This document shows positions 1 to 64,000 of a DNA stretch of 64,000 bases, piece after piece. The stretch covers positions 1-64,000 of the forward strand of contig CACYPF010000006.1 of NCBI GenBank assembly GCA_902776195.1. Direction: 5' to 3'. The notes under the pieces were generated by a model that was not told the origin of the DNA, made no database searches, and was given only the letters and a program-made list of their open reading frames with translations. The stretch comes from an uncultured Prevotellaceae bacterium. Its GTDB lineage: Bacteria > Bacteroidota > Bacteroidia > Bacteroidales > Bacteroidaceae. Position 1 is the first letter of the stretch. Each line of letters begins with the position of its first letter. Both the position numbers and the translations under genes were made by a program.

Positions 1-24
1 GCCTGTTTTCATTACGACTGAAAT

Positions 25-190
25 CTTCATTTGGCAGAGATGCCTCGCATCCCTCACTCCGATATCTGTTATAGGGGTACTCCGATGCCTCCTATGGGTG
101 ACGCGAGGCATCCCCATAGGGGTATAGGAGCTATCCCCAAGGGGCATAGGCGGCACCTCCGTCACAAATAGGAGGCACCTTTTCAAAGTG
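25..190. repeat. Intergenic patch of short inverted repeats
   Basis: No gene is seen in 1-298. The stretch is built from short modules in both orientations: GATGCCTCGC near 39-48 pairs with GCGAGGCATC near 102-111, CCTATGGG pairs with CCCATAGG around 90-120, and 'ataggggta' occurs twice. The 12-mer TCCGATGCCTCC near 80-92 is the exact reverse complement of a segment near 10846-10857, so this patch and the one at 10737-10990 share modules. I do not recognise a named repeat family. Confidence 0.5.
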
Positions 191-299
191 GATTATTGAG
201 CCATCGGCAAAGTTGTTTTGCCATGTGAATCATTCAGTCATCGACGAAGTCGCTTGCCAGAGCAAGAACAGTCCCCGAGTTTCACTAGTGAGTTTTAGG

Positions 300-342
300 T
301 TAAAAATATCTGGGGCACAAGGCACGAAGCCTGCGCCCCAGA
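300..342 (-). terminator. Rho-independent terminator after the 54-residue gene
   Basis: An 8-bp stem (TCTGGGGC at 309-316 with GCCCCAGA at 335-342) has a smaller hairpin inside its loop. On the minus strand it is followed by TATTTTTAAC. It lies about 57 bases after the stop of the small gene at 399-563 and probably ends the LRR-protein transcript. Confidence 0.65.
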
Positions 343-398
343 ACAACTAATAAAGAATTAATATGTCGGGATTACTCCCTGATATCCTTAATATTTCT

Positions 399-563
399 TT
401 AGAGGTCGTCATCCCAGCCTGGAGTAGAGGGATCTACCACAACTGGAGTCGTACCACCATCACTGCCGCCACCCTCTGCACCAGGTACACTTCCTGACAG
501 AATCTGGTTCTTTACGTCAATCTCCACAACATCAAGGGTGGGGTTCAAATAAGTCTTTTTCAT
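399..563 (-). CDS. 54-residue acidic/glycine-rich small protein
   Basis: This short gene lies 100 bases downstream of the large LRR gene on the same strand. It starts MKKTYLNPTLDVVEID, runs through a Gly/Ser/Thr/Pro-rich middle and ends in an acidic tail (GWDDDL). There is no signal peptide, membrane segment or cysteine. Short proteins beginning MKK-Y-x-P-T-L are frequent in Prevotella and Bacteroides beside surface-protein genes, but I know of no assigned function. No promoter box is visible between it and the LRR gene, so it is probably cotranscribed, and a terminator follows its stop. The clean ATG, the even codon use and the terminator placement support it as real. Confidence 0.65.
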   Translation of the reverse strand: MKKTYLNPTLDVVEIDVKNQILSGSVPGAEGGGSDGGTTPVVVDPSTPGWDDDL

Positions 564-604
564 TTTCTTTCTAACTATAAATATTTAATTATCCTTTTTT
601 CATA

Positions 605-638
605 AAGTAAAGTGCCAGAGTGCTTCTGGCACCTTACT
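605..638 (-). other. Intercistronic hairpin between LRR gene and small gene
   Basis: A 15-position stem with one mismatch (605-619 against 624-638) and a 4-base loop starts 27 bases after the LRR stop. The minus strand after it reads ATGAAAAAAGG, without a U run, so it fits an RNA processing or mRNA 3'-protection element better than a terminator. Confidence 0.5.
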
Positions 639-665
639 TGAATGATCTTTATTACCTCAGCAGAA

Positions 666-3608
666 TTACTGAGCGATGAACTTCTTACCGTTCTTGATGT
701 AAACATGACCCTTCTGGATCTCGTCTACACGTACACCCTGCAGTGTGTAAACAGCATCGTTGTCAACACTCTTCACATTCTTCTTAACACCGAGGATAGC
801 GGTAACGTTCTCGTCCTCACCCAGCCAGATAACACGAGCCTCAGCGTCGTCGTTGAACTTAGCCAACAGCATGTAGTACCAGCCAGCATTGATGTAAGAA
901 CCATTAGTAGTGGTTACAGGCATCTTCTTGATGTTGAAGCCTTTGCCCTTAGAAGGATCGCTCATGAAGTAGAGGTCACGGCAAATCTCAGTCTTAGTAG
1001 TGTTGTCAATCCATGTCTTGAGTGTAGTACCAACTGGGTCAGCATCACCAGGAGTATTAACTGCAGTTCCGTCGTTCAACTGCTGGTTAGTCATGATAGT
1101 TCCTGCAATATGCAGTTTAGTATTTTGCAGACCAGCCCAGATTGAAGACTCAGATTGACCTACGCCAACCATCTGTGCTGCTTCAGCCTCAGCGGTAGTC
1201 AACTCAACCTCAGGAATCTGGAAGTCAGCAGTGAATGCAGAACCGTCGGTCTTCTCAACCTTGGCAATCAGAGTCTCAGTGTTAACACCACCAATGTAGT
1301 AAACACCACCGATAGCTTTCAGAGGAACCATATAAACAGTAGACTGTTTTGCGAAAGGATCCTCGTCGGTGTAAGTACCATAAAGAGTTACCTTAACCTC
1401 ACCAACGCCGTCAATATCCTGAACACGTGTAATTGTCATATATTTGCCAGCAGCAGTTGCGGTGATAGCCTCACGAGCCCAAGCCTGTGTTTTACCATTT
1501 GCATTAACATAAACATCCAGATTACCAGAAACAACGGCAGCAGCCTCGAAGATAACATTATAGATATCAAAAGTACCATCTGATCCAAGACCTGATACTG
1601 CGTCTGCATACTTAGCAGCAAGAGCAGCGTCAGTAACAACAAGCTTCAATTTACGAGGAGTTACATTAGTTGCTTTGAAAGCTGTTTTGTCAAATGGATT
1701 TAGAGTATAAGTGATACCAGTCTTTGTATAGTAAATCTCACTATCGTCAACTAAGTTTGTGAAAGCACCAGCAGCGATAGCACCAGGCTTCAACTCACCA
1801 TTGAAGGTAAGAGTTACGACCTGAGTCAGATTAGCGAATGCATCAGCGGCAATACCAGCAGCAGCAATAACACCGTCGAAGGTGATTTCCTTAACCTTAG
1901 GCAGACCTGCGAAAGCGTTAGCACCAATAGCACCAGCGGCAATGTTACCCTTGAAAATCAGAGTCTTTACCTCAAGATTTGTAACAGCAGCACCTGAATT
2001 ATCCAAGATAATTGGGTCAGTTGTAGGAACAATAGCATTTGCTGCAAGAGCACCTGTGAACTCGATAGACTGAATCATGTCACCCTGCAGGGCACCGTCA
2101 GCAAAGATATTACCAGACTTGATCTCACCAATCTTAATAGTAGGATAGTCATCATCCTCTCTGTCAACTGATGCAGCAACAGCAGAGAAATCGAAAGCAC
2201 CAGCACCAATCAGAGAAGCTGCAGAGCTCTTCAGATACTCACCGTCCTCCTGAGCGATCTCCAGTGTAGCATCCTTAACATCACCGAATACGAATGCACC
2301 GGCAGCAACAGCGGCATTACCTGCGTCGATAGTACCAATCTTAACTGTCTTCAGCGCATTGCCAAAAGCAGCAGCACCTACACCACCGTTCGTGCTCTTA
2401 ATAGCCTTGATAGTAACCTCCTTCAAAGCAGTACATCCTTGGAAAGCATTAGCAGCAATAACTGGGTTAGCAGAGCCCTGCAGTGTGGGCAATACTACAG
2501 CCTTAAGACTTATACAACCATCGAAAGAGTTGGCAGCGAACTGACCTGCACCATTGATGGTAGCAGTCTTCGGCTGGAAGGTCATCTCATCAAGATTCAA
2601 GTCAACCAGATTTACACAGCCATTGAAGGCATTAACAGCAACAGCTGTGTTCAGTACACCTTTCAAAGTCAGAGTCTCCAATACCTCAGGAGTAGTACCA
2701 TAGACACTGTTAGTACCATTACCAAAAGTAGTAAGGGCGTCAACATTAACAGTCAGATACTTAATGCCTGATGCCTGGAAAGCATTATCTTGAATCGTTT
2801 GTACAGTTGCAGGAATTACCAGAGACTCAAGGCTGGCATCACCATTGAATGCATCAGCAACAATTGTCCGAACGTTACACTTGTCCAGATTGTTAATGGT
2901 AGTCAGAGAGGGCAAGCTCTTCAGTGACATACCAAGAGTGAACGGAGTAACGGGAGCAGTATCTGCTGAGTGGTCAGGCAGAGTTACCGTTGTGATGTAA
3001 GTGTTCGTCAAACCTGTCTCAACGAAAGCCTCGTCAGGAAGAATATACAGCTTTGCACAAGGACTGAAGTCAAACACCTTCGTCTGTGTGGTTGTGAAAG
3101 CATGAGACTGTACTGTCGCCAACTGAGAGCCTGCCTCAAACGTAATTGAGGTAACGTTAGTGTAGCCTGCGAAGGTACCTGTCTGTACTGTTGTGTATTC
3201 CTTTGGAATTACAATGCTCTTCGCATCAACAATGTGATCGAATGGCTTAATTGTCCCTGTTGTAAAGGCAGTAGCACCAAGAGTAGCAGTTGCATACTGC
3301 TGCAGGGCTCCTGCGGTAACATACAGAACTGTTGCCTTGAATGGCTCCTCAAGGATAGTGGCATCAATACTGCCGACCAAGTTGAGTTTTCCTTCTGCAT
3401 TTACAGGATTCTTACCTGTACGAATAGCCTCAATCGAAACAGTACCTGGAGTCTCTGTGGCAGGATCATAGGCAGTAATCACCTTATAAATGAAATCGCC
3501 ATAAGGGAAGTACTTGTTTGCAGTGAGGTCCTGTGCAAACACATTTGTGCTGATCAAGCCCAAAAGGCTCAACAGCATCAATTTTAAACTTCTAGTTTTC
3601 ATTCTCAT
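666..3608 (-). CDS. Secreted BspA-like leucine-rich repeat surface protein
   Basis: A 980-residue exported protein. The first ~25 residues form a signal peptide with a basic start (MKTRSLK), a leucine-rich core and cleavage after NVFA. Residues ~130-640 hold repeats of the LRR_5/BspA type: aromatic-containing NAF/DAF-x-G-C-x-x-L-K turns, then short hydrophobic strands, as in NAFNGCVNLVDLNL and NAFQGCTALKEVTI. Later repeats are glycine/alanine-rich (AIGANAFAGL, GIAADAFANL). The end reads VYTLQGVRVDEIQKGHVYI, resembling the short C-terminal cap of many secreted Prevotella proteins. BspA-type proteins act in adhesion and host-protein binding; the ligand here is unknown. ATG at 3608 or six bases inside are both possible. 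Upstream lies a ~740-base region with two or three promoter-like boxes. Confidence 0.85.
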   Translation of the reverse strand: MRMKTRSLKLMLLSLLGLISTNVFAQDLTANKYFPYGDFIYKVITAYDPATETPGTVSIEAIRTGKNPVNAEGKLNLVGSIDATILEEPFKATVLYVTAGALQQYATATLGATAFTTGTIKPFDHIVDAKSIVIPKEYTTVQTGTFAGYTNVTSITFEAGSQLATVQSHAFTTTQTKVFDFSPCAKLYILPDEAFVETGLTNTYITTVTLPDHSADTAPVTPFTLGMSLKSLPSLTTINNLDKCNVRTIVADAFNGDASLESLVIPATVQTIQDNAFQASGIKYLTVNVDALTTFGNGTNSVYGTTPEVLETLTLKGVLNTAVAVNAFNGCVNLVDLNLDEMTFQPKTATINGAGQFAANSFDGCISLKAVVLPTLQGSANPVIAANAFQGCTALKEVTIKAIKSTNGGVGAAAFGNALKTVKIGTIDAGNAAVAAGAFVFGDVKDATLEIAQEDGEYLKSSAASLIGAGAFDFSAVAASVDREDDDYPTIKIGEIKSGNIFADGALQGDMIQSIEFTGALAANAIVPTTDPIILDNSGAAVTNLEVKTLIFKGNIAAGAIGANAFAGLPKVKEITFDGVIAAAGIAADAFANLTQVVTLTFNGELKPGAIAAGAFTNLVDDSEIYYTKTGITYTLNPFDKTAFKATNVTPRKLKLVVTDAALAAKYADAVSGLGSDGTFDIYNVIFEAAAVVSGNLDVYVNANGKTQAWAREAITATAAGKYMTITRVQDIDGVGEVKVTLYGTYTDEDPFAKQSTVYMVPLKAIGGVYYIGGVNTETLIAKVEKTDGSAFTADFQIPEVELTTAEAEAAQMVGVGQSESSIWAGLQNTKLHIAGTIMTNQQLNDGTAVNTPGDADPVGTTLKTWIDNTTKTEICRDLYFMSDPSKGKGFNIKKMPVTTTNGSYINAGWYYMLLAKFNDDAEARVIWLGEDENVTAILGVKKNVKSVDNDAVYTLQGVRVDEIQKGHVYIKNGKKFIAQ

Positions 3609-4087
3609 AAAAATTAAAATTAGTTATTAAAAAAAACGAATTAAATTCCTTGTTGTCAGCACTCCCAAAGCACTACAGCCCCAGGATATGCCTGTAAGAG
3701 TATAAGTCACTTGCCATGCACCTCCCCTCCTGCCAGGCGATACACCTGACATGGAGTCATACATTTCTCTTGTTCTTTTCTTATCATACTTTTCAATTAA
3801 TTTAAATGGTTTGTAAATATTGTCTTTTCTTGTTCCTTTTCTTCTTTCAAGAGGGCACACAAAGGTGCTGGCCAACACTCCCCTGCTGGTCATACACATG
3901 CCGTTCTTGAAAAACAGCCAAAATTATGGATACAAAAAAGACGTGGGAGTAATGTCTCTCTCCGCGCCTATCCCTAGTTTCAGGCCTTCGCATTGCCCCT
4001 TCATGAGGATAAGCAACTTCAAGCCTGCCCACGTCAGATGATGCTATCCTACACTACAACATACCTCCCCCATACCTGCCATATACG

Positions 4088-4095
4088 CAAAGATA
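4088..4095 (-). promoter_or_regulatory. Second -7 box, probable LRR gene promoter
   Basis: Minus-strand TATCTTTG matches the Bacteroidetes -7 consensus TAnnTTTG exactly. No clear TTTG lies 19-21 bases upstream, so it may be weaker or regulated. It sits just after the terminator-like end of the putative RNA at 4133-4344. Confidence 0.4.
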
Positions 4096-4132
4096 GTACG
4101 CCCATGAATGGAGTACACCTTATAATATATAC

Positions 4133-4344
4133 AAAAGGAGAAAGACAGCTGTAGGCGGATATGATAATCTACCCACGCAGACGTCTCTGTTGCATCACCG
4201 CTGCATGAAGATCAAAGTTGCGAAGTTTGAAACTACAGACAGTAACGTTTCGAAAACGTCCTTTCGAGACTGGTCGTACAAGTGACCAGAGGTCTCGATC
4301 CATCGATGTTAATGTTCGTGCCCGCCCTCTCGTGGGCAGGTTTC
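4133..4344 (-). ncRNA. Candidate structured non-coding RNA (~210 nt)
   Basis: The minus strand shows a consensus promoter, then several hairpins, then a terminator-like end. From the predicted 5' end these are TGCCCAC/GGGCGGGCA; CGAGACC..GGTC with GACC..GTCTCG near 4265-4297; ACGTTT-TCG-AAACGT; and a terminal stem at 4143-4186 followed by TTCTCCTTTTG. Length and compactness resemble a stable RNA such as 6S, but I cannot match a family. It could also be an attenuated leader of the LRR gene. A second promoter box immediately beyond it favours a separate transcript. Confidence 0.4.
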
Positions 4345-4349
4345 GGGTG

Positions 4350-4380
4350 CAAATTTAAACAATTATTTTAAACTGACAAA
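4350..4380 (-). promoter_or_regulatory. Consensus promoter for the candidate RNA
   Basis: The minus strand has TTTG (4377-4380), a 19-base spacer, and TAAATTTG (4350-4357), matching the -33/-7 consensus TTTG-N19-21-TAnnTTTG. It starts transcription near 4344, between the helicase stop and the LRR gene. Confidence 0.7.
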
Positions 4381-4423
4381 TATTTTTAAAGAAAAATCAC
4401 ATTTAAAGGTAAAAAATTTAACC

Positions 4424-7400
4424 TTATGCCCTGTTTGTCGAAGAAATAGCTTGTTTAGGACGATAACGCCTGATAAGTTCGGCGAAGAGGGGATTGAGCG
4501 ACAGAATTTGTTCATTCCCCGTCATCAGCAGTTGTTTGCGGGCCCGGGTCATGGCGACATTGAGTTTGCGGTCAATCGTCTTGCCATTTGACTCGAAACA
4601 GTTGGCGGTAAGGAAGTCGAGCTGGTAGGGTTTCTGGACGGAGAAGCTGTAAATAATGACATCACGCTGACTGCCCTGGTAACGCTCCACCGTATCGATG
4701 GAGATATCCATAAGGGCAGGAATATCCAACCGCTCTATCTCCCTGCGGATCATCGCTATCTGGTTACGGTAGGGAACGATGACCCCCACCGTCCGTGACG
4801 GGTCAAAGCGGTCGGCACCTACCTGACAGTAGATGCGGCGCAGGAGGTCGGCGACGAGAACTGCCTCACTGGGGGACAGGGAACTAGTATTACTAGGAGA
4901 ACTAGTATTACTAGGTAAGAAGAGGACGCGGTGCTGCTTGAGCAAGTCATCGATGATGTCCTGGGAGGGTTGCTGATAGTCGAGCTGCTGCTCCTCCTGA
5001 TGAGGGAGGGGTACTGGTTGCAGGTGCTCCTCGGCATAGAACATCTCGTTAGGGAACTGGGCGATGTCGGGGTGCATACGCCCCTGCCGCTGAAGGATAG
5101 CGGTGAAGGCGGTGCGCCCAGCCTCCCGTTCAGTGCGCAGCAGTCGCTCGAAGAGAGACTGCCGGCAGGCAGAGAGAGCGGGGATGTCGTCAGGCTGCTG
5201 CACCACGGCAGGCAGCTGCTTATGGTCACCGATAAGGATGAAACGATCTATCTGTGGAGAGGCAAGGAGTCCTATTATATTGGGCTCCAGTATCTGGGAA
5301 GCCTCATCGACGATACATAAGGAGAAATGTTTCAGTTGGAGGATATAGGGTCGTGACTGCATGGTGGAGGTCGTGCTGACGATGACCTTGGTGTCGATGA
5401 TCCGCTGGCGTACAGCCTCCATCTTAGGACATCCCCTCACGACACTGCTGAGCAGACGCTTGGCAAAACGGGGGGCACAAGAGGTCTCGCTGCCTAAGCG
5501 CAGATAATCGATACCCGCCCCCTCTAACATATCGCAGATCTCATCCACGGCACGGTTGGTGTAGGAAAGGAGTAGAGCCTCACCCCCCGCACACTCCTCC
5601 ACTAAGAATCTCAGTGCCATGGATGTCTTGCCAGTTCCCGGAGGACCTTGCAGGAGGAAATAGTCACGCGCCTGTTTTGCCTTGAGCAGGACAGCATCAT
5701 AATGAGGATGATAGGAACGGGAGAGTTGAAGAGACTCGTCACGCCGGGGTTCCCTCTCTCCCAACAACAAGGCACGGCGCTCCGGGGCTGCCGTGCAGAG
5801 GGCATGCAGCGAACGGATGGCAGCGTTCGTCCCCATATCCGAGAAGGAGGGTTCGATGGCGTAAGTCGTGTCAGCGAAGACCTCCGGGTTCTGCTGTCCG
5901 TCATTCAGCAGCACCACGACCTCACGGTCAGTCAACCGCTCTATCACACCTTTATATAATATAGCATGGCAGATGACAGGTTCCCCGTCATAGGCATAGA
6001 GGCACACCATGTCATTACGACGGAAGTTAGGCATGAAATCGTCGCCTAAGTCAGGGATGGAGAATGTCAGGCGGTCGTAGCCACTATAGTCTGACGACTG
6101 CTCCTTATGCAGGATACGCAGTCCATAGAAGATACTGCCTGTCTCACGCTTCTCTGTCAACGGCATGTTCCAGAGGTTGGCGACGGCACCCCCCTGCCCT
6201 TCCTGTGTTCCCACCTTCTGTGCCAGTTGCTCCCGATAGACGAAGGTCATCATGCGCTCCAAGTAGTCTTGTTCCTTTTCCGAGAGTCCTTTCAGCGAGT
6301 CAAGATTCAACTGGGGCAGTATACTGCTGAATCCTTTCTTTGCCACCTGTATCTCCTGTGCCACGATCTGGTTACGCAGCCGGATCGCCTCATGGAACAG
6401 CTGTTGGTAATAGTTCACCACCAACAGCCCCTGTCGTGCCGGGTAGCGGGAATAGAGCAACCGGATATCCACCTTGTCGGCAGAGAGGTGGAAGTTATAA
6501 CGCAAGATACCATAATACAGTAAGAGCTGTACGTAATGGGCTTCCGCATAGAGATGGGAAGCTTGTGCGGTAACACTGGCGGCATGTTCCAGATTCCAGT
6601 TCTTCCCCGACTTCTGCTCCACCAGCAGATGCTTGTCACTCGTCATCAGGTCGACACGTCCCTGCAGTCCCAGATGCTCACAGACGAAGGAAGGCTCTAA
6701 GAGGGTTGAAAAATTGGAGGATGGAAGATTAGAAGGGATGAAGAGCTGTGTCACTGCCTCCTTGATGTTCTCCACCTGGCGAAGGGCATCCTGTTTGAAC
6801 TGTTGCGGGTTGAAATCCGCACAGGTACAGAACTGGAGTGCCTGTTCACAGAAAGAGTTACGGATGGTGTCGTGCGGATGATAATCCTGCTGGTTGATGA
6901 TATCATCCAAGGCTGTCCCGGCGAAGTTACCCAAGAGGATGGGCTGTGTGTTCGCAGAGGGTCTGAAACGGCGAAGCGTATAGGAGACAGGAGCATGCCC
7001 ACCATTGGTGAAACAAGCGGCGAGCGAGGAGATATCCATGAGGAAATCAGGCTCCACCACGACGAGCTTGGGTTGTATCGTCTGTCCCTCCCTGTGGCAG
7101 TCGAGCAGGTTCAGCTGCATACCCTCTGTCAGTAATGGACGTAATGTCTCATCATCGGTCTGGATACACACACTGCCGTCATCTGTCGTCGCATAGATAT
7201 ACTTATCGTCCCAATATGACACCACACAACGGACATACCGCAGGTTGGTCTGCAGGGTAAGACTCGTGGGGCGACCAGTGGTGGGAATACGGGTCACCAG
7301 CTCGTGAGGGATGTCCTCGTTAAAGACGGCAGAGATGAACAGGGCGAGGGCACGCACATCGTAACGGAGGTCCTGACGGGTGAGCACCCCGTCTTTCCTG

Positions 7401-7630
7401 TTGGAATGCCGCCGCATAGTTTGGATGGCTATCCTGTCGGCAACACCGATACCTGCCTTTTTGCACAGGAAGTCCGTCTGTGCCATCAGGTTGCCGAACC
7501 CCTGACCGCTGCCTTTCAATGCCTCCGCACAAGCCAAGACCAGTGTCTCGTGCATATATCGCAGCACATCGACAGAAGGCTCTGCCTGTACGATCTCCAC
7601 GCAACGTTCAAAGAGTTCCGAAACTTTCAT
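4424..7630 (-). CDS. Dna2/NAM7-like superfamily 1 helicase with nuclease domain
   Basis: 1068 residues. The N-terminal half carries a Cas4/RecB-type PD-(D/E)xK core near residues 325-345 (GRVDLM..HLLVEQKSGK), preceded by cysteines (SFCEQALQFCTC). The C-terminal half is an SF1 helicase: Walker A QGPPGTGKT near 660, DEASQ near 773, GDHKQLPAV, QGRMHPDIAQFP, and the motif V/VI region ERYQGSQRDV and NVAMTRAR near 1025. Nuclease plus SF1B helicase is the Dna2 arrangement, suggesting 5'-flap or end processing in DNA repair. The box TACCTTTG (7636-7643) lies only 6 bases before the ATG, so the mRNA may be leaderless. Residues ~300-312 and ~905-917 are low-complexity Ser/Asn/Pro insertions encoded by short repeats. 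Confidence 0.9.
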   Translation of the reverse strand: MKVSELFERCVEIVQAEPSVDVLRYMHETLVLACAEALKGSGQGFGNLMAQTDFLCKKAGIGVADRIAIQTMRRHSNRKDGVLTRQDLRYDVRALALFISAVFNEDIPHELVTRIPTTGRPTSLTLQTNLRYVRCVVSYWDDKYIYATTDDGSVCIQTDDETLRPLLTEGMQLNLLDCHREGQTIQPKLVVVEPDFLMDISSLAACFTNGGHAPVSYTLRRFRPSANTQPILLGNFAGTALDDIINQQDYHPHDTIRNSFCEQALQFCTCADFNPQQFKQDALRQVENIKEAVTQLFIPSNLPSSNFSTLLEPSFVCEHLGLQGRVDLMTSDKHLLVEQKSGKNWNLEHAASVTAQASHLYAEAHYVQLLLYYGILRYNFHLSADKVDIRLLYSRYPARQGLLVVNYYQQLFHEAIRLRNQIVAQEIQVAKKGFSSILPQLNLDSLKGLSEKEQDYLERMMTFVYREQLAQKVGTQEGQGGAVANLWNMPLTEKRETGSIFYGLRILHKEQSSDYSGYDRLTFSIPDLGDDFMPNFRRNDMVCLYAYDGEPVICHAILYKGVIERLTDREVVVLLNDGQQNPEVFADTTYAIEPSFSDMGTNAAIRSLHALCTAAPERRALLLGEREPRRDESLQLSRSYHPHYDAVLLKAKQARDYFLLQGPPGTGKTSMALRFLVEECAGGEALLLSYTNRAVDEICDMLEGAGIDYLRLGSETSCAPRFAKRLLSSVVRGCPKMEAVRQRIIDTKVIVSTTSTMQSRPYILQLKHFSLCIVDEASQILEPNIIGLLASPQIDRFILIGDHKQLPAVVQQPDDIPALSACRQSLFERLLRTEREAGRTAFTAILQRQGRMHPDIAQFPNEMFYAEEHLQPVPLPHQEEQQLDYQQPSQDIIDDLLKQHRVLFLPSNTSSPSNTSSLSPSEAVLVADLLRRIYCQVGADRFDPSRTVGVIVPYRNQIAMIRREIERLDIPALMDISIDTVERYQGSQRDVIIYSFSVQKPYQLDFLTANCFESNGKTIDRKLNVAMTRARKQLLMTGNEQILSLNPLFAELIRRYRPKQAISSTNRA
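4882..4917. repeat. 18-bp tandem repeat inside the helicase gene
   Basis: Two in-frame copies of 'aactagtattactaggag' (the second ends differently) encode SNTSSP-SNTSSL on the minus strand, between helicase motifs. A unit of six codons can expand or contract without breaking the frame. Confidence 0.7.
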
Positions 7631-7669
7631 GACGACAAAGGTAGGAAAAAGCCAGAAATGAAATATCGA

Positions 7670-9466
7670 TTATTCGTGATAATTAAAACCAAAGAGTCTC
7701 ATACCGTGCTTACGCTTCTTGCCATACTTTTTCATCACATACGATGCCGCTACCGCATTTTCAATAGTGTTATACGAATCTCCAGCACTTTCAGAAAAAT
7801 AGTCGTTATATACTTCATCTTTGACAATAGTACATCTTTTTCCATCATCAAAACGAATCTCATAAACTATGCGATTGTTCGACAATATAGTTTCATTACG
7901 GCGCTCCTGTTTTTCTATCTTCCAGCCAGGTATCTCAACTGTCTCAGGATCTATACTGGAGGAACTTCTAGAAGGTTTTTCCTCTTCCTTTTCATCATCG
8001 CGACTACTATACGAAGAAGATGATGACGATGAACCAGCATTAGCCAGTTCGGCTGCTTTCCGTATCTGGTAGTCCGCAAGGGCTTTATCATACTCTTTTC
8101 TGTTAACCTCTACATTTTCGGAAAACTGGGAACGGCGGTTTGCCAGTTCTGGTAGTGCTTTAGTCCAGAAGTTATCATATCCCCAATTACTTTTGCTCCC
8201 ACAGATACGCTCCGCCTTGGACAACAAGTTGTTAATGCTATTAACTGTCCAATCATGGAACTCAATCTTGTGTTTAGATAATAGTCCGAAGAAAACACCA
8301 TCATCATACTCTGACCAAAGTTTCTGATGGACATCTATCTTGAGTGCTCTACATACTGTAATATATTGTTCGAGTCCTCGTGCTAATGTCATTTGATTGG
8401 CAGGGTCATAGTTTTTATAGTTGTTAATGAAATCAGAAACCACTCCATTGTCGCTTACTGTCTGCAGGGTATTGCTCTTCGAGGCCTCCAGCGACTTCTT
8501 GTAGAAGTCTTTCAAAGATTGACAATCCCTATCATAGATAGCCCGTTTACGACTACTCGTCATAGTCGTCATGTCGGGGTATTTCTTCTCCACCTTCAAC
8601 ACGTCAGAGAAAGAATGGGCGGCATTACACTCTGCCTGGGCGAGAGCCTGATATTTATCCTGTACAAGATTCTTGCGCAGGTTGAACTTTTGACGGTACA
8701 AACTAATCTCATCATAACTGCTCACTTGCTGGGCACAGATATTAGCAAGATAGTCGTACATTGCTGGATACTGCTCGATATCCTTGGGATTATTGCGCAG
8801 TTTAAAGAAATCGATCTTTATACGTCCCTCATCCACTAAACGCTTGAGCAACGCCAAATCTCCGCCAGCAATGATTTTATATGTCTCATCATTACCTTGC
8901 TTGTCCGTATGATGCAAATCAATATTCTGTTGTAAAAAAAAGTCTTGCAAGTACTTATTGCGGGTATCCCTAGCAAATGTCATCAGGGAACTGCCATCGC
9001 TGTTATAAGTGTTCACTGACGCACCTGCTCCTATCAACATACGAAGCACATTGTCCGAGATATAGTCGGCACTGTACTTTTCACCCAAGAAATCATAATT
9101 GGTACGTATCAGATAAGATAGTGGGGGCATGAGCGAACTATAGCGCATATTGACATCAAAATTCTTGTTGGCGATAAAGGCACCTAATAGTTCCTCCGCT
9201 ACGGCACAGTCTGATTTTGGATGACGCGCGATATAATCCAGTATCAGGTATATGGGAGTTTTTCCATTATACGGCTCTGTCAGTGATGTAGCCGATATAA
9301 TGGTCTCACGTGCAGAACTGACGGGTGTCTGTCCGGCAAGAGCCTTCTCTACAGTGGAATATAACTCAGAACGACCAGTAGAACGTTTCAAGGTATCAAA
9401 ACTCTGCGCTGCGACCAATGTGGTTGCAGCGCAGATAATAATCAGTGTGAATAACTTACGCACCAT
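7670..9466 (-). CDS. Secreted ankyrin-repeat-like protein, function unknown
   Basis: 598 residues from ATG 9466. I chose this start because it begins MVRKLFTLIIICAATTLVAAQ, a good signal peptide, and the longer ORF runs back into the upstream gene. Residues ~20-260 look like degenerate ankyrin repeats (GKTPIYLILDYIARHP, LRMLIGAGASVNTYNSDGSS, DLALLKRLVDEGRI). The middle is charged and helical, residues ~500-530 are a serine-rich linker, and the end is a small domain after EIPGWKIEKQERRNE. It follows the 9474-10433 gene by 7 bases, so the two are probably an operon. I do not recognise a named family for the C-terminal part. Confidence 0.75.
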   Translation of the reverse strand: MVRKLFTLIIICAATTLVAAQSFDTLKRSTGRSELYSTVEKALAGQTPVSSARETIISATSLTEPYNGKTPIYLILDYIARHPKSDCAVAEELLGAFIANKNFDVNMRYSSLMPPLSYLIRTNYDFLGEKYSADYISDNVLRMLIGAGASVNTYNSDGSSLMTFARDTRNKYLQDFFLQQNIDLHHTDKQGNDETYKIIAGGDLALLKRLVDEGRIKIDFFKLRNNPKDIEQYPAMYDYLANICAQQVSSYDEISLYRQKFNLRKNLVQDKYQALAQAECNAAHSFSDVLKVEKKYPDMTTMTSSRKRAIYDRDCQSLKDFYKKSLEASKSNTLQTVSDNGVVSDFINNYKNYDPANQMTLARGLEQYITVCRALKIDVHQKLWSEYDDGVFFGLLSKHKIEFHDWTVNSINNLLSKAERICGSKSNWGYDNFWTKALPELANRRSQFSENVEVNRKEYDKALADYQIRKAAELANAGSSSSSSSYSSRDDEKEEEKPSRSSSSIDPETVEIPGWKIEKQERRNETILSNNRIVYEIRFDDGKRCTIVKDEVYNDYFSESAGDSYNTIENAVAASYVMKKYGKKRKHGMRLFGFNYHE

Positions 9467-9473
9467 GTTATCG

Positions 9474-10433
9474 TTATTCTTGGTTATAATATGACAATTG
9501 TTTTTTAATATACTTGTTTTGTATTTTTTGGTCAGTGGGGAGCAGCATACCATTAACGAGTGCCCATGTTTGGTTACCATCTTCGGCTATTCCTTCTATC
9601 TCACCGTTCAGACAGAAATTGACAGCTTTGAACATCTCGTCGAAGCACGGGCGTAACTGTTTCGTCCAACGCTTGTCGGCAAGACTAGGTAAACGCTTCT
9701 CTTCGATACATTTTTGTAAATAGTTGATAATATACTTCGAGCCAGTAACAGGATATTGCTCATACTGGTTGATGATTTGCTGTGCATCTAACCAACTGGC
9801 TTCGTTTGCCGATACCATATTAACATATACATTCACACGTTCAGAGAGATTTTCAAAGTATTTAGCAGATTGTTTATAGATTTCTTCACGTTGCTTAGCA
9901 TCCGTTTGGGCATAGATAAGAGCCTTGCCAATAAGTGATTTTGTCATAAGTATCATAGACGCTTCTTCTTTGTAAGCATTAATATTGGCAGAACCATTTT
10001 TTAATGCTTCACGATAAACACCCAAAAGTTTGTTATACATATCTTGGAAAACAATCATTACTTTACCGTTCTCATGAAACTCGAAACGGGCTGTGGCACG
10101 AACCAACATGGGGCACTCAAGAGCCATACCGTTTTTAAATTGTGTCAGCGGGAAAATGATGGGGATAGAATACTCGGCGGTATTTTCATCAATCTCGTCG
10201 AGTTTTAAATCATCCTTGTTCACAAATCCGTATTCCATCATAAATGCAGTCGTCTTGGCTACTACGTCGCGCTTCGATAAGTCGGTCTTTATGATGGCGG
10301 CATAGTTTTTGCCTTCTTGACCACCAATTATCACACTTTGAGGTTTGCCCCACATAAATTGAACGTCCATTGGTTGACTCTTCATAATGACAGTCTGCAG
10401 CATCAGTGCAAACACAAAAAGGATTTTCTTCAT
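9474..10433 (-). CDS. Secreted hypothetical protein with DUF4468-like N-terminal half
   Basis: 319 residues from ATG 10433, chosen because MKKILFVFALMLQTVIMKSQ is a signal peptide. Residues ~60-150 (TAFMMEYGFVNKDDLKL, then ATARFEFHENGKVMIVFQDM) resemble the Bacteroidetes periplasmic DUF4468 fold, where paired strands end in a line such as 'kv.vvf.dm'; this is a tentative likeness. The C-terminal half is helical. First gene of a two-gene unit with the ankyrin-like protein and driven by a clear promoter at 10536-10567. Function unknown. Confidence 0.7.
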   Translation of the reverse strand: MKKILFVFALMLQTVIMKSQPMDVQFMWGKPQSVIIGGQEGKNYAAIIKTDLSKRDVVAKTTAFMMEYGFVNKDDLKLDEIDENTAEYSIPIIFPLTQFKNGMALECPMLVRATARFEFHENGKVMIVFQDMYNKLLGVYREALKNGSANINAYKEEASMILMTKSLIGKALIYAQTDAKQREEIYKQSAKYFENLSERVNVYVNMVSANEASWLDAQQIINQYEQYPVTGSKYIINYLQKCIEEKRLPSLADKRWTKQLRPCFDEMFKAVNFCLNGEIEGIAEDGNQTWALVNGMLLPTDQKIQNKYIKKQLSYYNQE

Positions 10434-10535
10434 AATTTTTAATACATTAATATTATACATAAAGAATTAGATAGTTTTAGTACATCATATTCATAATCCA
10501 GAAGGTATTATATAGTTTACTAAACATAATTTTTG

Positions 10536-10567
10536 CAAAAATAATAATTAAATCTGTAAAGAGCAAA
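10536..10567 (-). promoter_or_regulatory. Consensus promoter of the 10433-7670 operon
   Basis: The minus strand has TTTG (10564-10567), 20 bases, then TATTTTTG (10536-10543): an exact -33/-7 pair. Transcription would start near 10529, giving a leader of about 95 bases. Confidence 0.75.
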
Positions 10568-10736
10568 ATTTTTGACTAAAAAAATTGGTTTAGGGTCAAC
10601 ATTTTTATTTATCAGATAACTTCTCTTACTATATTTTTTTCAAACCGTTGCCGCCTTGCAAAAGTGTTTGAATATCAGCGGTTTGCTGGTGACAAGGAAG
10701 CGGCAAGGGCGGCAAGGAAAGGCGATTTTGCTGATA

Positions 10737-10990
10737 GAAATGCCTCCGATCACCGTTGCGGATGCTTTCCCTTACAGAGAGGAAAGTTTCCTCTCTGAGA
10801 GGGGAAACTTTACCATTTTTAATCGGAGGCATTGCTCACTGTGATCGGAGGCATCGGAGACTTTCACCCTACGGAGGCTTCAAGGTTGAAGGTGCCGCTT
10901 CCTCGGTGCGAAGCCCGTACCTTCGAGGGTCGAATGTACCGCCTTCAGGGGTCGAAGATACTCACGTTCGAAAATCCTCAAAGACTACGA
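10737..10990. repeat. Intergenic patch of palindromes between divergent promoters
   Basis: No gene is seen. The block contains a perfect 23-bp palindrome (10775-10797, CAGAGAGGAAA-G-TTTCCTCTCTG) whose right arm also pairs with the next segment (GAGGGGAAACTTT), giving alternative hairpins. GGAGGCAT modules occur in both orientations, and reshuffled 'ggtcgaa'/'ttcgag' modules follow. It shares a 12-mer with the patch near 80-92. Confidence 0.6.
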
Positions 10991-11035
10991 GTTTACTCGC
11001 CTGAACACCTTAGATATGAGAAACAAGCGAAGAAA

Positions 11036-11067
11036 TTTGGTTTTTCTCTTGATTTGCACTATCTTTG
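11036..11067 (+). promoter_or_regulatory. Consensus promoter of the aldo/keto reductase gene
   Basis: TTTG (11036-11039), 20 bases, TATCTTTG (11060-11067). It places the start near 11074, about 20 bases before the ATG at 11095, and rules out the TTG at 11065 as start codon. Confidence 0.8.
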
Positions 11068-11094
11068 TCGGCAGAAACCAAAAACTATAACATC

Positions 11095-12075
11095 ATGGAG
11101 AGATATTTAGCCGACGCGAAGCGTTATGAGAACGGGATGGAGTATGAGCGTTGCGGACGCTCTGGCGTGTTATTGCCAAAGGTGTCATTAGGTATGTGGC
11201 ATAACTTCGGGAGTGTGGACCCTTATGAGCGGAGCCGCGAGATTATACGCTATGCCTTCGACCATGGGGTGACCCATTTTGACCTGGCGAACAACTACGG
11301 TCCTGCATACGGCTCCGCAGAGGAGACAATGGGACGTATCATGGAGGACGACCTGCGCCCCTACCGTGACGAGCTGTTTATCTCCACCAAGGCAGGTTAT
11401 GACATGTGGCCCGGTCCCTATGGTGACTGGGGTTCCCGCAAGTACCTGATGGCATCGCTCGACCAGAGTCTGAAGCGTATGCGTCTGGACTATGTCGACC
11501 TGTTCTATAGTCACCGCTACGACCCCAATACGCCCTTGGAGGAGACGCTGCAGGCTTTGGTGGACATCGTCAGAGCCGGAAAGGCACTCTATGTGGGTAT
11601 CTCCAACTGGCCTTTGGAGCCCCTCCGCTTTGGTATTGAGTATCTGAGGCAGCATGACACACCTCTTTTAATATACCAGGGAAAGCTGAACATGATCCAT
11701 CAGGAACCCATCGACGAGGGTATCTTGCAACTGTGCCATGAGTCAGGAGTAGGTTTCATCGCTTTCTCACCCCTTGCCCAGGGTATGCTGACCGACCGCT
11801 ACCTGAACGGTATCCCACAAGACTCCCGTATGGCAAAAGGAAAATTCCTCAAGGAGGAGATGCTGACACCGGCACTCGTCCAGCACCTGCACCAGTGGAA
11901 CGAGGAGGCACAAAAGAAAGGCGAGAGCCTCGCGGAGATGGCACTCGCCTGGATATTGCAACAAAAAGGGGTGACTTCCGTCCTCGTGGGAGCCAGTTCT
12001 ACGGAGCAGTTGGCACGTAACCTGCGAAGCGTCAACGCACAGGCTCCCGGCAGCAAGACCTTAGTTCACTCTTGA
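11095..12075 (+). CDS. Aldo/keto reductase, C-terminally short
   Basis: 326 residues. An NADPH-dependent (alpha/beta)8-barrel reductase of the YghZ/L-glyceraldehyde-3-phosphate reductase type. The catalytic tetrad is visible: Asp and Tyr in FDLANNYG, Lys in ISTKAGYD, His in LFYSHRYD. Cofactor-binding elements follow (SPLAQGMLT, LVGASSTEQLARNL). ATG 11095 fits the promoter; an upstream TTG lies inside the -7 box. The protein stops soon after the last cofactor motif with QAPGSKTLVHS, whereas relatives continue about 20-25 residues. The last 15 bases overlap the tail of the convergent DUF3108 gene, so the C-terminus looks replaced or trimmed. Confidence 0.9.
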   Translation: MERYLADAKRYENGMEYERCGRSGVLLPKVSLGMWHNFGSVDPYERSREIIRYAFDHGVTHFDLANNYGPAYGSAEETMGRIMEDDLRPYRDELFISTKAGYDMWPGPYGDWGSRKYLMASLDQSLKRMRLDYVDLFYSHRYDPNTPLEETLQALVDIVRAGKALYVGISNWPLEPLRFGIEYLRQHDTPLLIYQGKLNMIHQEPIDEGILQLCHESGVGFIAFSPLAQGMLTDRYLNGIPQDSRMAKGKFLKEEMLTPALVQHLHQWNEEAQKKGESLAEMALAWILQQKGVTSVLVGASSTEQLARNLRSVNAQAPGSKTLVHS

Positions 12076-12870
12076 ATCCATCTCGTTACGCAAGCCCTTG
12101 TAGCCTGTGAGGTAGCACTTTGCCGATCCGAAAGAGAGGAAAAGGTCAAGGCGCACCGGCAGGTGGTTCTTGTCGTCTGTGACGAAGAAGCGGATCAGCT
12201 CGTGGTTCTTGCCCTTCTCACGCTCGATGAACGAGAAGGTGAGGCAACGGTATTTCGTTGAGCTGTTCTTCATTTTCAGTGTCGTCTTTCCCGTATATTT
12301 CAACCAGGAGTTCGACAGGCTGCGGGCATCACTGATGGGCATGGGGATATTCTCACCCACCTTCAACTTGGAGGCATCGAAATTGCGGGCACGCAAGAAG
12401 ATACTCATCATGTCATAGATACAGTCCTTATACTCCGCATCCTTCCAGTGCACCTCACCATCATGGTCGATACGGTGCATCCGCAGGTGGCAGTTGTTGT
12501 TCGGGTAGGTATACCACAACTCATCCACATAGTATCTCTTACCCTCCCGGGCTCCCTTGCGGAAATAGAGCGGAGAGAGGTCCATATTAGTATAGCACAA
12601 CAAGGTGTCACGCATCACGAAATAGTTGTCGAGCTTACTATTGCCACGGGTAATCAGACTGCTGCGGTAAACCGGCTTTCCATTACGGGTAGACTGGACG
12701 GTAGACATAGATGCCGTACCCACCTTCACCCATACGAATTTCCAATTGAAATAAAGGTCATAAGACAGAAACTCTCCTGACCTAAATGCTGTATTCTCAA
12801 TGCCACACTGAGCATGAGCAGCCATCAAACCGCATGATGCGATGATGATCAATAACAGTCGTTTCATCAT
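12061..12870 (-). CDS. DUF3108 periplasmic protein
   Basis: 269 residues (267-269 depending on the first Met) with signal peptide KRLLLIIIASCGLMAAHAQ. The body fits DUF3108: FRSGEFLSYDLYFNWKFVWV, GTASMS, then RREG-type strands and a final FFVTDDKNHLPVRLDLFLSFGSAKCYLTGYKG. The family is a beta-barrel-like periplasmic protein in Bacteroidetes with no settled function. It lies 7 bases after the Ig-like lipoprotein gene, forming a likely operon with it and the GH3 gene upstream. Its 3' end overlaps the converging reductase gene by 15 bases. Confidence 0.8.
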   Translation of the reverse strand: MMKRLLLIIIASCGLMAAHAQCGIENTAFRSGEFLSYDLYFNWKFVWVKVGTASMSTVQSTRNGKPVYRSSLITRGNSKLDNYFVMRDTLLCYTNMDLSPLYFRKGAREGKRYYVDELWYTYPNNNCHLRMHRIDHDGEVHWKDAEYKDCIYDMMSIFLRARNFDASKLKVGENIPMPISDARSLSNSWLKYTGKTTLKMKNSSTKYRCLTFSFIEREKGKNHELIRFFVTDDKNHLPVRLDLFLSFGSAKCYLTGYKGLRNEMDSRVN

Positions 12871-12877
12871 TCTTTTC

Positions 12878-14863
12878 CTATTTAACAGTTTCTTTTTTCA
12901 CATATTCTATACCTAACTGCTGGGCACGCTCCGCATTACGGTTACGCAGCTTCTGTTGCTCCTTGTCAGGTTTCTGTTTTGTTATCTCACCAAGCTTCTG
13001 GCGGGTGAGAGGAGTACCCTTCAAATTCCAGGGCAGGGTAACGTCAAACTTCGCCTTACACTCAATGGACTTCGGATAGTAATAAACCTCCTCAGCCTGC
13101 AGGTCTTTGTCATAGTCACCCGTATCCCATTGCCCGTTGCCGTTTCTGTCAATGAAGGCACGCATATAATAAGTGCCTGGACTGAGATAGAAGAACTCAG
13201 CAGTCCCTCCTGAGGCCTTTACCTGTTTCAGGGGTTTGTCGCTCTTGTCAAGCAACTCCACGATGACCGTCGTGTCGCTGACACCACTCAGTTGCATCAA
13301 CAAGGTGGCATAGTCGTCCAGCGAATGCACCTTGATACCTTGTTTATAAGCCACTGAGGCTTTGCCATAGATATCCACAAAGGCGGCAGAGTCTATTTCC
13401 AGACTATATTCCGTATCAGGCTGCCATTCGGCGATAAACTCATAAATGCGCAAGGTAGAATCCTTCCGGTGGAAATCGTAGGGGGTGTTATACCATAACG
13501 AGTCTATCTTCGTATATAGATGGATTGCCGATGTGTCACACCGTGCCAGGGGGGCAGGCATCTCAAACGTAGTGAGATAGTCCGGGTCCATCTGTTGTCT
13601 GACATCATATTTGACCTTGAGAGGATCCGGCGGCATGATACTGTCGTATGGCTCACCCCGTTTCTTTTGTTTCTCTTGTTTCTTCTCCCACTGCTCTATT
13701 ACCTTCTTACGATCTTTCATGCGTTTCTCATAACTCGTCTTGGAAAGGACATCAACAGTGTCCACCTGGGTTATCAGGACTCCCGACGAGTCAGTCATCA
13801 GGTAACTCAATTCCATCCGCAGGGTGTCCTGATTGACGAGCGTGGTGTCACGCAGCCAATAAGTCAGCGTGTCTTTCTTCGCACTGCTTTCCAATACGAA
13901 AGCATCCTGCTCGTTGAAGTTCAAGCCTTTGATAACAGGCAGTACAGGATTGCCATAACTGAAATAGAGTGTGAAGCGATCCGGTTCTGTACGCTCAGGC
14001 AGCTTCAGCAGGTAACGGTTTGTCTGTATTTCCTGAAAGGCGAGCAGCACGATGTCATCCGGATAGAAATGGGTGTAAGGAGTCTGGATGATATTGTCGA
14101 TATGCAGTGTGTCCTTCCAGATGGTGTCCTGCCGGATATCCGGTTTCGACGAGGGGCGGTACGTCTGGTGGGAGTAAGCTATCATCTCACTCTTCTGGTT
14201 GAAGACATAGTTGCCGTCGGCATCCTGCAAGGCAAACACACGATACTCACCCGGAGCGACACCCTTGATGACGAAGCGACCCCGTCCGTCAGTACGGGAC
14301 ACTCGCAGCAACGGCTTGGTCTTGAAAGCACTGTCACTCAGGTCATCATACAGTCCTACCATGATACCCTTCACAGGTTCTAAGTTCGAGGCATCCAGCA
14401 CATTGCCTGACACCTCGAAAGTGTCGATCTGCTCACCAGTGGAGAACGTAAAGGTGTAGTTGCCCAGCGGGTTTCCCTCATTATTATCAGTAATGGCATC
14501 ACTGAAATCTATCGTATAGGTCATGTTGGGCTTCAGGGAGTCTTTCAGTTCCACCACGATTTTCTTTCCTGCCTCCTTGATCTCCGGCATCTCCAACTGG
14601 GGAGGTGATACGATAACCTTCTCCGCGGCATTCGTCATTTTGATATACTCATCAAAAAGGATGGTGACCTTCTTCGCTGTCACACCTGTCGCTCCATCAG
14701 CAGGGGTGGAGCCAATAATGCAGGGGGGGTCGTCGTCATACCATCCACCGTCAGGTTGTCCCATTCTCGCACAGCTCGAAATGAGGAATGAGAAATGAGG
14801 AATGAGAAATGCTGCGAAGAGCATCTTCCATACCATTCCCAAGTTCAATATCCTTTTTCTCAT
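12878..14863 (-). CDS. Ig-like domain lipoprotein
   Basis: About 661 residues from the Met of MRKRILNLG; an upstream in-frame ATG at 14887 is possible. A lipoprotein signal ends in FLISSC, so the protein is lipid-anchored. Residues ~35-140 match the SbsA/Big_5 Ig-like domain that opens many Bacteroidetes lipoproteins (GSTPADGATGVTAKKVTILFDEYI .. YTIDFSDAITDNNEGN). A carboxypeptidase-regulatory-like or prealbumin-like domain follows (EPVKGIMVGLYDD .. GEYRVFALQDADGNYVF). The rest is beta-rich with a charged coiled segment near 390-420. The end is Lys/Gln-rich. The hydrophobic core of the signal peptide is encoded by a 14-base tandem repeat. Probably in an operon with DUF3108 and GH3. Confidence 0.8.
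   Translation of the reverse strand: MRKRILNLGMVWKMLFAAFLIPHFSFLISSCARMGQPDGGWYDDDPPCIIGSTPADGATGVTAKKVTILFDEYIKMTNAAEKVIVSPPQLEMPEIKEAGKKIVVELKDSLKPNMTYTIDFSDAITDNNEGNPLGNYTFTFSTGEQIDTFEVSGNVLDASNLEPVKGIMVGLYDDLSDSAFKTKPLLRVSRTDGRGRFVIKGVAPGEYRVFALQDADGNYVFNQKSEMIAYSHQTYRPSSKPDIRQDTIWKDTLHIDNIIQTPYTHFYPDDIVLLAFQEIQTNRYLLKLPERTEPDRFTLYFSYGNPVLPVIKGLNFNEQDAFVLESSAKKDTLTYWLRDTTLVNQDTLRMELSYLMTDSSGVLITQVDTVDVLSKTSYEKRMKDRKKVIEQWEKKQEKQKKRGEPYDSIMPPDPLKVKYDVRQQMDPDYLTTFEMPAPLARCDTSAIHLYTKIDSLWYNTPYDFHRKDSTLRIYEFIAEWQPDTEYSLEIDSAAFVDIYGKASVAYKQGIKVHSLDDYATLLMQLSGVSDTTVIVELLDKSDKPLKQVKASGGTAEFFYLSPGTYYMRAFIDRNGNGQWDTGDYDKDLQAEEVYYYPKSIECKAKFDVTLPWNLKGTPLTRQKLGEITKQKPDKEQQKLRNRNAERAQQLGIEYVKKETVK
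14778..14811. repeat. 14-bp tandem repeat inside a signal peptide
   Basis: 'gaaatgaggaatga' occurs twice (14778-14791, 14792-14805) plus a partial third copy. On the coding strand it reads as alternating ATTTCTC/ATTCCTC and encodes FLIPHFSFLI, the hydrophobic core before the lipobox cysteine. The unit is not a multiple of three, so the two copies are read in different frames. Confidence 0.75.
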
Positions 14864-14891
14864 AACGTTCATTTCCTTATGATTCATTATA

Positions 14892-16385
14892 TTATTTGAG
14901 CGAGAGTAATTGGTCTATATGCTCACGAGAGTTGCTCAGTCGGGGTACTTTATGCTGTCCTCCCAGTTTTCCTCGCAATTTCAGCCAGTCGTTAAACAGT
15001 CCTTTGCGTGCCTCTATCAGTTCCAGGGGCTGCAATGTGATATCCTTAAAGCGTTTAGCCTCATAGTCGCTGTTCACCTCCTGCAACTTCTGGTCGAGCA
15101 GACGGGCGAACTGCTGTAAGTCCTGTGGTGGCTTGGAGAACTCGATGAGCCACTGGTGACGGCATTTCGCATTGGCATCCATGAAGACAGGTGCTGCCGT
15201 ATATTCCAGCACCTCGGCACCAGTCTGCTGACAGGCATAGGCAAGTCCCTGTTCAGCATTATCCACGATCAGTTCCTCGCCAAAGGCATTGATGAAACTC
15301 TTCGTACGTCCCGTAATGACAAACTTATAGGGGTTGGTAGAGGTAAAGCGGACGGTGTCACCTATCTTATAACGCCATAGACCACATGATGTGGAAATCA
15401 GCATGGCATAGTTCTTGTCTTTCTCAACTCCCCAGAGCGGTACGATATGCCCCTCATCAGTCATGTCCTCAAACTCATAGAACACCCCATAGTCGAGCAT
15501 GAGCAGCATCGCCTTGTCAAGAGGGTCGTCCTGTAATCCGAAGAAACCCTCAGAGGCATTATAGGTCTCCATATAATGCATATTGGGTGACGTGATCAGT
15601 TGCTCATACTGTTTGCGATAAGGAGTGAAGGCGACACCACCATGGAAGAATACCTCCAGGTTAGGCCATACCTCCTCCAGATGTGTCTTCCCGGTCATCT
15701 CCATCATACAGTTCAGGACAGACAGCATCCATGAGGGTACACCAGAGATGTTCGTCACGTTCTTCGTCATTGCCTCACGGGCAATACGTTCACGTTTCAC
15801 CTCAAAGTCCTGTAACAAGGCGGTCTCCTTCTTAGGTACCCGTACAAGATTGGCAAGCGGATTGATGTTCTCAATCAAGATGGCACTAAGGTCACCCACC
15901 AAAGAGCCCGGCAGGTTATAGTTGGGAGCATGACTGCCACCCAGTATCAGGGCACGCCCGTCAAAGAGGCGTGACTTAGGGTTATTCCTCAGATAGAGTG
16001 CCACTGAGTCGAATCCTCCTGCATAGTGGATCTTCTGCAAGCCCTCGGCACTGACGGGAATAAACTTCGACTTATCGTTGGTGGTCCCGGAGGATTTGGC
16101 ATACCACTGCACACGTCCTTTCCATAACACGTTCTGCTCTCCATGGCGCATACGGTCAATCTGCTCCTTCAATTCCTCATAAGTGTTCACAGGGGTATGC
16201 TTGATGAAATCATCATAGCCCTTCATAGCATCAAAGGCATGCTGCCGACCGTATTCCGTGTCTTTTGCCGACCGCAACAAATGATTCAGCACCTGTCGCT
16301 GTAAAAGTTCTCCTTGCGTCTGGTGCTTCTCCAAGGCCCTCATACGAGGCTCGAAGATATATCTGACTAAACCTGTTATACTCAT
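14892..16385 (-). CDS. GH3 auxin-responsive promoter family protein (acyl-adenylate type)
   Basis: 497 residues from ATG 16385 (MSITGLVRYIFEPRMR). The GH3 fold is an ANL-type adenylating enzyme; plant members conjugate amino acids to hormones, and the bacterial substrate is unknown. Visible are the ATP-binding P-loop-like YAKSSGTTNDKSKFIPVS, the central YNASEGFFGLQ, the hinge region FVITGRTKSFINAFGEE and the C-terminal catalytic region after it. An in-frame extension to 16424 runs over the promoter and is rejected: the box TACCTTTG (16394-16401) sits 9 bases before ATG 16385, giving an almost leaderless mRNA. It heads the operon with the Ig-like lipoprotein and DUF3108. Confidence 0.88.
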   Translation of the reverse strand: MSITGLVRYIFEPRMRALEKHQTQGELLQRQVLNHLLRSAKDTEYGRQHAFDAMKGYDDFIKHTPVNTYEELKEQIDRMRHGEQNVLWKGRVQWYAKSSGTTNDKSKFIPVSAEGLQKIHYAGGFDSVALYLRNNPKSRLFDGRALILGGSHAPNYNLPGSLVGDLSAILIENINPLANLVRVPKKETALLQDFEVKRERIAREAMTKNVTNISGVPSWMLSVLNCMMEMTGKTHLEEVWPNLEVFFHGGVAFTPYRKQYEQLITSPNMHYMETYNASEGFFGLQDDPLDKAMLLMLDYGVFYEFEDMTDEGHIVPLWGVEKDKNYAMLISTSCGLWRYKIGDTVRFTSTNPYKFVITGRTKSFINAFGEELIVDNAEQGLAYACQQTGAEVLEYTAAPVFMDANAKCRHQWLIEFSKPPQDLQQFARLLDQKLQEVNSDYEAKRFKDITLQPLELIEARKGLFNDWLKLRGKLGGQHKVPRLSNSREHIDQLLSLK

Positions 16386-16393
16386 ACAGCGTG

Positions 16394-16425
16394 CAAAGGT
16401 AATGGAATTTGGACGAACTACCAAA
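16394..16425 (-). promoter_or_regulatory. Consensus promoter of the GH3 operon
   Basis: The minus strand has TTTG (16422-16425), 20 bases, TACCTTTG (16394-16401). The start would fall near 16387, two bases before the ATG. Confidence 0.75.
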
Positions 16426-16429
16426 TAAT

Positions 16430-17125
16430 TTAACGATTCATCAGCAGGTCGGAGAGTTCTTTCATACCCTCACTGGCACCTTTTTGGATTTGCTGGACGT
16501 TCTCACCTGCAGAAACAGGCTTGGGGTCGATGAGGTAGATGGGCACACCAGGACGTACATATTGAACCAGTCCTGCGGCAGGATATACGTTGAGTGATGT
16601 ACCGATAATGATGAAGATGTCTGCCTGCATCGCCTCAGCAGCCGCGGCACTGATCATGGGAACTCCCTCGCCGAAGAAGACGATGAAGGGTCGTAGTAAG
16701 GAGCCGTCACCAGCCTTTGTGCCAGGCTCCACCTCACAGTTCTCCGGAGTCAGTGTGATCTGATAGCGTGGATCGTCCACATCACGGCTGGAGCATACCT
16801 TCATCAGTTCACCATGCAGATGGATGACTTTTGAGGAACCAGCCATCTCATGGAGGTTATCGACATTCTGGGTGACCACCGTCACGTCGTACTTTTCCTC
16901 CAGCTTAGCCACCAGCCGGTGTCCCTCATTAGGTTGCGTACCAATACATTTCTTACGAAGCATGTTATAAAAGTTCGTTACCAGTGTGGGGTCTGCCTCC
17001 CATCCCTCATGAGTCGCTACCTTTGCCACAGGATAATTCTCCCATAAGCCGTCAGCGTCACGAAACGTCTTCAATCCACTCTCCACCGACATACCGGCAC
17101 CTGTCAAAACAACTATTTTCTTCAT
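16430..17125 (-). CDS. Sir2 family NAD-dependent protein deacylase
   Basis: 231 residues from MKKIVVLTGAGMS. Sirtuin motifs are in order: GAGMSVESGLKTFRD (NAD binding), TQNVDNLHE, the catalytic His in VIHLHGELMKVC, and IIGTSLNVYPAAGL with VPIYLIDPKP. It removes acyl groups from lysine using NAD. The usual four zinc cysteines are not present: only one cysteine follows LHGELMKV and one lies in PENCEVEPG, a pattern I associate with Bacteroidetes members. It diverges from the purine-salvage operon, and a -7 box TATTTTTG lies at 17147-17154. Confidence 0.9.
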   Translation of the reverse strand: MKKIVVLTGAGMSVESGLKTFRDADGLWENYPVAKVATHEGWEADPTLVTNFYNMLRKKCIGTQPNEGHRLVAKLEEKYDVTVVTQNVDNLHEMAGSSKVIHLHGELMKVCSSRDVDDPRYQITLTPENCEVEPGTKAGDGSLLRPFIVFFGEGVPMISAAAAEAMQADIFIIIGTSLNVYPAAGLVQYVRPGVPIYLIDPKPVSAGENVQQIQKGASEGMKELSDLLMNR

Positions 17126-17146
17126 AAGCATCATATTTTATTTCTG

Positions 17147-17185
17147 CAAAAATAATAATTATTTGAGAAATAATTCGTAATTTTG
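17147..17185. promoter_or_regulatory. Back-to-back -7 boxes of sirtuin and xpt
   Basis: Minus-strand TATTTTTG (17147-17154) faces the sirtuin and plus-strand TAATTTTG (17178-17185) faces xpt. Neither has a clear TTTG at 19-21 bases, and the two promoters would physically overlap. I see no purine-riboswitch-like fold in the short xpt leader (about 14 bases). Confidence 0.5.
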
Positions 17186-17205
17186 CAAAAATAAACAGAA
17201 TCACC

Positions 17206-17775
17206 ATGAAAGTATTACGTGAAAGAATTATGCAAGATGGTCGTTGCTTGGATGGCGGCATCTTGAAGGTAGACCGTTTCATCAACCATCAAATGGACCC
17301 TTACCTGATGAAACAGATTGCCATTGAGTTTATCCGTCGCTTCGCTGACGAGGATGTGAACAAGATTGTGACTGTAGAGGCATCGGGCATCGCCCCAGCC
17401 ATCATGCTGGGTTACCTGATGGAGTTGCCCGTGGTCTTTGCGAAAAAGAAGAAACCGTCCACTATGGGCGAGTTCTATGAGTCAACAGTCCGTTCATTCA
17501 CCAAGCAGCGGGAGTATCCCCTGACGGTCAGTTGTGAATACCTGACGAGTGACGACCGGGTATTGTTTATTGACGACTTCCTTGCTTACGGCAATGCAGG
17601 ACTGGGCATCATTGATCTTTGCCAACAGGCAGGAGCCGTGATTGTCGGCATGGGATTTATCATTGAGAAAGAATTCCAGCACGGCAGGAAAGTCCTGCAG
17701 GATCACGGCATTCACCGCATCGAGTCGCTGGCAATCATTGAGTCATTGGAAAATAACGAGATTAAACTGAAATAA
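17206..17775 (+). CDS. xpt: Xanthine phosphoribosyltransferase
   Basis: 189 residues, the usual length for Xpt. Converts xanthine plus PRPP to XMP in purine salvage, in the cytoplasm. The start [23 protein letters not shown] is typical, as are the base-binding stretch [24 protein letters not shown], and the PRPP loop [13 protein letters not shown] near residues 123-135. It is followed after 5 bases by the permease gene and then, by overlap, a radical SAM gene. Confidence 0.93.
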
Positions 17776-17780
17776 CAGCC

Positions 17781-19103
17781 ATGGAAAACAACAGCAATCT
17801 TTACAAGTTAGATGGTAAAGTACCTTTGATGCAGGCAATTCCATTCGGATTACAGCACGTGTTGGCAATGTTCGTTGCCAATATCACACCGATTATCATT
17901 CTGGCGAATGTCGTGGGCATTGACCCAACTGTCAGTGCCTCCCTGATACAGAACTGTATGATCATCGCTGGTATCGGTACCCTCGTCCAGCTTTATCCTA
18001 TCTGGCGTATCGGATCCCGTCTCCCCATTGTGATGGGTATCAGTTTCACATTTCTCTCCGTATCCCTTGCCATAGGTACCGCTCAGGGTATGGGTGTGCT
18101 GATGGGAGCCGTTATTATCGGCGGTATCCTCGAGGGGCTTTTGGGACTGTTTGCCAAGTACTGGATCAAACTCATCCCTCATACCGTGGCTGCTACCGTG
18201 GTGACGGCAATCGGTTTCTCCCTGCTGCCGATTGGTGCCAATTCCTTTGCTGGAGGACAAGGCGCTGCTGATTTCGGAGCAGCGCACAACTGGCTGGTAG
18301 GCACTTTCACCCTTCTTGTCTGTCTGGGTTTTCAGATCTTCGCAAAAGGGTTCCTTCGTTCCTTGTCTGTATTAATAGGATTGATAGCCGGTTATATCCT
18401 TGCCATGTGCATGGGGATGGTCGACTTCTCAGGACTAAGCAATGCGGGGGTTGTGTCACTGCCCAATATCCTACCCTTCAAACCGGAATTCGACTTAGGG
18501 GCAACGCTCTCTGTCATTGCCATCTTCCTGGTGTCTGCCACAGAGACCATCGGAGATACCAGTGCACTCTGCTCAAGTGCATTGAAGCGTACGACTCACA
18601 AGATTGAGATGGGTGCCAGCGTAGCCTGTGACGGTTTTGTGAGCAGTATCGCAGGTGTTTTCGGTTGTACGCCCATCACCTCATTCAGTCAGAATGTAGG
18701 ACTGGCAGCCATGTCGGGTGTCATCAACCGCTTTACCATCGCTACAGGAGCCGGGATAATGATTCTTGGCGGCATCTTCCCTGTTGTGGGGCATTTGCTG
18801 ACAACTATTCCGCAATCTGTCTTGGGCGGTTGTACCATTATGATGTTCGGTTCCATTATGTATGCGGGATTCCGGATGATGGCGAACTGTGGTTTCAGTG
18901 ACCGTAACATGATTATAGCAGCTCTCTCACTGAGTATAGGACTTGGGTTTACCCAGGCAACTGGTATGTTCTCTATCTTCCCGAAGATCATCCAGACCGT
19001 CTTCGCAGAAAACTGTGTGGCGGTTGTGTTCCTTTTGGCTGTCTTGCTGAATCTCATTCTGCCGAAAGACCATAAGGAGAACCCTCAAAAGATCAATGGG
19101 TGA
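17781..19103 (+). CDS. Nucleobase:cation symporter-2 (xanthine/uracil permease)
   Basis: 440 residues with about 12-14 hydrophobic segments of the NCS2/NAT family. The opening LMQAIPFGLQHVLAMFVANITPI is the family hallmark for TM1, and the substrate-binding region SATETIGDTSALCSSAL and the segment GCTPITSFSQNVGLAAMSGV are clear. Position directly behind xpt points to xanthine (PbuX-like) uptake, with uracil a less likely substrate. The last 8 bases overlap the start of the radical SAM gene, which implies coupled translation. Confidence 0.9.
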   Translation: MENNSNLYKLDGKVPLMQAIPFGLQHVLAMFVANITPIIILANVVGIDPTVSASLIQNCMIIAGIGTLVQLYPIWRIGSRLPIVMGISFTFLSVSLAIGTAQGMGVLMGAVIIGGILEGLLGLFAKYWIKLIPHTVAATVVTAIGFSLLPIGANSFAGGQGAADFGAAHNWLVGTFTLLVCLGFQIFAKGFLRSLSVLIGLIAGYILAMCMGMVDFSGLSNAGVVSLPNILPFKPEFDLGATLSVIAIFLVSATETIGDTSALCSSALKRTTHKIEMGASVACDGFVSSIAGVFGCTPITSFSQNVGLAAMSGVINRFTIATGAGIMILGGIFPVVGHLLTTIPQSVLGGCTIMMFGSIMYAGFRMMANCGFSDRNMIIAALSLSIGLGFTQATGMFSIFPKIIQTVFAENCVAVVFLLAVLLNLILPKDHKENPQKING

Positions 19104-20184
19104 ACTGACATTCCGCAAACGCATCGCTTTAGAGGCTGCAACCATCGTGAGCCGTAACATCCGTAAGGAACATCCTCTCAGACAACTGTTCTGGGAGTGT
19201 ACCTTGCGGTGTAATGTGAGTTGTCGCCATTGCGGTAGTGATTGCCGGAAACTCTCCGAGGTCAAGGACATGCCCCGGGAGGATTTCTTCCGTGTCCTTG
19301 ACAGTATAGCCCGGAAGACAGACCCCCATCAAGTGTTTGTGACGATAACGGGTGGTGAGCCGTTGCTGAGAGAAGACCTGGAACTTTGTGGAAAGGAAAT
19401 TTATGAGCGGGGCCTCCCATGGGGCATCGTGACGAACGGTCTGGCATTGACTCCTGACCGTTTTGAATCCTTACGAAAGGCGGGGATGCACAGCATCACC
19501 GTCAGCATGGACGGTCTGGAGGAAAATCATAACTGGATGCGTCGCCATCCTCAGAGTTTCCAGATGGTAGACCACGTTCTCGACCTCTTTGTACAGCACC
19601 CACAGATAGCATCTGATGTTGTCACTTGTGTCAACCAGCGTAATTATGACCAGCTCCCTGCGATTCGTGACTACCTGATCCGCAAAGGGATAGGCTATTG
19701 GCGTATTTACTCCATTTTTCCTGTTGGGCGTGCTGCCAACGACCCAATGATGCAGTTAAGCAACGAACAGTATCGGAGTATGCTTGATTTTATCCGTCAG
19801 ACCCGTCAAGAGGGACTCATCGATGCCTCCTATGGATGCGAGGGATTCCTCGGACGCTATGAAGGAGAAGTCCGCGACCTGTTCTTCAACTGTCAGGCTG
19901 GCGTGACGGTAGGTTCTGTGATGGCAGACGGCTCCATCGCCGCTTGTGCCAGTATCCGTGCCGACTACCACCAAGGGAATATCTATCAAGACGATTTCAT
20001 GGAGGTATGGGAGAACCGCTACCAACCCTACCATCAGCGTGAATGGATGCGTCAGGGAGAATGCAAGGATTGCCGCTATTGGCGTTACTGTCGGGGGAAC
20101 GGTATGCATCTCCGTGACGGGAAAGGTCAGCTCATCCTCTGCCATCTGAAACGTATCCAGGAGGCAAGTCATATTGTTAAATAA
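19096..20184 (+). CDS. Radical SAM/SPASM enzyme of the rSAM/lipoprotein type
   Basis: 362 residues. The radical SAM core carries CNVSCRHC (CX3CX2C) near residue 39, ITGGEPLLRED, and SMDGLEENHNWMRRHPQSF. The C-terminal SPASM part has cysteines for auxiliary Fe-S clusters: NCQAGVTVGSV, IAACASIRADYHQGNI, and ECKDCRYWRYCRG with a last C in LILCHL. This matches the Bacteroidetes family I know as TIGR04133, 'radical SAM enzyme, rSAM/lipoprotein system', which sits beside a small lipoprotein gene; here such a gene starts 69 bases downstream. The substrate is unknown. Its start overlaps the permease by 8 bases, tying its translation to purine salvage. Confidence 0.85.
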   Translation: MGELTFRKRIALEAATIVSRNIRKEHPLRQLFWECTLRCNVSCRHCGSDCRKLSEVKDMPREDFFRVLDSIARKTDPHQVFVTITGGEPLLREDLELCGKEIYERGLPWGIVTNGLALTPDRFESLRKAGMHSITVSMDGLEENHNWMRRHPQSFQMVDHVLDLFVQHPQIASDVVTCVNQRNYDQLPAIRDYLIRKGIGYWRIYSIFPVGRAANDPMMQLSNEQYRSMLDFIRQTRQEGLIDASYGCEGFLGRYEGEVRDLFFNCQAGVTVGSVMADGSIAACASIRADYHQGNIYQDDFMEVWENRYQPYHQREWMRQGECKDCRYWRYCRGNGMHLRDGKGQLILCHLKRIQEASHIVK

Positions 20185-20217
20185 TCTTTATTTAAGTACT
20201 TATTCAATTATAATCCA

Positions 20218-20225
20218 TAATTTTG
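20218..20225 (+). promoter_or_regulatory. -7 box of the small lipoprotein gene
   Basis: TAATTTTG matches TAnnTTTG; no TTTG is seen at the -33 distance. It lets the lipoprotein be made independently of the radical SAM gene upstream. Confidence 0.5.
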
Positions 20226-20252
20226 CACCCGAAATCATCAAACGTTTGAGTT

Positions 20253-20528
20253 ATGAAGAGAATTCGTAAGTCCATTAACCTTGTGCTCTCCGCCATTATC
20301 GTGGCTTTGGGCTTTGGTTCTTGTGTGAGCCAACAGAAATACCGGGCTGCACAGGAGGAAATCAAACAATTGCATGAGCAAAACGGAAGACTAAGCGCTG
20401 ATAATGATGCATTGCTTCGAGAGAATGCTGATTTGCGGAAAGCGTTGAAGATCCGGAATAAGATGGAACAGCCCAAGGTGGTTTATGGTCCCCGACCTAC
20501 GAATTATAAGGAGAACATCAATAGATAG
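20253..20528 (+). CDS. Small lipoprotein, likely partner of the radical SAM enzyme
   Basis: 91 residues. A signal peptide MKRIRKSINLVLSAIIVALG ends in the lipobox LGFGSC. Residues ~28-70 form a short coiled coil with regular Leu spacing (IKQLHEQNGRLSADNDALL), and the tail is VVYGPRPTNYKENINR. The position just after the TIGR04133-like gene, the LGF-x-SC signal and the tail's Tyr-Gly-x-x-Pro resemble the lipoprotein partner of rSAM/lipoprotein systems, though known partners are often longer and read MYG-x-P-Y. I infer that the tail is the modification target; nothing in the sequence proves it. The FKBP gene begins 29 bases later. Confidence 0.7.
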   Translation: MKRIRKSINLVLSAIIVALGFGSCVSQQKYRAAQEEIKQLHEQNGRLSADNDALLRENADLRKALKIRNKMEQPKVVYGPRPTNYKENINR

Positions 20529-20557
20529 ATATACATTATATTAATAATAGAGAAAGA

Positions 20558-21163
20558 ATGGATAAAGTAAGTTATGCTCTGGGCTTAGGCATTGGACGCC
20601 AATTGGCTCAGATGGGTGCTACCGAGTTGAATATCGATGATTTTGCCACAGCTATCAAGGATGTGATTGCCGGCAACGACCTGAAGGTATCCAACCGTGA
20701 GGCACAACAGATTGTACAGGAGTATTTCGCTGCCCAAGAGGAGAAAATCAATAAGCAGCGTAGCGAACAAGGTAAGGTACATAAGGAGGCTGGTGAGAAA
20801 TATCTTGCGGAGAATGCCAAGAAGGACGGGGTGATTACCCTGCCCAGCGGACTGCAGTATCAGGTATTGAAAGAAGGTAATGGTAAGAAACCAACCGCCA
20901 AGGATAGTGTGAAATGCCACTATGAGGGTTTCCTCATCGATGGTACCGTGTTTGACAGCAGTGTAGAGCGTGGTGAGCCTGCCGTCTTCGGACTGCAGCA
21001 GGTGATTGCCGGCTGGACAGAAGGCTTACAGCTGATGCAGGAGGGTGCTAAGTACCGTTTCTTCATCCCCTATCGTCTTGCCTATGGAGAGGGCGGTGCC
21101 GGTGCTTCCATTCCTCCCTTTGCAGCTCTTATCTTCGATGTGGAGTTGCTCCAAGTGATGTAA
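20558..21163 (+). CDS. FKBP-type peptidyl-prolyl isomerase, no signal peptide
   Basis: 201 residues of the FklB/Mip-like type. The N-terminal ~85 residues are the helical FKBP_N dimerisation domain (VSYALGLGIGRQLAQMG). Residues ~95-201 are the FKBP fold (LPSGLQYQVLKEGNGKKP, FDSSVERGEPAVFGLQQVI, GWTEGLQLMQEGAKYRFFIPYRLAYGEGG). It catalyses proline cis/trans isomerisation. It lacks a signal peptide, so it is cytoplasmic, unlike the next two copies. First of three tandem FKBP genes. Confidence 0.9.
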   Translation: MDKVSYALGLGIGRQLAQMGATELNIDDFATAIKDVIAGNDLKVSNREAQQIVQEYFAAQEEKINKQRSEQGKVHKEAGEKYLAENAKKDGVITLPSGLQYQVLKEGNGKKPTAKDSVKCHYEGFLIDGTVFDSSVERGEPAVFGLQQVIAGWTEGLQLMQEGAKYRFFIPYRLAYGEGGAGASIPPFAALIFDVELLQVM

Positions 21164-21196
21164 TTATCGAAATATCGAAATAATAAAAAAGAAAAA

Positions 21197-22081
21197 ATGA
21201 GAAAGTTTACTTTTGCTGCTATTGCAGCAGTAGCCGCAGCAACGATGTTCTCCTGTGGCAACGGCACTCCGAAGGCAAACCTGAAGAGTGATGTCGATAC
21301 CTTTAGCTATGCTATCGGTATGGCACAGACTAACGGTCTGAAAGATTATCTGGTTAATCGTCTGGACATTGACACCGCCTATATGGACGAGTTCATCAAA
21401 GGTCTCAACGAAGGTGCTAACGCTGGTGATGACAAGAAGAAGGCTGCTTATTATGCCGGTATCCAGATTGGTCAGCAGATCAGCAACCAGATGGTAAAGG
21501 GTATCAACCACGAGTTGTTCGGAAACGACTCCACACAGACTATCTCCCTGAAGAACTTCATGGCTGGCTTCATCAGTGGTACTACTGGTAAAGGCGGTCT
21601 GATGACTGTTGACTCAGCCCAGATAGTTACCCAGGCTCTGATGCAGTCTATCAAGAGCAGATATATGGAGAAAGAGTTTGGTCCTAACAAGGTGGCTGGT
21701 GAGAAATTCCTCGCTGAGAATGCCAAGAAAGAGGGTGTGAAGACCCTTGAGGGCGGTGTACAGTATAAGGTCATCAAGGAGGGCAGTGGTGCCATTCCTT
21801 CTGACACCTCTCGCGTAAAGGTCAACTATGAGGGACGTACTCTCGACGGTAAAGTATTTGACAGTACCTACAAGCGTGGTGAGCCAGCAGAGTTCCGTTG
21901 CAACCAAGTAATCAAGGGCTGGACTGAGGCACTCGTCCACATGCCTGCCGGTTCTGTCTGGGAAGTTTACGTACCACAGGAGAAGGCATATGGTGCTCGT
22001 CAGCAAGGTGCTGACATCAAGCCATTCTCTATGCTTATCTTCAAGATTGAGCTGCTGGAAGTTGATCCTAAGCGTAAGTAA
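21197..22081 (+). CDS. FKBP-type peptidyl-prolyl isomerase lipoprotein
   Basis: 294 residues. The lipoprotein signal ends at TMFSC (about residue 18). An FKBP_N helical domain with a duplicated-looking DTFSYAIGMAQTNGL start follows, and residues ~190-290 are the isomerase domain (GVQYKVIKEGSG, FDSTYKRGEPAEFRCNQVIKGW, KAYGARQQG). It is lipid-anchored, probably periplasm-facing. The 3-base gap to the next gene shows close coupling, and its C-terminal half is very similar to that gene's, indicating recent duplication. Confidence 0.9.
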   Translation: MRKFTFAAIAAVAAATMFSCGNGTPKANLKSDVDTFSYAIGMAQTNGLKDYLVNRLDIDTAYMDEFIKGLNEGANAGDDKKKAAYYAGIQIGQQISNQMVKGINHELFGNDSTQTISLKNFMAGFISGTTGKGGLMTVDSAQIVTQALMQSIKSRYMEKEFGPNKVAGEKFLAENAKKEGVKTLEGGVQYKVIKEGSGAIPSDTSRVKVNYEGRTLDGKVFDSTYKRGEPAEFRCNQVIKGWTEALVHMPAGSVWEVYVPQEKAYGARQQGADIKPFSMLIFKIELLEVDPKRK

Positions 22082-22084
22082 CCA

Positions 22085-22810
22085 ATGAGAATCAGAAACT
22101 TTATGGTAGCACTCGCCCTCATAGCGGGTGCTACTTTCACTTCCGCACAGGCACAGCAGTTACAAACACGTATGGACTCGCTGAGCTATGCTTTCGGCAT
22201 GGTGCAGTCACAGGGCTTGTCCCGCTTCCTGCAGCAGTTCCACCAAGAGATGTTCAGCAACGATTCCACTCAGCGCCTGAATATGGATCTCTTCATGAAA
22301 GCCTTTAACAGCGGGATGAAGGGTGAGACTGGTCTTATTTCTACTGACGAGGCTAACAAGGTTGCTTCTACTATCATCAAAGCTTTACAAGACGAGAAAG
22401 CCATGAAACTCTACGGAGACATCAAGGTCGCTGGTGAGAAATTCCTCGCTGAGAACGCCAAGAAACAGGATGTCAAAGTGCTGGAGAGTGGTGTACAGTA
22501 TAAGATCTTGAAGGCTGGAACAGGACCAGTTCCGACTGCTTCCCAGAAAGTGAAGGTCCATTATGAGGGACGAACACTCGACGGTAACGTCTTCGACAGT
22601 TCTTACAAAAGAGGTGAGCCAACAGACTTCCGCTGTAACCAAGTTATCAAGGGCTGGACGGAAGCACTTACCCACATGCCTGTAGGTTCTACGTGGGAAG
22701 TATATATCCCATACCATTTAGCTTATGGGGAAAGGGGTGCTGGCGATGATATCAAACCCTTCTCCATGCTCATCTTCAAGATAGAGCTTTTGGAGATTAT
22801 CGAGAAATAA
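22085..22810 (+). CDS. FKBP-type peptidyl-prolyl isomerase, periplasmic
   Basis: 241 residues. Signal peptide MRIRNFMVALALIAGATFTSAQA has no lipobox cysteine, so the protein is soluble and exported. It has a shortened FKBP_N part, then the isomerase domain (GVQYKILKAGTG, FDSSYKRGEPTDFRCNQVIKGW, LAYGERGAG). It is nearly parallel to the lipoprotein copy upstream. A strong terminator follows at 22819-22845. Confidence 0.9.
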   Translation: MRIRNFMVALALIAGATFTSAQAQQLQTRMDSLSYAFGMVQSQGLSRFLQQFHQEMFSNDSTQRLNMDLFMKAFNSGMKGETGLISTDEANKVASTIIKALQDEKAMKLYGDIKVAGEKFLAENAKKQDVKVLESGVQYKILKAGTGPVPTASQKVKVHYEGRTLDGNVFDSSYKRGEPTDFRCNQVIKGWTEALTHMPVGSTWEVYIPYHLAYGERGAGDDIKPFSMLIFKIELLEIIEK

Positions 22811-22818
22811 AAACAAGG

Positions 22819-22845
22819 AGAGCAGACCTAAAATCTGCTCTTTTT
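22819..22845 (+). terminator. Terminator of the FKBP cluster
   Basis: GAGCAGA (22820-22826) pairs with TCTGCTC (22834-22840) and is followed by five T. It lies 10 bases after the last FKBP stop. Confidence 0.85.
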
Positions 22846-22876
22846 GTTTAAATTACTGCAAATTTCTTAGCAAAAT

Positions 22877-22908
22877 GTTGCTCATATCAATAAAAATTCC
22901 TACTTTTG
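22877..22908 (+). promoter_or_regulatory. Promoter of the Lrp-peptidase-ybeY operon
   Basis: GTTG (22877-22880), 20 bases, TACTTTTG (22901-22908). The start is near 22915, some 28 bases before the ATG. Confidence 0.7.
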
Positions 22909-22942
22909 CTTACTTTTTGTAAACTAAGACCTTGTTTTTGAT

Positions 22943-23416
22943 ATGGCAACAACTGAAAAGATTGACCAACTTGACAAGAAAATACTGAATATCTTGTCAA
23001 AGAACGCACGCATCCCTTTTAAGGATGTAGCAGCAGAGTGTGGCGTGTCGCGTGCCGCCATCCACCAACGGGTACAACACCTTATAGAGGCTGATGTGAT
23101 CATGGGCAGTGGCTTCGATGTCAACCCCAAGAGCCTGGGTTACAGTACCTGCACCTATGTAGGTATCACCTTGGAGCGTGGCTCGATGTATAAAGACGTT
23201 GTTGAATGCTTACAGCATATCCCGGAGATTGTGGAGTGCCACTTTACGACAGGTCCCTACACCATGCTCGTCAAACTTTATGCCCGTGATAACGAACAAC
23301 TGATGCATCTGCTCAATGGCAGGCTGCAAGACATTCCCGGTGTTGTAGCCACAGAGACCCTGATATCTCTGGAGCAGAGCATCAAACGTGAAATTCCTGT
23401 TAGTATCGATGAATAG
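22943..23416 (+). CDS. Lrp/AsnC family transcriptional regulator
   Basis: 157 residues. An N-terminal helix-turn-helix (DQLDKKILNILSKNARIPFKDVAAECGVSRAAI) is followed by an AsnC-type ligand/oligomerisation domain (ECHFTTGPYTMLVKLYARD). Such proteins sense amino acids and form octamers on DNA. Three bases separate it from a gene for a peptidase fusion, so it may respond to amino acids released by that enzyme and autoregulate the operon. Confidence 0.9.
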   Translation: MATTEKIDQLDKKILNILSKNARIPFKDVAAECGVSRAAIHQRVQHLIEADVIMGSGFDVNPKSLGYSTCTYVGITLERGSMYKDVVECLQHIPEIVECHFTTGPYTMLVKLYARDNEQLMHLLNGRLQDIPGVVATETLISLEQSIKREIPVSIDE

Positions 23417-23419
23417 CCG

Positions 23420-25138
23420 ATGAACAAGTATGATTGGAAAGCGCTGCTATCTCAGCGTGTCTATGCGAAATATCCAGAATACACTAAGCGTCCTGTGATA
23501 GGCATCACAGGCAATTTTGGAGACTTTACCTGTAAACTTGCAGAGAAATATTATAAGTCGGTGGTGAAGGCTGGTGGCGTTCCCGTCATCATCCCTCCTA
23601 TTGCCGATACTGACGTGATAATTAACTCACTGGAAAACATCGACGGACTGATACTCAGCGGAGGCAGTGATTACGACCCGCAGTATGCCGGTGAGAAGAA
23701 AGACCCTAAATTGGGAGAGATCAATGAAGAACGTGACCTCCCAGAACTGTTTATCACCCGCCTTGCCTACAACCGGCAAATCCCCATGCTGGGAATCTGC
23801 CGTGGTATCCAGACACTTGCCATGGCTTTAGACGGAAAGGTGAAGCAGGACATCACTGATATCTCCACCATCAACCATTCACAGAGTGAGGAGCGTTCCA
23901 TAGCGACTCATCAGGTCAGCATCGAGAAAGACTCTATCCTCTATGAGCTTTACCAAAAGGAGCAACTCTCCGTCAACTCCCTCCACCATCAGGCAGTATG
24001 TGACTGCGGGGAGAAATTCCGTATCACCGCAAAGTCGGAGGACGGTATCATCGAGGCGATGGAAAGCCGTGAGTTCAAGAGTATCATGGGCGTACAATGG
24101 CATCCCGAATGCCTTTCTGACGGACTCCCCATCTTTGAGTGGCTCATCCATGAGGCGAACTATTTCCATCAGGCATGCAAGCTACATGAAACCATGCTGA
24201 CCCTTGACTCCCACTGTGATACTCCGATGTTCTTCCCGCAAGGGGTTGATTTCAGTCAACGTGACGACCGTATTCTCGTCGATCTGCATAAGATGACTGA
24301 CGGTCGCCAGGATGCCACTATCATGGTGGCATACCTGCCGCAACCTACCGAGAATCCTACCGAATATGCCGACCGTATCTTCGACAAGATAGAGGAGATT
24401 GTCAGTCAGCATGAGAATGATATGGCTATCGTCAAAGATCCCGCATTGCTGATATTTGAGAAGAATAACGGCAAGAAGCTCATCATGCTTGGCATTGAGA
24501 ATGGCATTGCCCTTGATGGCAATTTGGACAACCTGAAGCATTTCGCTAAGCGAGGTGTCGTCTATATGACGCTCTGCCACAACGGTGATAATGATATCTG
24601 CGACTCTGCCAAGGGCAACAACACGAATGACGGTGTCAGCAAATTTGGCAAAAAGGTCATCAAGAAGATGAAAAAATTGGGTATCGTGGTCGATCTCAGC
24701 CACGCATCAGAGAAGAGTTTCTATGATGCCTTGAAAATCTCTAAGGTGCCCGTTATCTGCAGCCATAGCAATTGCCGTGCCCTTTGCGATCATCCCCGTA
24801 ACCTTACTGATGACCAGATGCGGGCTCTTGCCAAAAACGACGGTGTCATGCAAATCACACTCTATCCCGGTTTCTTACGTGCCGACGGAGAAGCGACAGT
24901 GGAGGATGTCTTTGCCCACCTCGACCATGCCATTGAGGTGATGGGCATTGATCATGTAGGTATCGGAACAGACTTTGACGGAGATGGTGGCATCCGTGGT
25001 TTTGCCAACTCCTCTGATGTCATCAACTTTACCCGCCTGATGCTGAAACACGGTTATGCCGAGCAAGACATCCTAAAAATCTGGGGAATGAATATCATTG
25101 GTGTCATATTCCAAGTACAAACTGGTCTTAAAATATGA
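23420..25138 (+). CDS. Fusion of gamma-glutamyl hydrolase (C26) and membrane-type dipeptidase (M19)
   Basis: 572 residues. Residues ~22-255 are a class I glutamine-amidotransferase-like C26 hydrolase with nucleophile Cys in LGICRGIQ near 125 and the His/Glu of QWHPE near 224. Residues ~260-572 are an M19 dipeptidase with zinc and active-site elements SHCDTP, LGIENG, DLSHAS, CSHSNCRA and GIGTDFDGDGG. The usual C-terminal GGN-F-x-R motif reads WGMNIIGVIF. Together they could cleave gamma-glutamyl bonds and then the resulting dipeptide. No signal peptide. It lies between Lrp and ybeY, and its stop overlaps the ybeY start. Confidence 0.9.
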   Translation: MNKYDWKALLSQRVYAKYPEYTKRPVIGITGNFGDFTCKLAEKYYKSVVKAGGVPVIIPPIADTDVIINSLENIDGLILSGGSDYDPQYAGEKKDPKLGEINEERDLPELFITRLAYNRQIPMLGICRGIQTLAMALDGKVKQDITDISTINHSQSEERSIATHQVSIEKDSILYELYQKEQLSVNSLHHQAVCDCGEKFRITAKSEDGIIEAMESREFKSIMGVQWHPECLSDGLPIFEWLIHEANYFHQACKLHETMLTLDSHCDTPMFFPQGVDFSQRDDRILVDLHKMTDGRQDATIMVAYLPQPTENPTEYADRIFDKIEEIVSQHENDMAIVKDPALLIFEKNNGKKLIMLGIENGIALDGNLDNLKHFAKRGVVYMTLCHNGDNDICDSAKGNNTNDGVSKFGKKVIKKMKKLGIVVDLSHASEKSFYDALKISKVPVICSHSNCRALCDHPRNLTDDQMRALAKNDGVMQITLYPGFLRADGEATVEDVFAHLDHAIEVMGIDHVGIGTDFDGDGGIRGFANSSDVINFTRLMLKHGYAEQDILKIWGMNIIGVIFQVQTGLKI

Positions 25139-25554
25139 TAACATATCAGACTGAGAATGTCCGTTTCCCGGACATCAAGCGACGTGACACCACCGCATGG
25201 ATCCGCAGGGTGGCAGCCACCTACGGCAAAAAAGTAGGAGAGGTAGGTTACCTTTTCTGCGATGACGAGCATATCCTGGAGGTTAACCGTCAGTACTTGG
25301 GACATGACTATTATACAGATATCATCACCTTCGACTATGACGAGGGCGACACCCTTAATGGCGACTTGGTCATATCCCTTGACACCGTACGCTCCAATGC
25401 CGAACTATTCCACAAGGAATACGATGAGGAACTGCACCGCGTCATCATCCATGGCATTCTGCATCTCTGCGGAATTAACGACAAGGGACCCGGTGAACGT
25501 GAGATTATGGAAGCTGCTGAGAATAAAGCACTTGCCATGCGGCAGGAAAAATAA
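25135..25554 (+). CDS. ybeY: Endoribonuclease YbeY (rRNA maturation factor)
   Basis: 139 residues. The zinc-binding region reads HGILHLCGINDKGPGER. The first two His of HGxxH are present, while the third ligand of the enterobacterial H-x3-H-x5-H pattern is not a His, as I recall for other Bacteroidetes members. The family takes part in 16S rRNA 3'-end processing and ribosome quality control. It overlaps the preceding stop by four bases (ATGA). Confidence 0.9.
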   Translation: MITYQTENVRFPDIKRRDTTAWIRRVAATYGKKVGEVGYLFCDDEHILEVNRQYLGHDYYTDIITFDYDEGDTLNGDLVISLDTVRSNAELFHKEYDEELHRVIIHGILHLCGINDKGPGEREIMEAAENKALAMRQEK

Positions 25555-25576
25555 TTAAAAAAAATTGCGAATTTAT

Positions 25577-25607
25577 TTTGTTATATAAAAAAAACAATGT
25601 ATCTTTG
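25577..25607 (+). promoter_or_regulatory. Consensus promoter driving a short RNA
   Basis: TTTG (25577-25580), 19 bases, TATCTTTG (25600-25607), both exact. The only thing downstream on this strand is a strong terminator at 25650-25685. Confidence 0.75.
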
Positions 25608-25613
25608 CACACG

Positions 25614-25685
25614 TAATGAATAGTTGATAATAAGTTAGTTAGAAATGGGGATTCCCTGTGTCGTGAGACATGGGGAATCTTTTTT
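25614..25685 (+). ncRNA. Candidate small RNA (~72 nt)
   Basis: A consensus promoter is followed, about 43 bases after the predicted start, by a 13-bp fully paired stem (25650-25662 with 25667-25679, two G-U pairs, 4-base loop) and six T (25680-25685). No ORF of any length fits between. It lies between ybeY and the converging rubredoxin gene. The design is that of an independent small RNA. It could instead be the ybeY terminator with a coincidental promoter. Confidence 0.55.
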
Positions 25686-25689
25686 CAAA

Positions 25690-25726
25690 ACAAAATGGTC
25701 CTTCCCGTGTGGAAGGACCATTTTGT
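25690..25726 (-). terminator. Terminator of the rubredoxin operon
   Basis: A perfect 16-bp inverted repeat (25690-25705 with 25711-25726, 5-base loop) starts 2 bases after the rubredoxin stop. On the minus strand the stem ends CCATTTTGT and is followed by TTTG. Confidence 0.7.
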
Positions 25727-25728
25727 CA

Positions 25729-25887
25729 TTACTCTGCGGAGAACTCGTCTTTGCCGACGCCACAAACGGGACATACCCAATCCTCGGGGATATCCTCAAA
25801 GGCTGTTCCTGGCTCAATACCGTTATCGGGATCACCAACTTCAGGGTCATAGACATAACCACATACGTCACAAACAAACTTTTCCAT
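25729..25887 (-). CDS. Rubredoxin
   Basis: 52 residues, the standard rubredoxin length. The two iron-binding knuckles are [12 protein letters not shown] and [13 protein letters not shown], so one Fe is held by four Cys, and the hydrophobic core Tyr and Trp are present. It is a small electron carrier in anaerobes, often serving oxygen or superoxide reduction; a flavodiiron protein gene lies at 39523-40701. It starts 31 bases after the heptosyltransferase stop on the same strand, with no promoter box in the gap, so it is probably last in that operon. Confidence 0.95.
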
Positions 25888-25918
25888 AATCGTTAACATT
25901 TAAAGTTATACATAAGTT

Positions 25919-26968
25919 TTAAGATAATATCTGCTCGATATGCTCCACGATGACCTCTGGAGCAATACGGTGCATACAGGCATAGTCGCCACGCCAGCAT
26001 GCTTTCTGTCCGTAAATACTGCACGGGCGACATTCGAGGGGTATCTGGATGGCATTCTCAGAACCCTGGTTCCACCCCATGAAACCGGCATAAGGATGGG
26101 TGGCTCCCCAGATACTCACCACGGGGGTAGCGACAAGGGAGGCAAGGTGCATATTTGCCGAATCCATCGAAAGCATCACATTCAGATGACTCATCAGGAT
26201 AAGCTCCTGCTTGATGGACTCCAGACAGGGAGCCACATGGACACACTGCGGAAATTTCGCACACCACTGGGGAAAGAGCTCGTCCTCACGAGTGCCCTTG
26301 CCGAAAAGGAACAGTTTTGCCTCCGGGTGGTTCTTCGTCAACTGTGCGATTACCTGCTCCATCAGCTGCAGCGGGTATATCTTCCCTTCATGCTTTGCAA
26401 AGGGAGCGATACCTATATTGAGTTGAGAGCTGAGCGTTGAGAACTGAGGATTATCTGGCAACTGACTCAAGTCACCTCCACCCTCTGGGAAGATGGAGTG
26501 GAAATCCAACTCGACGGGATAGCCCAGACGCTCCAGCACATCCGCATAATTCTGGAAGGCGGTAGGCTGCTGGATGAGTTGCTTGTTATTGGCAGCTGTC
26601 AACCGGCGACGACCCTTGCGGTGCTTGTCGATATGTGCCACCTTGTAACTGCCGAGGTTGAAGCGCATGCGCAAGAATTCCGACCGCAGCACATTATGCA
26701 TGTCAGCAACATGCGTGAACTGCTTGGCGGCAAGCCGGCGGTAGAGGGCATTCAGCCCCTTGATGCCATGATACTCCCGCTTAAGGTCAGCCTCCATAAA
26801 CCCGACATTGGGGGCAAGATCCTCAAAGAAAGGACGTGCGAAGCTACGGCTCAGCACGGTCACTCTCACGTCAGGATACTGGTGAGCTAAAGAATAAACC
26901 ACGGGGACGGTCATGGCGACATCTCCCAAGGCAGAGAAGCGAATGATGAGAATATGATCTTTCTTCAC
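25919..26968 (-). CDS. Glycosyltransferase family 9 (heptosyltransferase-like)
   Basis: 349 residues. The GT9 pattern is clear: start ILIIRFSALGDVAMTVPVVYSL, then FGKGTREDEL, and the donor-binding region SMDSANMHLASLVATPVVSIWGATHPYAGF near residues 270-300. The family transfers ADP-heptose or related sugars to LPS core on the cytoplasmic side. Residues ~172-183 (NPQFSTLSSQLN) are a low-complexity insertion coded by a short repeat. It overlaps the DUF4254 gene by four bases; that pairing suggests a joint role in core oligosaccharide building. Confidence 0.88.
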   Translation of the reverse strand: MKKDHILIIRFSALGDVAMTVPVVYSLAHQYPDVRVTVLSRSFARPFFEDLAPNVGFMEADLKREYHGIKGLNALYRRLAAKQFTHVADMHNVLRSEFLRMRFNLGSYKVAHIDKHRKGRRRLTAANNKQLIQQPTAFQNYADVLERLGYPVELDFHSIFPEGGGDLSQLPDNPQFSTLSSQLNIGIAPFAKHEGKIYPLQLMEQVIAQLTKNHPEAKLFLFGKGTREDELFPQWCAKFPQCVHVAPCLESIKQELILMSHLNVMLSMDSANMHLASLVATPVVSIWGATHPYAGFMGWNQGSENAIQIPLECRPCSIYGQKACWRGDYACMHRIAPEVIVEHIEQILS

Positions 26969-27576
26969 TTCACCTTATTATTATATAAGACAGGATTGGT
27001 TGCAGGGTCATTGTACATCTTCATCTGACGATATACCTTCATATATTTCCGCCCAGCCTCAATATCCTCCAGCAACTGGTCGATAGACGTACTCAAGTCA
27101 ACCTGCTGCTCTTTCAGGATGCCCAGTTTTGCCTGACACTTGGCGATATGTGCCGCATCAACATCCTTACGGTCCACCTGCTCCTGCATATGCCATATCT
27201 TCAGAGCAAGGATAGACAAGCGGTCCACTGCCCATGCAGGACTCTCTGTGTTCAGCCGGGCATCGGGTAACGGTTTCACGTCTTGATACAACTGACGGAA
27301 ATAACTGTCGATCTCCTCCACCAGGTCTGTGCGGTCCTGGTTACTATGGTCTATCCGACGTTTCAGTGCCAGGGCATCAGCCGGGTCGATATGCGGGTCA
27401 CGGATAATGTCTTCCAAGTGCCACTGTACGGTGTCTATCCAACATTTTGAATAGAGGTTATACTCAATACTCTCCCTTTCATAAGGATTAGAGATTGGAG
27501 TATCCACATGATCTTTCAGATGATAGTCCCGAATTACCTGGGAGAAGATCGCATTTGCTTTTTCTGTAAATGACAT
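26965..27576 (-). CDS. DUF4254 domain protein
   Basis: 203 residues from MSFTEKANAIFSQVIRDYH. The longer ORF begins upstream of the -7 box TATCTTTG (27604-27611) and is rejected. It is all helical, with conserved segments NPYERESIEYNLYSKCWIDTVQWHLEDIIRDP and LVEEIDSYFRQLYQ. DUF4254 is common in Bacteroidetes next to GT9 genes; its biochemical role is not known to me. Four-base overlap with the heptosyltransferase indicates coupled translation. Confidence 0.85.
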   Translation of the reverse strand: MSFTEKANAIFSQVIRDYHLKDHVDTPISNPYERESIEYNLYSKCWIDTVQWHLEDIIRDPHIDPADALALKRRIDHSNQDRTDLVEEIDSYFRQLYQDVKPLPDARLNTESPAWAVDRLSILALKIWHMQEQVDRKDVDAAHIAKCQAKLGILKEQQVDLSTSIDQLLEDIEAGRKYMKVYRQMKMYNDPATNPVLYNNKVK

Positions 27577-27661
27577 TTGCTTTGTTTTATGTTGTAATGG
27601 GTGCAAAGATACGAAAAATAGTTCATAGTTCATAGTTCATCATTCATAATTTTAAGTTTAT

Positions 27662-27693
27662 TTTGGCTCTTTACTGGTTTTTCTGTATTTTTG
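27662..27693 (+). promoter_or_regulatory. Consensus promoter of pdxB
   Basis: TTTG (27662-27665), 20 bases, TATTTTTG (27686-27693). The start codon at 27702 lies 9 bases after the box, so the mRNA leader is about two bases. Confidence 0.75.
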
Positions 27694-27701
27694 CACACCG
27701 T

Positions 27702-28706
27702 ATGAAGATAATAATAGACGATAAGATTCCCTATATCCGGGAAAAGCTACGGCAACTTGCCGACGAGGTGGTCCCGCTGAGCGGTGCCGCCATCAGTGCT
27801 GCCGACGTACGGGATGCCGATGCCCTGATTGTCCGTACCCGTACCCATTGTGACGAGTCATTACTGAAAGACAGTAAAGTGCGGTTTGTTGCCACTGCTA
27901 CCATTGGTTTCGACCATATCGATACTGACTACATGGAGCGTGCCGGTATCGCATGGACCAGTTGTCCGGGGTGTAATGCCGCCTCCGTCGCACAATACGT
28001 AGAGTCGTCACTATTGCTTTTACAGCAAGAGAAAGGACTCACCCTCCGAGATGCGACAATCGGTATCATAGGATGTGGACATGTCGGCTCTAAAGTCAAA
28101 GCTGTCGCAGAGCGGCTGGGGATGCGTGTCCTTATCTGCGACCCGCCTTTGGGGCATGCAGATTACGTTCCCTTGACGACAATAGCGCAAGAGGCCGATG
28201 TCATTACGTTCCATGTGCCTTTAACCCGTGAAGGCGTTCATGCCACCTGGCACATGGCGGATGAGCTGTTCTTCCATCGCCTGTCCAAAGTTCCCTACAT
28301 CATCAACACCAGCAGAGGAGAGGTTGTCGATAATACTGCCCTGCTCACCGCTCTCCAACAGGGAAGGGTCCGCGATGCCGTTATCGATGTATGGGAAGGA
28401 GAGCCACGGCTGAATGAGGAATTGTTGCAACAGGTCTTCATCGGCACCCCCCATATCGCCGGCTATTCCGCTGACGGCAAGGCGAATGCCGACAACATGG
28501 TGATAGATGCCCTCTGCCGACATTTCGGTTTGCCATACCCCGGCAAGGTGTTGCCTCCTAAGTTGCCCGCTGATTTCCCCTATACCGGCAATCCTCTGGA
28601 ACTATATAATCCTATGAAGGATAGTGACGCACTGAAAAACAACCCCTCGGAATTTGAGGACTTACGTAACAACTACCCCCTCCGAAGAGAGCATTTTGAC
28701 GTATAG
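27702..28706 (+). CDS. pdxB: 4-phosphoerythronate dehydrogenase
   Basis: 334 residues from MKIIIDDKIPYIREKL; the earlier start at 27663 covers the promoter. A D-2-hydroxyacid dehydrogenase of the pyridoxal-phosphate pathway, oxidising 4-phosphoerythronate. Features are the NAD-binding IGIIGCGHVGSKVKAVAERLG, NTSRGEVVDN, DVWEGEP and the catalytic His in GTPHIAGYSADGKANA. The substrate-side opening IRTRTHCDESLL and TATIGFDHIDTDY is PdxB-like. The C-terminal dimerisation part is shorter than in E. coli. Confidence 0.9.
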   Translation: MKIIIDDKIPYIREKLRQLADEVVPLSGAAISAADVRDADALIVRTRTHCDESLLKDSKVRFVATATIGFDHIDTDYMERAGIAWTSCPGCNAASVAQYVESSLLLLQQEKGLTLRDATIGIIGCGHVGSKVKAVAERLGMRVLICDPPLGHADYVPLTTIAQEADVITFHVPLTREGVHATWHMADELFFHRLSKVPYIINTSRGEVVDNTALLTALQQGRVRDAVIDVWEGEPRLNEELLQQVFIGTPHIAGYSADGKANADNMVIDALCRHFGLPYPGKVLPPKLPADFPYTGNPLELYNPMKDSDALKNNPSEFEDLRNNYPLRREHFDV

Positions 28707-28740
28707 ACTTGTCAAAACAACCTTTTTAAGGTGCCAATAA

Positions 28741-28767
28741 TTGCACAAGTTAGGGTGGTTTGTGCAA
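28741..28767. promoter_or_regulatory. Inverted repeat upstream of acpP (possible operator)
   Basis: TTGCACAA (28741-28748) and TTGTGCAA (28760-28767) form a perfect 8-bp inverted repeat with 11 bases between. It lies 27-50 bases upstream of the acpP -33 element. No T run follows on either strand, so it is not a terminator. Confidence 0.45.
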
Positions 28768-28793
28768 AAGTAAATCTATTTTTACTAAATTTA

Positions 28794-28825
28794 TTTGCGT
28801 AATTCCATAAAAATTCGTTACTTTG
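28794..28825 (+). promoter_or_regulatory. Probable acpP promoter
   Basis: TTTG (28794-28797), 20 bases, TTACTTTG (28818-28825), one base off the -7 consensus. The leader to the acpP ATG would be about 70 bases. Confidence 0.6.
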
Positions 28826-28901
28826 CACCCGCTAAGCCACATTTTGTGGTCGCACACATCTAAATAGGATTCATTTTATTAACATTTTAACGTAAAAGAT
28901 T

Positions 28902-29138
28902 ATGTCAGAAATTGAAAGCAAAGTAAAGGCTATTATCGTAGACAAACTTGGTGTTGACGAAGCTGAAGTAAAGCCAGAGGCAAGTTTCACTAACGACCTG
29001 GGTGCTGACTCACTGGATACCGTAGAGCTCATCATGGAGTTCGAGAAGGAGTTCGGTATTTCTATCCCCGACGACAAGGCTGAGAAGATTGGTACCGTTG
29101 GTGATGCTATCGCATACATCGAGGAGAACGCAAAATAA
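28902..29138 (+). CDS. acpP: Acyl carrier protein
   Basis: 78 residues, standard length. The phosphopantetheine Ser is in [20 protein letters not shown]. It carries growing acyl chains in fatty-acid synthesis. Start [18 protein letters not shown]. fabF follows after a 102-base gap holding a long hairpin and a T-rich tract, then rnc overlaps fabF. Confidence 0.96.
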
Positions 29139-29149
29139 TATTTGTTAGG

Positions 29150-29237
29150 ATTGAAGAATTGAAGATTTGAAAAATTGAAGTTCTGGCTTCATGCTATTTT
29201 TCTTCAATTCTTCAATTCTTCAATTTTTATTTTTTTA
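29150..29237 (+). terminator. Hairpin plus U-tract between acpP and fabF (attenuator candidate)
   Basis: A 22-bp inverted repeat with one mismatch (29150-29171 with 29203-29224), made of 'attgaag' units, is followed by a tract read as TTTTTATTTTTTT just before the fabF start. It would end most acpP transcripts and let a fraction run into fabF and rnc. The repeat-like arms suggest a mobile or expanded origin. Confidence 0.6.
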
Positions 29238-29240
29238 ATC

Positions 29241-30503
29241 ATGGAATTAAAAAGAGTAGTAGTAACAGGACTGGGTGCCGTTACACCGCTTGGCAATAAT
29301 CCTGAGGAGACTTGGGAAGCAATGCTGGCAGGTAAGAGTGGCGCAGCCCCCATTACCCTTTTCGACGCTTCTAAGTTCAAGACACAGTTTGCCTGTGAGG
29401 TAAAGAACTTGAACATCAACGATTATATCGACCGCAAGGAAGCCCGTAAGATGGACCGTTATACCCAGCTTGCCATCATCGCTGCCAAACAGGCTGTCGA
29501 GGATTGCGCAATGGACCTGGAGTCAGAGAACAAAGACCGCATCGGTGTTGTCTTTGGCGTCGGTATCGGTGGTATCAAGACTTTTGAGGAAGAGGTCAGC
29601 TATTATGGTGTACATCGTGAGGATGGGCCTAAGTTCAACCCGTTCTTCATTCCTAAGATGATCGCCGACATCGCCGCAGGTCAGATCTCTATCATGTATG
29701 GCTTCCATGGTCCTAACTATATCACCTCTTCTGCCTGCGCTTCTTCATCCAACGCATTGGCTGATGCCTTCAACCTGATTCGCTTGGGTAAGGCTAATGT
29801 CATTGTGGCTGGTGGTGCCGAGGCTGCTATCTGCGAGACTGGTGTGGGTGGTTTCAATGCCATGCACGCTTTGTCAACCCGTAATGACGAACCCGAGAAG
29901 GCAAGTCGTCCTTTCAGTGCCAGCCGTGACGGTTTCATCATGGGTGAGGGTGCCGGCTGCTTGATTCTCGAGGAGCTGGAGCATGCCAAGGCTCGTGGTG
30001 CGAAGATCTATGGTGAGATGGTAGGTGCCGGTATGAGTGCTGATGCTCATCACATCACAGCCTCCCATCCAGAGGGTCTGGGTGCCAAACTCGTGATGCA
30101 GAACGCGCTGGAGGATGCCGGACTGAAACCCGAGGATATTGACTACATCAATGTTCACGGAACATCTACCCACGTAGGTGATATCTCTGAGGCAAAGGCC
30201 ATCAAGGATGTCTTTGGTGACGCAGCATATAAGCTGAACATCTCTTCTACCAAGTCTATGACAGGACACCTGCTGGGTGCCGCCGGTGCCGTAGAGGCAA
30301 TGGCTACCCTGCTTGCCGTGAAGAATGACATCATCCCTCCCACTATCAACCACGAGGAGGATGACAAGGACGAGGAGATTGACTACAACTTGAATTTCAC
30401 CTTTAACAAGGCACAGAAGCGTGAGGTCCGCGCAGGACTCTCCAACACCTTCGGTTTTGGTGGTCACAACGCCTGTGTAGTATTCAAGAAGTATGCTGAA
30501 TAA
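29241..30503 (+). CDS. fabF: 3-oxoacyl-[ACP] synthase II
   Basis: 420 residues from MELKRVVVTGLGAVTPLGNN; the ORF extension back to 29175 lies in the hairpin. The condensing-enzyme triad is present: Cys in SSACASSS, His in VHGTSTHVGD and His in KSMTGHLLGAAGA. It extends acyl-ACP with malonyl-ACP. The stop codon overlaps the rnc start by 11 bases, the order acpP-fabF-rnc known in many bacteria. Confidence 0.95.
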   Translation: MELKRVVVTGLGAVTPLGNNPEETWEAMLAGKSGAAPITLFDASKFKTQFACEVKNLNINDYIDRKEARKMDRYTQLAIIAAKQAVEDCAMDLESENKDRIGVVFGVGIGGIKTFEEEVSYYGVHREDGPKFNPFFIPKMIADIAAGQISIMYGFHGPNYITSSACASSSNALADAFNLIRLGKANVIVAGGAEAAICETGVGGFNAMHALSTRNDEPEKASRPFSASRDGFIMGEGAGCLILEELEHAKARGAKIYGEMVGAGMSADAHHITASHPEGLGAKLVMQNALEDAGLKPEDIDYINVHGTSTHVGDISEAKAIKDVFGDAAYKLNISSTKSMTGHLLGAAGAVEAMATLLAVKNDIIPPTINHEEDDKDEEIDYNLNFTFNKAQKREVRAGLSNTFGFGGHNACVVFKKYAE

Positions 30504-31491
30504 CTCTAATTTCTTAGATAGACTAAGGCTCCCTTTCCGCAAGGAGAAGGAGCTTTTTTCTTCTTTATACCAGATTCTTGGTTTCTACCCACGTAACATC
30601 AACCTCTATAAGCAGGCGTTGATGCACAAAAGTGTCAAGAAGCGCACCGAGAAAGGCCGTCCTTTGAATAATGAGCGGCTGGAATTCTTGGGTGACGCCA
30701 TTCTGGATGCTGTAGTGGGTGATATCGTATTCCGCCATTTTGAGGGTAAGCGTGAGGGGTTCCTGACAAATGCCCGCTCCAAGCTCGTACAGCGTGAGAC
30801 ATTGGGTAAACTCGCCAAAGAGATGGGTATTACCAACATGGTTGTCCGCAATGGTCAGGCTACATCGCACAATAGTTACCTGGGGGGCAACGCCTTCGAG
30901 GCATTAGTTGGTGCGATCTATCTTGACCGTGGTTATGGTGCCTGTATGAAGTTCATGGAGAAACGTATCCTCAAACAACTGATCAACATCGATAAAGTTG
31001 CGTATAAGGAGGTTAATTTCAAATCCAAGCTCTTAGAATGGAGCCAGAAGAACCGTGTCAATATCGAGTTCCGGCAGTTAGAGCAGTCTGTTGACGAGAA
31101 TAACAGTCCTGTCTTCATTTACCAGATATTCCTGGAGGGTGTCGAGGGTTGTTCCGGTAAGGGCTATTCGAAGAAAGAGAGCCAGCAACGCGCTTGCAAG
31201 GAAACGCTCCAACGTCTGCGCCGAGAACCCCAGTTCATCGATGCCATCTTTACCGCTAAGGGTGAGCGTACCAAGATGGAGGAGGAACCTGTCAGCGTAC
31301 CAGACGAGATTGCCGACACACCCATCGAGGTCCAAGAGCCTGTTGTCACTGAACCTGTTGTTAGGAACCAAGAACCTAAGACAAAGGAACACGATGAGTT
31401 CTCCCTCGATGACATCACTGCCACCCCACGGGAGAAGACCCGCGAGGAAATCATCGCTGAGGCAGAGGAAGCAGCCTTTGCAAAAGCATAA
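30493..31491 (+). CDS. rnc: Ribonuclease III with long acidic C-terminal tail
   Basis: 332 residues, about 100 more than E. coli Rnc. The catalytic signature NERLEFLGDAILDAVVGD is near residue 57, the second acidic cluster in GGNAFEALVGAIYLD, and the dsRNA-binding domain near residues 172-252 (NFKSKLLEWSQKN .. GKGYSKKESQQRACKETL). The last ~80 residues form an acidic, proline-rich tail ending REEIIAEAEEAAFAKA. It cleaves double-stranded RNA in rRNA and mRNA processing. The ATG lies inside fabF. Codons ~11-22 form a GNRA-looped hairpin followed by six T, an intrinsic-terminator shape inside the coding start. Confidence 0.93.
   Translation: MLNNSNFLDRLRLPFRKEKELFSSLYQILGFYPRNINLYKQALMHKSVKKRTEKGRPLNNERLEFLGDAILDAVVGDIVFRHFEGKREGFLTNARSKLVQRETLGKLAKEMGITNMVVRNGQATSHNSYLGGNAFEALVGAIYLDRGYGACMKFMEKRILKQLINIDKVAYKEVNFKSKLLEWSQKNRVNIEFRQLEQSVDENNSPVFIYQIFLEGVEGCSGKGYSKKESQQRACKETLQRLRREPQFIDAIFTAKGERTKMEEEPVSVPDEIADTPIEVQEPVVTEPVVRNQEPKTKEHDEFSLDDITATPREKTREEIIAEAEEAAFAKA
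30525..30559 (+). terminator. Terminator-shaped hairpin inside rnc coding start
   Basis: GCTCCCTTTCC (30528-30538), loop GCAA, GGAGAAGGAGC (30543-30553) gives 10 of 11 pairs including one G-U, followed by TTTTTT (30554-30559). It begins 22 bases after the fabF stop and encodes rnc residues around LRLPFRKEKELF. Confidence 0.55.
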
Positions 31492-31509
31492 TCCTATAAA
31501 GAAAACTAT

Positions 31510-31676
31510 CACTTGTAACCTGTTGACTTAAAGTCAGCAACCCTGTTGACATGGAGTCAGCAAGGTTGTCGACTGGAGTCAACAGGTCTGCTGACTCCAG
31601 TCGACAGGTGATTAGATTACTTGTAACGATTGCTTACAACGGCACTTCCCGTCGCTTACAACGGCACTTACAAGTG
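31510..31676. repeat. 167-bp repeat block between convergent genes
   Basis: The block is bounded by CACTTGTAA (31510-31518) and TTACAAGTG (31668-31676). Inside are CTGTTGAC modules, a perfect 13-bp inverted repeat GTCGACTGGAGTC (31568-31580) with GACTCCAGTCGAC (31593-31605), and a tandem 'cttacaacggcactt' pair. It fills nearly all the space between rnc and the M28 peptidase gene and could serve as a two-way terminator. Confidence 0.65.
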
Positions 31677-31682
31677 AATCCC

Positions 31683-32669
31683 TTACTCGTTATAAATGAC
31701 TTGCAGGAGGGTTTGTCCTACTGCCTGTAGGGTATTCTTGTCGATATGCTGCATGTCGTCATTGACGGTATGCCATGTAGGACCGAAAGAGCTCTGCTGG
31801 CAATCCGGATAGTGGTTGATGATGTCCACGCAAGGGATGTTGGCGATATCATTCACAGGGACATGGTCGTCGGTGACATAGCCGCCATCCTGCATGGGGA
31901 AGGTACTGCCATAGCCTGCGGCATGGGCTGCACGCCATACCTTCTCCACGATCTGTCCGGCTTTCTGCTTGGAATAACCCTCCTGATAGAACTTGGCACC
32001 TTGTCCACCCACCATGTCAAGGAGGATGGCATAGCTATAGTTCTTCGGTTTTTCCAGATATTTCTTTGCCCAATACTGTGCACCAAGCGCCCATGAGTCC
32101 GTACCATCACCGGTCTCATCCCATTGGGGGATGCCCCAATCCTCCGCATCGAAACAGATGAAGTCGACGGCGACATTCAGCGAGTCGTGCTGTTGGATGA
32201 GCCGTGCCAACTCCAGCATCACAGCGACACCCGAGGCACCATCATTGGCAGCCATGACGGGCTTGCGCCAGTTGGCGGAGTCCGGGTCATTGTCTGCCCA
32301 CGGACGACTGTCCCAATGGGCGCAGACGAGGATTGCCTCACCCCCCGCCCTCTCCTTCAGAGAGGGAGCTTTAGCGATGATATTGGTACTCTTCAGGATG
32401 GTACCGTCATAGCCTTTGAGGTCTGCTTTCTGTAACTCCACATGATAACCGTACTGCTGGAACTTCTGAGTGATCCACTGGGCACACTGCTCATGTGCCT
32501 CACTGTTCATGATGCGGGGTCCGAAGTTACACTGGGCGGCACAGAACTGATAAGCAGAGTCCGCATTGAACTGGATATTCACGACGGGTTGCTGCTCCGC
32601 TTGTTTCTTGGTAGTACCACAAGCGCAAACGATGCCTGCAAGAAAAAGGATATAGATAATCTTCTTCAT
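31683..32669 (-). CDS. M28 family metallopeptidase lipoprotein (glutaminyl cyclase-like)
   Basis: 328 residues from MKKIIYILFLAGIVCACG, a lipoprotein signal with lipobox ending in Cys. The zinc ligands and neighbours are HWDSRPWADND, ANDGASGVAVMLE, CFDAEDWG and a late His in DDHVPVNDIANIPCVDII, the pattern of the glutaminyl-peptide cyclotransferase branch of M28. It would trim or cyclise peptide N-termini in the cell envelope. Residues ~104-114 (APSLKERAGGEA) interrupt the strand before the first zinc ligand and come from a repeat-derived insertion. It starts 6 bases after the coaD stop. Confidence 0.88.
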   Translation of the reverse strand: MKKIIYILFLAGIVCACGTTKKQAEQQPVVNIQFNADSAYQFCAAQCNFGPRIMNSEAHEQCAQWITQKFQQYGYHVELQKADLKGYDGTILKSTNIIAKAPSLKERAGGEAILVCAHWDSRPWADNDPDSANWRKPVMAANDGASGVAVMLELARLIQQHDSLNVAVDFICFDAEDWGIPQWDETGDGTDSWALGAQYWAKKYLEKPKNYSYAILLDMVGGQGAKFYQEGYSKQKAGQIVEKVWRAAHAAGYGSTFPMQDGGYVTDDHVPVNDIANIPCVDIINHYPDCQQSSFGPTWHTVNDDMQHIDKNTLQAVGQTLLQVIYNE

Positions 32670-32674
32670 CATAT

Positions 32675-33136
32675 TCATTTATTATTCTTATGCTTCTTAG
32701 GCAGGAACTCCTCAACATCCCTGCCGAAATGCCGTAACTCACGGACGACACTGCTGCTGACACTCGCATACCGAGGCTCGGCAAACAGCAGGACAGTCTC
32801 GATGCCACTGATCTGCCGGTTGATGTCAGCCTGCTCCCGCTCATACTCGAAGTCCTTGACGGAGCGTACACCCTTGATGATATACTGCGCACCCTGCTCC
32901 CTGGCAAAGTCGACGGCAAGACCATAATACGGTTTCACCTCAATGCGAGCCTCATCCGCATACAGCTCCTGTATCGCCTTCATCCGCTCCGTGGCTGGTG
33001 CCATATCAGGTTTATGCACCTGGTCGCCCACCACACCGATGACGAGTCGGTCGAACAATCCCAAAGCCCTGGTCACGATAGAGTCATGACCAATGGTAAA
33101 TGGGTCGAAACTCCCTACAAAAACTCCGCTTTTCAT
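32675..33136 (-). CDS. coaD: Phosphopantetheine adenylyltransferase
   Basis: 153 residues. Catalyses the fourth step of coenzyme A synthesis. Motifs: FVGSFDPFTIGHDSIVTRAL (the nucleotidyltransferase H-x-x-H equivalent region reads TIGH), KGVRSVKDFEYE, and the C-terminal YASVSSSVVREL. It sits between ruvB (3 bases upstream) and the M28 gene, apparently in one operon. Confidence 0.95.
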   Translation of the reverse strand: MKSGVFVGSFDPFTIGHDSIVTRALGLFDRLVIGVVGDQVHKPDMAPATERMKAIQELYADEARIEVKPYYGLAVDFAREQGAQYIIKGVRSVKDFEYEREQADINRQISGIETVLLFAEPRYASVSSSVVRELRHFGRDVEEFLPKKHKNNK

Positions 33137-33139
33137 CTA

Positions 33140-34177
33140 CTATTCAAAAAGGTTTGGTTCCATAATATTTCCCGTATACGGGTTGCGTCCAAAATGACGA
33201 TAGGCAAGTTCTGTCACCATACGTCCCCGGGGGGTACGCTTGATAAAGCCCTCCATGATGAGGAACGGCTCATAGACCTCCTCCACCGTACCGGCATCCT
33301 CACCGATTGCCGTGGCAATGGTGGTGATACCCACAGGACCACCCCGGAACTTATCGATGATAGTCAGCAGGATGCGGTTGTCTATCTCGTCCAGTCCATA
33401 CTTGTCAATATTCAGTGCCGTCAGGGCTATCTTAGTAATCTCCGTATCGATACGACCAGTGCCCTTCACCTGTGCAAAATCACGGACACGCCGCAACAGC
33501 GCATTGGCAATACGGGGGGTACCACGGGAGCGGCGTGAGATCTCCGCCGCCGCATCTGTCGTGATAGGAACCCTGAGGATAGAGGCAGAGCGTGTGATAA
33601 TCTTCTGCAGTGTCTCCGGCTCATAATACTGCAAGTGCATATTGATACCGAAACGGGCACGAAGGGGAGCCGTCAACAGACCGCTACGGGTAGTGGCACC
33701 CACCAGCGTAAACGGGTTGAGGTCGATCTGGATGGAACGTGCGGATGGTCCCTTATCAATCATGATATCGATGCGGTAGTCCTCCATGGCGGAATAAAGG
33801 TATTCCTCCACTACCGGTGACAGACGGTGGATCTCGTCGATGAAGAGCACATCATTCTTCTCCAATGAGGTGAGAATACCCGCCAAGTCACCCGGTTTGT
33901 CCAGCACAGGACCGCTGGTGATCTTAAAGCCTACCCCTAACTCATTGGCAATGATATTCGAGAGCGTCGTCTTACCCAAGCCCGGAGGACCATGCAGCAA
34001 GGTATGGTCAAGCGGTTCTCCACGATATTTGGCTGCCTCCACGAACACCTGCAGGTTCTCCACCACCTGCTTCTGTCCGCTGAAATCGCCAAAAGAAAGA
34101 GGACGCAAGGCGTTCTCAAATTCTTTCTCTGAAGAGGAGATCTGCTCCTGTCGGATGTCAAAATCTTCGTCCATCAT
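33140..34177 (-). CDS. ruvB: Holliday junction branch-migration helicase RuvB
   Basis: 345 residues. AAA+ motor acting with RuvA on Holliday junctions. Walker [14 protein letters not shown], Walker [11 protein letters not shown], sensor [19 protein letters not shown] and the C-terminal winged helix [20 protein letters not shown] are all present. Two ATGs in a row open the ORF (MMDEDFD). A -7 box TAACTTTG lies at 34202-34209. coaD follows after 3 bases. Confidence 0.96.
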
Positions 34178-34287
34178 TTACTTTTTCGTACTTTTTGTTT
34201 GCAAAGTTACGAAAAAAGTTCATAGTTCATAGTTCATAGTTCATAATTTTTTGTATTTTTGCAGGCAAAAACCAAAACTATCATTTT

Positions 34288-35388
34288 ATGAAACGCATCA
34301 CACTGCTTTCCTTGCTGGCGGTACTGACCCTGATGGTCAATGCCTCCACGACCCTCCCTATCAAGGGAAAAGTCATTAACCCCACAGACAAGCACATCCA
34401 ATACATCGGACGTATCTGCTTTGACAACCCTATGCGTCCCCGCTTTACTTTCCCCGGTGTACAGATCAACGCCTGCTTCACGGGGACCAGTCTGAAGATG
34501 ATGGCAAAACCCAAGAGTGGCTATTTCATGGCACAGATTGACGAGGCTGAGCCTTTCAAGGTGGGTTTCATGGCTGAGAAAGACTCGGTGGTAACCCTTG
34601 CCACCGCCCTGCCCAAGGGAGCACATAGCATCCGCCTGATGTACGTCATCGAAGGTTATGAGCTGAAGCCGGAATTCCGTGGGTTCGTGCTCGACAGTGA
34701 CGGTCAGTTGTTAGACGCTCCTGCCCTGCCCGACCGCCGTATCGAGTTCATCGGCAATTCCATTACCTGCGGCTATGGCAATGAGAGTATAGAGAAGACT
34801 GATCCTTTTGAGTATGAGACAGAGAACCATTATTATACTTACGCCCAGCAGACCTGTCGTAATCTGAATGCCATGGCGTATGTGGTGGCACGAAGCGGCA
34901 TCGGTGTCTATCGCAGCTATGGAGGTCCGAAGACGGGTACCCCGGAGAATGTGATGACGACAGAGTATGAATACACCAACCTCTATGACCGCTCCGAGAA
35001 ATGGGACTTCTCCCGCTATACCCCACAGGTGGTATGTATTAACTTGGGTACCAACGACCTGTCAACCAATAACTACGATGTAAAGTTGTTAAAACAGGCT
35101 TACAAGAAGTTCCTCAAACAGGTACGGCAGCATAACCCCAAGGCTAAGATAGTATACCTGTGCGGCTCGATGTTAGTGGGTAAGGAGTTGGAGATTGCAA
35201 AGAAAACGCTGAATGAAGTCGTGGAGGAGGCAAAAAAGGACGGTGACAAGGAAGTATACCGCTTTGACTTCACCCCACAGAACGGTGACCTATACTATGG
35301 TGCCTCCTGGCATCCCTCTTTGTGGCAGCATCAGAAGATGGCTGGTGAGCTCACCGCTTTCCTGCGTACCCTGATGCACTGGTTCTAA
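34288..35388 (+). CDS. Secreted SGNH/GDSL esterase, carbohydrate esterase family 2-like
   Basis: 366 residues with signal peptide KRITLLSLLAVLTLMVNA. Residues ~25-145 form a jelly-roll-like N-terminal domain (GRICFDNPMRPRFTFPGVQI). The SGNH hydrolase domain follows with nucleophile Ser in EFIGNSITCGYGNE, the Asn block INLGTNDLS and the catalytic His in GASWHPSLWQHQKMA. This layout is that of CE2 acetyl-xylan esterases, which remove acetyl groups from plant glycans. A -7 box TATTTTTG lies at 34254-34261. The 3' end overlaps the converging CobD-like gene by four bases. Confidence 0.87.
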   Translation: MKRITLLSLLAVLTLMVNASTTLPIKGKVINPTDKHIQYIGRICFDNPMRPRFTFPGVQINACFTGTSLKMMAKPKSGYFMAQIDEAEPFKVGFMAEKDSVVTLATALPKGAHSIRLMYVIEGYELKPEFRGFVLDSDGQLLDAPALPDRRIEFIGNSITCGYGNESIEKTDPFEYETENHYYTYAQQTCRNLNAMAYVVARSGIGVYRSYGGPKTGTPENVMTTEYEYTNLYDRSEKWDFSRYTPQVVCINLGTNDLSTNNYDVKLLKQAYKKFLKQVRQHNPKAKIVYLCGSMLVGKELEIAKKTLNEVVEEAKKDGDKEVYRFDFTPQNGDLYYGASWHPSLWQHQKMAGELTAFLRTLMHWF

Positions 35389-36422
35389 ACCTTATTCTCA
35401 GGAAGTTCACTGATAAACTGGCGAATGGCGTCTACCAAGGCATCATTCTCTTTTGGTTGTTGTGTGGCAACACGGAAGAAATGGTCGGAGAGTCCCGTGA
35501 AGTTGAAACAGTCACGTATCAGGATGCCATGCTCATGGACGAGGTAGAATTTCAGTTTGGTACTGGTTGCCGGTTCTATCTCACATAACATGAAATTCGT
35601 CTTGGTCTCAAAGACACGAATCCCCTCTATCTTACGAAGATTGGCACGTAGGCGAGTCGTCTCCAGCAGATAGCTTGTAAGGTCGGGAATCGCCGGCTCA
35701 TTCCGCTTGATGAGGAACTTCCCTGCCTCAATGGCAAGTGCACTTACTGACCACGGGTGGCGTATGCTCCGTAATAACTGGATGATGTCAGGATGTCCGA
35801 TAACATAACCTATACGCAACCCAGGAATGGCAAAACGCTTACTAAGTGAATGCAGCACCAATAGGTTATGACACCCTAACACCTCCTTGGGGCTAATAAG
35901 ACGCTCTTGCGTATAGTCCTCATACGATTGATCGACCACAAAGGTATAACGGGGAGAGCGGCGTGCCATATACTCGATGATTCCCTTTGTCATCACATTA
36001 CCTGTCGGGTTATTGGGATTACAGATCCAATAGACCCTGTCCGCAGGAAGTTCCTTCAGGTCGTCCGTATTCTCATAAGTGATGATATGATGGTTGATAC
36101 GACAGGCATCAGCATATTCATTGAAAGTAGGTTGCGGGATGATGGAGGCACTATGATGGAACATCTGTGCGATGAGATAGATCGCCTCCGTTGCCCCATT
36201 GGTCACCATGACAGCCTCAGGACTGATTCCCAACTGCTGGGCAATCATCTTCTCAAGGGAACGCGGTTGTGGCTCAGGATAGTTGTTGATGATATCAAGA
36301 TGTGCTTTCAGATGCTCCTGCAATGCCGTATGGTCGGCTTGCTGGTAGATATTGGAGCTGAAATTAATCCGCACCATACCCGCATCATAGCGATAGATAT
36401 CATCTCCGTGCCCTTCTATCAT
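35385..36422 (-). CDS. PLP-dependent aminotransferase, CobD-like (threonine-phosphate decarboxylase)
   Basis: 345 residues of fold-type I, in the histidinol-phosphate aminotransferase/CobD group. The opening HGDDIYRY and INFSSNIYQ fit CobD. The core shows TNGATEAIYLIAQ, ICNPNNPTGNVM, FVVDQSYEDYT and the PLP lysine in LHSLSKRFAIPGLRIGY. CobD makes the aminopropanol arm of cobalamin; a histidinol-phosphate aminotransferase role is the alternative. It starts 9 bases downstream of an ABC ATPase gene of the metal/cobalamin type, supporting a cobalamin link. Confidence 0.75.
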   Translation of the reverse strand: MIEGHGDDIYRYDAGMVRINFSSNIYQQADHTALQEHLKAHLDIINNYPEPQPRSLEKMIAQQLGISPEAVMVTNGATEAIYLIAQMFHHSASIIPQPTFNEYADACRINHHIITYENTDDLKELPADRVYWICNPNNPTGNVMTKGIIEYMARRSPRYTFVVDQSYEDYTQERLISPKEVLGCHNLLVLHSLSKRFAIPGLRIGYVIGHPDIIQLLRSIRHPWSVSALAIEAGKFLIKRNEPAIPDLTSYLLETTRLRANLRKIEGIRVFETKTNFMLCEIEPATSTKLKFYLVHEHGILIRDCFNFTGLSDHFFRVATQQPKENDALVDAIRQFISELPENKV

Positions 36423-36431
36423 AATCTTATA

Positions 36432-37226
36432 CTATTCCGTTACTCGTATCGTCAATGTCTGGGCATCAAAGAGAATACCCTTATGTGCGATAAATCGCCC
36501 TAATGCTCCCTCATCAGCTAACTGACGTGGTGTTCCTATACTCAAAATCCCCGGTTCCATCAGCCATATACAGTCTGCTATCTGTAAGGAGAGTTCCACA
36601 TCATGGGTAGAGAGGAAGATGGTTTTCTGCTGCTCATGGGCAAGACGATGCAACAGCTGCATCACCTCCACCTTACTGGGGAAGTCGAGGAAGGCGGTAG
36701 GCTCGTCAAGATAGATGACAGGAGTCTGTTGCGCCAGTGCCTTAGCAATCATCACTTTCTGCCGCTCGCCATCACTCAGTGTGTGCACATACCGACCCCG
36801 CAACGCCCCGATACCCACCAATCCGATAGCCTCATCTACGATACGCCTGTCATCCTTCGACAGTGTTCCCCAGAATCCCGTATAAGGTGAGCGTCCCATA
36901 CCCACCAGTTCCTCGATGGTCATATTCCGCACATCAGGTTTCTCTGTCAGCACCACACCGATGAGTTTACTTAACTGTTTGTCGGTGAGTTGGGTGACAG
37001 GGGTTGGAGTTGGCGTATTGGCAGATAGCAGGATATCGCCATGAAGGGCTGGCTGAAAAGCGGACAAAGTGCGTAACAGGGTGGATTTACCAATACCATT
37101 ACGCCCCAGCAGACAGGTCAGTTCACCACTCATGATGGCACCATTCAGATGTTCTGCCACTACTGCCGTATGCTGCTTTGTCTGGTATCCGATCGTCAGG
37201 TCAGTAAGTGTTACCGTCTCATTCAT
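36432..37226 (-). CDS. ABC transporter ATPase, iron-siderophore/cobalamin type
   Basis: 264 residues from MNETVTLTDLTIGYQT. Walker A GRNGIGKSTLLRTLSAFQP, Q-loop region, signature LSDGERQKVMIAKAL, Walker B VIYLDEPTAFLD and switch His in STHDVELSLQIAD. It resembles FecE/BtuD, the ATPases of FecCD-type importers; no permease or binding protein is in the window. The promoter TTTG (37258-37261)-N19-TACATTTG (37231-37238) ends 5 bases before the ATG, so the mRNA is probably leaderless. Upstream in an operon with the CobD-like gene. Confidence 0.85.
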   Translation of the reverse strand: MNETVTLTDLTIGYQTKQHTAVVAEHLNGAIMSGELTCLLGRNGIGKSTLLRTLSAFQPALHGDILLSANTPTPTPVTQLTDKQLSKLIGVVLTEKPDVRNMTIEELVGMGRSPYTGFWGTLSKDDRRIVDEAIGLVGIGALRGRYVHTLSDGERQKVMIAKALAQQTPVIYLDEPTAFLDFPSKVEVMQLLHRLAHEQQKTIFLSTHDVELSLQIADCIWLMEPGILSIGTPRQLADEGALGRFIAHKGILFDAQTLTIRVTE

Positions 37227-37230
37227 GGTG

Positions 37231-37261
37231 CAAATGTAAAACAAAAAAATGAAATGACAAA
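37231..37261 (-). promoter_or_regulatory. Promoter of the ABC ATPase/CobD-like operon
   Basis: The minus strand has TTTG (37258-37261), 19 bases, TACATTTG (37231-37238). The expected start, near 37224-37226, coincides with the start codon. No room exists for a cobalamin riboswitch. Confidence 0.7.
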
Positions 37262-37265
37262 AAAA

Positions 37266-38477
37266 TTACAGTATTAACAGTTGTAACTGCCCTGGAGCGA
37301 AACACGTCTGTGCCACCTGCAGGATCTGTTCTGAACGGATGGCATCAATCTGTTGGAAGACCGCTTCTATATCCCGCTCCTTATCGTAATGCAGGAAACT
37401 CTTGGCAAAGTCGAGAGCAAACTGCTCCCGGTTGTCACAGGCAATGGCAATCTGCCCCTTCAGCTGGCGCTTGGCAGCCATCAGCTGGCGTTCCGACAAC
37501 GGATGCTGCATCATGCGGTCGAGTTCCTGATGAACCAGTCGCAGACAGCGTTTCACATCATGATGGTCACAACCGAAATAGACAGACCAGCATCCTGTGT
37601 CACTGTAACTCGCCATGGAACTCTCCACGGTATATACCAGCCCGTGTTTCTCCCGTAAGGAGAGGTTCAGCCGGGCATTCATTCCCGGTCCCCCCAATAT
37701 GTTATTCAACAAATAAAGAGGCATCCTCCGGTTGTCGTTGAAATCGAAGGTTTTGCATCCTAACATCACATGTGACTGGTGATGAGGCTCCGAGAGGCGA
37801 CTGGTCTTTTCACTATCATTGGAAACTGTTGGTTTCAACGAGTCTGCACGCTGTGGATATTCCGCTTTCTCCAGCAATTTGACAAGATGGTCGAAACGGA
37901 TATCTCCATAAACAAAGAAGATGGCGTTGCTGGGACGATAGAACTGACTGGTAAAACGCCGTGCATCGGATGCCGTGAAGCTCCTCACCCGCTCTTGTGT
38001 ACCTAATATATTATGTCCTAAGGGATGACCTTTGAAGAGCATATTCTCAAACTCATCATAAATCAGTTCGGCAGGAGAATCGTTATAACTCTCGATTTCA
38101 TCGCAGATAACATCCTTCTCATGCTCTATCTCCTGTTCCGGATAAGTACTGTTAAAGACAATGTCTGTCAAGAGGTCGACAGCACGGGGAAGGTGTTCTT
38201 TTAAGATAGCAGCATAAAAGACGGTGTCTTCCTTATTGGTGAAAGCATTGAGGTCGCCCCCGACCCGTTCCAGACAATTGAGGATCTGCAGGGCTGAATG
38301 GCGGCGGGTTCCCTTGAAAGTGACATGCTCACAGAAATGGGCAAGTCCTTCCTCACCCGTCTTTTCATGGCGTGAACCTGCCCTGACACCTATACCGCAA
38401 TAGACAACAGGAGAAGTGGCAGGCAGATGAATCACTCGTAAACCATTAGGAAGTGTATGGATGTTATATTTTGTCAT
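37266..38477 (-). CDS. M16 family zinc peptidase
   Basis: 403 residues from MTKYNIHTLPNGLRVIHLP; the ORF extends 95 codons further upstream through the promoter region and the next gene, so that extension is rejected. The inverted zinc motif is HFCEHVTFKGT, with the distal Glu in EKDVICDEIES. The second M16 domain includes NILGGPGMNARLNLSLREKHGLVYTVES. It is a single-chain, one-unit pitrilysin-like enzyme without a signal peptide. The -7 box TATCTTTG (38486-38493) ends 9 bases before the ATG. Confidence 0.9.
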   Translation of the reverse strand: MTKYNIHTLPNGLRVIHLPATSPVVYCGIGVRAGSRHEKTGEEGLAHFCEHVTFKGTRRHSALQILNCLERVGGDLNAFTNKEDTVFYAAILKEHLPRAVDLLTDIVFNSTYPEQEIEHEKDVICDEIESYNDSPAELIYDEFENMLFKGHPLGHNILGTQERVRSFTASDARRFTSQFYRPSNAIFFVYGDIRFDHLVKLLEKAEYPQRADSLKPTVSNDSEKTSRLSEPHHQSHVMLGCKTFDFNDNRRMPLYLLNNILGGPGMNARLNLSLREKHGLVYTVESSMASYSDTGCWSVYFGCDHHDVKRCLRLVHQELDRMMQHPLSERQLMAAKRQLKGQIAIACDNREQFALDFAKSFLHYDKERDIEAVFQQIDAIRSEQILQVAQTCFAPGQLQLLIL

Positions 38478-38541
38478 TTCACGTGCAAAGATAGTGTATT
38501 TTTGAAAAATAGTTGTATCTTTGCAGGAAATTCTAATGATT

Positions 38542-39504
38542 ATGCGAAAAGTAATTGGTATCGGTGAGACCGTTCTTGATATTATCTTCCGTGACGAGCA
38601 GCCCATCAGTGCTGTCCCCGGCGGCAGCACCTTCAATGCGATGGTGTCTTTAGGCCGCTCTGGTGTAAAAGGCAGTATGATTAGTGAGACAGGTAATGAC
38701 CGAATAGGACATAATATCATCGGTTTCTTAGAGAAGAATGGAGTAGATGCCTCTAATATCAATGTCTACCCGGAGTCCAAGTCACCATTGTCACTTGCAT
38801 TCCTCAATGAGCAGAACGATGCGGAATACATATTCTATAAAGACCATCCCAACGACCGCATCGACTATATCTATCCGGACATACAACCTGACGACATCGT
38901 GCTGTATGGCAGTTATTTCGCACTGAACCCTGTCATCCGCTCTCAGGTTTATGCTTTCCTGGACTATGCCCGCCAACATGGTGCCATCCTTTACTATGAT
39001 GTCAATTTCCGTGCCTCCCATCAGAATGAGGTCATGAAGATTACCCCTAACTTACTGGAGAACCTGGAGATGGCAGATATCGTCAGAGGGTCGTCAGAAG
39101 ACTTTGACATCCTGTTTAAGAAAAATGACCCTGACACGGTGTATCGCACCCAAATATCGTTCTACACCCATAAATTTATCTATACCCGTGCCTCACAACC
39201 TGCAGAGGTCAGGGCAGAGAACGGTTTCAGCAAACAGTATCCCGTCCTTGCCACCAAGACGGTCAGTACTATCGGGGCTGGCGACAACTTCAACGCTGGC
39301 TTCATCTTCGGACTGATCAAAAATGGTATCACCCACCAAGAGATAGACAATGGTCTGACGGAGGCACAATGGGACTGCGTGATCAAAAGCGCATTGGAGT
39401 TCTCCGCAGAGTGCTGCCGCAGCATCAGCAACCATGTCTCCGTGGAGTTTGGAGCACAGAAGAAAAAGGAACTGGAAGAGGCTTTATCGACAATAGAGGA
39501 ATAA
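38542..39504 (+). CDS. PfkB family carbohydrate kinase
   Basis: 320 residues from MRKVIGIGETVLDII; an ATG two codons upstream is possible. Ribokinase-fold sugar kinase with the substrate motif VPGGSTFNAMVSLGRSG and the catalytic/anion-hole motif TIGAGDNFNAGFIFG near residue 245. Probable fructokinase-like activity; the substrate is not readable from sequence. The box TATCTTTG is at 38516-38523, back to back with the M16 promoter. The flavodiiron gene follows after 18 bases. Confidence 0.88.
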   Translation: MRKVIGIGETVLDIIFRDEQPISAVPGGSTFNAMVSLGRSGVKGSMISETGNDRIGHNIIGFLEKNGVDASNINVYPESKSPLSLAFLNEQNDAEYIFYKDHPNDRIDYIYPDIQPDDIVLYGSYFALNPVIRSQVYAFLDYARQHGAILYYDVNFRASHQNEVMKITPNLLENLEMADIVRGSSEDFDILFKKNDPDTVYRTQISFYTHKFIYTRASQPAEVRAENGFSKQYPVLATKTVSTIGAGDNFNAGFIFGLIKNGITHQEIDNGLTEAQWDCVIKSALEFSAECCRSISNHVSVEFGAQKKKELEEALSTIEE

Positions 39505-39522
39505 TTTAAAAACAATACTACT

Positions 39523-40701
39523 ATGCAAGAGATTACAAACAAAATCTATTATGTGGGTGTCAACGACCGTAACAAGTCGCTGTTCGAGGGCTTATGGCCC
39601 CTGCCCTACGGCGTGAGCTATAACTCGTATCTGATTGATGACGAGAAGGTGTGTCTGATTGATACGGTGGAGGTTGACTTTTTCACCCAATTCATCGAAC
39701 ATATCCATGAGGTGATTGGTGACCGCCCTGTCGACTATCTGGTGATTAACCACATGGAGCCTGACCATAGCGGTTCTATCGCCCTCATCAAGAAATACTA
39801 TCCGAATATCCAGATTATCGGCAACAAGAAGACTTTCCAGATGATGGAGGGTTTCTATGGTATCGCTGATGGTACGGTAGAAGTGAAAAACGGCGATTCC
39901 ATCGAGCTTGGATCACATACCCTGAACTTTGTCCTCACTCCTATGGTACACTGGCCTGAGACGATGGTGACACTCTGTGGCTCTGTCCTCTTCTCGGGAG
40001 ATGCCTTCGGCTGTTTCGGTGCTCTGAACGGTGGCGTGATTGATGAGCAGATCAATTGCGACGCTTTCTGGTTGGAGATGGTCCGCTACTACTCCAATAT
40101 CGTGGGTAAATACGGTACTCCTGTACAGAATGCCCTCAGGAAACTTGCCGATGTGAAACTGGACTATATCTGTGCTACCCATGGTCCTGTATGGCACCAG
40201 TATATTAATAAGGTGGTGGAAGAATACGACCGTATGTCGAAATATGAGACAGAGCCGGGACTGGTCATCTGCTATGGTACGATGTATGGCAATACAGAGC
40301 GTGCCGCTGAGGTCATTGCCCGTGCTGCCTCTGAGGCTGGTGTGAAGAATATCGTGATGTATAATGTCTCGAAGACCCATCACAGCTATATCATCCGTGA
40401 CGTGTTCCGCTATAAGGGACTGATTGTCGGTGCCCCCACTTATAACACCGCCCTTTATCATGAGATGGATGTGCTGCTCTCAGAACTGGCTGGCAAGGAT
40501 ATCAAGAACCACCTGCTGGGATGGTTCGGCTCCTATGGCTGGGCTTCCAAGGCTGTCAGCGAGATTGCCCGTTGGAATGACGAGAAACTGCATTTCGAGG
40601 CTGTCGGCGAACCTGTTGAGATCAAACAGAGTCTGACACCTGAGACGAAAGCTGCCTGCGAGGCTTTGGGCAAGGCGATGGCAGAACGGCTGAAAGCATG
40701 A
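39523..40701 (+). CDS. Flavodiiron protein (A-type flavoprotein)
   Basis: 392 residues. An N-terminal metallo-beta-lactamase-like diiron domain carries ligands HMEPDHSG, MVHWPETM, SGDAFG and ATHGPVW; the C-terminal flavodoxin domain starts near residue 250 with VICYGTMYGNTERAA. It reduces oxygen or nitric oxide with FMN-delivered electrons and protects anaerobes. Rubredoxin, a usual electron donor, is encoded at 25729-25887. The convergent bcp/flavoprotein operon next door adds to an oxidative-defence neighbourhood. Confidence 0.94.
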   Translation: MQEITNKIYYVGVNDRNKSLFEGLWPLPYGVSYNSYLIDDEKVCLIDTVEVDFFTQFIEHIHEVIGDRPVDYLVINHMEPDHSGSIALIKKYYPNIQIIGNKKTFQMMEGFYGIADGTVEVKNGDSIELGSHTLNFVLTPMVHWPETMVTLCGSVLFSGDAFGCFGALNGGVIDEQINCDAFWLEMVRYYSNIVGKYGTPVQNALRKLADVKLDYICATHGPVWHQYINKVVEEYDRMSKYETEPGLVICYGTMYGNTERAAEVIARAASEAGVKNIVMYNVSKTHHSYIIRDVFRYKGLIVGAPTYNTALYHEMDVLLSELAGKDIKNHLLGWFGSYGWASKAVSEIARWNDEKLHFEAVGEPVEIKQSLTPETKAACEALGKAMAERLKA

Positions 40702-40741
40702 CCGCAGCAACGGTTTTTCCTGCGATTTAGTGAATAAATCA

Positions 40742-40788
40742 TAAAAAATAAGGGTTACTCTTGGCTCGTACCTAAGGGTAACCCTTAT
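40742..40788 (-). terminator. Terminator of the bcp-flavoprotein operon
   Basis: An 11-bp inverted repeat (ATAAGGGTTAC at 40748-40758 with GTAACCCTTAT at 40778-40788) has a paired inner loop. On the minus strand it is followed by a T-rich run (TTATTTTTTATG), so it terminates leftward. It lies 75 bases past the flavoprotein stop. Confidence 0.7.
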
Positions 40789-40863
40789 CTTTGCGGAAAA
40801 ATCGAAAGCATGTCGATAACGGAACAGATGACTATGCCGAGGAAGTTATACTGATTTGAAACA

Positions 40864-41481
40864 TTACCGGATAAAATTCGTCCAGGCACGAGGCTCCTCT
40901 TCCGGATGTCCCCCATCCTGCACATTCAACCGCTTGATCATCCAAGCCATATTACGACCTAAGGTGCGCATGGTCTGCATTCCTTCCTCGTCCTGTTCCA
41001 CCTGCCCGGGAGTCTGTCCATAAGCCATGTTCCAATACTGTGAGCTGACCAGTGGCATATTCAGGATGGTGAAGTATTTGTTCAGACGGTCGAAAGCGGC
41101 TGAGGCTCCCCCACGACGGCAAACCACCACACTGGCTCCCGGCTTATACTGCAAATCGGCTCCTAATGAGTAGAATACCCTGTCGAGTAAAGCACAGAGA
41201 GAGCCGTTAGGACCACCATAATACACAGGAGAGCCCACGATGAGTCCGTCAATGCCGTCCTTGACACTCCGCCACACCTTATAATATAAGTCGTCGCGGA
41301 AGGTACACCGACCTTCTTTCCCGCACATACCGCAGGCGATGCAGCCCTGTACGGCTTTCTTCCCGATACTGATGATCTCCGTCTCCACACCTTCCTCATT
41401 CAAGGTTTTTGCCACTTCACTTAGTGCACGGAAAGTATTCCCATGCTCCTTAGGACTTCCGTTAATCAATAATACTTTCAT
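40864..41481 (-). CDS. Iron-sulfur flavoprotein / flavodoxin-like NAD(P)H reductase
   Basis: 205 residues from MKVLLINGSPKEHGNTFRAL. Flavodoxin-like fold with FMN loop NGSPKEHGNT, a compact cysteine cluster GCIACGMCGKEGRC near residues 46-60 suggesting a 4Fe-4S site as in archaeal Isf proteins, and GSPVYYGGPNGSL. It carries electrons between ferredoxin-like donors and reductants. The long N-terminal extension of the ORF overlaps bcp and is rejected. The gene follows bcp by about 20 bases, pointing to peroxide-stress use. Confidence 0.85.
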   Translation of the reverse strand: MKVLLINGSPKEHGNTFRALSEVAKTLNEEGVETEIISIGKKAVQGCIACGMCGKEGRCTFRDDLYYKVWRSVKDGIDGLIVGSPVYYGGPNGSLCALLDRVFYSLGADLQYKPGASVVVCRRGGASAAFDRLNKYFTILNMPLVSSQYWNMAYGQTPGQVEQDEEGMQTMRTLGRNMAWMIKRLNVQDGGHPEEEPRAWTNFIR

Positions 41482-41500
41482 CATATAGATATTCTTTTTA

Positions 41501-41950
41501 TCATCCAAGAATCTGTTGGGCGTGTTCTTTAGTCTTGATCTGTTTACCAGCAAGAATCTGCTCGATGATACCCTCTTCATTAATAATAAAGGTAGTACGG
41601 ATGGTACCCATCGTCTTCTTGCCGTACATATTCTTCTCGCCCCAAGCTCCCATTGCCTCCATCAGTGTCTTGTCTATATCAGCAATCAACGGGAAGGGAA
41701 GCTGATGTTTCTCCTTGAATTTCTGATGTGAGTCTGCAGAGTCCTTGCTGACTCCCACCACCTCATAGCCGGCTCCCTGCAACTGCTCATAGTGATCACG
41801 CAGACTGCATGCCTCTGAGGTACAACCACTGGTGTTGTCCTTTGGATAGAAATACAGTACGAGTTTTCTACCCTTATAGTCACTCAGACGGATTTCACGT
41901 CCCTGCTCATCCTTGCCTAAAATCTCAGGCGCTTTGTCTCCAATATTCAT
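41501..41950 (-). CDS. bcp: Thioredoxin-dependent peroxiredoxin (Bcp/PrxQ)
   Basis: 149 residues. Starts MNIGDKAPEILGKDEQGREI. Peroxidatic Cys in DNTSGCTSEACSLRDHY, with the resolving Cys five residues later. It reduces peroxides using thioredoxin. The promoter box TATCTTTG is at 41983-41990. A degenerate copy of the promoter and first codons of a bcp gene lies at 45211-45297 in front of a DUF3237 fragment. Confidence 0.94.
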   Translation of the reverse strand: MNIGDKAPEILGKDEQGREIRLSDYKGRKLVLYFYPKDNTSGCTSEACSLRDHYEQLQGAGYEVVGVSKDSADSHQKFKEKHQLPFPLIADIDKTLMEAMGAWGEKNMYGKKTMGTIRTTFIINEEGIIEQILAGKQIKTKEHAQQILG

Positions 41951-42040
41951 CGTTTCAGTTTTTAATAGTAATTCTTCGATTGCAAAGATACTATTTTTCT
42001 TTTAATTTTGTATCTTTGCAAACAGATAATCAATAAAACT

Positions 42041-42523
42041 ATGAATATAGAAAAGAGTACTTGGGCTTGCAGGAAAAGACTTTTATCCTTCTTCATCATG
42101 GCGACCGCGGTATTAACTGCTTCATCTCAGACCTATCCGCCAAAGGACTCGCCACAGCTGGAGTTCGCCCTTCAACTGAGAGTACATATCAGTGAGCCTT
42201 ACACTATCGGTGAGACTGCACACGGACGGCGTATCGTAATCCCTATCACGGGTGGTAGCTTTGAAGGTCCTTCCTTGAAGGGAACGATTTTATCTGGCGG
42301 GGCAGACTACCAACTGGCTAATGCTGACGGTACCCGAACGGAACTGGAGGCTATCTACAGTATCCGGACGGATGATGGCATCAATATCCATGTCCGTAAC
42401 CGGGGATTGGTATGTGACGGTAAGAACGCTGACGCATGGCTGAATGATGCGCTCTTCGTCTGTGCTCCAGAGTGGACAACAGAGTTCAAGGGTATCGTGC
42501 TGAATGTGTGGAAAGTGAAGTAA
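42041..42523 (+). CDS. DUF3237 protein, exported
   Basis: 160 residues from MNIEKSTWACRKRLLSFFIM. An N-terminal hydrophobic segment ending TASSQ looks like a signal peptide. The DUF3237 barrel follows: LEFALQLRVHISEPYTIGETAHGRRIVIPITGG and the end ECKGIVLNVWKVK-like FKGIVLNVWKVK. Compared with the fragment at 45297-45508 it lacks eight residues (EAPKDSRY) before AWLNDALFVC, so a 24-base deletion is likely here. Function unknown. The -7 box TATCTTTG is at 42011-42018, back to back with bcp. Confidence 0.8.
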   Translation: MNIEKSTWACRKRLLSFFIMATAVLTASSQTYPPKDSPQLEFALQLRVHISEPYTIGETAHGRRIVIPITGGSFEGPSLKGTILSGGADYQLANADGTRTELEAIYSIRTDDGINIHVRNRGLVCDGKNADAWLNDALFVCAPEWTTEFKGIVLNVWKVK

Positions 42524-42544
42524 TTCAGTGTCTCTTTGCATTTG

Positions 42545-43399
42545 ATGAGAAAGTTGCTGGCACCCGTATTGACTATTGTCTGTTTGCTATCTGCTAGTCA
42601 GACCACAGATATACCGTCACTCTCAACAATAGACAAGGGGAGTGCGGATAGTGCTGCCATCTATCAAGAGAGAGCCTATCAGGAGATGTTTACGGATTCT
42701 CTTGGGAAGGCAGAGACGCTTGCCTATCGTGCTTATATGCTCAGCAGCGATTCTACCATGGAACGTAGTTCACTTGCCCTGCTCTGTTACATCTATTATC
42801 GGGAAGGAAAACAAGAACAGTTACAACTGCTGATGCAGACCGTTTCGCCAGACACCTATATTAATATGATGGATGTACAAGGTATGGTGGAACGGACGAA
42901 AGCAGGATACGAACGCCAATACTATATTGCTGCCCTTATCGTCCTGTTGCTGGTTTCTGGTATTGTCTGTTTCTGGTATATCCGTCGGATGCGAACGATC
43001 AATGGTATCTATCGGCAGCGCATGAATCATGTGCGACAAGAACTGTTGAGCAAGGAGTCAAACATCACCCAGTCAACAATCCTTCCCATTGATGAGACTA
43101 AAAAGGGAATTGATGTGCTCTATGCCATTATCAACGACCAGAATATCAGTCAAATGGGTAAACAGGAGGAACAGGCACTACTCAAGAACCTCCCCATGGT
43201 GGATGCTGCTCTTGCGACAAGAATAGGTAAAGCCTCCTCACCTCTGACACCCAAGGAAACCTTCTTCTGCATTATGGAATACTATGGAAAGAGTGACAAA
43301 CAGAAGGCACACTCTTTCTGCTGTTCAGAACAAGCAATCCGCAGTACCAAGAGCAGACTCGCCAAGAAGATAGACCTCTCTATCCTGCATTCGGAGTGA
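42545..43399 (+). CDS. Membrane-tethered helix-turn-helix protein with periplasmic TPR-like part
   Basis: 284 residues from MRKLLAPVLTIVCLLSASQT. A signal peptide or anchor is followed by ~105 residues of TPR-like helices (YRAYMLSSDSTMERSSLALLCYIYYREG). One membrane segment lies near 130-150 (YYIAALIVLLLVSGIVCFWYI), then a basic cytoplasmic stretch and a C-terminal HTH-like domain (LTPKETFFCIMEYYGKSDKQKAHSFCCSEQAIRSTKSRLAKKI) of LuxR-like spacing. This layout, sensor outside and DNA-binding domain inside, suits a one-component membrane regulator. The target is unknown. It converges on the TonB gene. Confidence 0.72.
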   Translation: MRKLLAPVLTIVCLLSASQTTDIPSLSTIDKGSADSAAIYQERAYQEMFTDSLGKAETLAYRAYMLSSDSTMERSSLALLCYIYYREGKQEQLQLLMQTVSPDTYINMMDVQGMVERTKAGYERQYYIAALIVLLLVSGIVCFWYIRRMRTINGIYRQRMNHVRQELLSKESNITQSTILPIDETKKGIDVLYAIINDQNISQMGKQEEQALLKNLPMVDAALATRIGKASSPLTPKETFFCIMEYYGKSDKQKAHSFCCSEQAIRSTKSRLAKKIDLSILHSE

Positions 43400-43425
43400 G
43401 ACAAATGCCAGTCAGCCAAAGTGCT

Positions 43426-44367
43426 TCATTGGAGGCGGAAAGTTACAGGAATCGTATATTTCACACTGACAGGCTCTCCCATTCGCCTGCCGGGAATCCA
43501 TCGGGGCATGGCACTGACAACACGCAGTGCCTCTGCGTCTAAAGCAGGACAAAGACCTCTTATTACTTTTGCCCCTGTGATACTGCCGTCTTTCTCCACA
43601 ATACAGGTGACTATTACCCTACCCTGCACGCATGTTCCCTCCAATTCCTTCGGATAATGAACGTTTTCTTCTAGATATTTTAACAGGGCTTTTCCTCCTC
43701 CAGGGAAAGAGGGCATTTGCTCATCTATTTCGCACCATATATGCTTTGTGGTGTCACGTCTTTGTACTTGCTGTTGTTGCCCGATGCTTACGACATGTTT
43801 CGAACCTATCATCTGGCTCCTGTCGATATCTTTCCTTTGTTTTACCGGTTGTTTATCAAGGCGGAAAGTTACGGGAATTGTATAATTCACCCTCAGCACA
43901 TAGTCATGTTCTCTGCCAGGAATCCAATGGGGCATCTGTTTGACGATACGGACCGCCTCCTTGTCTAAAGCAGGGTCAACACTCTTTACCACTCTTATAT
44001 TTGTAAGACTGCCGTCTTTCTCTACCACGAAAGTGAGGACAACCCTACCTTGAATACCTTGCTTTTTAGCAATGGCTGGATATACCATGACACGTTTTAT
44101 AAATTCCTGCATGACCTCATAACCTCCAGGAAACTCAGGCATCTGCTCTACGACATCATAAATTTTATGATCGTCTTCTGGAACTACACCTGGTCTATAG
44201 GGAAGTGAGAAAATACCTGGCTCAGAATCATCCTCAATGCAATCAGTCTTATCGGAGCAACTATCAGGGATATTCACTTCTGATACCCCTTGTGATACTT
44301 CCTTTTGTGTTTTTGCAGCACATGACAACAGACCACACAACCCCATTATTACCCACATCTTCTTCAT
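43426..44367 (-). CDS. TonB-like lipoprotein with two TonB C-terminal domains
   Basis: 313 residues from MKKMWVIMGLCGLLSC, a lipoprotein signal. Two TonB_C domains follow in tandem: residues ~75-170 (QMPEFPGGYEVMQEFIKRVMVYPAIAKKQGIQGRVVLTFVVEKDGS) and ~215-313 (QMPSFPGGGKALLKYLEENVHYPKEL). Each ends NYTIPVTFRL or KYTIPVTFRL. There is no inner-membrane helix or proline-rich spanning region, so it is not a classical energy transducer; it is an envelope-anchored TonB-domain protein. It has its own promoter (44386-44416). Confidence 0.85.
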   Translation of the reverse strand: MKKMWVIMGLCGLLSCAAKTQKEVSQGVSEVNIPDSCSDKTDCIEDDSEPGIFSLPYRPGVVPEDDHKIYDVVEQMPEFPGGYEVMQEFIKRVMVYPAIAKKQGIQGRVVLTFVVEKDGSLTNIRVVKSVDPALDKEAVRIVKQMPHWIPGREHDYVLRVNYTIPVTFRLDKQPVKQRKDIDRSQMIGSKHVVSIGQQQQVQRRDTTKHIWCEIDEQMPSFPGGGKALLKYLEENVHYPKELEGTCVQGRVIVTCIVEKDGSITGAKVIRGLCPALDAEALRVVSAMPRWIPGRRMGEPVSVKYTIPVTFRLQ

Positions 44368-44385
44368 ATCTTTTCGTTTTTGTTG

Positions 44386-44416
44386 CAAAGATACAATATA
44401 AATGCTTTGATGTCAA
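44386..44416 (-). promoter_or_regulatory. Promoter of the double-TonB lipoprotein gene
   Basis: The minus strand has TTG (44414-44416), 20 bases, TATCTTTG (44386-44393). Predicted start near 44379, about 12 bases before the ATG. Confidence 0.7.
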
Positions 44417-44545
44417 GAGGCTGCGGATGATTGACACAAAAAGAAAAGCCTTGCTGTTGATAGTCAGCAAGTTATCTTTCCTTTACTTAAAGAATTGACA
44501 CATCAATACAAGATGATGAGGGTTTCCTCACCCTTATTCCTTTCG

Positions 44546-45130
44546 TTATTTGTATCGCTGACCGACAACTATCCAGTCGATAATCTGCCAGAGGGCTGAC
44601 AAGTGGTCAGGACGGCGGTTCTGGTAGTCGAGATAGTAAGCATGCTCCCATACATCAAAGGTCAGCAGGGGCGTGAGTCCCTTCGTCAATGGATTGCTGG
44701 CATTCGTCTCCTGTGTGATGACGAGTTTATCATCCTTATCAGCAGACAGCCATACCCAACCAGAGCCGAAGAGTGTAGCACCCTTCTTCTGGAACTCCTC
44801 ACGAAAGGCATCGAATGACCCGAACTGACTTTTGATAGCCTCTGCCAATTCTCCCACAGGCTGGTTGTCCTCCTGAGGTGCACAGAACTGTGTGAAGTAC
44901 AGGTTATGGTTCAAGATCTGTCCTGCATTATTGAAGATACCACCCTCACTCTTGCACACGATTTCTTCTAATGTGGCATTCTCAAAACCACTGCCAGCCA
45001 ATAGTCCGTTCAGGTTATTCACGTATGCCTGCAAATGCTTTCCGTAATGGAAACTAATAGTCTGGGCACTAATCACTGGCTCCAGGGCATCAGGAGCATA
45101 AGGTAATTGAATCAGTTCGAATGTTGTCAT
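44546..45130 (-). CDS. sodB: Superoxide dismutase (Fe/Mn)
   Basis: 194 residues, normal SodB length. Metal ligands: His in TISFHYGKHLQAYVNNLN, His in QILNHNLYFTQF, and Asp/His in FDVWEHAYYLDYQNRRPDHL. It converts superoxide to peroxide. Residues such as GSGWVWLS suggest an iron or cambialistic enzyme as in other Bacteroidales. The -7 box TATATTTG is at 45160-45167. The terminator after it is weak. Confidence 0.95.
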   Translation of the reverse strand: MTTFELIQLPYAPDALEPVISAQTISFHYGKHLQAYVNNLNGLLAGSGFENATLEEIVCKSEGGIFNNAGQILNHNLYFTQFCAPQEDNQPVGELAEAIKSQFGSFDAFREEFQKKGATLFGSGWVWLSADKDDKLVITQETNASNPLTKGLTPLLTFDVWEHAYYLDYQNRRPDHLSALWQIIDWIVVGQRYK

Positions 45131-45252
45131 ATCGTTTTTGTACTTAAATGGTTCGTTTGCAAATATAGCAATTATTTCTTAATAAATGGATACGGTTTGG
45201 GAAAAAGTTGTATCTTTGCAACCAGAGTATTTACTATTAAACGATAGAAACT

Positions 45253-45508
45253 ATGAATATTGGAGACAAGGCGCCTGAGATGCTGGGCAAGGATGAGAAC
45301 GGAACTGGAGGCTATCTACAGTATCCGGACGGATGATGGCATCAATATCCATGTCCGTAACCGGGGATTGGTATGTGACGGTAAGAACGCTGACGAGGCA
45401 CCCAAGGACAGCCGCTATGCATGGCTGAATGATGCGCTCTTCGTCTGTCAGCCGGAATGGGTGAAAGGCTTCAACGGCATCGTTTTGAACGTATGGAAAG
45501 TAAAGTGA
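45253..45508 (+). pseudogene. Chimeric remnant: bcp-like start joined to DUF3237 3' half
   Basis: The first ~45 bases read MNIGDKAPEMLGKDE, the start of a Bcp protein, preceded by a bcp-like leader and box TATCTTTG near 45211. At about 45297 the sequence switches to the DUF3237 gene: 45297-45395 is identical to 42336-42434. The junction puts the DUF3237 part in another frame, so translation from the ATG stops after 27 codons. The DUF3237 frame stays open to the stop at 45508 (ending GIVLNVWKVK) but has no good start. It retains eight codons missing from the full-length copy. Confidence 0.85.
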
Positions 45509-45524
45509 AACTGATCCGATAGAA

Positions 45525-46151
45525 ATGACATCCTATCTGAACAAAGAGAATATAGCACGTAGCAGAAATGGGGTGGAATATCATCCACTGATACCATTCC
45601 TTCCAACGAATGCAAAGGTACTTTTCTTGGGCAGTTTCCCGCCTCAGCGCAAACGGTGGTGTATGGACTTTTATTATCCTAACTTCATCAACGACCACTG
45701 GCGCATCGAGGGAGCCGTCTTCTTCGGAGACCGTCATCACTTTGTTGACGAAGAGGAAAAACGCTTTAAACTGACGGATATCATAGCCTTTTGCCAAGAA
45801 AAGGGGCTTGCGTTCTTTGATACCTCCACTGCCGTGCGACGCCTGCAAGACAATGCGTCGGATAAGTTTCTCGAAGTAGTGGAGCCCACTGATATCCAGG
45901 CTCTAATAGTCCAGTTACCACAGCTTCGCACTATTGTCACCACAGGAGAGAAAGCTACGGAGACACTATGCACCACGATGAAGATTTCCAGTTTGCCCAA
46001 AGTCAATACCTTTGTCCCTGTCCCTGATACGTACAACCAGGCAGGTGAGCAACTGGTACTCTATCGTTTACCTTCCTCGTCGCGGGCATATCCCCTTGCC
46101 TTCGAGAAAAAAGTAGAAGCCTACAGGCAAATGTTTGAACAGATGTTATAA
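45525..46151 (+). CDS. Uracil-DNA glycosylase superfamily protein
   Basis: 208 residues. The UDG-fold motif 1 equivalent is VLFLGSFPPQRKRWCMDFYYPNFINDHWRI near residue 32, a form common in Bacteroidetes, and the C-terminal motif region reads YRLPSSSRAYPL, where UDG proteins keep a H/S-P-S-P type motif. It probably removes damaged or deaminated bases; the substrate is not determined. It begins 16 bases after the DUF3237 remnant and is followed after 14 bases by an AlkZ-related gene, making a repair-like pair. Confidence 0.8.
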   Translation: MTSYLNKENIARSRNGVEYHPLIPFLPTNAKVLFLGSFPPQRKRWCMDFYYPNFINDHWRIEGAVFFGDRHHFVDEEEKRFKLTDIIAFCQEKGLAFFDTSTAVRRLQDNASDKFLEVVEPTDIQALIVQLPQLRTIVTTGEKATETLCTTMKISSLPKVNTFVPVPDTYNQAGEQLVLYRLPSSSRAYPLAFEKKVEAYRQMFEQML

Positions 46152-46165
46152 ACAATTTAAGAATC

Positions 46166-46834
46166 ATGAATAAGATAACCATTCACACGCAGATAGAATT
46201 GATGGAAGTGATACAACAAATCGGTTTCCTCCCCTTGTTAGACAGTGGTATCCGAGGATATTCGGCAGAGGAGATGGCTGATGAGGACTGCCGTTATGTG
46301 GTATTCCCTGATGGTGGTTGGGACTGGCCATTATGGAAATGGAAAGGTCCGGTGGTGACGGAAGGCAACTGCGTCTATGGTAAGTTCTTTGCTGGGAAGG
46401 CTGGATTTATCAGTCGTGAGTGGTGGCGCGACTTTTATAACTATCGGCAGAGTACACACCCTCATCCTGAGGAGGGTAGCATAGAAGAAGCTATCCTGCT
46501 GACCTTGGAGGAACATGGCAGCATAATCACACGAGAGCTGCGTGCCGCCTGTGGCTTTACAGGACCGAAGATGCGTAGCCGCTTCGACAGCTATGTCACT
46601 CGTCTGCAGATGGGCTGCTATTTTATCACTGAGGATTTTGTCTATCCTGTCGATAAGCACCATCGTGAATATGGATGGGGATGGTCACTACTCACCACCC
46701 CCAAGCAATTATTAGGTAATGATGCATGCCAATGTGAGCGGACACCCGAAGAGTCATACGAACGACTCTTTCATCACTTCCGCCAGTTCCTCCCTGAAGC
46801 ATCAGAACAGCAGATCAAGAAACTATTGAAGTAA
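46166..46834 (+). CDS. AlkZ-related winged-helix protein
   Basis: 222 residues. N-terminal TIHTQIELMEVIQQIGFLPLLDSGIRGYSAEEM and the tract VYGKFFAGKAGFISREWWRDFYNYRQS match Bacteroidetes proteins annotated as AlkZ-related, a group resembling the HTH_42/AlkZ DNA glycosylases for bulky or crosslinked bases. The middle has winged-helix character (SIEEAILLTLEEHGSIITRELRAACGFTG). The QxQ catalytic motif of AlkZ is not obvious. It pairs with the UDG-family gene upstream. Its 3' end meets the converging receptor gene within 5 bases. Confidence 0.7.
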   Translation: MNKITIHTQIELMEVIQQIGFLPLLDSGIRGYSAEEMADEDCRYVVFPDGGWDWPLWKWKGPVVTEGNCVYGKFFAGKAGFISREWWRDFYNYRQSTHPHPEEGSIEEAILLTLEEHGSIITRELRAACGFTGPKMRSRFDSYVTRLQMGCYFITEDFVYPVDKHHREYGWGWSLLTTPKQLLGNDACQCERTPEESYERLFHHFRQFLPEASEQQIKKLLK

Positions 46835-46839
46835 TTGTA

Positions 46840-49056
46840 TTAATTTCCTTTTGTGATACCCCCTACCACATCATCGTTCTCGATGCTGCGTGCTGCTTTC
46901 TTGACACTTGCCTTCAGTGAGCCGAAGCGGTAACTGACAGAGATGGCAAATTGACGACCACGATTCCATGAGGTACCGAGGTCACGGAAGTCGCCGTTGA
47001 CAGCCTCATCAACATATTTGGTATAGCGGTCAAAAGGGTCGTTGGTCATGATACGCACCGTCAGTCGGTCGTCTTTCAGGAACGAGCGTTGCAACGATGC
47101 GTAATAGCCGTACCATCCGTGCATCTTGTAATAGACATTGGTGGGATTATGTCCTATCTTGCCGTAGGCACTGAGTGACAGTTGCAGTCGCCATGGCAGT
47201 TTCTGGGTGAGGTTGACGTAGAAATTATCCGACCACCCGAAGTTCCTGTAATCAAGGTTGGGGTTCGCATAGTGTTCATAGCGTAGGGTATTGTTGAAGA
47301 CAAGCGTGGTGGTCTCAAACGGTTTCCATTGCACATACTGCTCAAAAGTGGCTCGGCGATAACGTTGGATATTGTCATACGTCAGATAACGGATATCACC
47401 CTCTGCTGTCTGGATAGAAGCGATGCCCCCATTACTGAACTGGAATCCGGGAGCCAGTTGAAGCGTCAGGCGATTACCCACAAACATATAGATGAGGTTA
47501 AGACGCTGGGAATGAGAACTGACCAGCTGGGGATTACCATGCTGTATGATGGTGGGTGAGACGACCACTGCCGGGTTCAGGTAAGAGATGCCTGGTCGGT
47601 TGATACTGGTCGTATAGTTCAGCTTTAAAGACTGCGTCTCGGTCATCTGGTATTTCACACTCGCCTGTGGTACCCAGTCACTGAGCCGTTGACGAAACGC
47701 CTCCCCCTTGCCGTCAGGATAACTGCCCTCCATAAAACTGTATTCATAGCGCAGTCCTGCCCGTGCCGACCATTTATCCGTATTCAGAATATAGTCTGCA
47801 TAGCCGGCAAGGACACGGGTGGTGTGCTCAAACTGATAGTCTGTCTCGGGCATCGCATCCCGATAGTCTTGTGTATTATGACTATTGTTATTACGATAGA
47901 TATACTTCGCTCCTATCTCTATCTGATGTCCTTTTCCTAATGGTCGCAACCAGTCTGCCTGAAAGGTATACTCCGTGAACCGCTCCCGCTCTGTCTGCAA
48001 GGTGTTGGTATAAGGGAAGGGGCGGTCTCCCTTGAGGATGACATATTCATTCTCCTGATCTGTATGTTGACGCGTCAGGGCGAGCATATAAGAGAGTGTG
48101 AGTCGCTCGCCCTCCCGACGCGTCTTGTGCTCGAAGTCCACTCGTCCGTTCCATGACTGATGGCTATACCCGGGCATCCAGTATTTGTTATTATAACTAT
48201 AGAGAGGACTCCTCCCGTCTTCCCCTGATGAGGGGAGGAGTTCTGTCCATCCTTCACCTTGTACGTTCAACTTATAGAAATAACCACCGAACGAGGCAGA
48301 CAACAGGTTAAGAGAATCGATGTCATAACTGGCATTGATGTCTCCAAAGTGGATGCCGCCGGGGTTGCTGCCCTCACGATGGGAAAGCAGACGGTTCCCT
48401 GTCTGCAGGAAGGTACGTTCCACGTCATTGATATTCTCCGTCTCGCGTTTCGCCATCCCACCATAACCGTAATTGGCAGACAGCAACAATTTGCCGATTT
48501 TTCCTGTCAGGGAAGTGTAGAGATTAGGATGATTCAGCGTGTTGTAATAAAGGTTGACGACACCCGTCACACCATCGAATTTCGAACCATCCACCATCAC
48601 GATATTCAGGATAGCATCCACACCTTCCGCATCCTCTCGTGCACCAGGGTCAGTAATCACCTCAATACGTTTGACCATGGACGCAGGCATCGCCTTCAAA
48701 ACCTCCTTGGCATTCTTCGTCAGGCTGGGGTCGTAATGCCCGTTCTTATAAATCTTGAAATTGCTGTTGCCCTTCACCTTGATATTGTCATCACCATCGA
48801 CAGTCACCATCGGCACCTTGCGCAGCATATCCATCACCGTCTGTGTCTTCGACTCCTCGTCGCCCTGTACGTCATAGCCGATGCGGTCTATCTCCTGCTT
48901 GATGAGTTGGCGTTGTGCCTTCACCTCGATACCCTCCAACTGCTGGTCCCAGGTGATGGAGTCGTTTTCCATTTTCAGACTGTCCGTCTGAGCCATAGCG
49001 ATCCCTGCTTTCGCTGCCATCAGGAGCGAAAGGCATACTATTTTCCAATATTTCAT
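46840..49056 (-). CDS. Outer-membrane beta-barrel receptor (TonB-dependent-like)
   Basis: 738 residues with signal peptide MKYWKIVCLSLLMAAKAGIAMAQ. The plug-like N-terminal domain (VMDMLRKVPMVTVDGDDNIKVKGNSNFKIYKNG .. IEVITDPGAREDAEGVDAILNIV) is followed by a large beta-barrel of the OMP_b-brl_3 type. It lacks the usual carboxypeptidase-like domain in front. It likely binds or imports a ligand across the outer membrane. It ends an operon headed by an ECF sigma factor and an anti-sigma-like protein, so it may be both product and sensor of that system. Residues ~270-283 are a repeat-derived insertion. Confidence 0.88.
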   Translation of the reverse strand: MKYWKIVCLSLLMAAKAGIAMAQTDSLKMENDSITWDQQLEGIEVKAQRQLIKQEIDRIGYDVQGDEESKTQTVMDMLRKVPMVTVDGDDNIKVKGNSNFKIYKNGHYDPSLTKNAKEVLKAMPASMVKRIEVITDPGAREDAEGVDAILNIVMVDGSKFDGVTGVVNLYYNTLNHPNLYTSLTGKIGKLLLSANYGYGGMAKRETENINDVERTFLQTGNRLLSHREGSNPGGIHFGDINASYDIDSLNLLSASFGGYFYKLNVQGEGWTELLPSSGEDGRSPLYSYNNKYWMPGYSHQSWNGRVDFEHKTRREGERLTLSYMLALTRQHTDQENEYVILKGDRPFPYTNTLQTERERFTEYTFQADWLRPLGKGHQIEIGAKYIYRNNNSHNTQDYRDAMPETDYQFEHTTRVLAGYADYILNTDKWSARAGLRYEYSFMEGSYPDGKGEAFRQRLSDWVPQASVKYQMTETQSLKLNYTTSINRPGISYLNPAVVVSPTIIQHGNPQLVSSHSQRLNLIYMFVGNRLTLQLAPGFQFSNGGIASIQTAEGDIRYLTYDNIQRYRRATFEQYVQWKPFETTTLVFNNTLRYEHYANPNLDYRNFGWSDNFYVNLTQKLPWRLQLSLSAYGKIGHNPTNVYYKMHGWYGYYASLQRSFLKDDRLTVRIMTNDPFDRYTKYVDEAVNGDFRDLGTSWNRGRQFAISVSYRFGSLKASVKKAARSIENDDVVGGITKGN

Positions 49057-49062
49057 ATCTTC

Positions 49063-49899
49063 TTACTTTTTGAGTCGTTCGATACTCATGTCAAACAACT
49101 GCTGTATAAACTCGTCTTTGGTTTTCTTCTTCAGCTTCACAATTTCTGTTGTCACGATGTTCTTCTCCACATCCTCCAGCGACTTGGCATTCTTACAGAG
49201 TTTGTATATCTGTGTGGCATAACTGTTGGCAGCCGCTCCCTCGGTGTTTTTCAGGAAGTGGTTCTTATAGGTGTTGAATTCTGAGAGCCATGTCTCGGAC
49301 GGCTTGGTGTCAGAGTCGGAGAAAAAACTGCCGAATGCGAAATTGCTGCCATTGACCGTAATAGTTCTTGACTGTTTCTTTTCCTGCCGGAACTTCAGTG
49401 TCGTGGCATAGGTTTTGGCGATGCGTCCTCTTATCTTATTACCATTCTCTACCCATTCCAACGCATAGGCATAACGGTGTTGACGCAGCGAGTCGCTGGG
49501 GTCAAGGAAACAGGCATAGATCCATTTCGAGTCTTTGATCAGTCCGATGGCGACCCCCCCTTTATTACTGTCACCAACGGCGAGAGAGACATAGTCCTCA
49601 CTATTGCCATTCGACCCGGTACTGACACTATAGGCATGAGCCTCATCTTGTTCGAATGCTTTCCTGATGTCGTCTATCAGTCGTTTATCACGATTATCTG
49701 TTAACTCAAAGTCATAGGTGTCCTCCAGTCCTTCCATCGTTCCAGAGTCAGGATCCTTCTCCACACTATGTCTTGAACTTACTTCTTTAATACTACTATT
49801 CCTCAGGACATCGAAAGCCTGTTGGATGTGTTGCTGTGCGAGTATTGCCGAGGGTAATAGCATCAGCATACCCGTGATAAGGATGTTTTTACTCTTCAT
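49063..49899 (-). CDS. Secreted hypothetical protein of sigma-operon
   Basis: 278 residues from MKSKNILITGMLMLLPSAILAQ, a signal peptide. The mature part has a DxE-rich region (DTYDFELTDNRDKRLIDDIRKAFEQDE), beta-strands (EDYVSLAVG, GVAIGLIKDSKWIYACFLDP) and a helical C-terminus. I do not know the family. It overlaps the anti-sigma-like gene by 11 bases and precedes the receptor gene by 6 bases, so it is made with both and may act in the periplasm as a signal relay. Confidence 0.7.
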   Translation of the reverse strand: MKSKNILITGMLMLLPSAILAQQHIQQAFDVLRNSSIKEVSSRHSVEKDPDSGTMEGLEDTYDFELTDNRDKRLIDDIRKAFEQDEAHAYSVSTGSNGNSEDYVSLAVGDSNKGGVAIGLIKDSKWIYACFLDPSDSLRQHRYAYALEWVENGNKIRGRIAKTYATTLKFRQEKKQSRTITVNGSNFAFGSFFSDSDTKPSETWLSEFNTYKNHFLKNTEGAAANSYATQIYKLCKNAKSLEDVEKNIVTTEIVKLKKKTKDEFIQQLFDMSIERLKK

Positions 49900-50503
49900 A
49901 TGCGAAATATTCTTTTGGTTCCTCAACATAAATAATGGTTCCGTCTTCCAGCATCACAGGCACAAAGCCTGCTGTTATCAACTGGGTACGTGTAATCTCT
50001 TGCTTTGCCTGTTCTATCTGTTGTCTGACAGCCTCCTGCTCTTGTTCCACCTCCGCCATCAGCGTATAAGCCTTGTCATAGTCGTGGATGGTGGGCTCTG
50101 GTTTGCGCAGTCGTGGGCGTTTCCTTTTGGCAGGCTGTTGTTTGCGCAGGGCAGTGGTGTCGGGCAGGGGCTGCTCGTTAGGAGCCTCTGGGCGGAGTAC
50201 AATAGTAGTGTCTGCCTTTGCGGTCAGGGTGGGCGACTGCTGGGCTGGTTGCCATAACATGGCAACAGACAGGACTGCCGTTCCAACCACGGCGGCGGCA
50301 CTCCACCCTATCCAGCGCTTCCTGTGCCTCTGGGGTTTCATCCCTTCCAGTTCCGCAAACAACAGGCGATACTCCTCCCATTCCGCAGGCACATTGCCTT
50401 GGGTGAAATACTGGTTGAGGATATCCTCCTCTTCCAGTGTCGTCGTGCCGTCCATGAACTTAGTCAGCAGACTATGGAGGTACTCCTTAGTGTATTGTCT
50501 CAT
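49889..50503 (-). CDS. Anti-sigma-factor-like single-pass membrane protein
   Basis: 204 residues. The cytoplasmic N-terminus starts MRQYTKEYLHSLLTKFMDGTTTLEEEDILNQYF, a pattern common in Bacteroidetes proteins behind ECF sigma genes. One membrane segment at ~66-84 (WSAAAVVGTAVLSVAMLW) is followed by a Pro/Lys/Arg-rich periplasmic part and a coiled-coil stretch (EQEQEAVRQQIEQAKQEI). It probably holds the sigma factor at the membrane until a signal arrives. It overlaps the sigma gene by four bases. Confidence 0.75.
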   Translation of the reverse strand: MRQYTKEYLHSLLTKFMDGTTTLEEEDILNQYFTQGNVPAEWEEYRLLFAELEGMKPQRHRKRWIGWSAAAVVGTAVLSVAMLWQPAQQSPTLTAKADTTIVLRPEAPNEQPLPDTTALRKQQPAKRKRPRLRKPEPTIHDYDKAYTLMAEVEQEQEAVRQQIEQAKQEITRTQLITAGFVPVMLEDGTIIYVEEPKEYFAYEE

Positions 50504-50994
50504 ATCTTGTTTCTTCGTTTGATCTCTTCTAATAATGTCCGTCTTGCTCTTGCTAACAGTGTGCTGACGGAGGAAATTTCTATACCTAACAGACGGGCTA
50601 TCTTCTCATGGCTGTGCCGCTCAACCTGTCGCATATATAATAAGGTGCGCTGGGTAGTGGGCAGTTGCTCCAGTTTCCTTGTCAGCCATTCCTCGTCCTC
50701 CTTTGTCTCCAAGAGTTCTTGCGGACTATTGGTCAGCATGGTCACTTTCTCTGCTATTAGCAGCTCCATGGATCGTCGCCGTTGGTGGTTTCGTACCAGG
50801 TGGCGGGTCATCAGTGTCACCAGCGCCTCCACCGACTGGTAGCTGTCCAGTTCATTGCGCATCTGCCACAGTCGAAGCATCACATCCTGTGCGATGTCCT
50901 CTGCCTCCTCATTGCCCGCCCCACAGCCGTGTCCTACACTCAAGGACTTCTGATACCATGTGCGGGCTTGTCGTTCAAATGCGCTTTTGTCCAT
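50500..50994 (-). CDS. ECF RNA polymerase sigma factor
   Basis: 164 residues. Region 2 is EAEDIAQDVMLRLWQMRNELDSYQS, with ALVTLMTRHLVRNHQRRR following; region 4 is LPTTQRTLLYMRQVERHSHEKIARLLGIEISSVSTLLARARRTL. First gene of the operon sigma, anti-sigma-like protein, secreted protein, receptor. The -7 box TACTTTTG (51073-51080) is upstream; a separate ECF target promoter cannot be read. Confidence 0.92.
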   Translation of the reverse strand: MDKSAFERQARTWYQKSLSVGHGCGAGNEEAEDIAQDVMLRLWQMRNELDSYQSVEALVTLMTRHLVRNHQRRRSMELLIAEKVTMLTNSPQELLETKEDEEWLTRKLEQLPTTQRTLLYMRQVERHSHEKIARLLGIEISSVSTLLARARRTLLEEIKRRNKI

Positions 50995-51130
50995 TTTATC
51001 TCTTTGTCACTTATAAGACACTCAACATCTCCAAAACCAAACAGGAATTAGTAAACCTTAACAAATTTGTCGCAAAAGTAGTAAGATAATATGAAACGTC
51101 CTAAAATAAAGACTGACATTTGTCTGACAA

Positions 51131-51595
51131 TTAATAGTTGTCAAGAATCTGCTTCAGTTTCTCACGCTCTCGCTGCTTTTTTGATTTTCGATGCGGGAAT
51201 AGTTTACTGATTAAACATCCGATAAGGGATATTGGATTGACACCTGTCGTCATGGCTCCAGCCTGCTGTTCCTTTCGTTGTTCCTCCAGCCAATGGCTTT
51301 GATAAGCAAGTCGCATATCTGTTCTCAATGCTGGTGTTATGATATTTATGTTGACTTGGGGGCGCTCTGGCATCTGTTCTAATGTGTTAATGGCAGAAAT
51401 GTGCGATTCCATCGGGGATATTACCTGACTGTCACGGGGGGCGGATCTCAAGGGCTCATTGCGCAGCCATTCCTCATAATCGCTTTTTAACGAGTCAGTT
51501 TTCATGGAGCGTTTACCATCCTCAGAACTTTGTGCGTAACAGTTGGTTGTCACCAACAGCAGGACAAAGAATAATATATAAAAAAGGTGAGTCAT
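51131..51595 (-). CDS. Small secreted protein paired with a winged-helix regulator
   Basis: 154 residues. Signal peptide HLFYILFFVLLLVTTNCYAQ is followed by a charged, mostly helical region with a Met/Pro/Asn stretch (MPERPQVNINIITPALRTDM) and ends in a hydrophobic turn (NPISLIGCLISKLFP) and a lysine-rich tail. No family is recognised. It shares its first base with the stop of the winged-helix gene upstream, so both are translated together, and the exported product may be an input or target of that regulator. Confidence 0.65.
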   Translation of the reverse strand: MTHLFYILFFVLLLVTTNCYAQSSEDGKRSMKTDSLKSDYEEWLRNEPLRSAPRDSQVISPMESHISAINTLEQMPERPQVNINIITPALRTDMRLAYQSHWLEEQRKEQQAGAMTTGVNPISLIGCLISKLFPHRKSKKQREREKLKQILDNY

Positions 51596-51909
51596 CAGAA
51601 TTGTATCAAGCGATAACCAAATCCACGTGCGTTGATGATTTTGAGGGAAGGGTCTGCCGAGAGGATATGTTTCATACGTGACATGAAGACATAGAGTGAA
51701 TTCAGATTATAAATATTGTCATCATCCCAAAATTCAATTAAGAGGATATGGTTCTCTACGATGTCACCTTGTGCCTCTATCAGCATACCAAGGATAGATG
51801 CCTCGCGAAACGACAATTTTCTGGAAGAAAGTGTCCCGTCAAGCGCATGGAACAATAGCTCCTGTTTTTGCAGGTTTAATTCAAAGCGTCCGATTTGTAA
51901 TACGTTCAT
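51595..51909 (-). CDS. Stand-alone OmpR-type winged-helix protein
   Basis: 104 residues containing only a Trans_reg_C winged-helix domain: RKLSFREASILGMLIEAQGDIVENHILL, then LNSLYVFMSRMKHILSADPSLKIINARGFGYRLI. There is no receiver or membrane domain. The C-terminus matches the OmpR/PhoB wing hairpin (GFGYRL). It is translationally coupled to a small secreted protein. It faces a divergent cluster that also ends in a winged-helix protein, 53625-54296. Confidence 0.85.
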   Translation of the reverse strand: MNVLQIGRFELNLQKQELLFHALDGTLSSRKLSFREASILGMLIEAQGDIVENHILLIEFWDDDNIYNLNSLYVFMSRMKHILSADPSLKIINARGFGYRLIQF

Positions 51910-52191
51910 GACTTTGCGTTATTTTATGGGTCAGTAATTTAAATGACGGCGCAAAGTTATAGTGAATAAACAAAACTGGCAGGCTGATTTTCCTTACAAA
52001 ACCTTACAGATGATTAAATTAAGGCTTTCTTAAAATATTTTTCGTTTAAAAGTCTTTCATCATAGTAATAAAGATTAATACCTTTACTTTTAGATTATGA
52101 TTTGACTAAACTAAATGATTTGTCAGACAAATGTCAGGGATTTATTTTCTTTGTCTTTGTCTGTTTTTATAATTTTGCAGGAAAAACGGAT

Positions 52192-52743
52192 ATGGGTATT
52201 AAGCGATTTACATGGTTGGCATTACTGATCATAATAGTCAGTGCAATAACCGTCTTGTCGAAAGGGCATAAGGAAAGACCATCGTTTCAAGAGAAGTTGG
52301 CAGAGGCAATTAAATATTGTCGTATCGAAACCTATCATGATTCCTATTACGACTATGAGGTGAAATATCCTGCATTCTTTGAGCAAGTCCCCGACTCCCT
52401 TATTGATGAGGAAGGAGCCAGTCTGTTCCGCTGTGGGAATGTGGAATTGTCGGCACAGGTCATTCCTAACAGCGACAGTCTCAACATGCAAGAGGGTATG
52501 CAACACTTTGCCGCTCTTCATCATGCATCATGTCAGCGACAAGCCGCTCATTCTTTTATCTTGTACGGACCACTCTATATCAACAATAGTCGCATGCCTA
52601 ACTACCGGTTTTATAGTAAGTACGTGCGTCATCGCAAACTCTGGTTTGTGCAGACACTGACTTATCCGGATAGTTGCGCCAAGGCAGTAGCTCCGCTCAT
52701 CCGTCAGATTGATGACTGGGCTGTGTGGGAAAAACCTATATAA
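52192..52743 (+). CDS. Single-pass membrane-anchored protein, function unknown
   Basis: 183 residues from MGIKRFTWLALLIIIVSAITVL; the longer start at 52102 lies above the -7 box TAATTTTG (52170-52177). One N-terminal membrane helix or uncleaved signal is followed by a ~150-residue periplasmic domain with YYDYEVKYPAFFEQVPDSL and LWFVQTLTYPDSCAKAVAPLIRQI. These phrases resemble small Bacteroidetes lipoprotein-like or Psb/PsbP-like folds that bind envelope ligands, but I cannot name a family. First of three plus-strand genes ending in a membrane winged-helix protein. Confidence 0.65.
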   Translation: MGIKRFTWLALLIIIVSAITVLSKGHKERPSFQEKLAEAIKYCRIETYHDSYYDYEVKYPAFFEQVPDSLIDEEGASLFRCGNVELSAQVIPNSDSLNMQEGMQHFAALHHASCQRQAAHSFILYGPLYINNSRMPNYRFYSKYVRHRKLWFVQTLTYPDSCAKAVAPLIRQIDDWAVWEKPI

Positions 52744-52803
52744 AGTTAAATAGTACAAACAGATGAAGTTGTTCAGAAACAAAATTGTACTTTTGCTCAT
52801 GAT

Positions 52804-53613
52804 ATGAAAAGAGTCTGTACCATAAGTCTTTTTCTCTTGCTCTTGCCATTAAGTATGATGGCGCAAGTAGAAACGGGTGGTTCCCAACTACCCGATAAGA
52901 CTGTGGATATCATGCAGACAGCTATCAACCAGCATTTCCTGAAAGACTCTTTGCGTTTCCAGACAGACATCATGCGTCCGCAGTTGTCAATACCCAGAGA
53001 GCCACAGTTGGTTAGTTATACCCACCAGATCAAACAGGGTGCGACAGGATTGAACCTGTGGAAAGGTGCTTCCCTCGGCTTTTATGGGGCGGCCAGTCAG
53101 ATGCCAGGACTGATGAACACGGAAACGGGTATGATGATGCTTCACCAGAACGCAGGACGATGGCATTTTACAGCTTCCGCACTTGCCAATAAATACTGGA
53201 TGCCTTGGCAGCGTACCCTCTCGACACAATACGGTCTTGGCGGTACTGTCGGCTATGACCTCAGCGAGGCAGTGTCGCTTCATGCCTTTGGCTATTATTA
53301 TGCTAACCAAATGCAGGTAGGACCAGCTATGAGTCCGTATGTGAATAACACAACTTATGGAGGCTATGCGGATATCCGTTTCAATAAGACATTCGGAACA
53401 AAAATGGGGGTGCGCCGCTATGTCAACCCTATGAATGGCAAGTGGACTACAGAGCCTATCGTCAACCCCTATATCAAAATAGGAGACTCTAAAATAGAAC
53501 TGCCTCTTGGTGGTCTGCTGAAAGCATTGGTATGGGGTGACCGTGACAACCCCATGCACTTCCAGCCCCGTCCACAAGCACCAATCCAACCCGCCAGAAG
53601 AATCAGAAGATAA
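52804..53613 (+). CDS. Secreted, beta-rich outer-membrane-like protein
   Basis: 269 residues with signal peptide KRVCTISLFLLLLPLSMMAQ. The mature part has alternating beta-strands with Gly and aromatic residues (GASLGFYGAASQMPGLMNTETG, FTASALANKYWMP, AVSLHAFGYYYANQ, TTYGGYADIRFNKTFGTKMGVRRYVN) and a Pro/Arg-rich tail. It looks like a small outer-membrane barrel. No family is recognised. A -7 box TACTTTTG (52788-52795) sits 9 bases before the ATG. It precedes the membrane winged-helix gene by 11 bases. Confidence 0.65.
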   Translation: MKRVCTISLFLLLLPLSMMAQVETGGSQLPDKTVDIMQTAINQHFLKDSLRFQTDIMRPQLSIPREPQLVSYTHQIKQGATGLNLWKGASLGFYGAASQMPGLMNTETGMMMLHQNAGRWHFTASALANKYWMPWQRTLSTQYGLGGTVGYDLSEAVSLHAFGYYYANQMQVGPAMSPYVNNTTYGGYADIRFNKTFGTKMGVRRYVNPMNGKWTTEPIVNPYIKIGDSKIELPLGGLLKALVWGDRDNPMHFQPRPQAPIQPARRIRR

Positions 53614-53624
53614 ATTAAGCTACT

Positions 53625-54296
53625 ATGAAACAACAATATGTCATTGTGCTCTTTGCACTGATCATCACCTCCAGTATGGTAAGTTTTACAAGTTATAGGG
53701 CAACGGAGCGTGAAGTAAACGAGGATATGAGCCAGGCACTTGCACTTGCCCTTAACAAACAGCAATCGGACGTAATCAGTGCCGATACCATCCAGGTCTT
53801 CAACCGCTATTTGCAGATAGAGGCACTACGAGGGAATGCTTTATTGGCAGTAGATACCCGACAAGGATTCCGCCCTCGTCCACAATGTTCAATGGCAACT
53901 ATCTTCGCACTCTCCGACCAGCGTCCTGCTATGGCTTTATGGATGATGACGATGCTATGGAGTTTGTATTGCCTTTGGCAGCGCAGGAAACAAGTATCAA
54001 GCATCTATGGCTATGGTGGACTGGTCTATTCAGAAACCGACAAACGCTTTTTTGGTCTGAAAGGTGAGCATGTGAAACTGACCCCGATGCAACAACAACT
54101 GATGGAGATGTTCTATACGTCGCCCACCCATCTGCTGACAAAGACAGAGATTTGTGAAGCTCTGTGGCCAAAGAAAGAAGATGCCAATGAGACACTTTAT
54201 ACTTTGATACGCAGACTGAAACCCATTATTGAGCAACACTCCAACTTGAAAATAGCATCGGACCGTGGTCGTGCCTATGAACTGAAAGTTAAGTGA
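53625..54296 (+). CDS. Membrane-bound winged-helix regulator, ToxR-like but reversed
   Basis: 223 residues. Membrane segment 1 at ~5-25 (YVIVLFALIITSSMVSFTSY) leads into a ~75-residue periplasmic loop. Segment 2 at ~103-120 (ALWMMTMLWSLYCLW) is followed by a cytoplasmic winged-helix domain at ~145-223 (LTPMQQQLMEMFYTSPTHLLTKTEICEALWPKKEDANETLYTLIRRLKPIIEQHSNLKIASDRGRAYELKV). ToxR/CadC have the winged helix at the N-terminus; here it is C-terminal after two passes. The cluster of exported proteins upstream may supply its signal. It converges on the repeat protein with an 11-base gap. Confidence 0.8.
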   Translation: MKQQYVIVLFALIITSSMVSFTSYRATEREVNEDMSQALALALNKQQSDVISADTIQVFNRYLQIEALRGNALLAVDTRQGFRPRPQCSMATIFALSDQRPAMALWMMTMLWSLYCLWQRRKQVSSIYGYGGLVYSETDKRFFGLKGEHVKLTPMQQQLMEMFYTSPTHLLTKTEICEALWPKKEDANETLYTLIRRLKPIIEQHSNLKIASDRGRAYELKVK

Positions 54297-54307
54297 TTGG
54301 ATTTTTA

Positions 54308-55351
54308 CTATAGGTTATAGAAACCGAAGAAGTAAACGACCGCCACCTTTTGGGCATCTTTCATCCCCACAGCGCGACCAATGACAGAGCCACCTTTGAC
54401 GACATCACCGTTGGAGCGGATCTCTCCAACGATGGAGCCACCCTGCCATACCTTACCACCTTGCACCTTGCCAACGATAGAACCACCTTTTCTGATATCA
54501 CCATTGGAGAGTATCTTACCTGCCACACTGCCACCAACACGGATATCGCCATTGCTTTCGATTTTACCGCGGTTCGAACCATTTATCCATATCTCGTTGT
54601 TGGCACGTATCTCACCAACGGAACTACCGCCCTTCCAGAGTTTCACAGCACCAGCTCCACCAGAGCGAGAGATGGCTTCATCTGCTTTAGCATTGGCTAT
54701 CTGCTGCTGACGCATCTCTTGATTGAATTTCACTTTCTCATCATACTTCTGTTTAAACTCTGTGAGCATCTCGTCAGTAGCAATCAGGTTGAAAAGGATG
54801 AAAGCCTGTATCTGTTTGTCCATAGCAGACTGCGACCATCCCATCTTGTCGTTAAAGAGGTACATGCCAGTGTCGTCAATCTTACCAAACCACTCACCAT
54901 TGCGAGTCACCTCGCCCGTCTGGGGGTTGTATTTGATATTTTGTGTCTGAGCAGTATTCATCGTGCCATCAGGCAGTATCTCTCCAATCCGTCGTCCATC
55001 GCCTACTACCACAGATCCGTTACTTTGGAAAGTATAAACATGTGCCCGTTTGTACTCATTGCCCACCTTACCGATCTGTGTGTACTGACGAGTTTCCGGA
55101 TTCCACTCTCCCATGGGATTGCCATTGATATAGTAAAGCGGGATGATATTACCATTCACAGCAGTGTTGACGGCATCGTTCGCTTTGTTATTGATAGCAT
55201 CGTTTGCATTATTAGTGACTGCTTCTTTCACTTTCTGTTTTGCAGCATTCAGCAAACCACCAAACTGGGCGTTAGTCTCGTTGCAAAAACCAAGTGCCAA
55301 AACGATAGCTATTGAAATACGCATCAATCGTGAGGAAAATAATTGTTTCAT
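54308..55351 (-). CDS. Exported protein with C-terminal 16-residue Gly-rich repeats
   Basis: 347 residues with signal peptide RISIAIVLALGFCNETNAQ. Residues ~30-60 are alanine/asparagine-rich helices (KVKEAVTNNANDAINNKANDAVNTAV). A middle domain has sequence IGEILPDG and similar. From about 240 to 335 there are five to six units of ~15-16 residues, each with xGGSxxGxIxxNGDI (GGSVAGKILSNGDI, GGSIVGEIRSNGDV, GGSIVGKVQGGKV). Such units suggest a beta-solenoid or sheet-stack. Function unknown. A -7 box TATATTTG (55398-55405) precedes it. Confidence 0.7.
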   Translation of the reverse strand: MKQLFSSRLMRISIAIVLALGFCNETNAQFGGLLNAAKQKVKEAVTNNANDAINNKANDAVNTAVNGNIIPLYYINGNPMGEWNPETRQYTQIGKVGNEYKRAHVYTFQSNGSVVVGDGRRIGEILPDGTMNTAQTQNIKYNPQTGEVTRNGEWFGKIDDTGMYLFNDKMGWSQSAMDKQIQAFILFNLIATDEMLTEFKQKYDEKVKFNQEMRQQQIANAKADEAISRSGGAGAVKLWKGGSSVGEIRANNEIWINGSNRGKIESNGDIRVGGSVAGKILSNGDIRKGGSIVGKVQGGKVWQGGSIVGEIRSNGDVVKGGSVIGRAVGMKDAQKVAVVYFFGFYNL

Positions 55352-55409
55352 AGTCTCTTTAGGTTTTATTGTTAATATTAGCTTTCGATATTCTTTGCAA
55401 ATATAATAA

Positions 55410-56195
55410 TTATTTTTGAATTAACAGATTATGTTTGGGAAAAAATCTCAACCACTCCTTACGTTCCGCTTCCGGCATTTTCTCAATGGCATAACGGAGA
55501 GTGGTACGAGGCATGTCGTGGGCATGTTGGCGGAGAAAGTCGCGCAGCAGGTCCATGCTACACCGCTTACCCATCTCACGCAGCATCCAGCCGACAGCCT
55601 TATGCATGAGGTCATGAGGATGGTACAGGTGTATCTCAGCATATCGCAGGCACCATGAGGGGTCACCCTGCTGGGAGGTTTTCCATGTACACACCATGCT
55701 CATGCGCTGTCGCCACAGATTGTCGCTTGCGGCAAGACTGTCGAGCAGTTGCCGTTTATAGTTGCTATCACCGAGGTGGGAGGGCAGCAGCAACCAATGT
55801 CCAAGAATCTTTGGAGCCGAGAGGTCTACCAAGTCCCAGTTGTTAGCCCGCTCCGCATATTTCAGGTAAATTTCCACGATTTCATCGCGTTTTCTGATAG
55901 CCTCAGCATCGTTAAGCTGTCGTTTGGTCGCCTGCCTCTCAAACTGTGAGACCATAATCAGCAGACCGCATAGTCTTACCTCATGCCAACGTGACATCAG
56001 TAATTCTGTTACCATGCTAAGTGGTATATCCTTGACAGCCTTGACGACCTCACGTGTCTGGGGCACCTTCAGTCCAAGAAACTCATCACCCTCTCCATAT
56101 TCGCCCGGTCCTGTCTTGAAGAACCCCATCAACACACGTCGCTGCTCGTCATTGCGCAGCGACTCCATATACCCGATAATCTCCTTAACCTTCAT
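55410..56195 (-). CDS. DNA alkylation repair protein (AlkD-like)
   Basis: 261 residues, all helical HEAT-like repeats. The start VKEIIGYMESLRNDEQRRVLMGFFKTGPGEYGEGDEFLGLKVPQTR and the core SRWHEVRLCGLLIMVSQFE, NNWDLVDLSAPKILG, HDLMHKAVGWMLREMGKR match AlkD-family glycosylases, which remove positively charged alkylated bases without base flipping. Key Trp and Asp positions (NNWDLVD) are present. No operon partner is clear. Confidence 0.88.
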   Translation of the reverse strand: MKVKEIIGYMESLRNDEQRRVLMGFFKTGPGEYGEGDEFLGLKVPQTREVVKAVKDIPLSMVTELLMSRWHEVRLCGLLIMVSQFERQATKRQLNDAEAIRKRDEIVEIYLKYAERANNWDLVDLSAPKILGHWLLLPSHLGDSNYKRQLLDSLAASDNLWRQRMSMVCTWKTSQQGDPSWCLRYAEIHLYHPHDLMHKAVGWMLREMGKRCSMDLLRDFLRQHAHDMPRTTLRYAIEKMPEAERKEWLRFFPKHNLLIQK

Positions 56196-56446
56196 AGCAT
56201 TACCTTCTTACCATTCTTTTATCTTATTCCATTCCTCGGCAAATATACAACAATTTCAGATAAAATATGCCACTTTAATGGGTATAAGTTTCAAAATATG
56301 CAATTCCTGTTTCAAAATATGCAATTTCTGCTTAATATGGCTTTCTACTATTGTTTGTATTATATTTTTTTGTAATTTTGCACTCACTTTCTTCGGGACA
56401 TCAACTCGGAGAAGCTATTAGAAGGCAATAATAAGAAGTATTAGTT
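56196..56446. promoter_or_regulatory. Intergenic region with 21-bp tandem repeat and promoter
   Basis: The 21-mer 'gtttcaaaatatgcaattcct' occurs twice back to back (56288-56308, 56309-56329) with one base changed, and a partial third copy lies near 56262. Downstream is TTG (56351-56353), 19 bases, TAATTTTG (56373-56380), a good promoter for the kinase gene. The repeats sit 20-60 bases above the -33 element, as operator sites for a dimeric regulator might. Confidence 0.6.
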
Positions 56447-58448
56447 TTGGAAAAGATTGTTTTGACATTTGTCATGCTGGCGGTGAGTTTAAATCTCACC
56501 GCCAAGCAAAAAGGATTACAACAGCAGCCTGACGAACAAGAGCAGACATTGGCACAACACATTTATGAGGCGCAGATGAGTGGCAACGACTCGGATTTCT
56601 ACGAGGCGCAAAAGCTATTCATGGACTATCTGAAAAAGCATAAGGATTGGGAGAAATATTATCGGACATGGGTAAACCGTGTGATTTATGAGGTGAACAA
56701 CAAGCACTTCCATCGTGCTTACACTGAGCTTCACCACCTTAACGACGATATCAAATCCCGGCATAACGAGCAATATCTCTATCTCTCTAATATGGGAATG
56801 GGGTTTTTCTACAATGGCCACAATCAACCTGAGCTGGGTGAGAAATATTTCCGCCGTGCCCTTCAAGACATTGATGCCAAGAAAAACCCTGTAGGTGTTT
56901 TCAATGCCTACCTGTCGTTGGCGCAGTCGCTTAGCTTCAAGCGTCCCGCCGATGCGATGGCATGTCTTGACAGTCTGCCAAAGCAGATGCTACAGAACCC
57001 GATGTATGAAAGTGGCGTGCTAGGCTACCGCTGTATTATTGCCAATAAGATGGGCGACCGTGCAGCCTTCAACCGTTATTTTACAAAGTACGACAGTATT
57101 CGCCAACATCAGCCGTCACAGTTCAATGCCGCCAACCTCCAGCAGGTGATGGTGTGCCACAGTCTGATGCAGAAAGACTATCGGCGTGCCCTCGCCTGGT
57201 GTGACTCCATCAGCGAACCCTTGACAGCCACTGAACTCCGCATCAATGTCTATGAACAAATGGGTGACTGGCAGCAGGCCTACCGCGCATCGGAACTGAG
57301 AGACAGTCTGAAGTTCAGTGGAGAGCGCAAAGAAATAGAGTTGCAATTGACGGACATGGCTCACGACATTGACCTGCTTCAGGCAGAGAAAGAGAAGGCA
57401 GAGGTCCGTTACATGCAATTATTGATAGTCGGCATCATGGCACTGACAATCATCGCCCTGCTTATAGGTATGCTCATCTACCGCCACAAAAAGAACCGCC
57501 GGTTGAAGGAGCAGTTCTTCCTGTTGCAGGAGGCACGCCGCAGTACCAAGTCCGGTCAGGCAATCCGTCGTGCCTTTGTCAGTACTATTCAGGCAAAGCT
57601 AGAGTCCCCCATCAATGTACTGAGAGGCTATGCACGTATTTTCAACAATCCCGATTTCCGTTTGAAACCTGAAGAGCGCGCTAAGCGTTATAAAGATATT
57701 CTCAATGCTGCCAAAGCAGTAGAGTCATTGTTAGACCCTGTGTTGGATTCCTACGCCCGTGGAACATCGGGTATCACTGACGAGGAAAAGGATGTCTGCC
57801 GCGAAGCCCTCCGGTCACCACTGCTCACTTTGATAGGTACGGTAGAGGTGATTATTGATGGTGATGGAACGATTCCACAAGATGACTATATGCAGCTGCG
57901 CTCTGATGTCTGCCGCAATGCCTATCGTGTTTCCACATCCACCCATCAACTGCTGCTTTATAGTCTTTATGGTGACGATTTCCTGACACCGAAAGATAAC
58001 AAGATAGGGTTGAATGAGCTGGCACGCTCTGTGATGAATAGTTATGACCTGCGTCCCTCCTCTATAGAAAAGAACCGCCAGTTAGACTTCATATTCAGAA
58101 CCGACGTGGCAGACGACGTGATTGTCAGCGTAAGTCCGTTGCTTCAGGAGTTGCTCAACTGTCTGCTTGACAATGCCGACAAGTATGCCACGGGTGGTAC
58201 CGTACTAATGGGTTGTCATGCCGATGAAGACGGCACCTATTCCATCTCCGTCAGCAATGAAGGACCAGGAATCCCCTATGAGGATGCAGAACGTATTTTC
58301 AATCCTTTTGTCCGTCTCTCACCGAGTGAGTGCAGCCTGGGCATCGGGTCTTCCTCTTGCCCGTCGCCTCGCCCTCTCCATGGGTTATAATGTCATCCTC
58401 GACCAGGAATACACCGAGGGAGTACGATTTGTCGTTACAGGAATCTAA
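56447..58448 (+). pseudogene. TPR sensor-kinase-like protein, frameshifted
   Basis: With one base removed it would be 666 residues. A TTG codon is the only upstream start, since TAA at 56432-56434 closes the frame; the signal segment is EKIVLTFVMLAVSLNLTA. TPR-like repeats fill ~30-290, a membrane helix lies at ~322-345, then a kinase-like region (FVSTIQAKLESPINVLRGYARIF) in which the usual phospho-acceptor His is replaced, and an ATPase domain with N-box LNCLLDNADKYA and VSNEGPGIP. The run GGG at 58346-58348 appears to have one extra G: the next frame continues GLPLARRLALSMGYNVILDQ, the expected G-box end. Broken gene or a sequencing error. Confidence 0.8.
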
Positions 58449-58530
58449 ACAAATTACAGGTTCCTTTACCCATTAAACAATGGGTCACCAGCTCCACACC
58501 ATTTCGAATAGGTTCAAAATAACACTTTAG

Positions 58531-58573
58531 AAAAAGAGAGCACCTTGTAAATCATCGACTTACAAGGTGCTCT
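58531..58573 (-). terminator. Terminator of the tRNA-Leu gene
   Basis: A perfect 14-bp inverted repeat (58537-58550 with 58560-58573) is followed on the minus strand by CTTTTTC. It lies 3 bases after the tRNA 3' end. Confidence 0.85.
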
Positions 58574-58576
58574 AAG

Positions 58577-58658
58577 TACCCAGACCCGGGCTCGAACCGG
58601 GATGGGTTGCCCCACTGGTGTTTGAGACCAGCGCGTCTACCGATTCCGCCATCTGGGC
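58577..58658 (-). tRNA. tRNA-Leu(CAA)
   Basis: On the minus strand the acceptor arm GCCCAGA pairs with TCTGGGT, the T-arm contains GGTTCGAGCC, and the D-arm contains GGTAGACGC. The anticodon stem CTGGT/ACCAG encloses the loop CTCAAAC, so the anticodon is CAA, reading UUG. The extended variable arm (TGGGGCAACCCA) is that of leucine tRNA. The CCA end is not encoded. A strong terminator follows. Confidence 0.93.
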
Positions 58659-58751
58659 TTAAAATGCGGGTGCAAAGATACAAAGAAAAATTGAAAATAA
58701 AACAATGAACATTGAAAATTTTATAAAAGTTGCCGTTTTTCTGATTATTTC

Positions 58752-58782
58752 TTGGTAGATAGGATGTTTTTTTGTATCTTCG
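58752..58782 (+). promoter_or_regulatory. Promoter of manC
   Basis: TTG (58752-58754), 20 bases, TATCTTCG (58775-58782), one base off the -7 consensus. Leader to the ATG at 58814 is about 25 bases. Confidence 0.6.
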
Positions 58783-58813
58783 TAGCATAAAAATCCTAAC
58801 ACAATCTAATCTT

Positions 58814-59920
58814 ATGGAAATTATCAAGGAGAACTATTGTATTATCCTCGCCGGTGGAAAGGGTAAACGCCTATGGCCCTGCAGCAGGGATGAGAAACCC
58901 AAGCAATTTATCGACTTCTTTGGTGTCGGTCGCACACAACTTCAACAGATTTTCGACCGTTTCGCCAAAATTCTGCCCAAGCAGAATATCTTTATTTGTA
59001 CAAACAAGGAATATGCACCTATCGTCAGAGACCAGTTGCCTGCGTTGAACGAGGAGAATCTGATGATTGAACCTGTCAATCGCGGTACAGCACCTTGTGT
59101 TGCCTGGGCAACGATGCGGATATGTCGCAGAGACATACAAGCGAACGTCATCATCACCCCCAGCGATCAGTTGGTGCTGAACGAGGAGGCGTTCTACCAG
59201 AATCTGGACGAGGCATTCTATTTTGTTTCCCATCATGACGACCTGTTAACGCTGGGTGTGCAGCCTTCCCGTCCAGAACCCGGTTACGGCTATATCCAAA
59301 AGGGTGAACTCATTCCCCCTGAGCGTGCCAAGGTAGCAAAGATAAGTACTGTGAAGTCGTTTGTGGAGAAACCAGAGCGTGACTTTGCCCAGATGTTTAT
59401 GGACAGTGGGGAGTTCCTTTGGAACACTGGTATCATCTTAGCCAATGCCCGTTACCTGAACCAGTGTTTCCGACAGTTGTTCCCAGAGGTATTAAACCGC
59501 TTCGACAATTACCGTACGAATATCACCATTGAGGAGGAGATGGCATTTGTCAACGAGAACTATCCCTCCTACCCCAACCTCTCTATTGACCAAGGTGTGC
59601 TGGAGCATGGTGAGAATGTGTGTGTCATGAACTGTGACTTCGGATGGGCTGACTTAGGGACATGGCATGCCCTTTATGAGTATATGAGCAGAGGACAAGG
59701 TGACAATGTGGTCGTCGACTCAGAAGTGATGCTGGAAGACTGTCATAATAACGTTATCAAGTTGCCGAAGGGCAGGTTAGGAGTTATCAACGGACTTGAC
59801 GGCTATATCGTCGCCGAGAGTGATAATGTATTATTGATATGCAAGAAAGGTGACTCCTCGGCACTTGTCCGCAAATATGTCAATGAGGTACAGATCAAAT
59901 ATGGAGACGAGTATGTGTGA
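58814..59920 (+). CDS. manC: Mannose-1-phosphate guanylyltransferase
   Basis: 368 residues from MEIIKENYCIILAGGKGKRL; the start at 58772 lies in the promoter. It converts mannose-1-phosphate and GTP to GDP-mannose for surface glycans. Motifs: LAGGKGKRLWPCSRDEKPKQ near residues 13-30, MIEPVNRGTAPCVAWA, VIITPSDQLV, YGYIQKG, FVEKPERDFA, and WNTGIILANA. It is the guanylyltransferase alone, without the phosphomannose isomerase half of bifunctional ManC proteins. The terminator lies in the 3' end of the converging HIT gene. Confidence 0.92.
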   Translation: MEIIKENYCIILAGGKGKRLWPCSRDEKPKQFIDFFGVGRTQLQQIFDRFAKILPKQNIFICTNKEYAPIVRDQLPALNEENLMIEPVNRGTAPCVAWATMRICRRDIQANVIITPSDQLVLNEEAFYQNLDEAFYFVSHHDDLLTLGVQPSRPEPGYGYIQKGELIPPERAKVAKISTVKSFVEKPERDFAQMFMDSGEFLWNTGIILANARYLNQCFRQLFPEVLNRFDNYRTNITIEEEMAFVNENYPSYPNLSIDQGVLEHGENVCVMNCDFGWADLGTWHALYEYMSRGQGDNVVVDSEVMLEDCHNNVIKLPKGRLGVINGLDGYIVAESDNVLLICKKGDSSALVRKYVNEVQIKYGDEYV

Positions 59921-59921
59921 G

Positions 59922-59962
59922 ACAAAAGGCGTTTGAATTACTCAAACGCCTTTTGTATTTTT
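59922..59962 (+). terminator. manC terminator embedded in the HIT gene end
   Basis: A perfect 15-bp inverted repeat (59922-59936 with 59942-59956) is followed on the plus strand by ATTTTT. The right arm and T tract are the last codons of the HIT gene read from the other strand. Confidence 0.8.
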
Positions 59963-60330
59963 GCTGCTATCTCTTTGAACTCCTCTTCAGAGAGTTTCAG
60001 TTTCTCTTTTCGGAAGTCAGCATCAGCCTCACTCTGCATGGGGATCAGGTGGATATGAGCATGAGCCACCTCCAAGCCCAGAACGACCTGTGCCACCTTA
60101 CGGCAGGGGAACGCCTTCTTGATGGCGATAGCGACACGCTTGGCAAACTGCTGATAGCGAGCCAGCTCGTCATCGTCCATATCAAAGAAATAGTCTACCT
60201 CACGACGGGGAATCACCAGAGTGTGCCCCTTCACCAATGGATTGATGTCCAGGAAAGCATAGAACTCATCGTTCTCCGCACATTTGTAACTGGGTATCTC
60301 ACCAGCTGCGATTTTTGAGAAAATATCCAT
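59938..60330 (-). CDS. HIT family protein
   Basis: 130 residues. The histidine triad is HAHIHLIPM near residue 91. N-terminal MDIFSKIAAGEIPSYKCAENDEFYAFLDINPLVKGHTLVIPRREVDYF fits Hint-type nucleotide hydrolases, which cleave adenosine 5'-monophosphoramidates and related bonds. greA lies upstream by 31 bases on the same strand, so both may be one operon. The final codons double as the right arm of the manC terminator. Confidence 0.93.
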   Translation of the reverse strand: MDIFSKIAAGEIPSYKCAENDEFYAFLDINPLVKGHTLVIPRREVDYFFDMDDDELARYQQFAKRVAIAIKKAFPCRKVAQVVLGLEVAHAHIHLIPMQSEADADFRKEKLKLSEEEFKEIAAKIQKAFE

Positions 60331-60361
60331 AATTATGATGCTTTTTCGTTATTCCTGAGAA

Positions 60362-60829
60362 TCAGGCTATAGAGATGTTATCAATACGCAGTTTGATAGT
60401 ACCGCGAGGAATCTTAATCTCCACCTCGTCACCCACCTTCTTACCCAGCAAGCCTTGGGCGATAGGTGTCTTAATGGAAATCTTACCAGCACGGAGGTCT
60501 GCCTCATTCTCACTGACAATGGTATACGACATCTTAGACTTGGTTGTAAGATTAGTCATCTCCACCTTCGTTAAGATTTGAACAGAGTCAGTGCTAAGAC
60601 GAGAGGTGTCCACAATCTTCGCCTCGGAGATAGTCATCTTCAACTGGTTGATCTTGTCTTCCAAATGAGCCTGTGCCTCCTTTGCCGCGTCATACTCACT
60701 ATTCTCACTCAGGTCGCCTTTATCGCGAGCCTCTGCGATGGCTGCGGAAGCCTTTGGACGCTCCACACTCTCCAATCGCTGTAGTTCGGCTACCAACTTG
60801 TCGTAGCCTTCTTGTGACATATAAGCCAT
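60362..60829 (-). CDS. greA: Transcription elongation factor GreA
   Basis: 155 residues. N-terminal coiled coil GYDKLVAELQRLESVERPKASAAIAEARDKGDLSENSEYDAAKE with the acidic tip residues, then the FKBP-like C-terminal domain (GKISIKTPIAQGLLGKKVGDEVEIKIPRGTIKL). It rescues backtracked RNA polymerase by stimulating transcript cleavage. The promoter is at 60923-60954. Confidence 0.95.
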   Translation of the reverse strand: MAYMSQEGYDKLVAELQRLESVERPKASAAIAEARDKGDLSENSEYDAAKEAQAHLEDKINQLKMTISEAKIVDTSRLSTDSVQILTKVEMTNLTTKSKMSYTIVSENEADLRAGKISIKTPIAQGLLGKKVGDEVEIKIPRGTIKLRIDNISIA

Positions 60830-60922
60830 ACTTATCTAATTTTTAAATGTTCAAAAAAATAAAGAATTCCGACGCAGTTCTTGTCGAAATCCCTATTTGC
60901 TATTGTGTATTGTTATCGAGTG

Positions 60923-60954
60923 CAAAGATAGGAATTAATTTGCAACCAACCAAA
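60923..60954 (-). promoter_or_regulatory. Consensus promoter of greA
   Basis: The minus strand has TTTG (60951-60954), 20 bases, TATCTTTG (60923-60930). The leader is about 87 bases. Confidence 0.75.
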
Positions 60955-61034
60955 TATTTTCGTCGAAATTCGTTCTTTTGGGTTGATTTATGTCAAGAAA
61001 GTGTGCGAGCACAATAAAAAACGGTCCTCAGAAC

Positions 61035-61064
61035 TTGCAGATTTTCAGAATGTTCGTATCTTTG
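61035..61064 (+). promoter_or_regulatory. Promoter of the second short RNA
   Basis: TTG (61035-61037), 19 bases, TATCTTTG (61057-61064). No gene lies downstream on this strand; a terminator appears at 61112-61138. Confidence 0.65.
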
Positions 61065-61070
61065 CCATGT

Positions 61071-61138
61071 GTTTTTCATAGTATTAGATTTAAGGTTAAC
61101 AAAGATTTTTAGGAACTCAGCGGAGTTCCATTTTTTTT
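61071..61138 (+). ncRNA. Candidate small RNA (~68 nt), antisense to a gene end
   Basis: A consensus promoter is followed by a ~40-base AU-rich stretch, a 7-bp stem (61112-61118 with 61123-61129) and TTTTTTTT (61131-61138). No ORF fits. Its last ~22 bases overlap the end of the convergent PAP2 gene, so it could pair with that mRNA's 3' end. Same layout as the RNA at 25614-25685. Confidence 0.5.
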
Positions 61139-62040
61139 GCCCTTAAGCGAAGTACCCAGTAGATAACGATACCCGTCAGGAGTCCCGCAATGGAATCGAT
61201 AGCATAGTGGGCGTAAATATAAACGGTAGCAAAACACATTATTATATAAAAGGGAAGCATGGAAAAGAAAAGTCCTTTACTGCGAGTATGTGCGGCAAGG
61301 AGCATAATAACTGTCGTCACTCCCACATGACTGCTGGGGAAGGCGGCAGTAGGACGCTCACCAGCATTATGGACGATATCCAGCATGTGATGGAAAAAAC
61401 CACCGCTCCATCCTGGTGCTGCCAAGTGCTCACTATGCGTCAGGAAATAGTCTGTCAGGTTAGGGAAAATGCCTGCAGCTATCCTATCGGTACCAGCCGC
61501 TAAATAGTAGAACTGCGGTCCTGTGACTGGTAAGATGACAAAAATAGAGTAATAGATATAGAAGGAGGTAATCAGCACGAAAGTCGCCATTCCAAACTCC
61601 TGGTAGCGGCAGAAGAAATAATAGAGGAGAATGGTGAACATCAATGGGAAATAGCTGACATAGCCCATACACATCAGTTCAGAGAACCAGTCCCAGGGAC
61701 ATACCTGTGAGAACAGCAATGATGGTTGACACCCAAAAAGCTGCTGCTCTAAGCCTGCGAAGATATGGTCAAGATTCGGCATTACACGGTTGACCTCATA
61801 GGTGTCGGGATAGAACCATGACAGGGTGAGCATCAAAGCCGCAACCCGTATGAGACGGGTCAGTTTGCATGGTTTCCAGCAGTAAAGCATCCACATCGCT
61901 ATGATGAGAAGTACCGCTTCCAAGCGCATCACCAGCATCTGAGTGGGATTCACCTGTTTGTCCCAAAAACAGACCATCAGCAGGATGGTGAAAGCGATAT
62001 AAGTGAAGATAGCCTTCTCGACAGCCCAAAGATTTCTCAT
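61117..62040 (-). CDS. PAP2-superfamily membrane protein (AUR1/IPC synthase-like)
   Basis: 307 residues with about 7-8 membrane segments. The PAP2 motifs appear late: GERPTAAFPSSHVGVTTVIML and a C-terminal HYAIDSIAGLLTG (His and Asp of motif C3), with a GPQFYYLA stretch between. The length and the late motifs suit inositol-phosphorylceramide synthase-like proteins known in Bacteroidetes better than simple phosphatases; the substrate cannot be read. It overlaps the upstream epimerase-type gene by four bases. Its tail overlaps the candidate RNA at 61071-61138. Confidence 0.75.
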   Translation of the reverse strand: MRNLWAVEKAIFTYIAFTILLMVCFWDKQVNPTQMLVMRLEAVLLIIAMWMLYCWKPCKLTRLIRVAALMLTLSWFYPDTYEVNRVMPNLDHIFAGLEQQLFGCQPSLLFSQVCPWDWFSELMCMGYVSYFPLMFTILLYYFFCRYQEFGMATFVLITSFYIYYSIFVILPVTGPQFYYLAAGTDRIAAGIFPNLTDYFLTHSEHLAAPGWSGGFFHHMLDIVHNAGERPTAAFPSSHVGVTTVIMLLAAHTRSKGLFFSMLPFYIIMCFATVYIYAHYAIDSIAGLLTGIVIYWVLRLRAKKMELR

Positions 62041-63026
62041 AACCAGTGGTTCTCTTTATACCATTGGATGCTGCGACGCACACCCTCGGCGAGTTTAACT
62101 TTCGGATCATATCCCAGTTCGTCACGAGCCGGCTGGATGTTACAACGCCAGTTGCGCTGACGGAGGATATTGAACTTGTCGTTGTTCAATGCCGACATCT
62201 TCCCCGTCTTCCTGCCCCACCAGTCACCGGCACAGGTAATGATACGTAACAGCCAGATTGGTGCCGTAATACGGATCCACCAGGGGCGTCCCAGTTCCTC
62301 ATGGACCAGGTCACTAAAGGTCGCTGACTGATAAACCTCGCCATCAGAGAGGAAATATTTCCGTCCAGTCTCTCCTTTCTCCAAAGCGAGGAAAATAGCC
62401 TGTACCACATCAGTAACATAGACAAAGGTGATGTCCTGACGCTGGAAACCCACCGCAAAGTCCATGTGGCTCTTGATACTCTGTATCTGCAGGAAATAGT
62501 CACGCTCACGAGGACCGTAAACACCAGTAGGTCTTAGTATCACATAAGGTATCGGTTGTGACTCCAACCACTTCTCTGCCTCCAGCTTACTTTTCCCATA
62601 AGCAGTATTAGGCTTCGGCTCATCACTCTCACGAATCTCCTCATAAGGCTGCTGCTCACGGATGGCACCCATGATACTCAGACTACTGATATAGATGAAA
62701 CGCTTCAAAGGCATCTGGAGATGAAGCAGTGCCTTGACGAAATTCTGGGTACCCTCTGTATTGATACGGAAGAAATCCTCTTGATGCAGACACTTAGTAG
62801 CTCCTGCGGCATGCACCACATAGTCGAAGGCATGTCCTTTCAGCTGTTCTTCCAACTGTTCCTGTGACGAGAAGTCCAGTTCTATGAAATGTATATGCTC
62901 GTCCTGCAGGTAAGCTTTAGAGCTGGACTTGCGGATAGCTGCCCATGTCTCAAAGCCCCTCTTAATCGCTTCTTCCACGATGAAAGACCCGATAAAGCCA
63001 CTGGCTCCTGTGATGAGTATCTTCAT
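62037..63026 (-). CDS. NAD-dependent epimerase/dehydratase family protein
   Basis: 329 residues from MKILITGASGFIGSFIVEEA; the ORF extension to 63068 covers the -7 box TACCTTTG (63047-63054). Extended short-chain dehydrogenase fold: GASGFIGSF, DYVVHAAGATK, YISSLSIMG, catalytic YGKSKLEAEKW (Tyr-x3-Lys) and RPTGVYGPRERDY. Substrate could be a nucleotide sugar or a ketolipid. Four-base overlap with the PAP2-type gene and the ceramide-like partner hint at sphingolipid-related work, comparable to the 3-ketosphinganine reductase reported in Bacteroides; this is a guess. Confidence 0.85.
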   Translation of the reverse strand: MKILITGASGFIGSFIVEEAIKRGFETWAAIRKSSSKAYLQDEHIHFIELDFSSQEQLEEQLKGHAFDYVVHAAGATKCLHQEDFFRINTEGTQNFVKALLHLQMPLKRFIYISSLSIMGAIREQQPYEEIRESDEPKPNTAYGKSKLEAEKWLESQPIPYVILRPTGVYGPRERDYFLQIQSIKSHMDFAVGFQRQDITFVYVTDVVQAIFLALEKGETGRKYFLSDGEVYQSATFSDLVHEELGRPWWIRITAPIWLLRIITCAGDWWGRKTGKMSALNNDKFNILRQRNWRCNIQPARDELGYDPKVKLAEGVRRSIQWYKENHWL

Positions 63027-63111
63027 AATTAATGTAAATTTGGCTACAAAGGTACAAAATATTCTCAAGAATTTTGTATCTTTGCCACATAGAAACTAAA
63101 AACGAAATACT

Positions 63112-64000
63112 ATGAGTAAAAAGAAAGGTGGTAAAAGACTGACGAAAAAGCAGGTCATAGAGATGCTGCAGACCTTCTTCCAAGAACATCCTAATGAGGT
63201 TTATTCCTTTAAGCAGATATTCCGTGCCTTGAAACTTGACACACATCCTGCCAAGATGCTTGCCATTGACACGATGGACGAGATGACGTGGGACGACTAT
63301 CTCACCAAGACTTCCGATAACTCGTATCGCCTGAACCTGAAGACGCAGGTGCAGGAGGGTACCTTTATCCGTAAGGCGAACGGCAAGAACTCCTTCCAGC
63401 CTGATGATGGCGGCAAGCCCATCTTCGTCTCTGAGCGAAACTCGATGTTCGCCCTTAATGGCGACCGTGTGAGAGTGGCGATGATGGCGCGCCGGCAGAA
63501 CCATATCAAAGAGGCGATGGTGGTGGAGGTCCTGTCACATAAGATGGACCAGGCAGTGGGTAAGCTGAAGGTGGAGAAAGACTTTGCCTTCCTCGTTACC
63601 GAAGGAAATATCTTCGTGCATGATATCTTGATTCCCAAGAAGAAACTGAAAGGTGGCAAGACGGGCGACAAAGCTGTCGTCAAAATCACGCAATGGCCCT
63701 CGAAGGAGTCGAAGAACATAGTGGGTGAGGTGATTGACGTGCTCGGTAAGGAAGGTGACAATAATGTGGAGATGCATGCCATCCTCGCCCAGTACGGACT
63801 GCCTTACAAATATCCGAAGGCTGTCGAGGATGCCGCAGAGAAGATAGAGGCAGGCATCACCGAGCAGGAGATCAAGCGCAGGGAAGACTTCCGTGATGTC
63901 TTTACTTGTACGATTGACCCGAAGGATGCCAAGGACTTTGATGATGCCCTGAGTATTCGTCCTGCCGGCAAGGGACTCTGGGAGGTCGGTGTGCATATCG
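63112..64000 (+). CDS. rnr: Ribonuclease R, N-terminal part (runs off the window)
   Basis: 296 codons are present and the gene continues past 64000. A lysine-rich start MSKKKGGKRLTKKQVIEMLQ is followed by a winged-helix-like segment (YSFKQIFRALKLDTHPAKM), cold-shock domains (GDRVRVAMMARR .. FVHDIL) and the start of the RNB catalytic domain (CTIDPKDAKDFDDALSIRP, with the metal-binding Asp residues). It degrades structured RNA 3' to 5'. The -7 box TATCTTTG is at 63077-63084, back to back with the epimerase promoter. Confidence 0.9.
   Translation, partial: MSKKKGGKRLTKKQVIEMLQTFFQEHPNEVYSFKQIFRALKLDTHPAKMLAIDTMDEMTWDDYLTKTSDNSYRLNLKTQVQEGTFIRKANGKNSFQPDDGGKPIFVSERNSMFALNGDRVRVAMMARRQNHIKEAMVVEVLSHKMDQAVGKLKVEKDFAFLVTEGNIFVHDILIPKKKLKGGKTGDKAVVKITQWPSKESKNIVGEVIDVLGKEGDNNVEMHAILAQYGLPYKYPKAVEDAAEKIEAGITEQEIKRREDFRDVFTCTIDPKDAKDFDDALSIRPAGKGLWEVGVHI

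What the first reader, a model, noticed from the sequence alone, without database searches (positions are those of the whole stretch)
19096..20528. Radical SAM/SPASM enzyme beside a short coiled-coil lipoprotein with a YGPRP tail
The enzyme has CX3CX2C and a full SPASM cysteine set and resembles TIGR04133. The next gene is a 91-residue lipoprotein with lipobox LGFGSC and tail VVYGPRPTNYKENINR. Partners I remember from rSAM/lipoprotein systems carry an MYG-x-P-Y motif, so this shorter coiled-coil version may be a distinct substrate. What the enzyme does to a lipoprotein is, as far as I know, not settled.
Basis: partly seen in the sequence, partly recalled or inferred. Interest (0 to 1): 0.75.

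Follow-up and report, generated by a model that had tools for sequence, protein, structure and literature searches.

The report
Radical enzyme with tagged lipoproteins
A Bacteroidota genome pairs a radical-chemistry enzyme with a small lipoprotein that ends in a short tyrosine-glycine-proline tag; related genomes carry a like tag on many otherwise unlike lipoproteins, and tag and enzyme resemble a known system that cuts part of a tyrosine out of the protein backbone.

Summary
Window 19096-20184 is a TIGR04133 radical SAM/SPASM protein (571.8 bits, cut-off 425); 20253-20528 is a 91-aa coiled-coil lipoprotein ending VVYGPRPTNYKENINR, with no TIGR04134 hit. The SPASM set is not full: residue 336 is never Cys in 97 TIGR04133 enzymes, but Cys in 10 of 10 PlpX-like ones.

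The genome has a second pair, with an unlike lipoprotein carrying CYGPAPRNY. Of 97 distinct TIGR04133 loci, 90 have a nearby tagged carrier: 107 ORFs in 26 BLAST groups, 49 of them TIGR04134 hits. The tag is X-Y-G, then Pro, usually an aromatic at +7. So the enzyme probably reads a portable tag, not one lipoprotein family.

The tag resembles the XYG site of PlpX-type spliceases, which excise tyramine. A TIGR04103-annotated Nostoc enzyme sits beside a precursor ending LYGLPPELF, and that clade scores best against a TIGR04133 profile (tree support modest). Best explanation: a stand-alone splicease-like enzyme acting on envelope lipoproteins. The chemistry is untested, and the key mining paper (Scott 2022) could not be read.

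The parts
19096..20184 (+). TIGR04133 radical SAM/SPASM enzyme, 362 aa; its start overlaps the end of the xanthine permease gene by 8 bases
   Evidence: AlphaFold2 model mean pLDDT 92.4, SPASM-enzyme fold
19210..19233 (+). CX3CX2C radical SAM cluster motif (C39, C43, C46), Cys in 97 of 97 TIGR04133 rows
19891..20142 (+). SPASM region C266 to C349; the usual Cys at residue 336 is Gly here
20218..20225 (+). TAATTTTG, like the Bacteroidota -7 promoter box (consensus TAnnTTTG recalled); TAnnTTTG lies 33-37 nt before the lipoprotein start in 12 of 15 window-type loci
20253..20528 (+). 91-aa coiled-coil lipoprotein, proposed substrate (carrier)
20307..20324 (+). lipobox LGFGSC
20481..20507 (+). tag V-Y-G-P-R-P-T-N-Y, proposed modification site V77-Y78-G79

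Best explanation
The TIGR04133 enzyme is a stand-alone radical SAM/SPASM protein modifier that recognises a portable tag, X-Y-G-x-P (or x-x-P) with an aromatic usually at +7 from the Tyr, on membrane-anchored carriers. [quoted passage not shown] The lipoprotein is then lipidated and shows an electrophilic ketoamide in its C-terminal tail. What that group is for (capturing a protease, attaching the lipoprotein to something) is a guess. Shown here: the pairing, the tag on otherwise unlike carriers, the likeness of enzyme and tag to the splicease family. Inferred: that the tag is the modified site, and the tyramine excision itself.
For: (1) 88 of 97 loci have a same-strand ORF of up to 260 aa with YG.{1,2}P within 1.5 kb, against 3-33 for nine control motifs; with a lipobox-like Cys 84 of 97 against 0-7. 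Of 400 dipeptides followed by Pro in lipobox-like ORFs YG ranks first (84; next GP and EY, 34 each, parts of the same tag). (2) 107 curated carriers in 90 of 97 loci fall into 26 BLAST groups once the first 24 residues are removed; 49 of 107 hit TIGR04134 at E <= 0.001, 58 do not. (3) L155 has five small lipoproteins flanking one enzyme, four before and one after, each with a tag. (4) The two pairs of the window's genome carry YGPRPTNY and YGPAPRNY on lipoproteins of different BLAST groups. (5) PlpXY excises tyramine at XYG, acts naturally on MYG and LYG sites, needs no leader, and works with a ten-residue splice tag (PMC10533398, passages). (6) Nostoc L185: an enzyme annotated as TIGR04103-type follows a Nif11 precursor ending ALYGLPPELF, the same Y-G-x-P-x-x-x-F spacing. 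L134, a TIGR04103-like enzyme from the window's family, sits beside a protein with six KYGYP repeats. (7) A profile built here from 97 TIGR04133 enzymes scores 14 PlpX/GDL-type enzymes at 134-183 bits, 8 AhbD-like at 82-118 and 4 others at 58-67.
Against: No chemistry was tested. The window enzyme is far below the TIGR04103 cut-off (109 of 725 bits) and scores NirJ2 (114.5) and TIGR04053 (112.5) slightly higher. It lacks a SPASM Cys that 10 of 10 PlpX-like rows have, and none of its annotated neighbours looks like PlpY (no RRE model was run). The branch joining TIGR04133 with the PlpX/GDL group has support 93/82 in one tree, 81/64 in the next. The 10 PlpX-like enzymes are themselves below the TIGR04103 cut-off (177-417 of 725 bits), and for 7 of 10 no neighbouring XYG-x-P protein was found. 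Of the 8 DUF1843 peptides read in the GDL branch none has Pro at +3 and 3 have YA or YM instead of YG. 7 of 97 TIGR04133 loci have no carrier nearby. Carriers were picked by the tag, so the fixed Y and G and the presence of Pro are by construction. With bare dipeptides the contrast is weaker: lipobox-like ORFs with YG 88, FG 53, GY 39, YS 38 of 97. For PlpXY itself the tag is not free of context: 2 of 16 tag constructs listed for FtsZ were accepted (PMC10533398).
Confidence: 0.5

Rival explanations
1. The enzyme acts on the same tag with different radical SAM chemistry: an aromatic cross-link (for example between the Tyr and a Pro or the aromatic at +7), epimerisation, or a thioether to the Cys in CYG carriers.
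Against: The X-Y-G-x-P core coincides with known splicease sites, and an aromatic at +7 is also present in the Nostoc precursor.
Confidence: 0.35
2. The tag is a docking, sorting or processing signal, and the enzyme modifies another residue or another molecule.
For: In some carriers the tag starts at the lipobox Cys itself (CYGPAPRNY, CYGMPENYY), where lipoprotein sorting signals lie (general knowledge).
Against: In other carriers the tag is at the far C-terminus, so no single sorting position fits. The window-type profile hits in 150 genus genomes, 12 of 12, lie in the 37 enzyme-positive genomes; 11 of the 12 carry the tag.
Confidence: 0.1
3. The lipoprotein is a chance neighbour of an enzyme with an unrelated role.
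For: 7 of 97 loci have no carrier. The window enzyme overlaps the xanthine permease gene, so its upstream context is metabolic.
Against: 90 of 97 loci have a tagged carrier, with low counts for control motifs.
Confidence: 0.03

Closest known systems
TIGR04133 / TIGR04134 rSAM-lipoprotein pair (NCBIfam)
   Same: The enzyme is a TIGR04133 member over cut-off; TIGR04134-type carriers show the same kind of tag next to the same kind of enzyme.
   Different: The window's lipoprotein is no TIGR04134 hit: a short coiled coil with the tag at the C-terminus. TIGR04134 is hit by 49 of 107 carriers.
PlpX/PlpY splicease and spliceotides (IPR026482 per a passage of PMC11002830; TIGR04103 by recall)
   Same: Radical SAM/SPASM enzyme; X-Y-G site, in PlpA tags X-Y-G-L-P; short tag usable without leader; the clade that scores best against the TIGR04133 profile.
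   Different: Well under the TIGR04103 cut-off; no PlpY-like neighbour recognised; one SPASM Cys missing; carriers are mostly lipoproteins, not Nif11-type precursors.
GDL-motif peptide maturase (TIGR03913) with DUF1843 peptides
   Same: Groups with the Nostoc TIGR04103-type enzyme; 5 of 8 DUF1843 peptides read have LYG or PYG near the N-terminus.
   Different: Small peptides without lipobox, no Pro at +3, 3 of 8 with YA or YM.

Membership tests
TIGR04133 radical SAM/SPASM protein | NCBIfam model score over 425 bits, full length | tested here: met
   571.8 bits, profile 1-350 of 350
TIGR04134 radical SAM-associated putative lipoprotein | NCBIfam model score over 39.8 bits | tested here: not met
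   No hit of the 91-aa lipoprotein at E <= 0.001; the genome search found only a 25.1-bit partial hit to another window protein
TIGR04103 / PlpX splicease | NCBIfam TIGR04103 score over 725 bits | tested here: not met
   109 bits
TIGR04103 / PlpX splicease | X-Y-G site in the adjacent substrate | tested here: met
   V-Y-G-P-R-P in the window lipoprotein; tagged carriers at 90 of 97 loci
TIGR04103 / PlpX splicease | PlpY-like RRE partner encoded with the enzyme | tested here: inconclusive
   Neighbours are xanthine phosphoribosyltransferase, xanthine permease, the lipoprotein and FKBP isomerases; no RRE model was run and a partner elsewhere was not sought
TIGR04103 / PlpX splicease | Seven-Cys SPASM pattern (pattern recalled) | tested here: not met
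   Residue 336 is Gly; Cys in 10 of 10 PlpX-like rows
TIGR04103 / PlpX splicease | Excision of tyramine, loss of C8H9NO | not testable with these tools
   Needs mass spectrometry
TIGR04103 / PlpX splicease | Common clade with a TIGR04103 enzyme | tested here: inconclusive
   Branch support 93/82 (without the Nostoc enzyme) and 81/64 (with it); profile scores agree

The most novel reading that the evidence does not exclude
TIGR04133 enzymes are leader-free, partner-free spliceases that write alpha-keto-beta-amino residues into envelope lipoproteins of Bacteroidota (and of a Treponema), and the eight-or-so-residue tag has been acquired by many unrelated carriers: coiled coils, CarboxypepD_reg-like lipoproteins, TonB_C lipoproteins and short tails, some encoded away from the enzyme. 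Ribosomal beta-residues would then be a normal part of these cell envelopes.
Probability: 0.4. Interest if true: 0.85.

Novelty: new variant of a known kind. Interest (0 to 1): 0.62.

Why it matters
It turns an orphan enzyme/lipoprotein pair into a specific, cheap test: a 135-Da loss at Y78 of the lipoprotein. It predicts a class of modified envelope proteins in Bacteroidota, and would give a leader-independent tag system from anaerobes. If the chemistry is another, the tag still points to the substrates of this maturase family.

Tried and rejected
TIGR04134 membership of the window lipoprotein: no hit. The only TIGR04134 signal found in the genome is a partial hit to a Big_5 domain protein at 14156-14422 (-), 25.1 of 39.8 bits, taken as chance. 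FtsL/DivIC-like hits of the lipoprotein are below cut-off and fall on the coiled coil. The second enzyme is no copy of the first: another contig, 62% identical. Phage spread: a scan of viral contigs gave 7 relatives at 19-29% identity, not examined further. Cys distances in the model could not be measured, as no coordinates are laid out. No complex of enzyme and tag was modelled. PlpX itself was not obtained; a Nostoc enzyme annotated as nif11-class maturase 3 stands in for it. My note says 27 carrier groups and 21 singletons; the output gives 26 and 20.

Rows dropped before counts: of 102 loci, 2 without a full enzyme ORF (L085, L116) and 3 duplicates, leaving 97. From the ORF list (114 ORFs in 92 loci) 7 were dropped by hand as spurious (L081 220 aa, L089 225 aa, L091 two, L105 209 aa, L113 51 aa, L158 200 aa); 6 without a hydrophobic segment had been set aside, and ORFs under 40 or over 350 aa were not taken. 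Of the 12 genus genomes hit by the window-type profile, G534 (L199, OmpA-like, no tag of the YG.{1,2}P-x-aromatic kind in a lipoprotein tail) is counted apart.

Full report
What is there. The enzyme ORF (19096-20184, +) is a TIGR04133 member: 571.8 bits against a cut-off of 425, full length. Pfam sees Radical_SAM and SPASM. The second ORF (20253-20528, +) is a 91-aa lipoprotein with LGFGSC and the tail VVYGPRPTNYKENINR, without a TIGR04134 match. The enzyme start overlaps the end of the xanthine permease gene; xanthine phosphoribosyltransferase lies before that, and three FKBP isomerases follow the lipoprotein. A TAnnTTTG box, like the Bacteroidota -7 promoter element (recalled), lies 33-37 nt before the lipoprotein start in 12 of 15 window-type loci, so the lipoprotein is probably also transcribed on its own.

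A second pair in the same genome. Contig C19 of G000 has another TIGR04133 enzyme (587 bits). Just upstream is a 79-aa ORF with LIFMACYGPAPRNYQVVED. The two lipoproteins are in different BLAST groups but share YGPxPxNY.

Carrier survey. They are mostly Prevotellaceae and close kin. 88 of 97 have a same-strand ORF of up to 260 aa within 1.5 kb with YG.{1,2}P, against 18 of 97 on the other strand and 3-33 of 97 for nine control motifs. With a lipobox-like Cys it is 84 of 97, against 0-7 for the nine controls on the same strand and 7 for YG on the other strand. Bare dipeptides separate less: 88 for YG, 53 for FG, 39 for GY, 38 for YS. In a ranking of all 400 dipeptides followed by Pro, YG is first with 84, then GP and EY with 34. 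In the 20 loci outside the three largest carrier groups the signal is weak, 9 of 20 against 7 for the next dipeptide; 7 of these 20 have no carrier. After hand curation there are 107 carriers in 90 of 97 loci. The seven without are L043, L070, L082, L091, L099, L105 and L115.

The tag. There are 134 instances, picked by Y, G and a Pro at +3 to +5 from the Tyr, so these are by construction. X is E 42, V 30, L 23, M 20, C 11; +2 is P 51, T 28, V 20; +3 is P 96; +7 is Y 76 or F 24. Pro at +3 together with an aromatic at +7 occurs in 72 of 134; 89 of 107 carriers have at least one tag with the aromatic at +7. With the first 24 residues removed, BLASTP (E < 1e-5, at least 25 aa) gives 26 groups: 47, 25 (the window's), 7 (CYGP type), 3, 3, 2 and 20 singletons. 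Some singletons may be distant kin. 49 of 107 hit TIGR04134 at E <= 0.001; 30 of 107 hit CarboxypepD_reg, 16 DivIC (a coiled-coil signal) and 1 TonB_C. Another TonB_C carrier, outside the 107, is L197. 10 of 90 loci have carriers of more than one group. L155 has five small lipoproteins around one enzyme. At least two carriers have a membrane segment but no lipobox by my test (L069, L158). A Treponema saccharophilum plasmid has a pair with SCYGMPENYYSIKG; Parabacteroides and Phocaeicola plasmid records have CEYGSPHANF and CEYGTPSADY.

Co-occurrence. In 150 genomes of the genus the window-type lipoprotein profile hits 12 at E <= 1e-6; a search drawn in the same way finds a TIGR04133 enzyme (E <= 1e-90) in 37 of 150 (taken to be the same 150). 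The 12 are all among the 37 (Fisher p = 1.1e-8); without G534, whose hit is OmpA-like, it is 11 (p = 5.7e-8). Relatedness is not corrected for. Some of the 11 are other carrier types than the window's (L195-L198, L200, L201). In G559 the carrier is on C46 and the only enzyme found on C16; in G503 they are also on different contigs, there with the enzyme cut by a contig end. This suggests action in trans. Phylum-wide the enzyme is sparse: 3 of 395 genomes, the window's own included.

Link to spliceases. PlpXY excises tyramine at X-Y-G, acts naturally on MYG and LYG, needs no leader and works with a ten-residue splice tag; tags used contain PIRP[L/G]YGLPI, though 2 of 16 tag constructs listed for FtsZ were accepted (PMC10533398, passages). 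Two further papers tell the same reaction (PMC11002830, passages; PMC10373908, passages and section 10). That IPR026482, named for PlpX in PMC11002830, corresponds to TIGR04103 is recalled. In Nostoc sp. C057 a gene annotated as nif11-class maturase 3 follows a Nif11 precursor that ends ALYGLPPELF and precedes a 71-aa protein without Pfam hit, a candidate for a PlpY counterpart: the same Y-G-x-P-x-x-x-F spacing. A TIGR04103-like enzyme from the window's family (L134, 218 bits) sits beside a protein with six KYGYP repeats. A profile built from the 97 TIGR04133 enzymes scores 14 PlpX/GDL-type enzymes (10 TIGR04103-like, none over cut-off, plus Nostoc, Azospirillum, Aureibacter, Agathobacter) at 134-183 bits, 8 AhbD-like (none over cut-off) at 82-118, and 4 other weak radical SAM hits at 58-67 (first run). 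Trees join TIGR04133 with that group at 93/82 and 81/64, so not firmly. From the other side, two of the three PlpX-like enzymes scanned (L130, L132) have TIGR04133 as best family after TIGR04103 and TIGR03913; for L134 AhbD comes before it.

Against. The window enzyme alone scores NirJ2 (114.5) and TIGR04053 (112.5) a little above TIGR04103 (109.0). 7 of the 10 PlpX-like loci (L131, L133, L135-L139) show no neighbouring XYG-x-P ORF; L132 has LYGTPP, but the neighbour in L131 at the same place lacks YG. Of 8 DUF1843 peptides read in the GDL branch none has Pro at +3, and 3 have YA or YM. One SPASM Cys differs. The enzyme has no PlpY-like neighbour that I recognised.

How it may work. The enzyme ORF begins without an obvious signal sequence (by eye), so modification should precede export and lipidation (general knowledge). 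In the window carrier the Tyr is 14th from the C-terminus, beyond the coiled coil; in CYG carriers X is the Cys of the lipobox. A review and a research paper describe spliceotide products as protease inhibitors (PMC10373908, section 10; PMC11117315, passage), so a membrane-tethered ketoamide that captures a protease is one possible use (guess, about 0.2).

Prior art. No paper in the held library contains TIGR04133, TIGR04134, rSAM_w_lipo or lipo_with_rSAM, or the phrase 'radical SAM-associated putative lipoprotein'. Scott et al. 2022, with 939 predicted splicease systems according to PMC10533398, is not held and may already cover these; I could not check.

Verdict. Ordinary as a family assignment, but the portable tag on many carriers and its likeness to splicease sites make an orphan system directly testable.

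Noticed in passing
window 20558-22810 (+): Three consecutive FKBP-type isomerases; each exceeds the NCBIfam BamJ cut-off (106.7, 114.8, 118.3 against 100).
   Followed up: no
window 14892-16424 (-): GH3-family (auxin-amido-synthetase-like) protein with three GH3 Pfam domains.
   Followed up: no
window 20218-20225: Conserved TAATTTTGCAC promoter-like box between enzyme and lipoprotein; 12 of 15 window-type loci have TAnnTTTG.
   Followed up: partly
L197 1495-2097, L101 5062-5742: Lipoproteins that combine two YG-x-P tags with a C-terminal TonB_C domain.
   Followed up: partly
L134 5415-6059: 214-aa protein with six KYGYP repeats beside a TIGR04103-like enzyme from the window's family; no Pfam or NCBIfam hit.
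   Followed up: partly
L186 (Treponema saccharophilum plasmid pTS1): TIGR04133 enzyme and CYG lipoprotein outside Bacteroidota, near a Mpi-type invertase.
   Followed up: no
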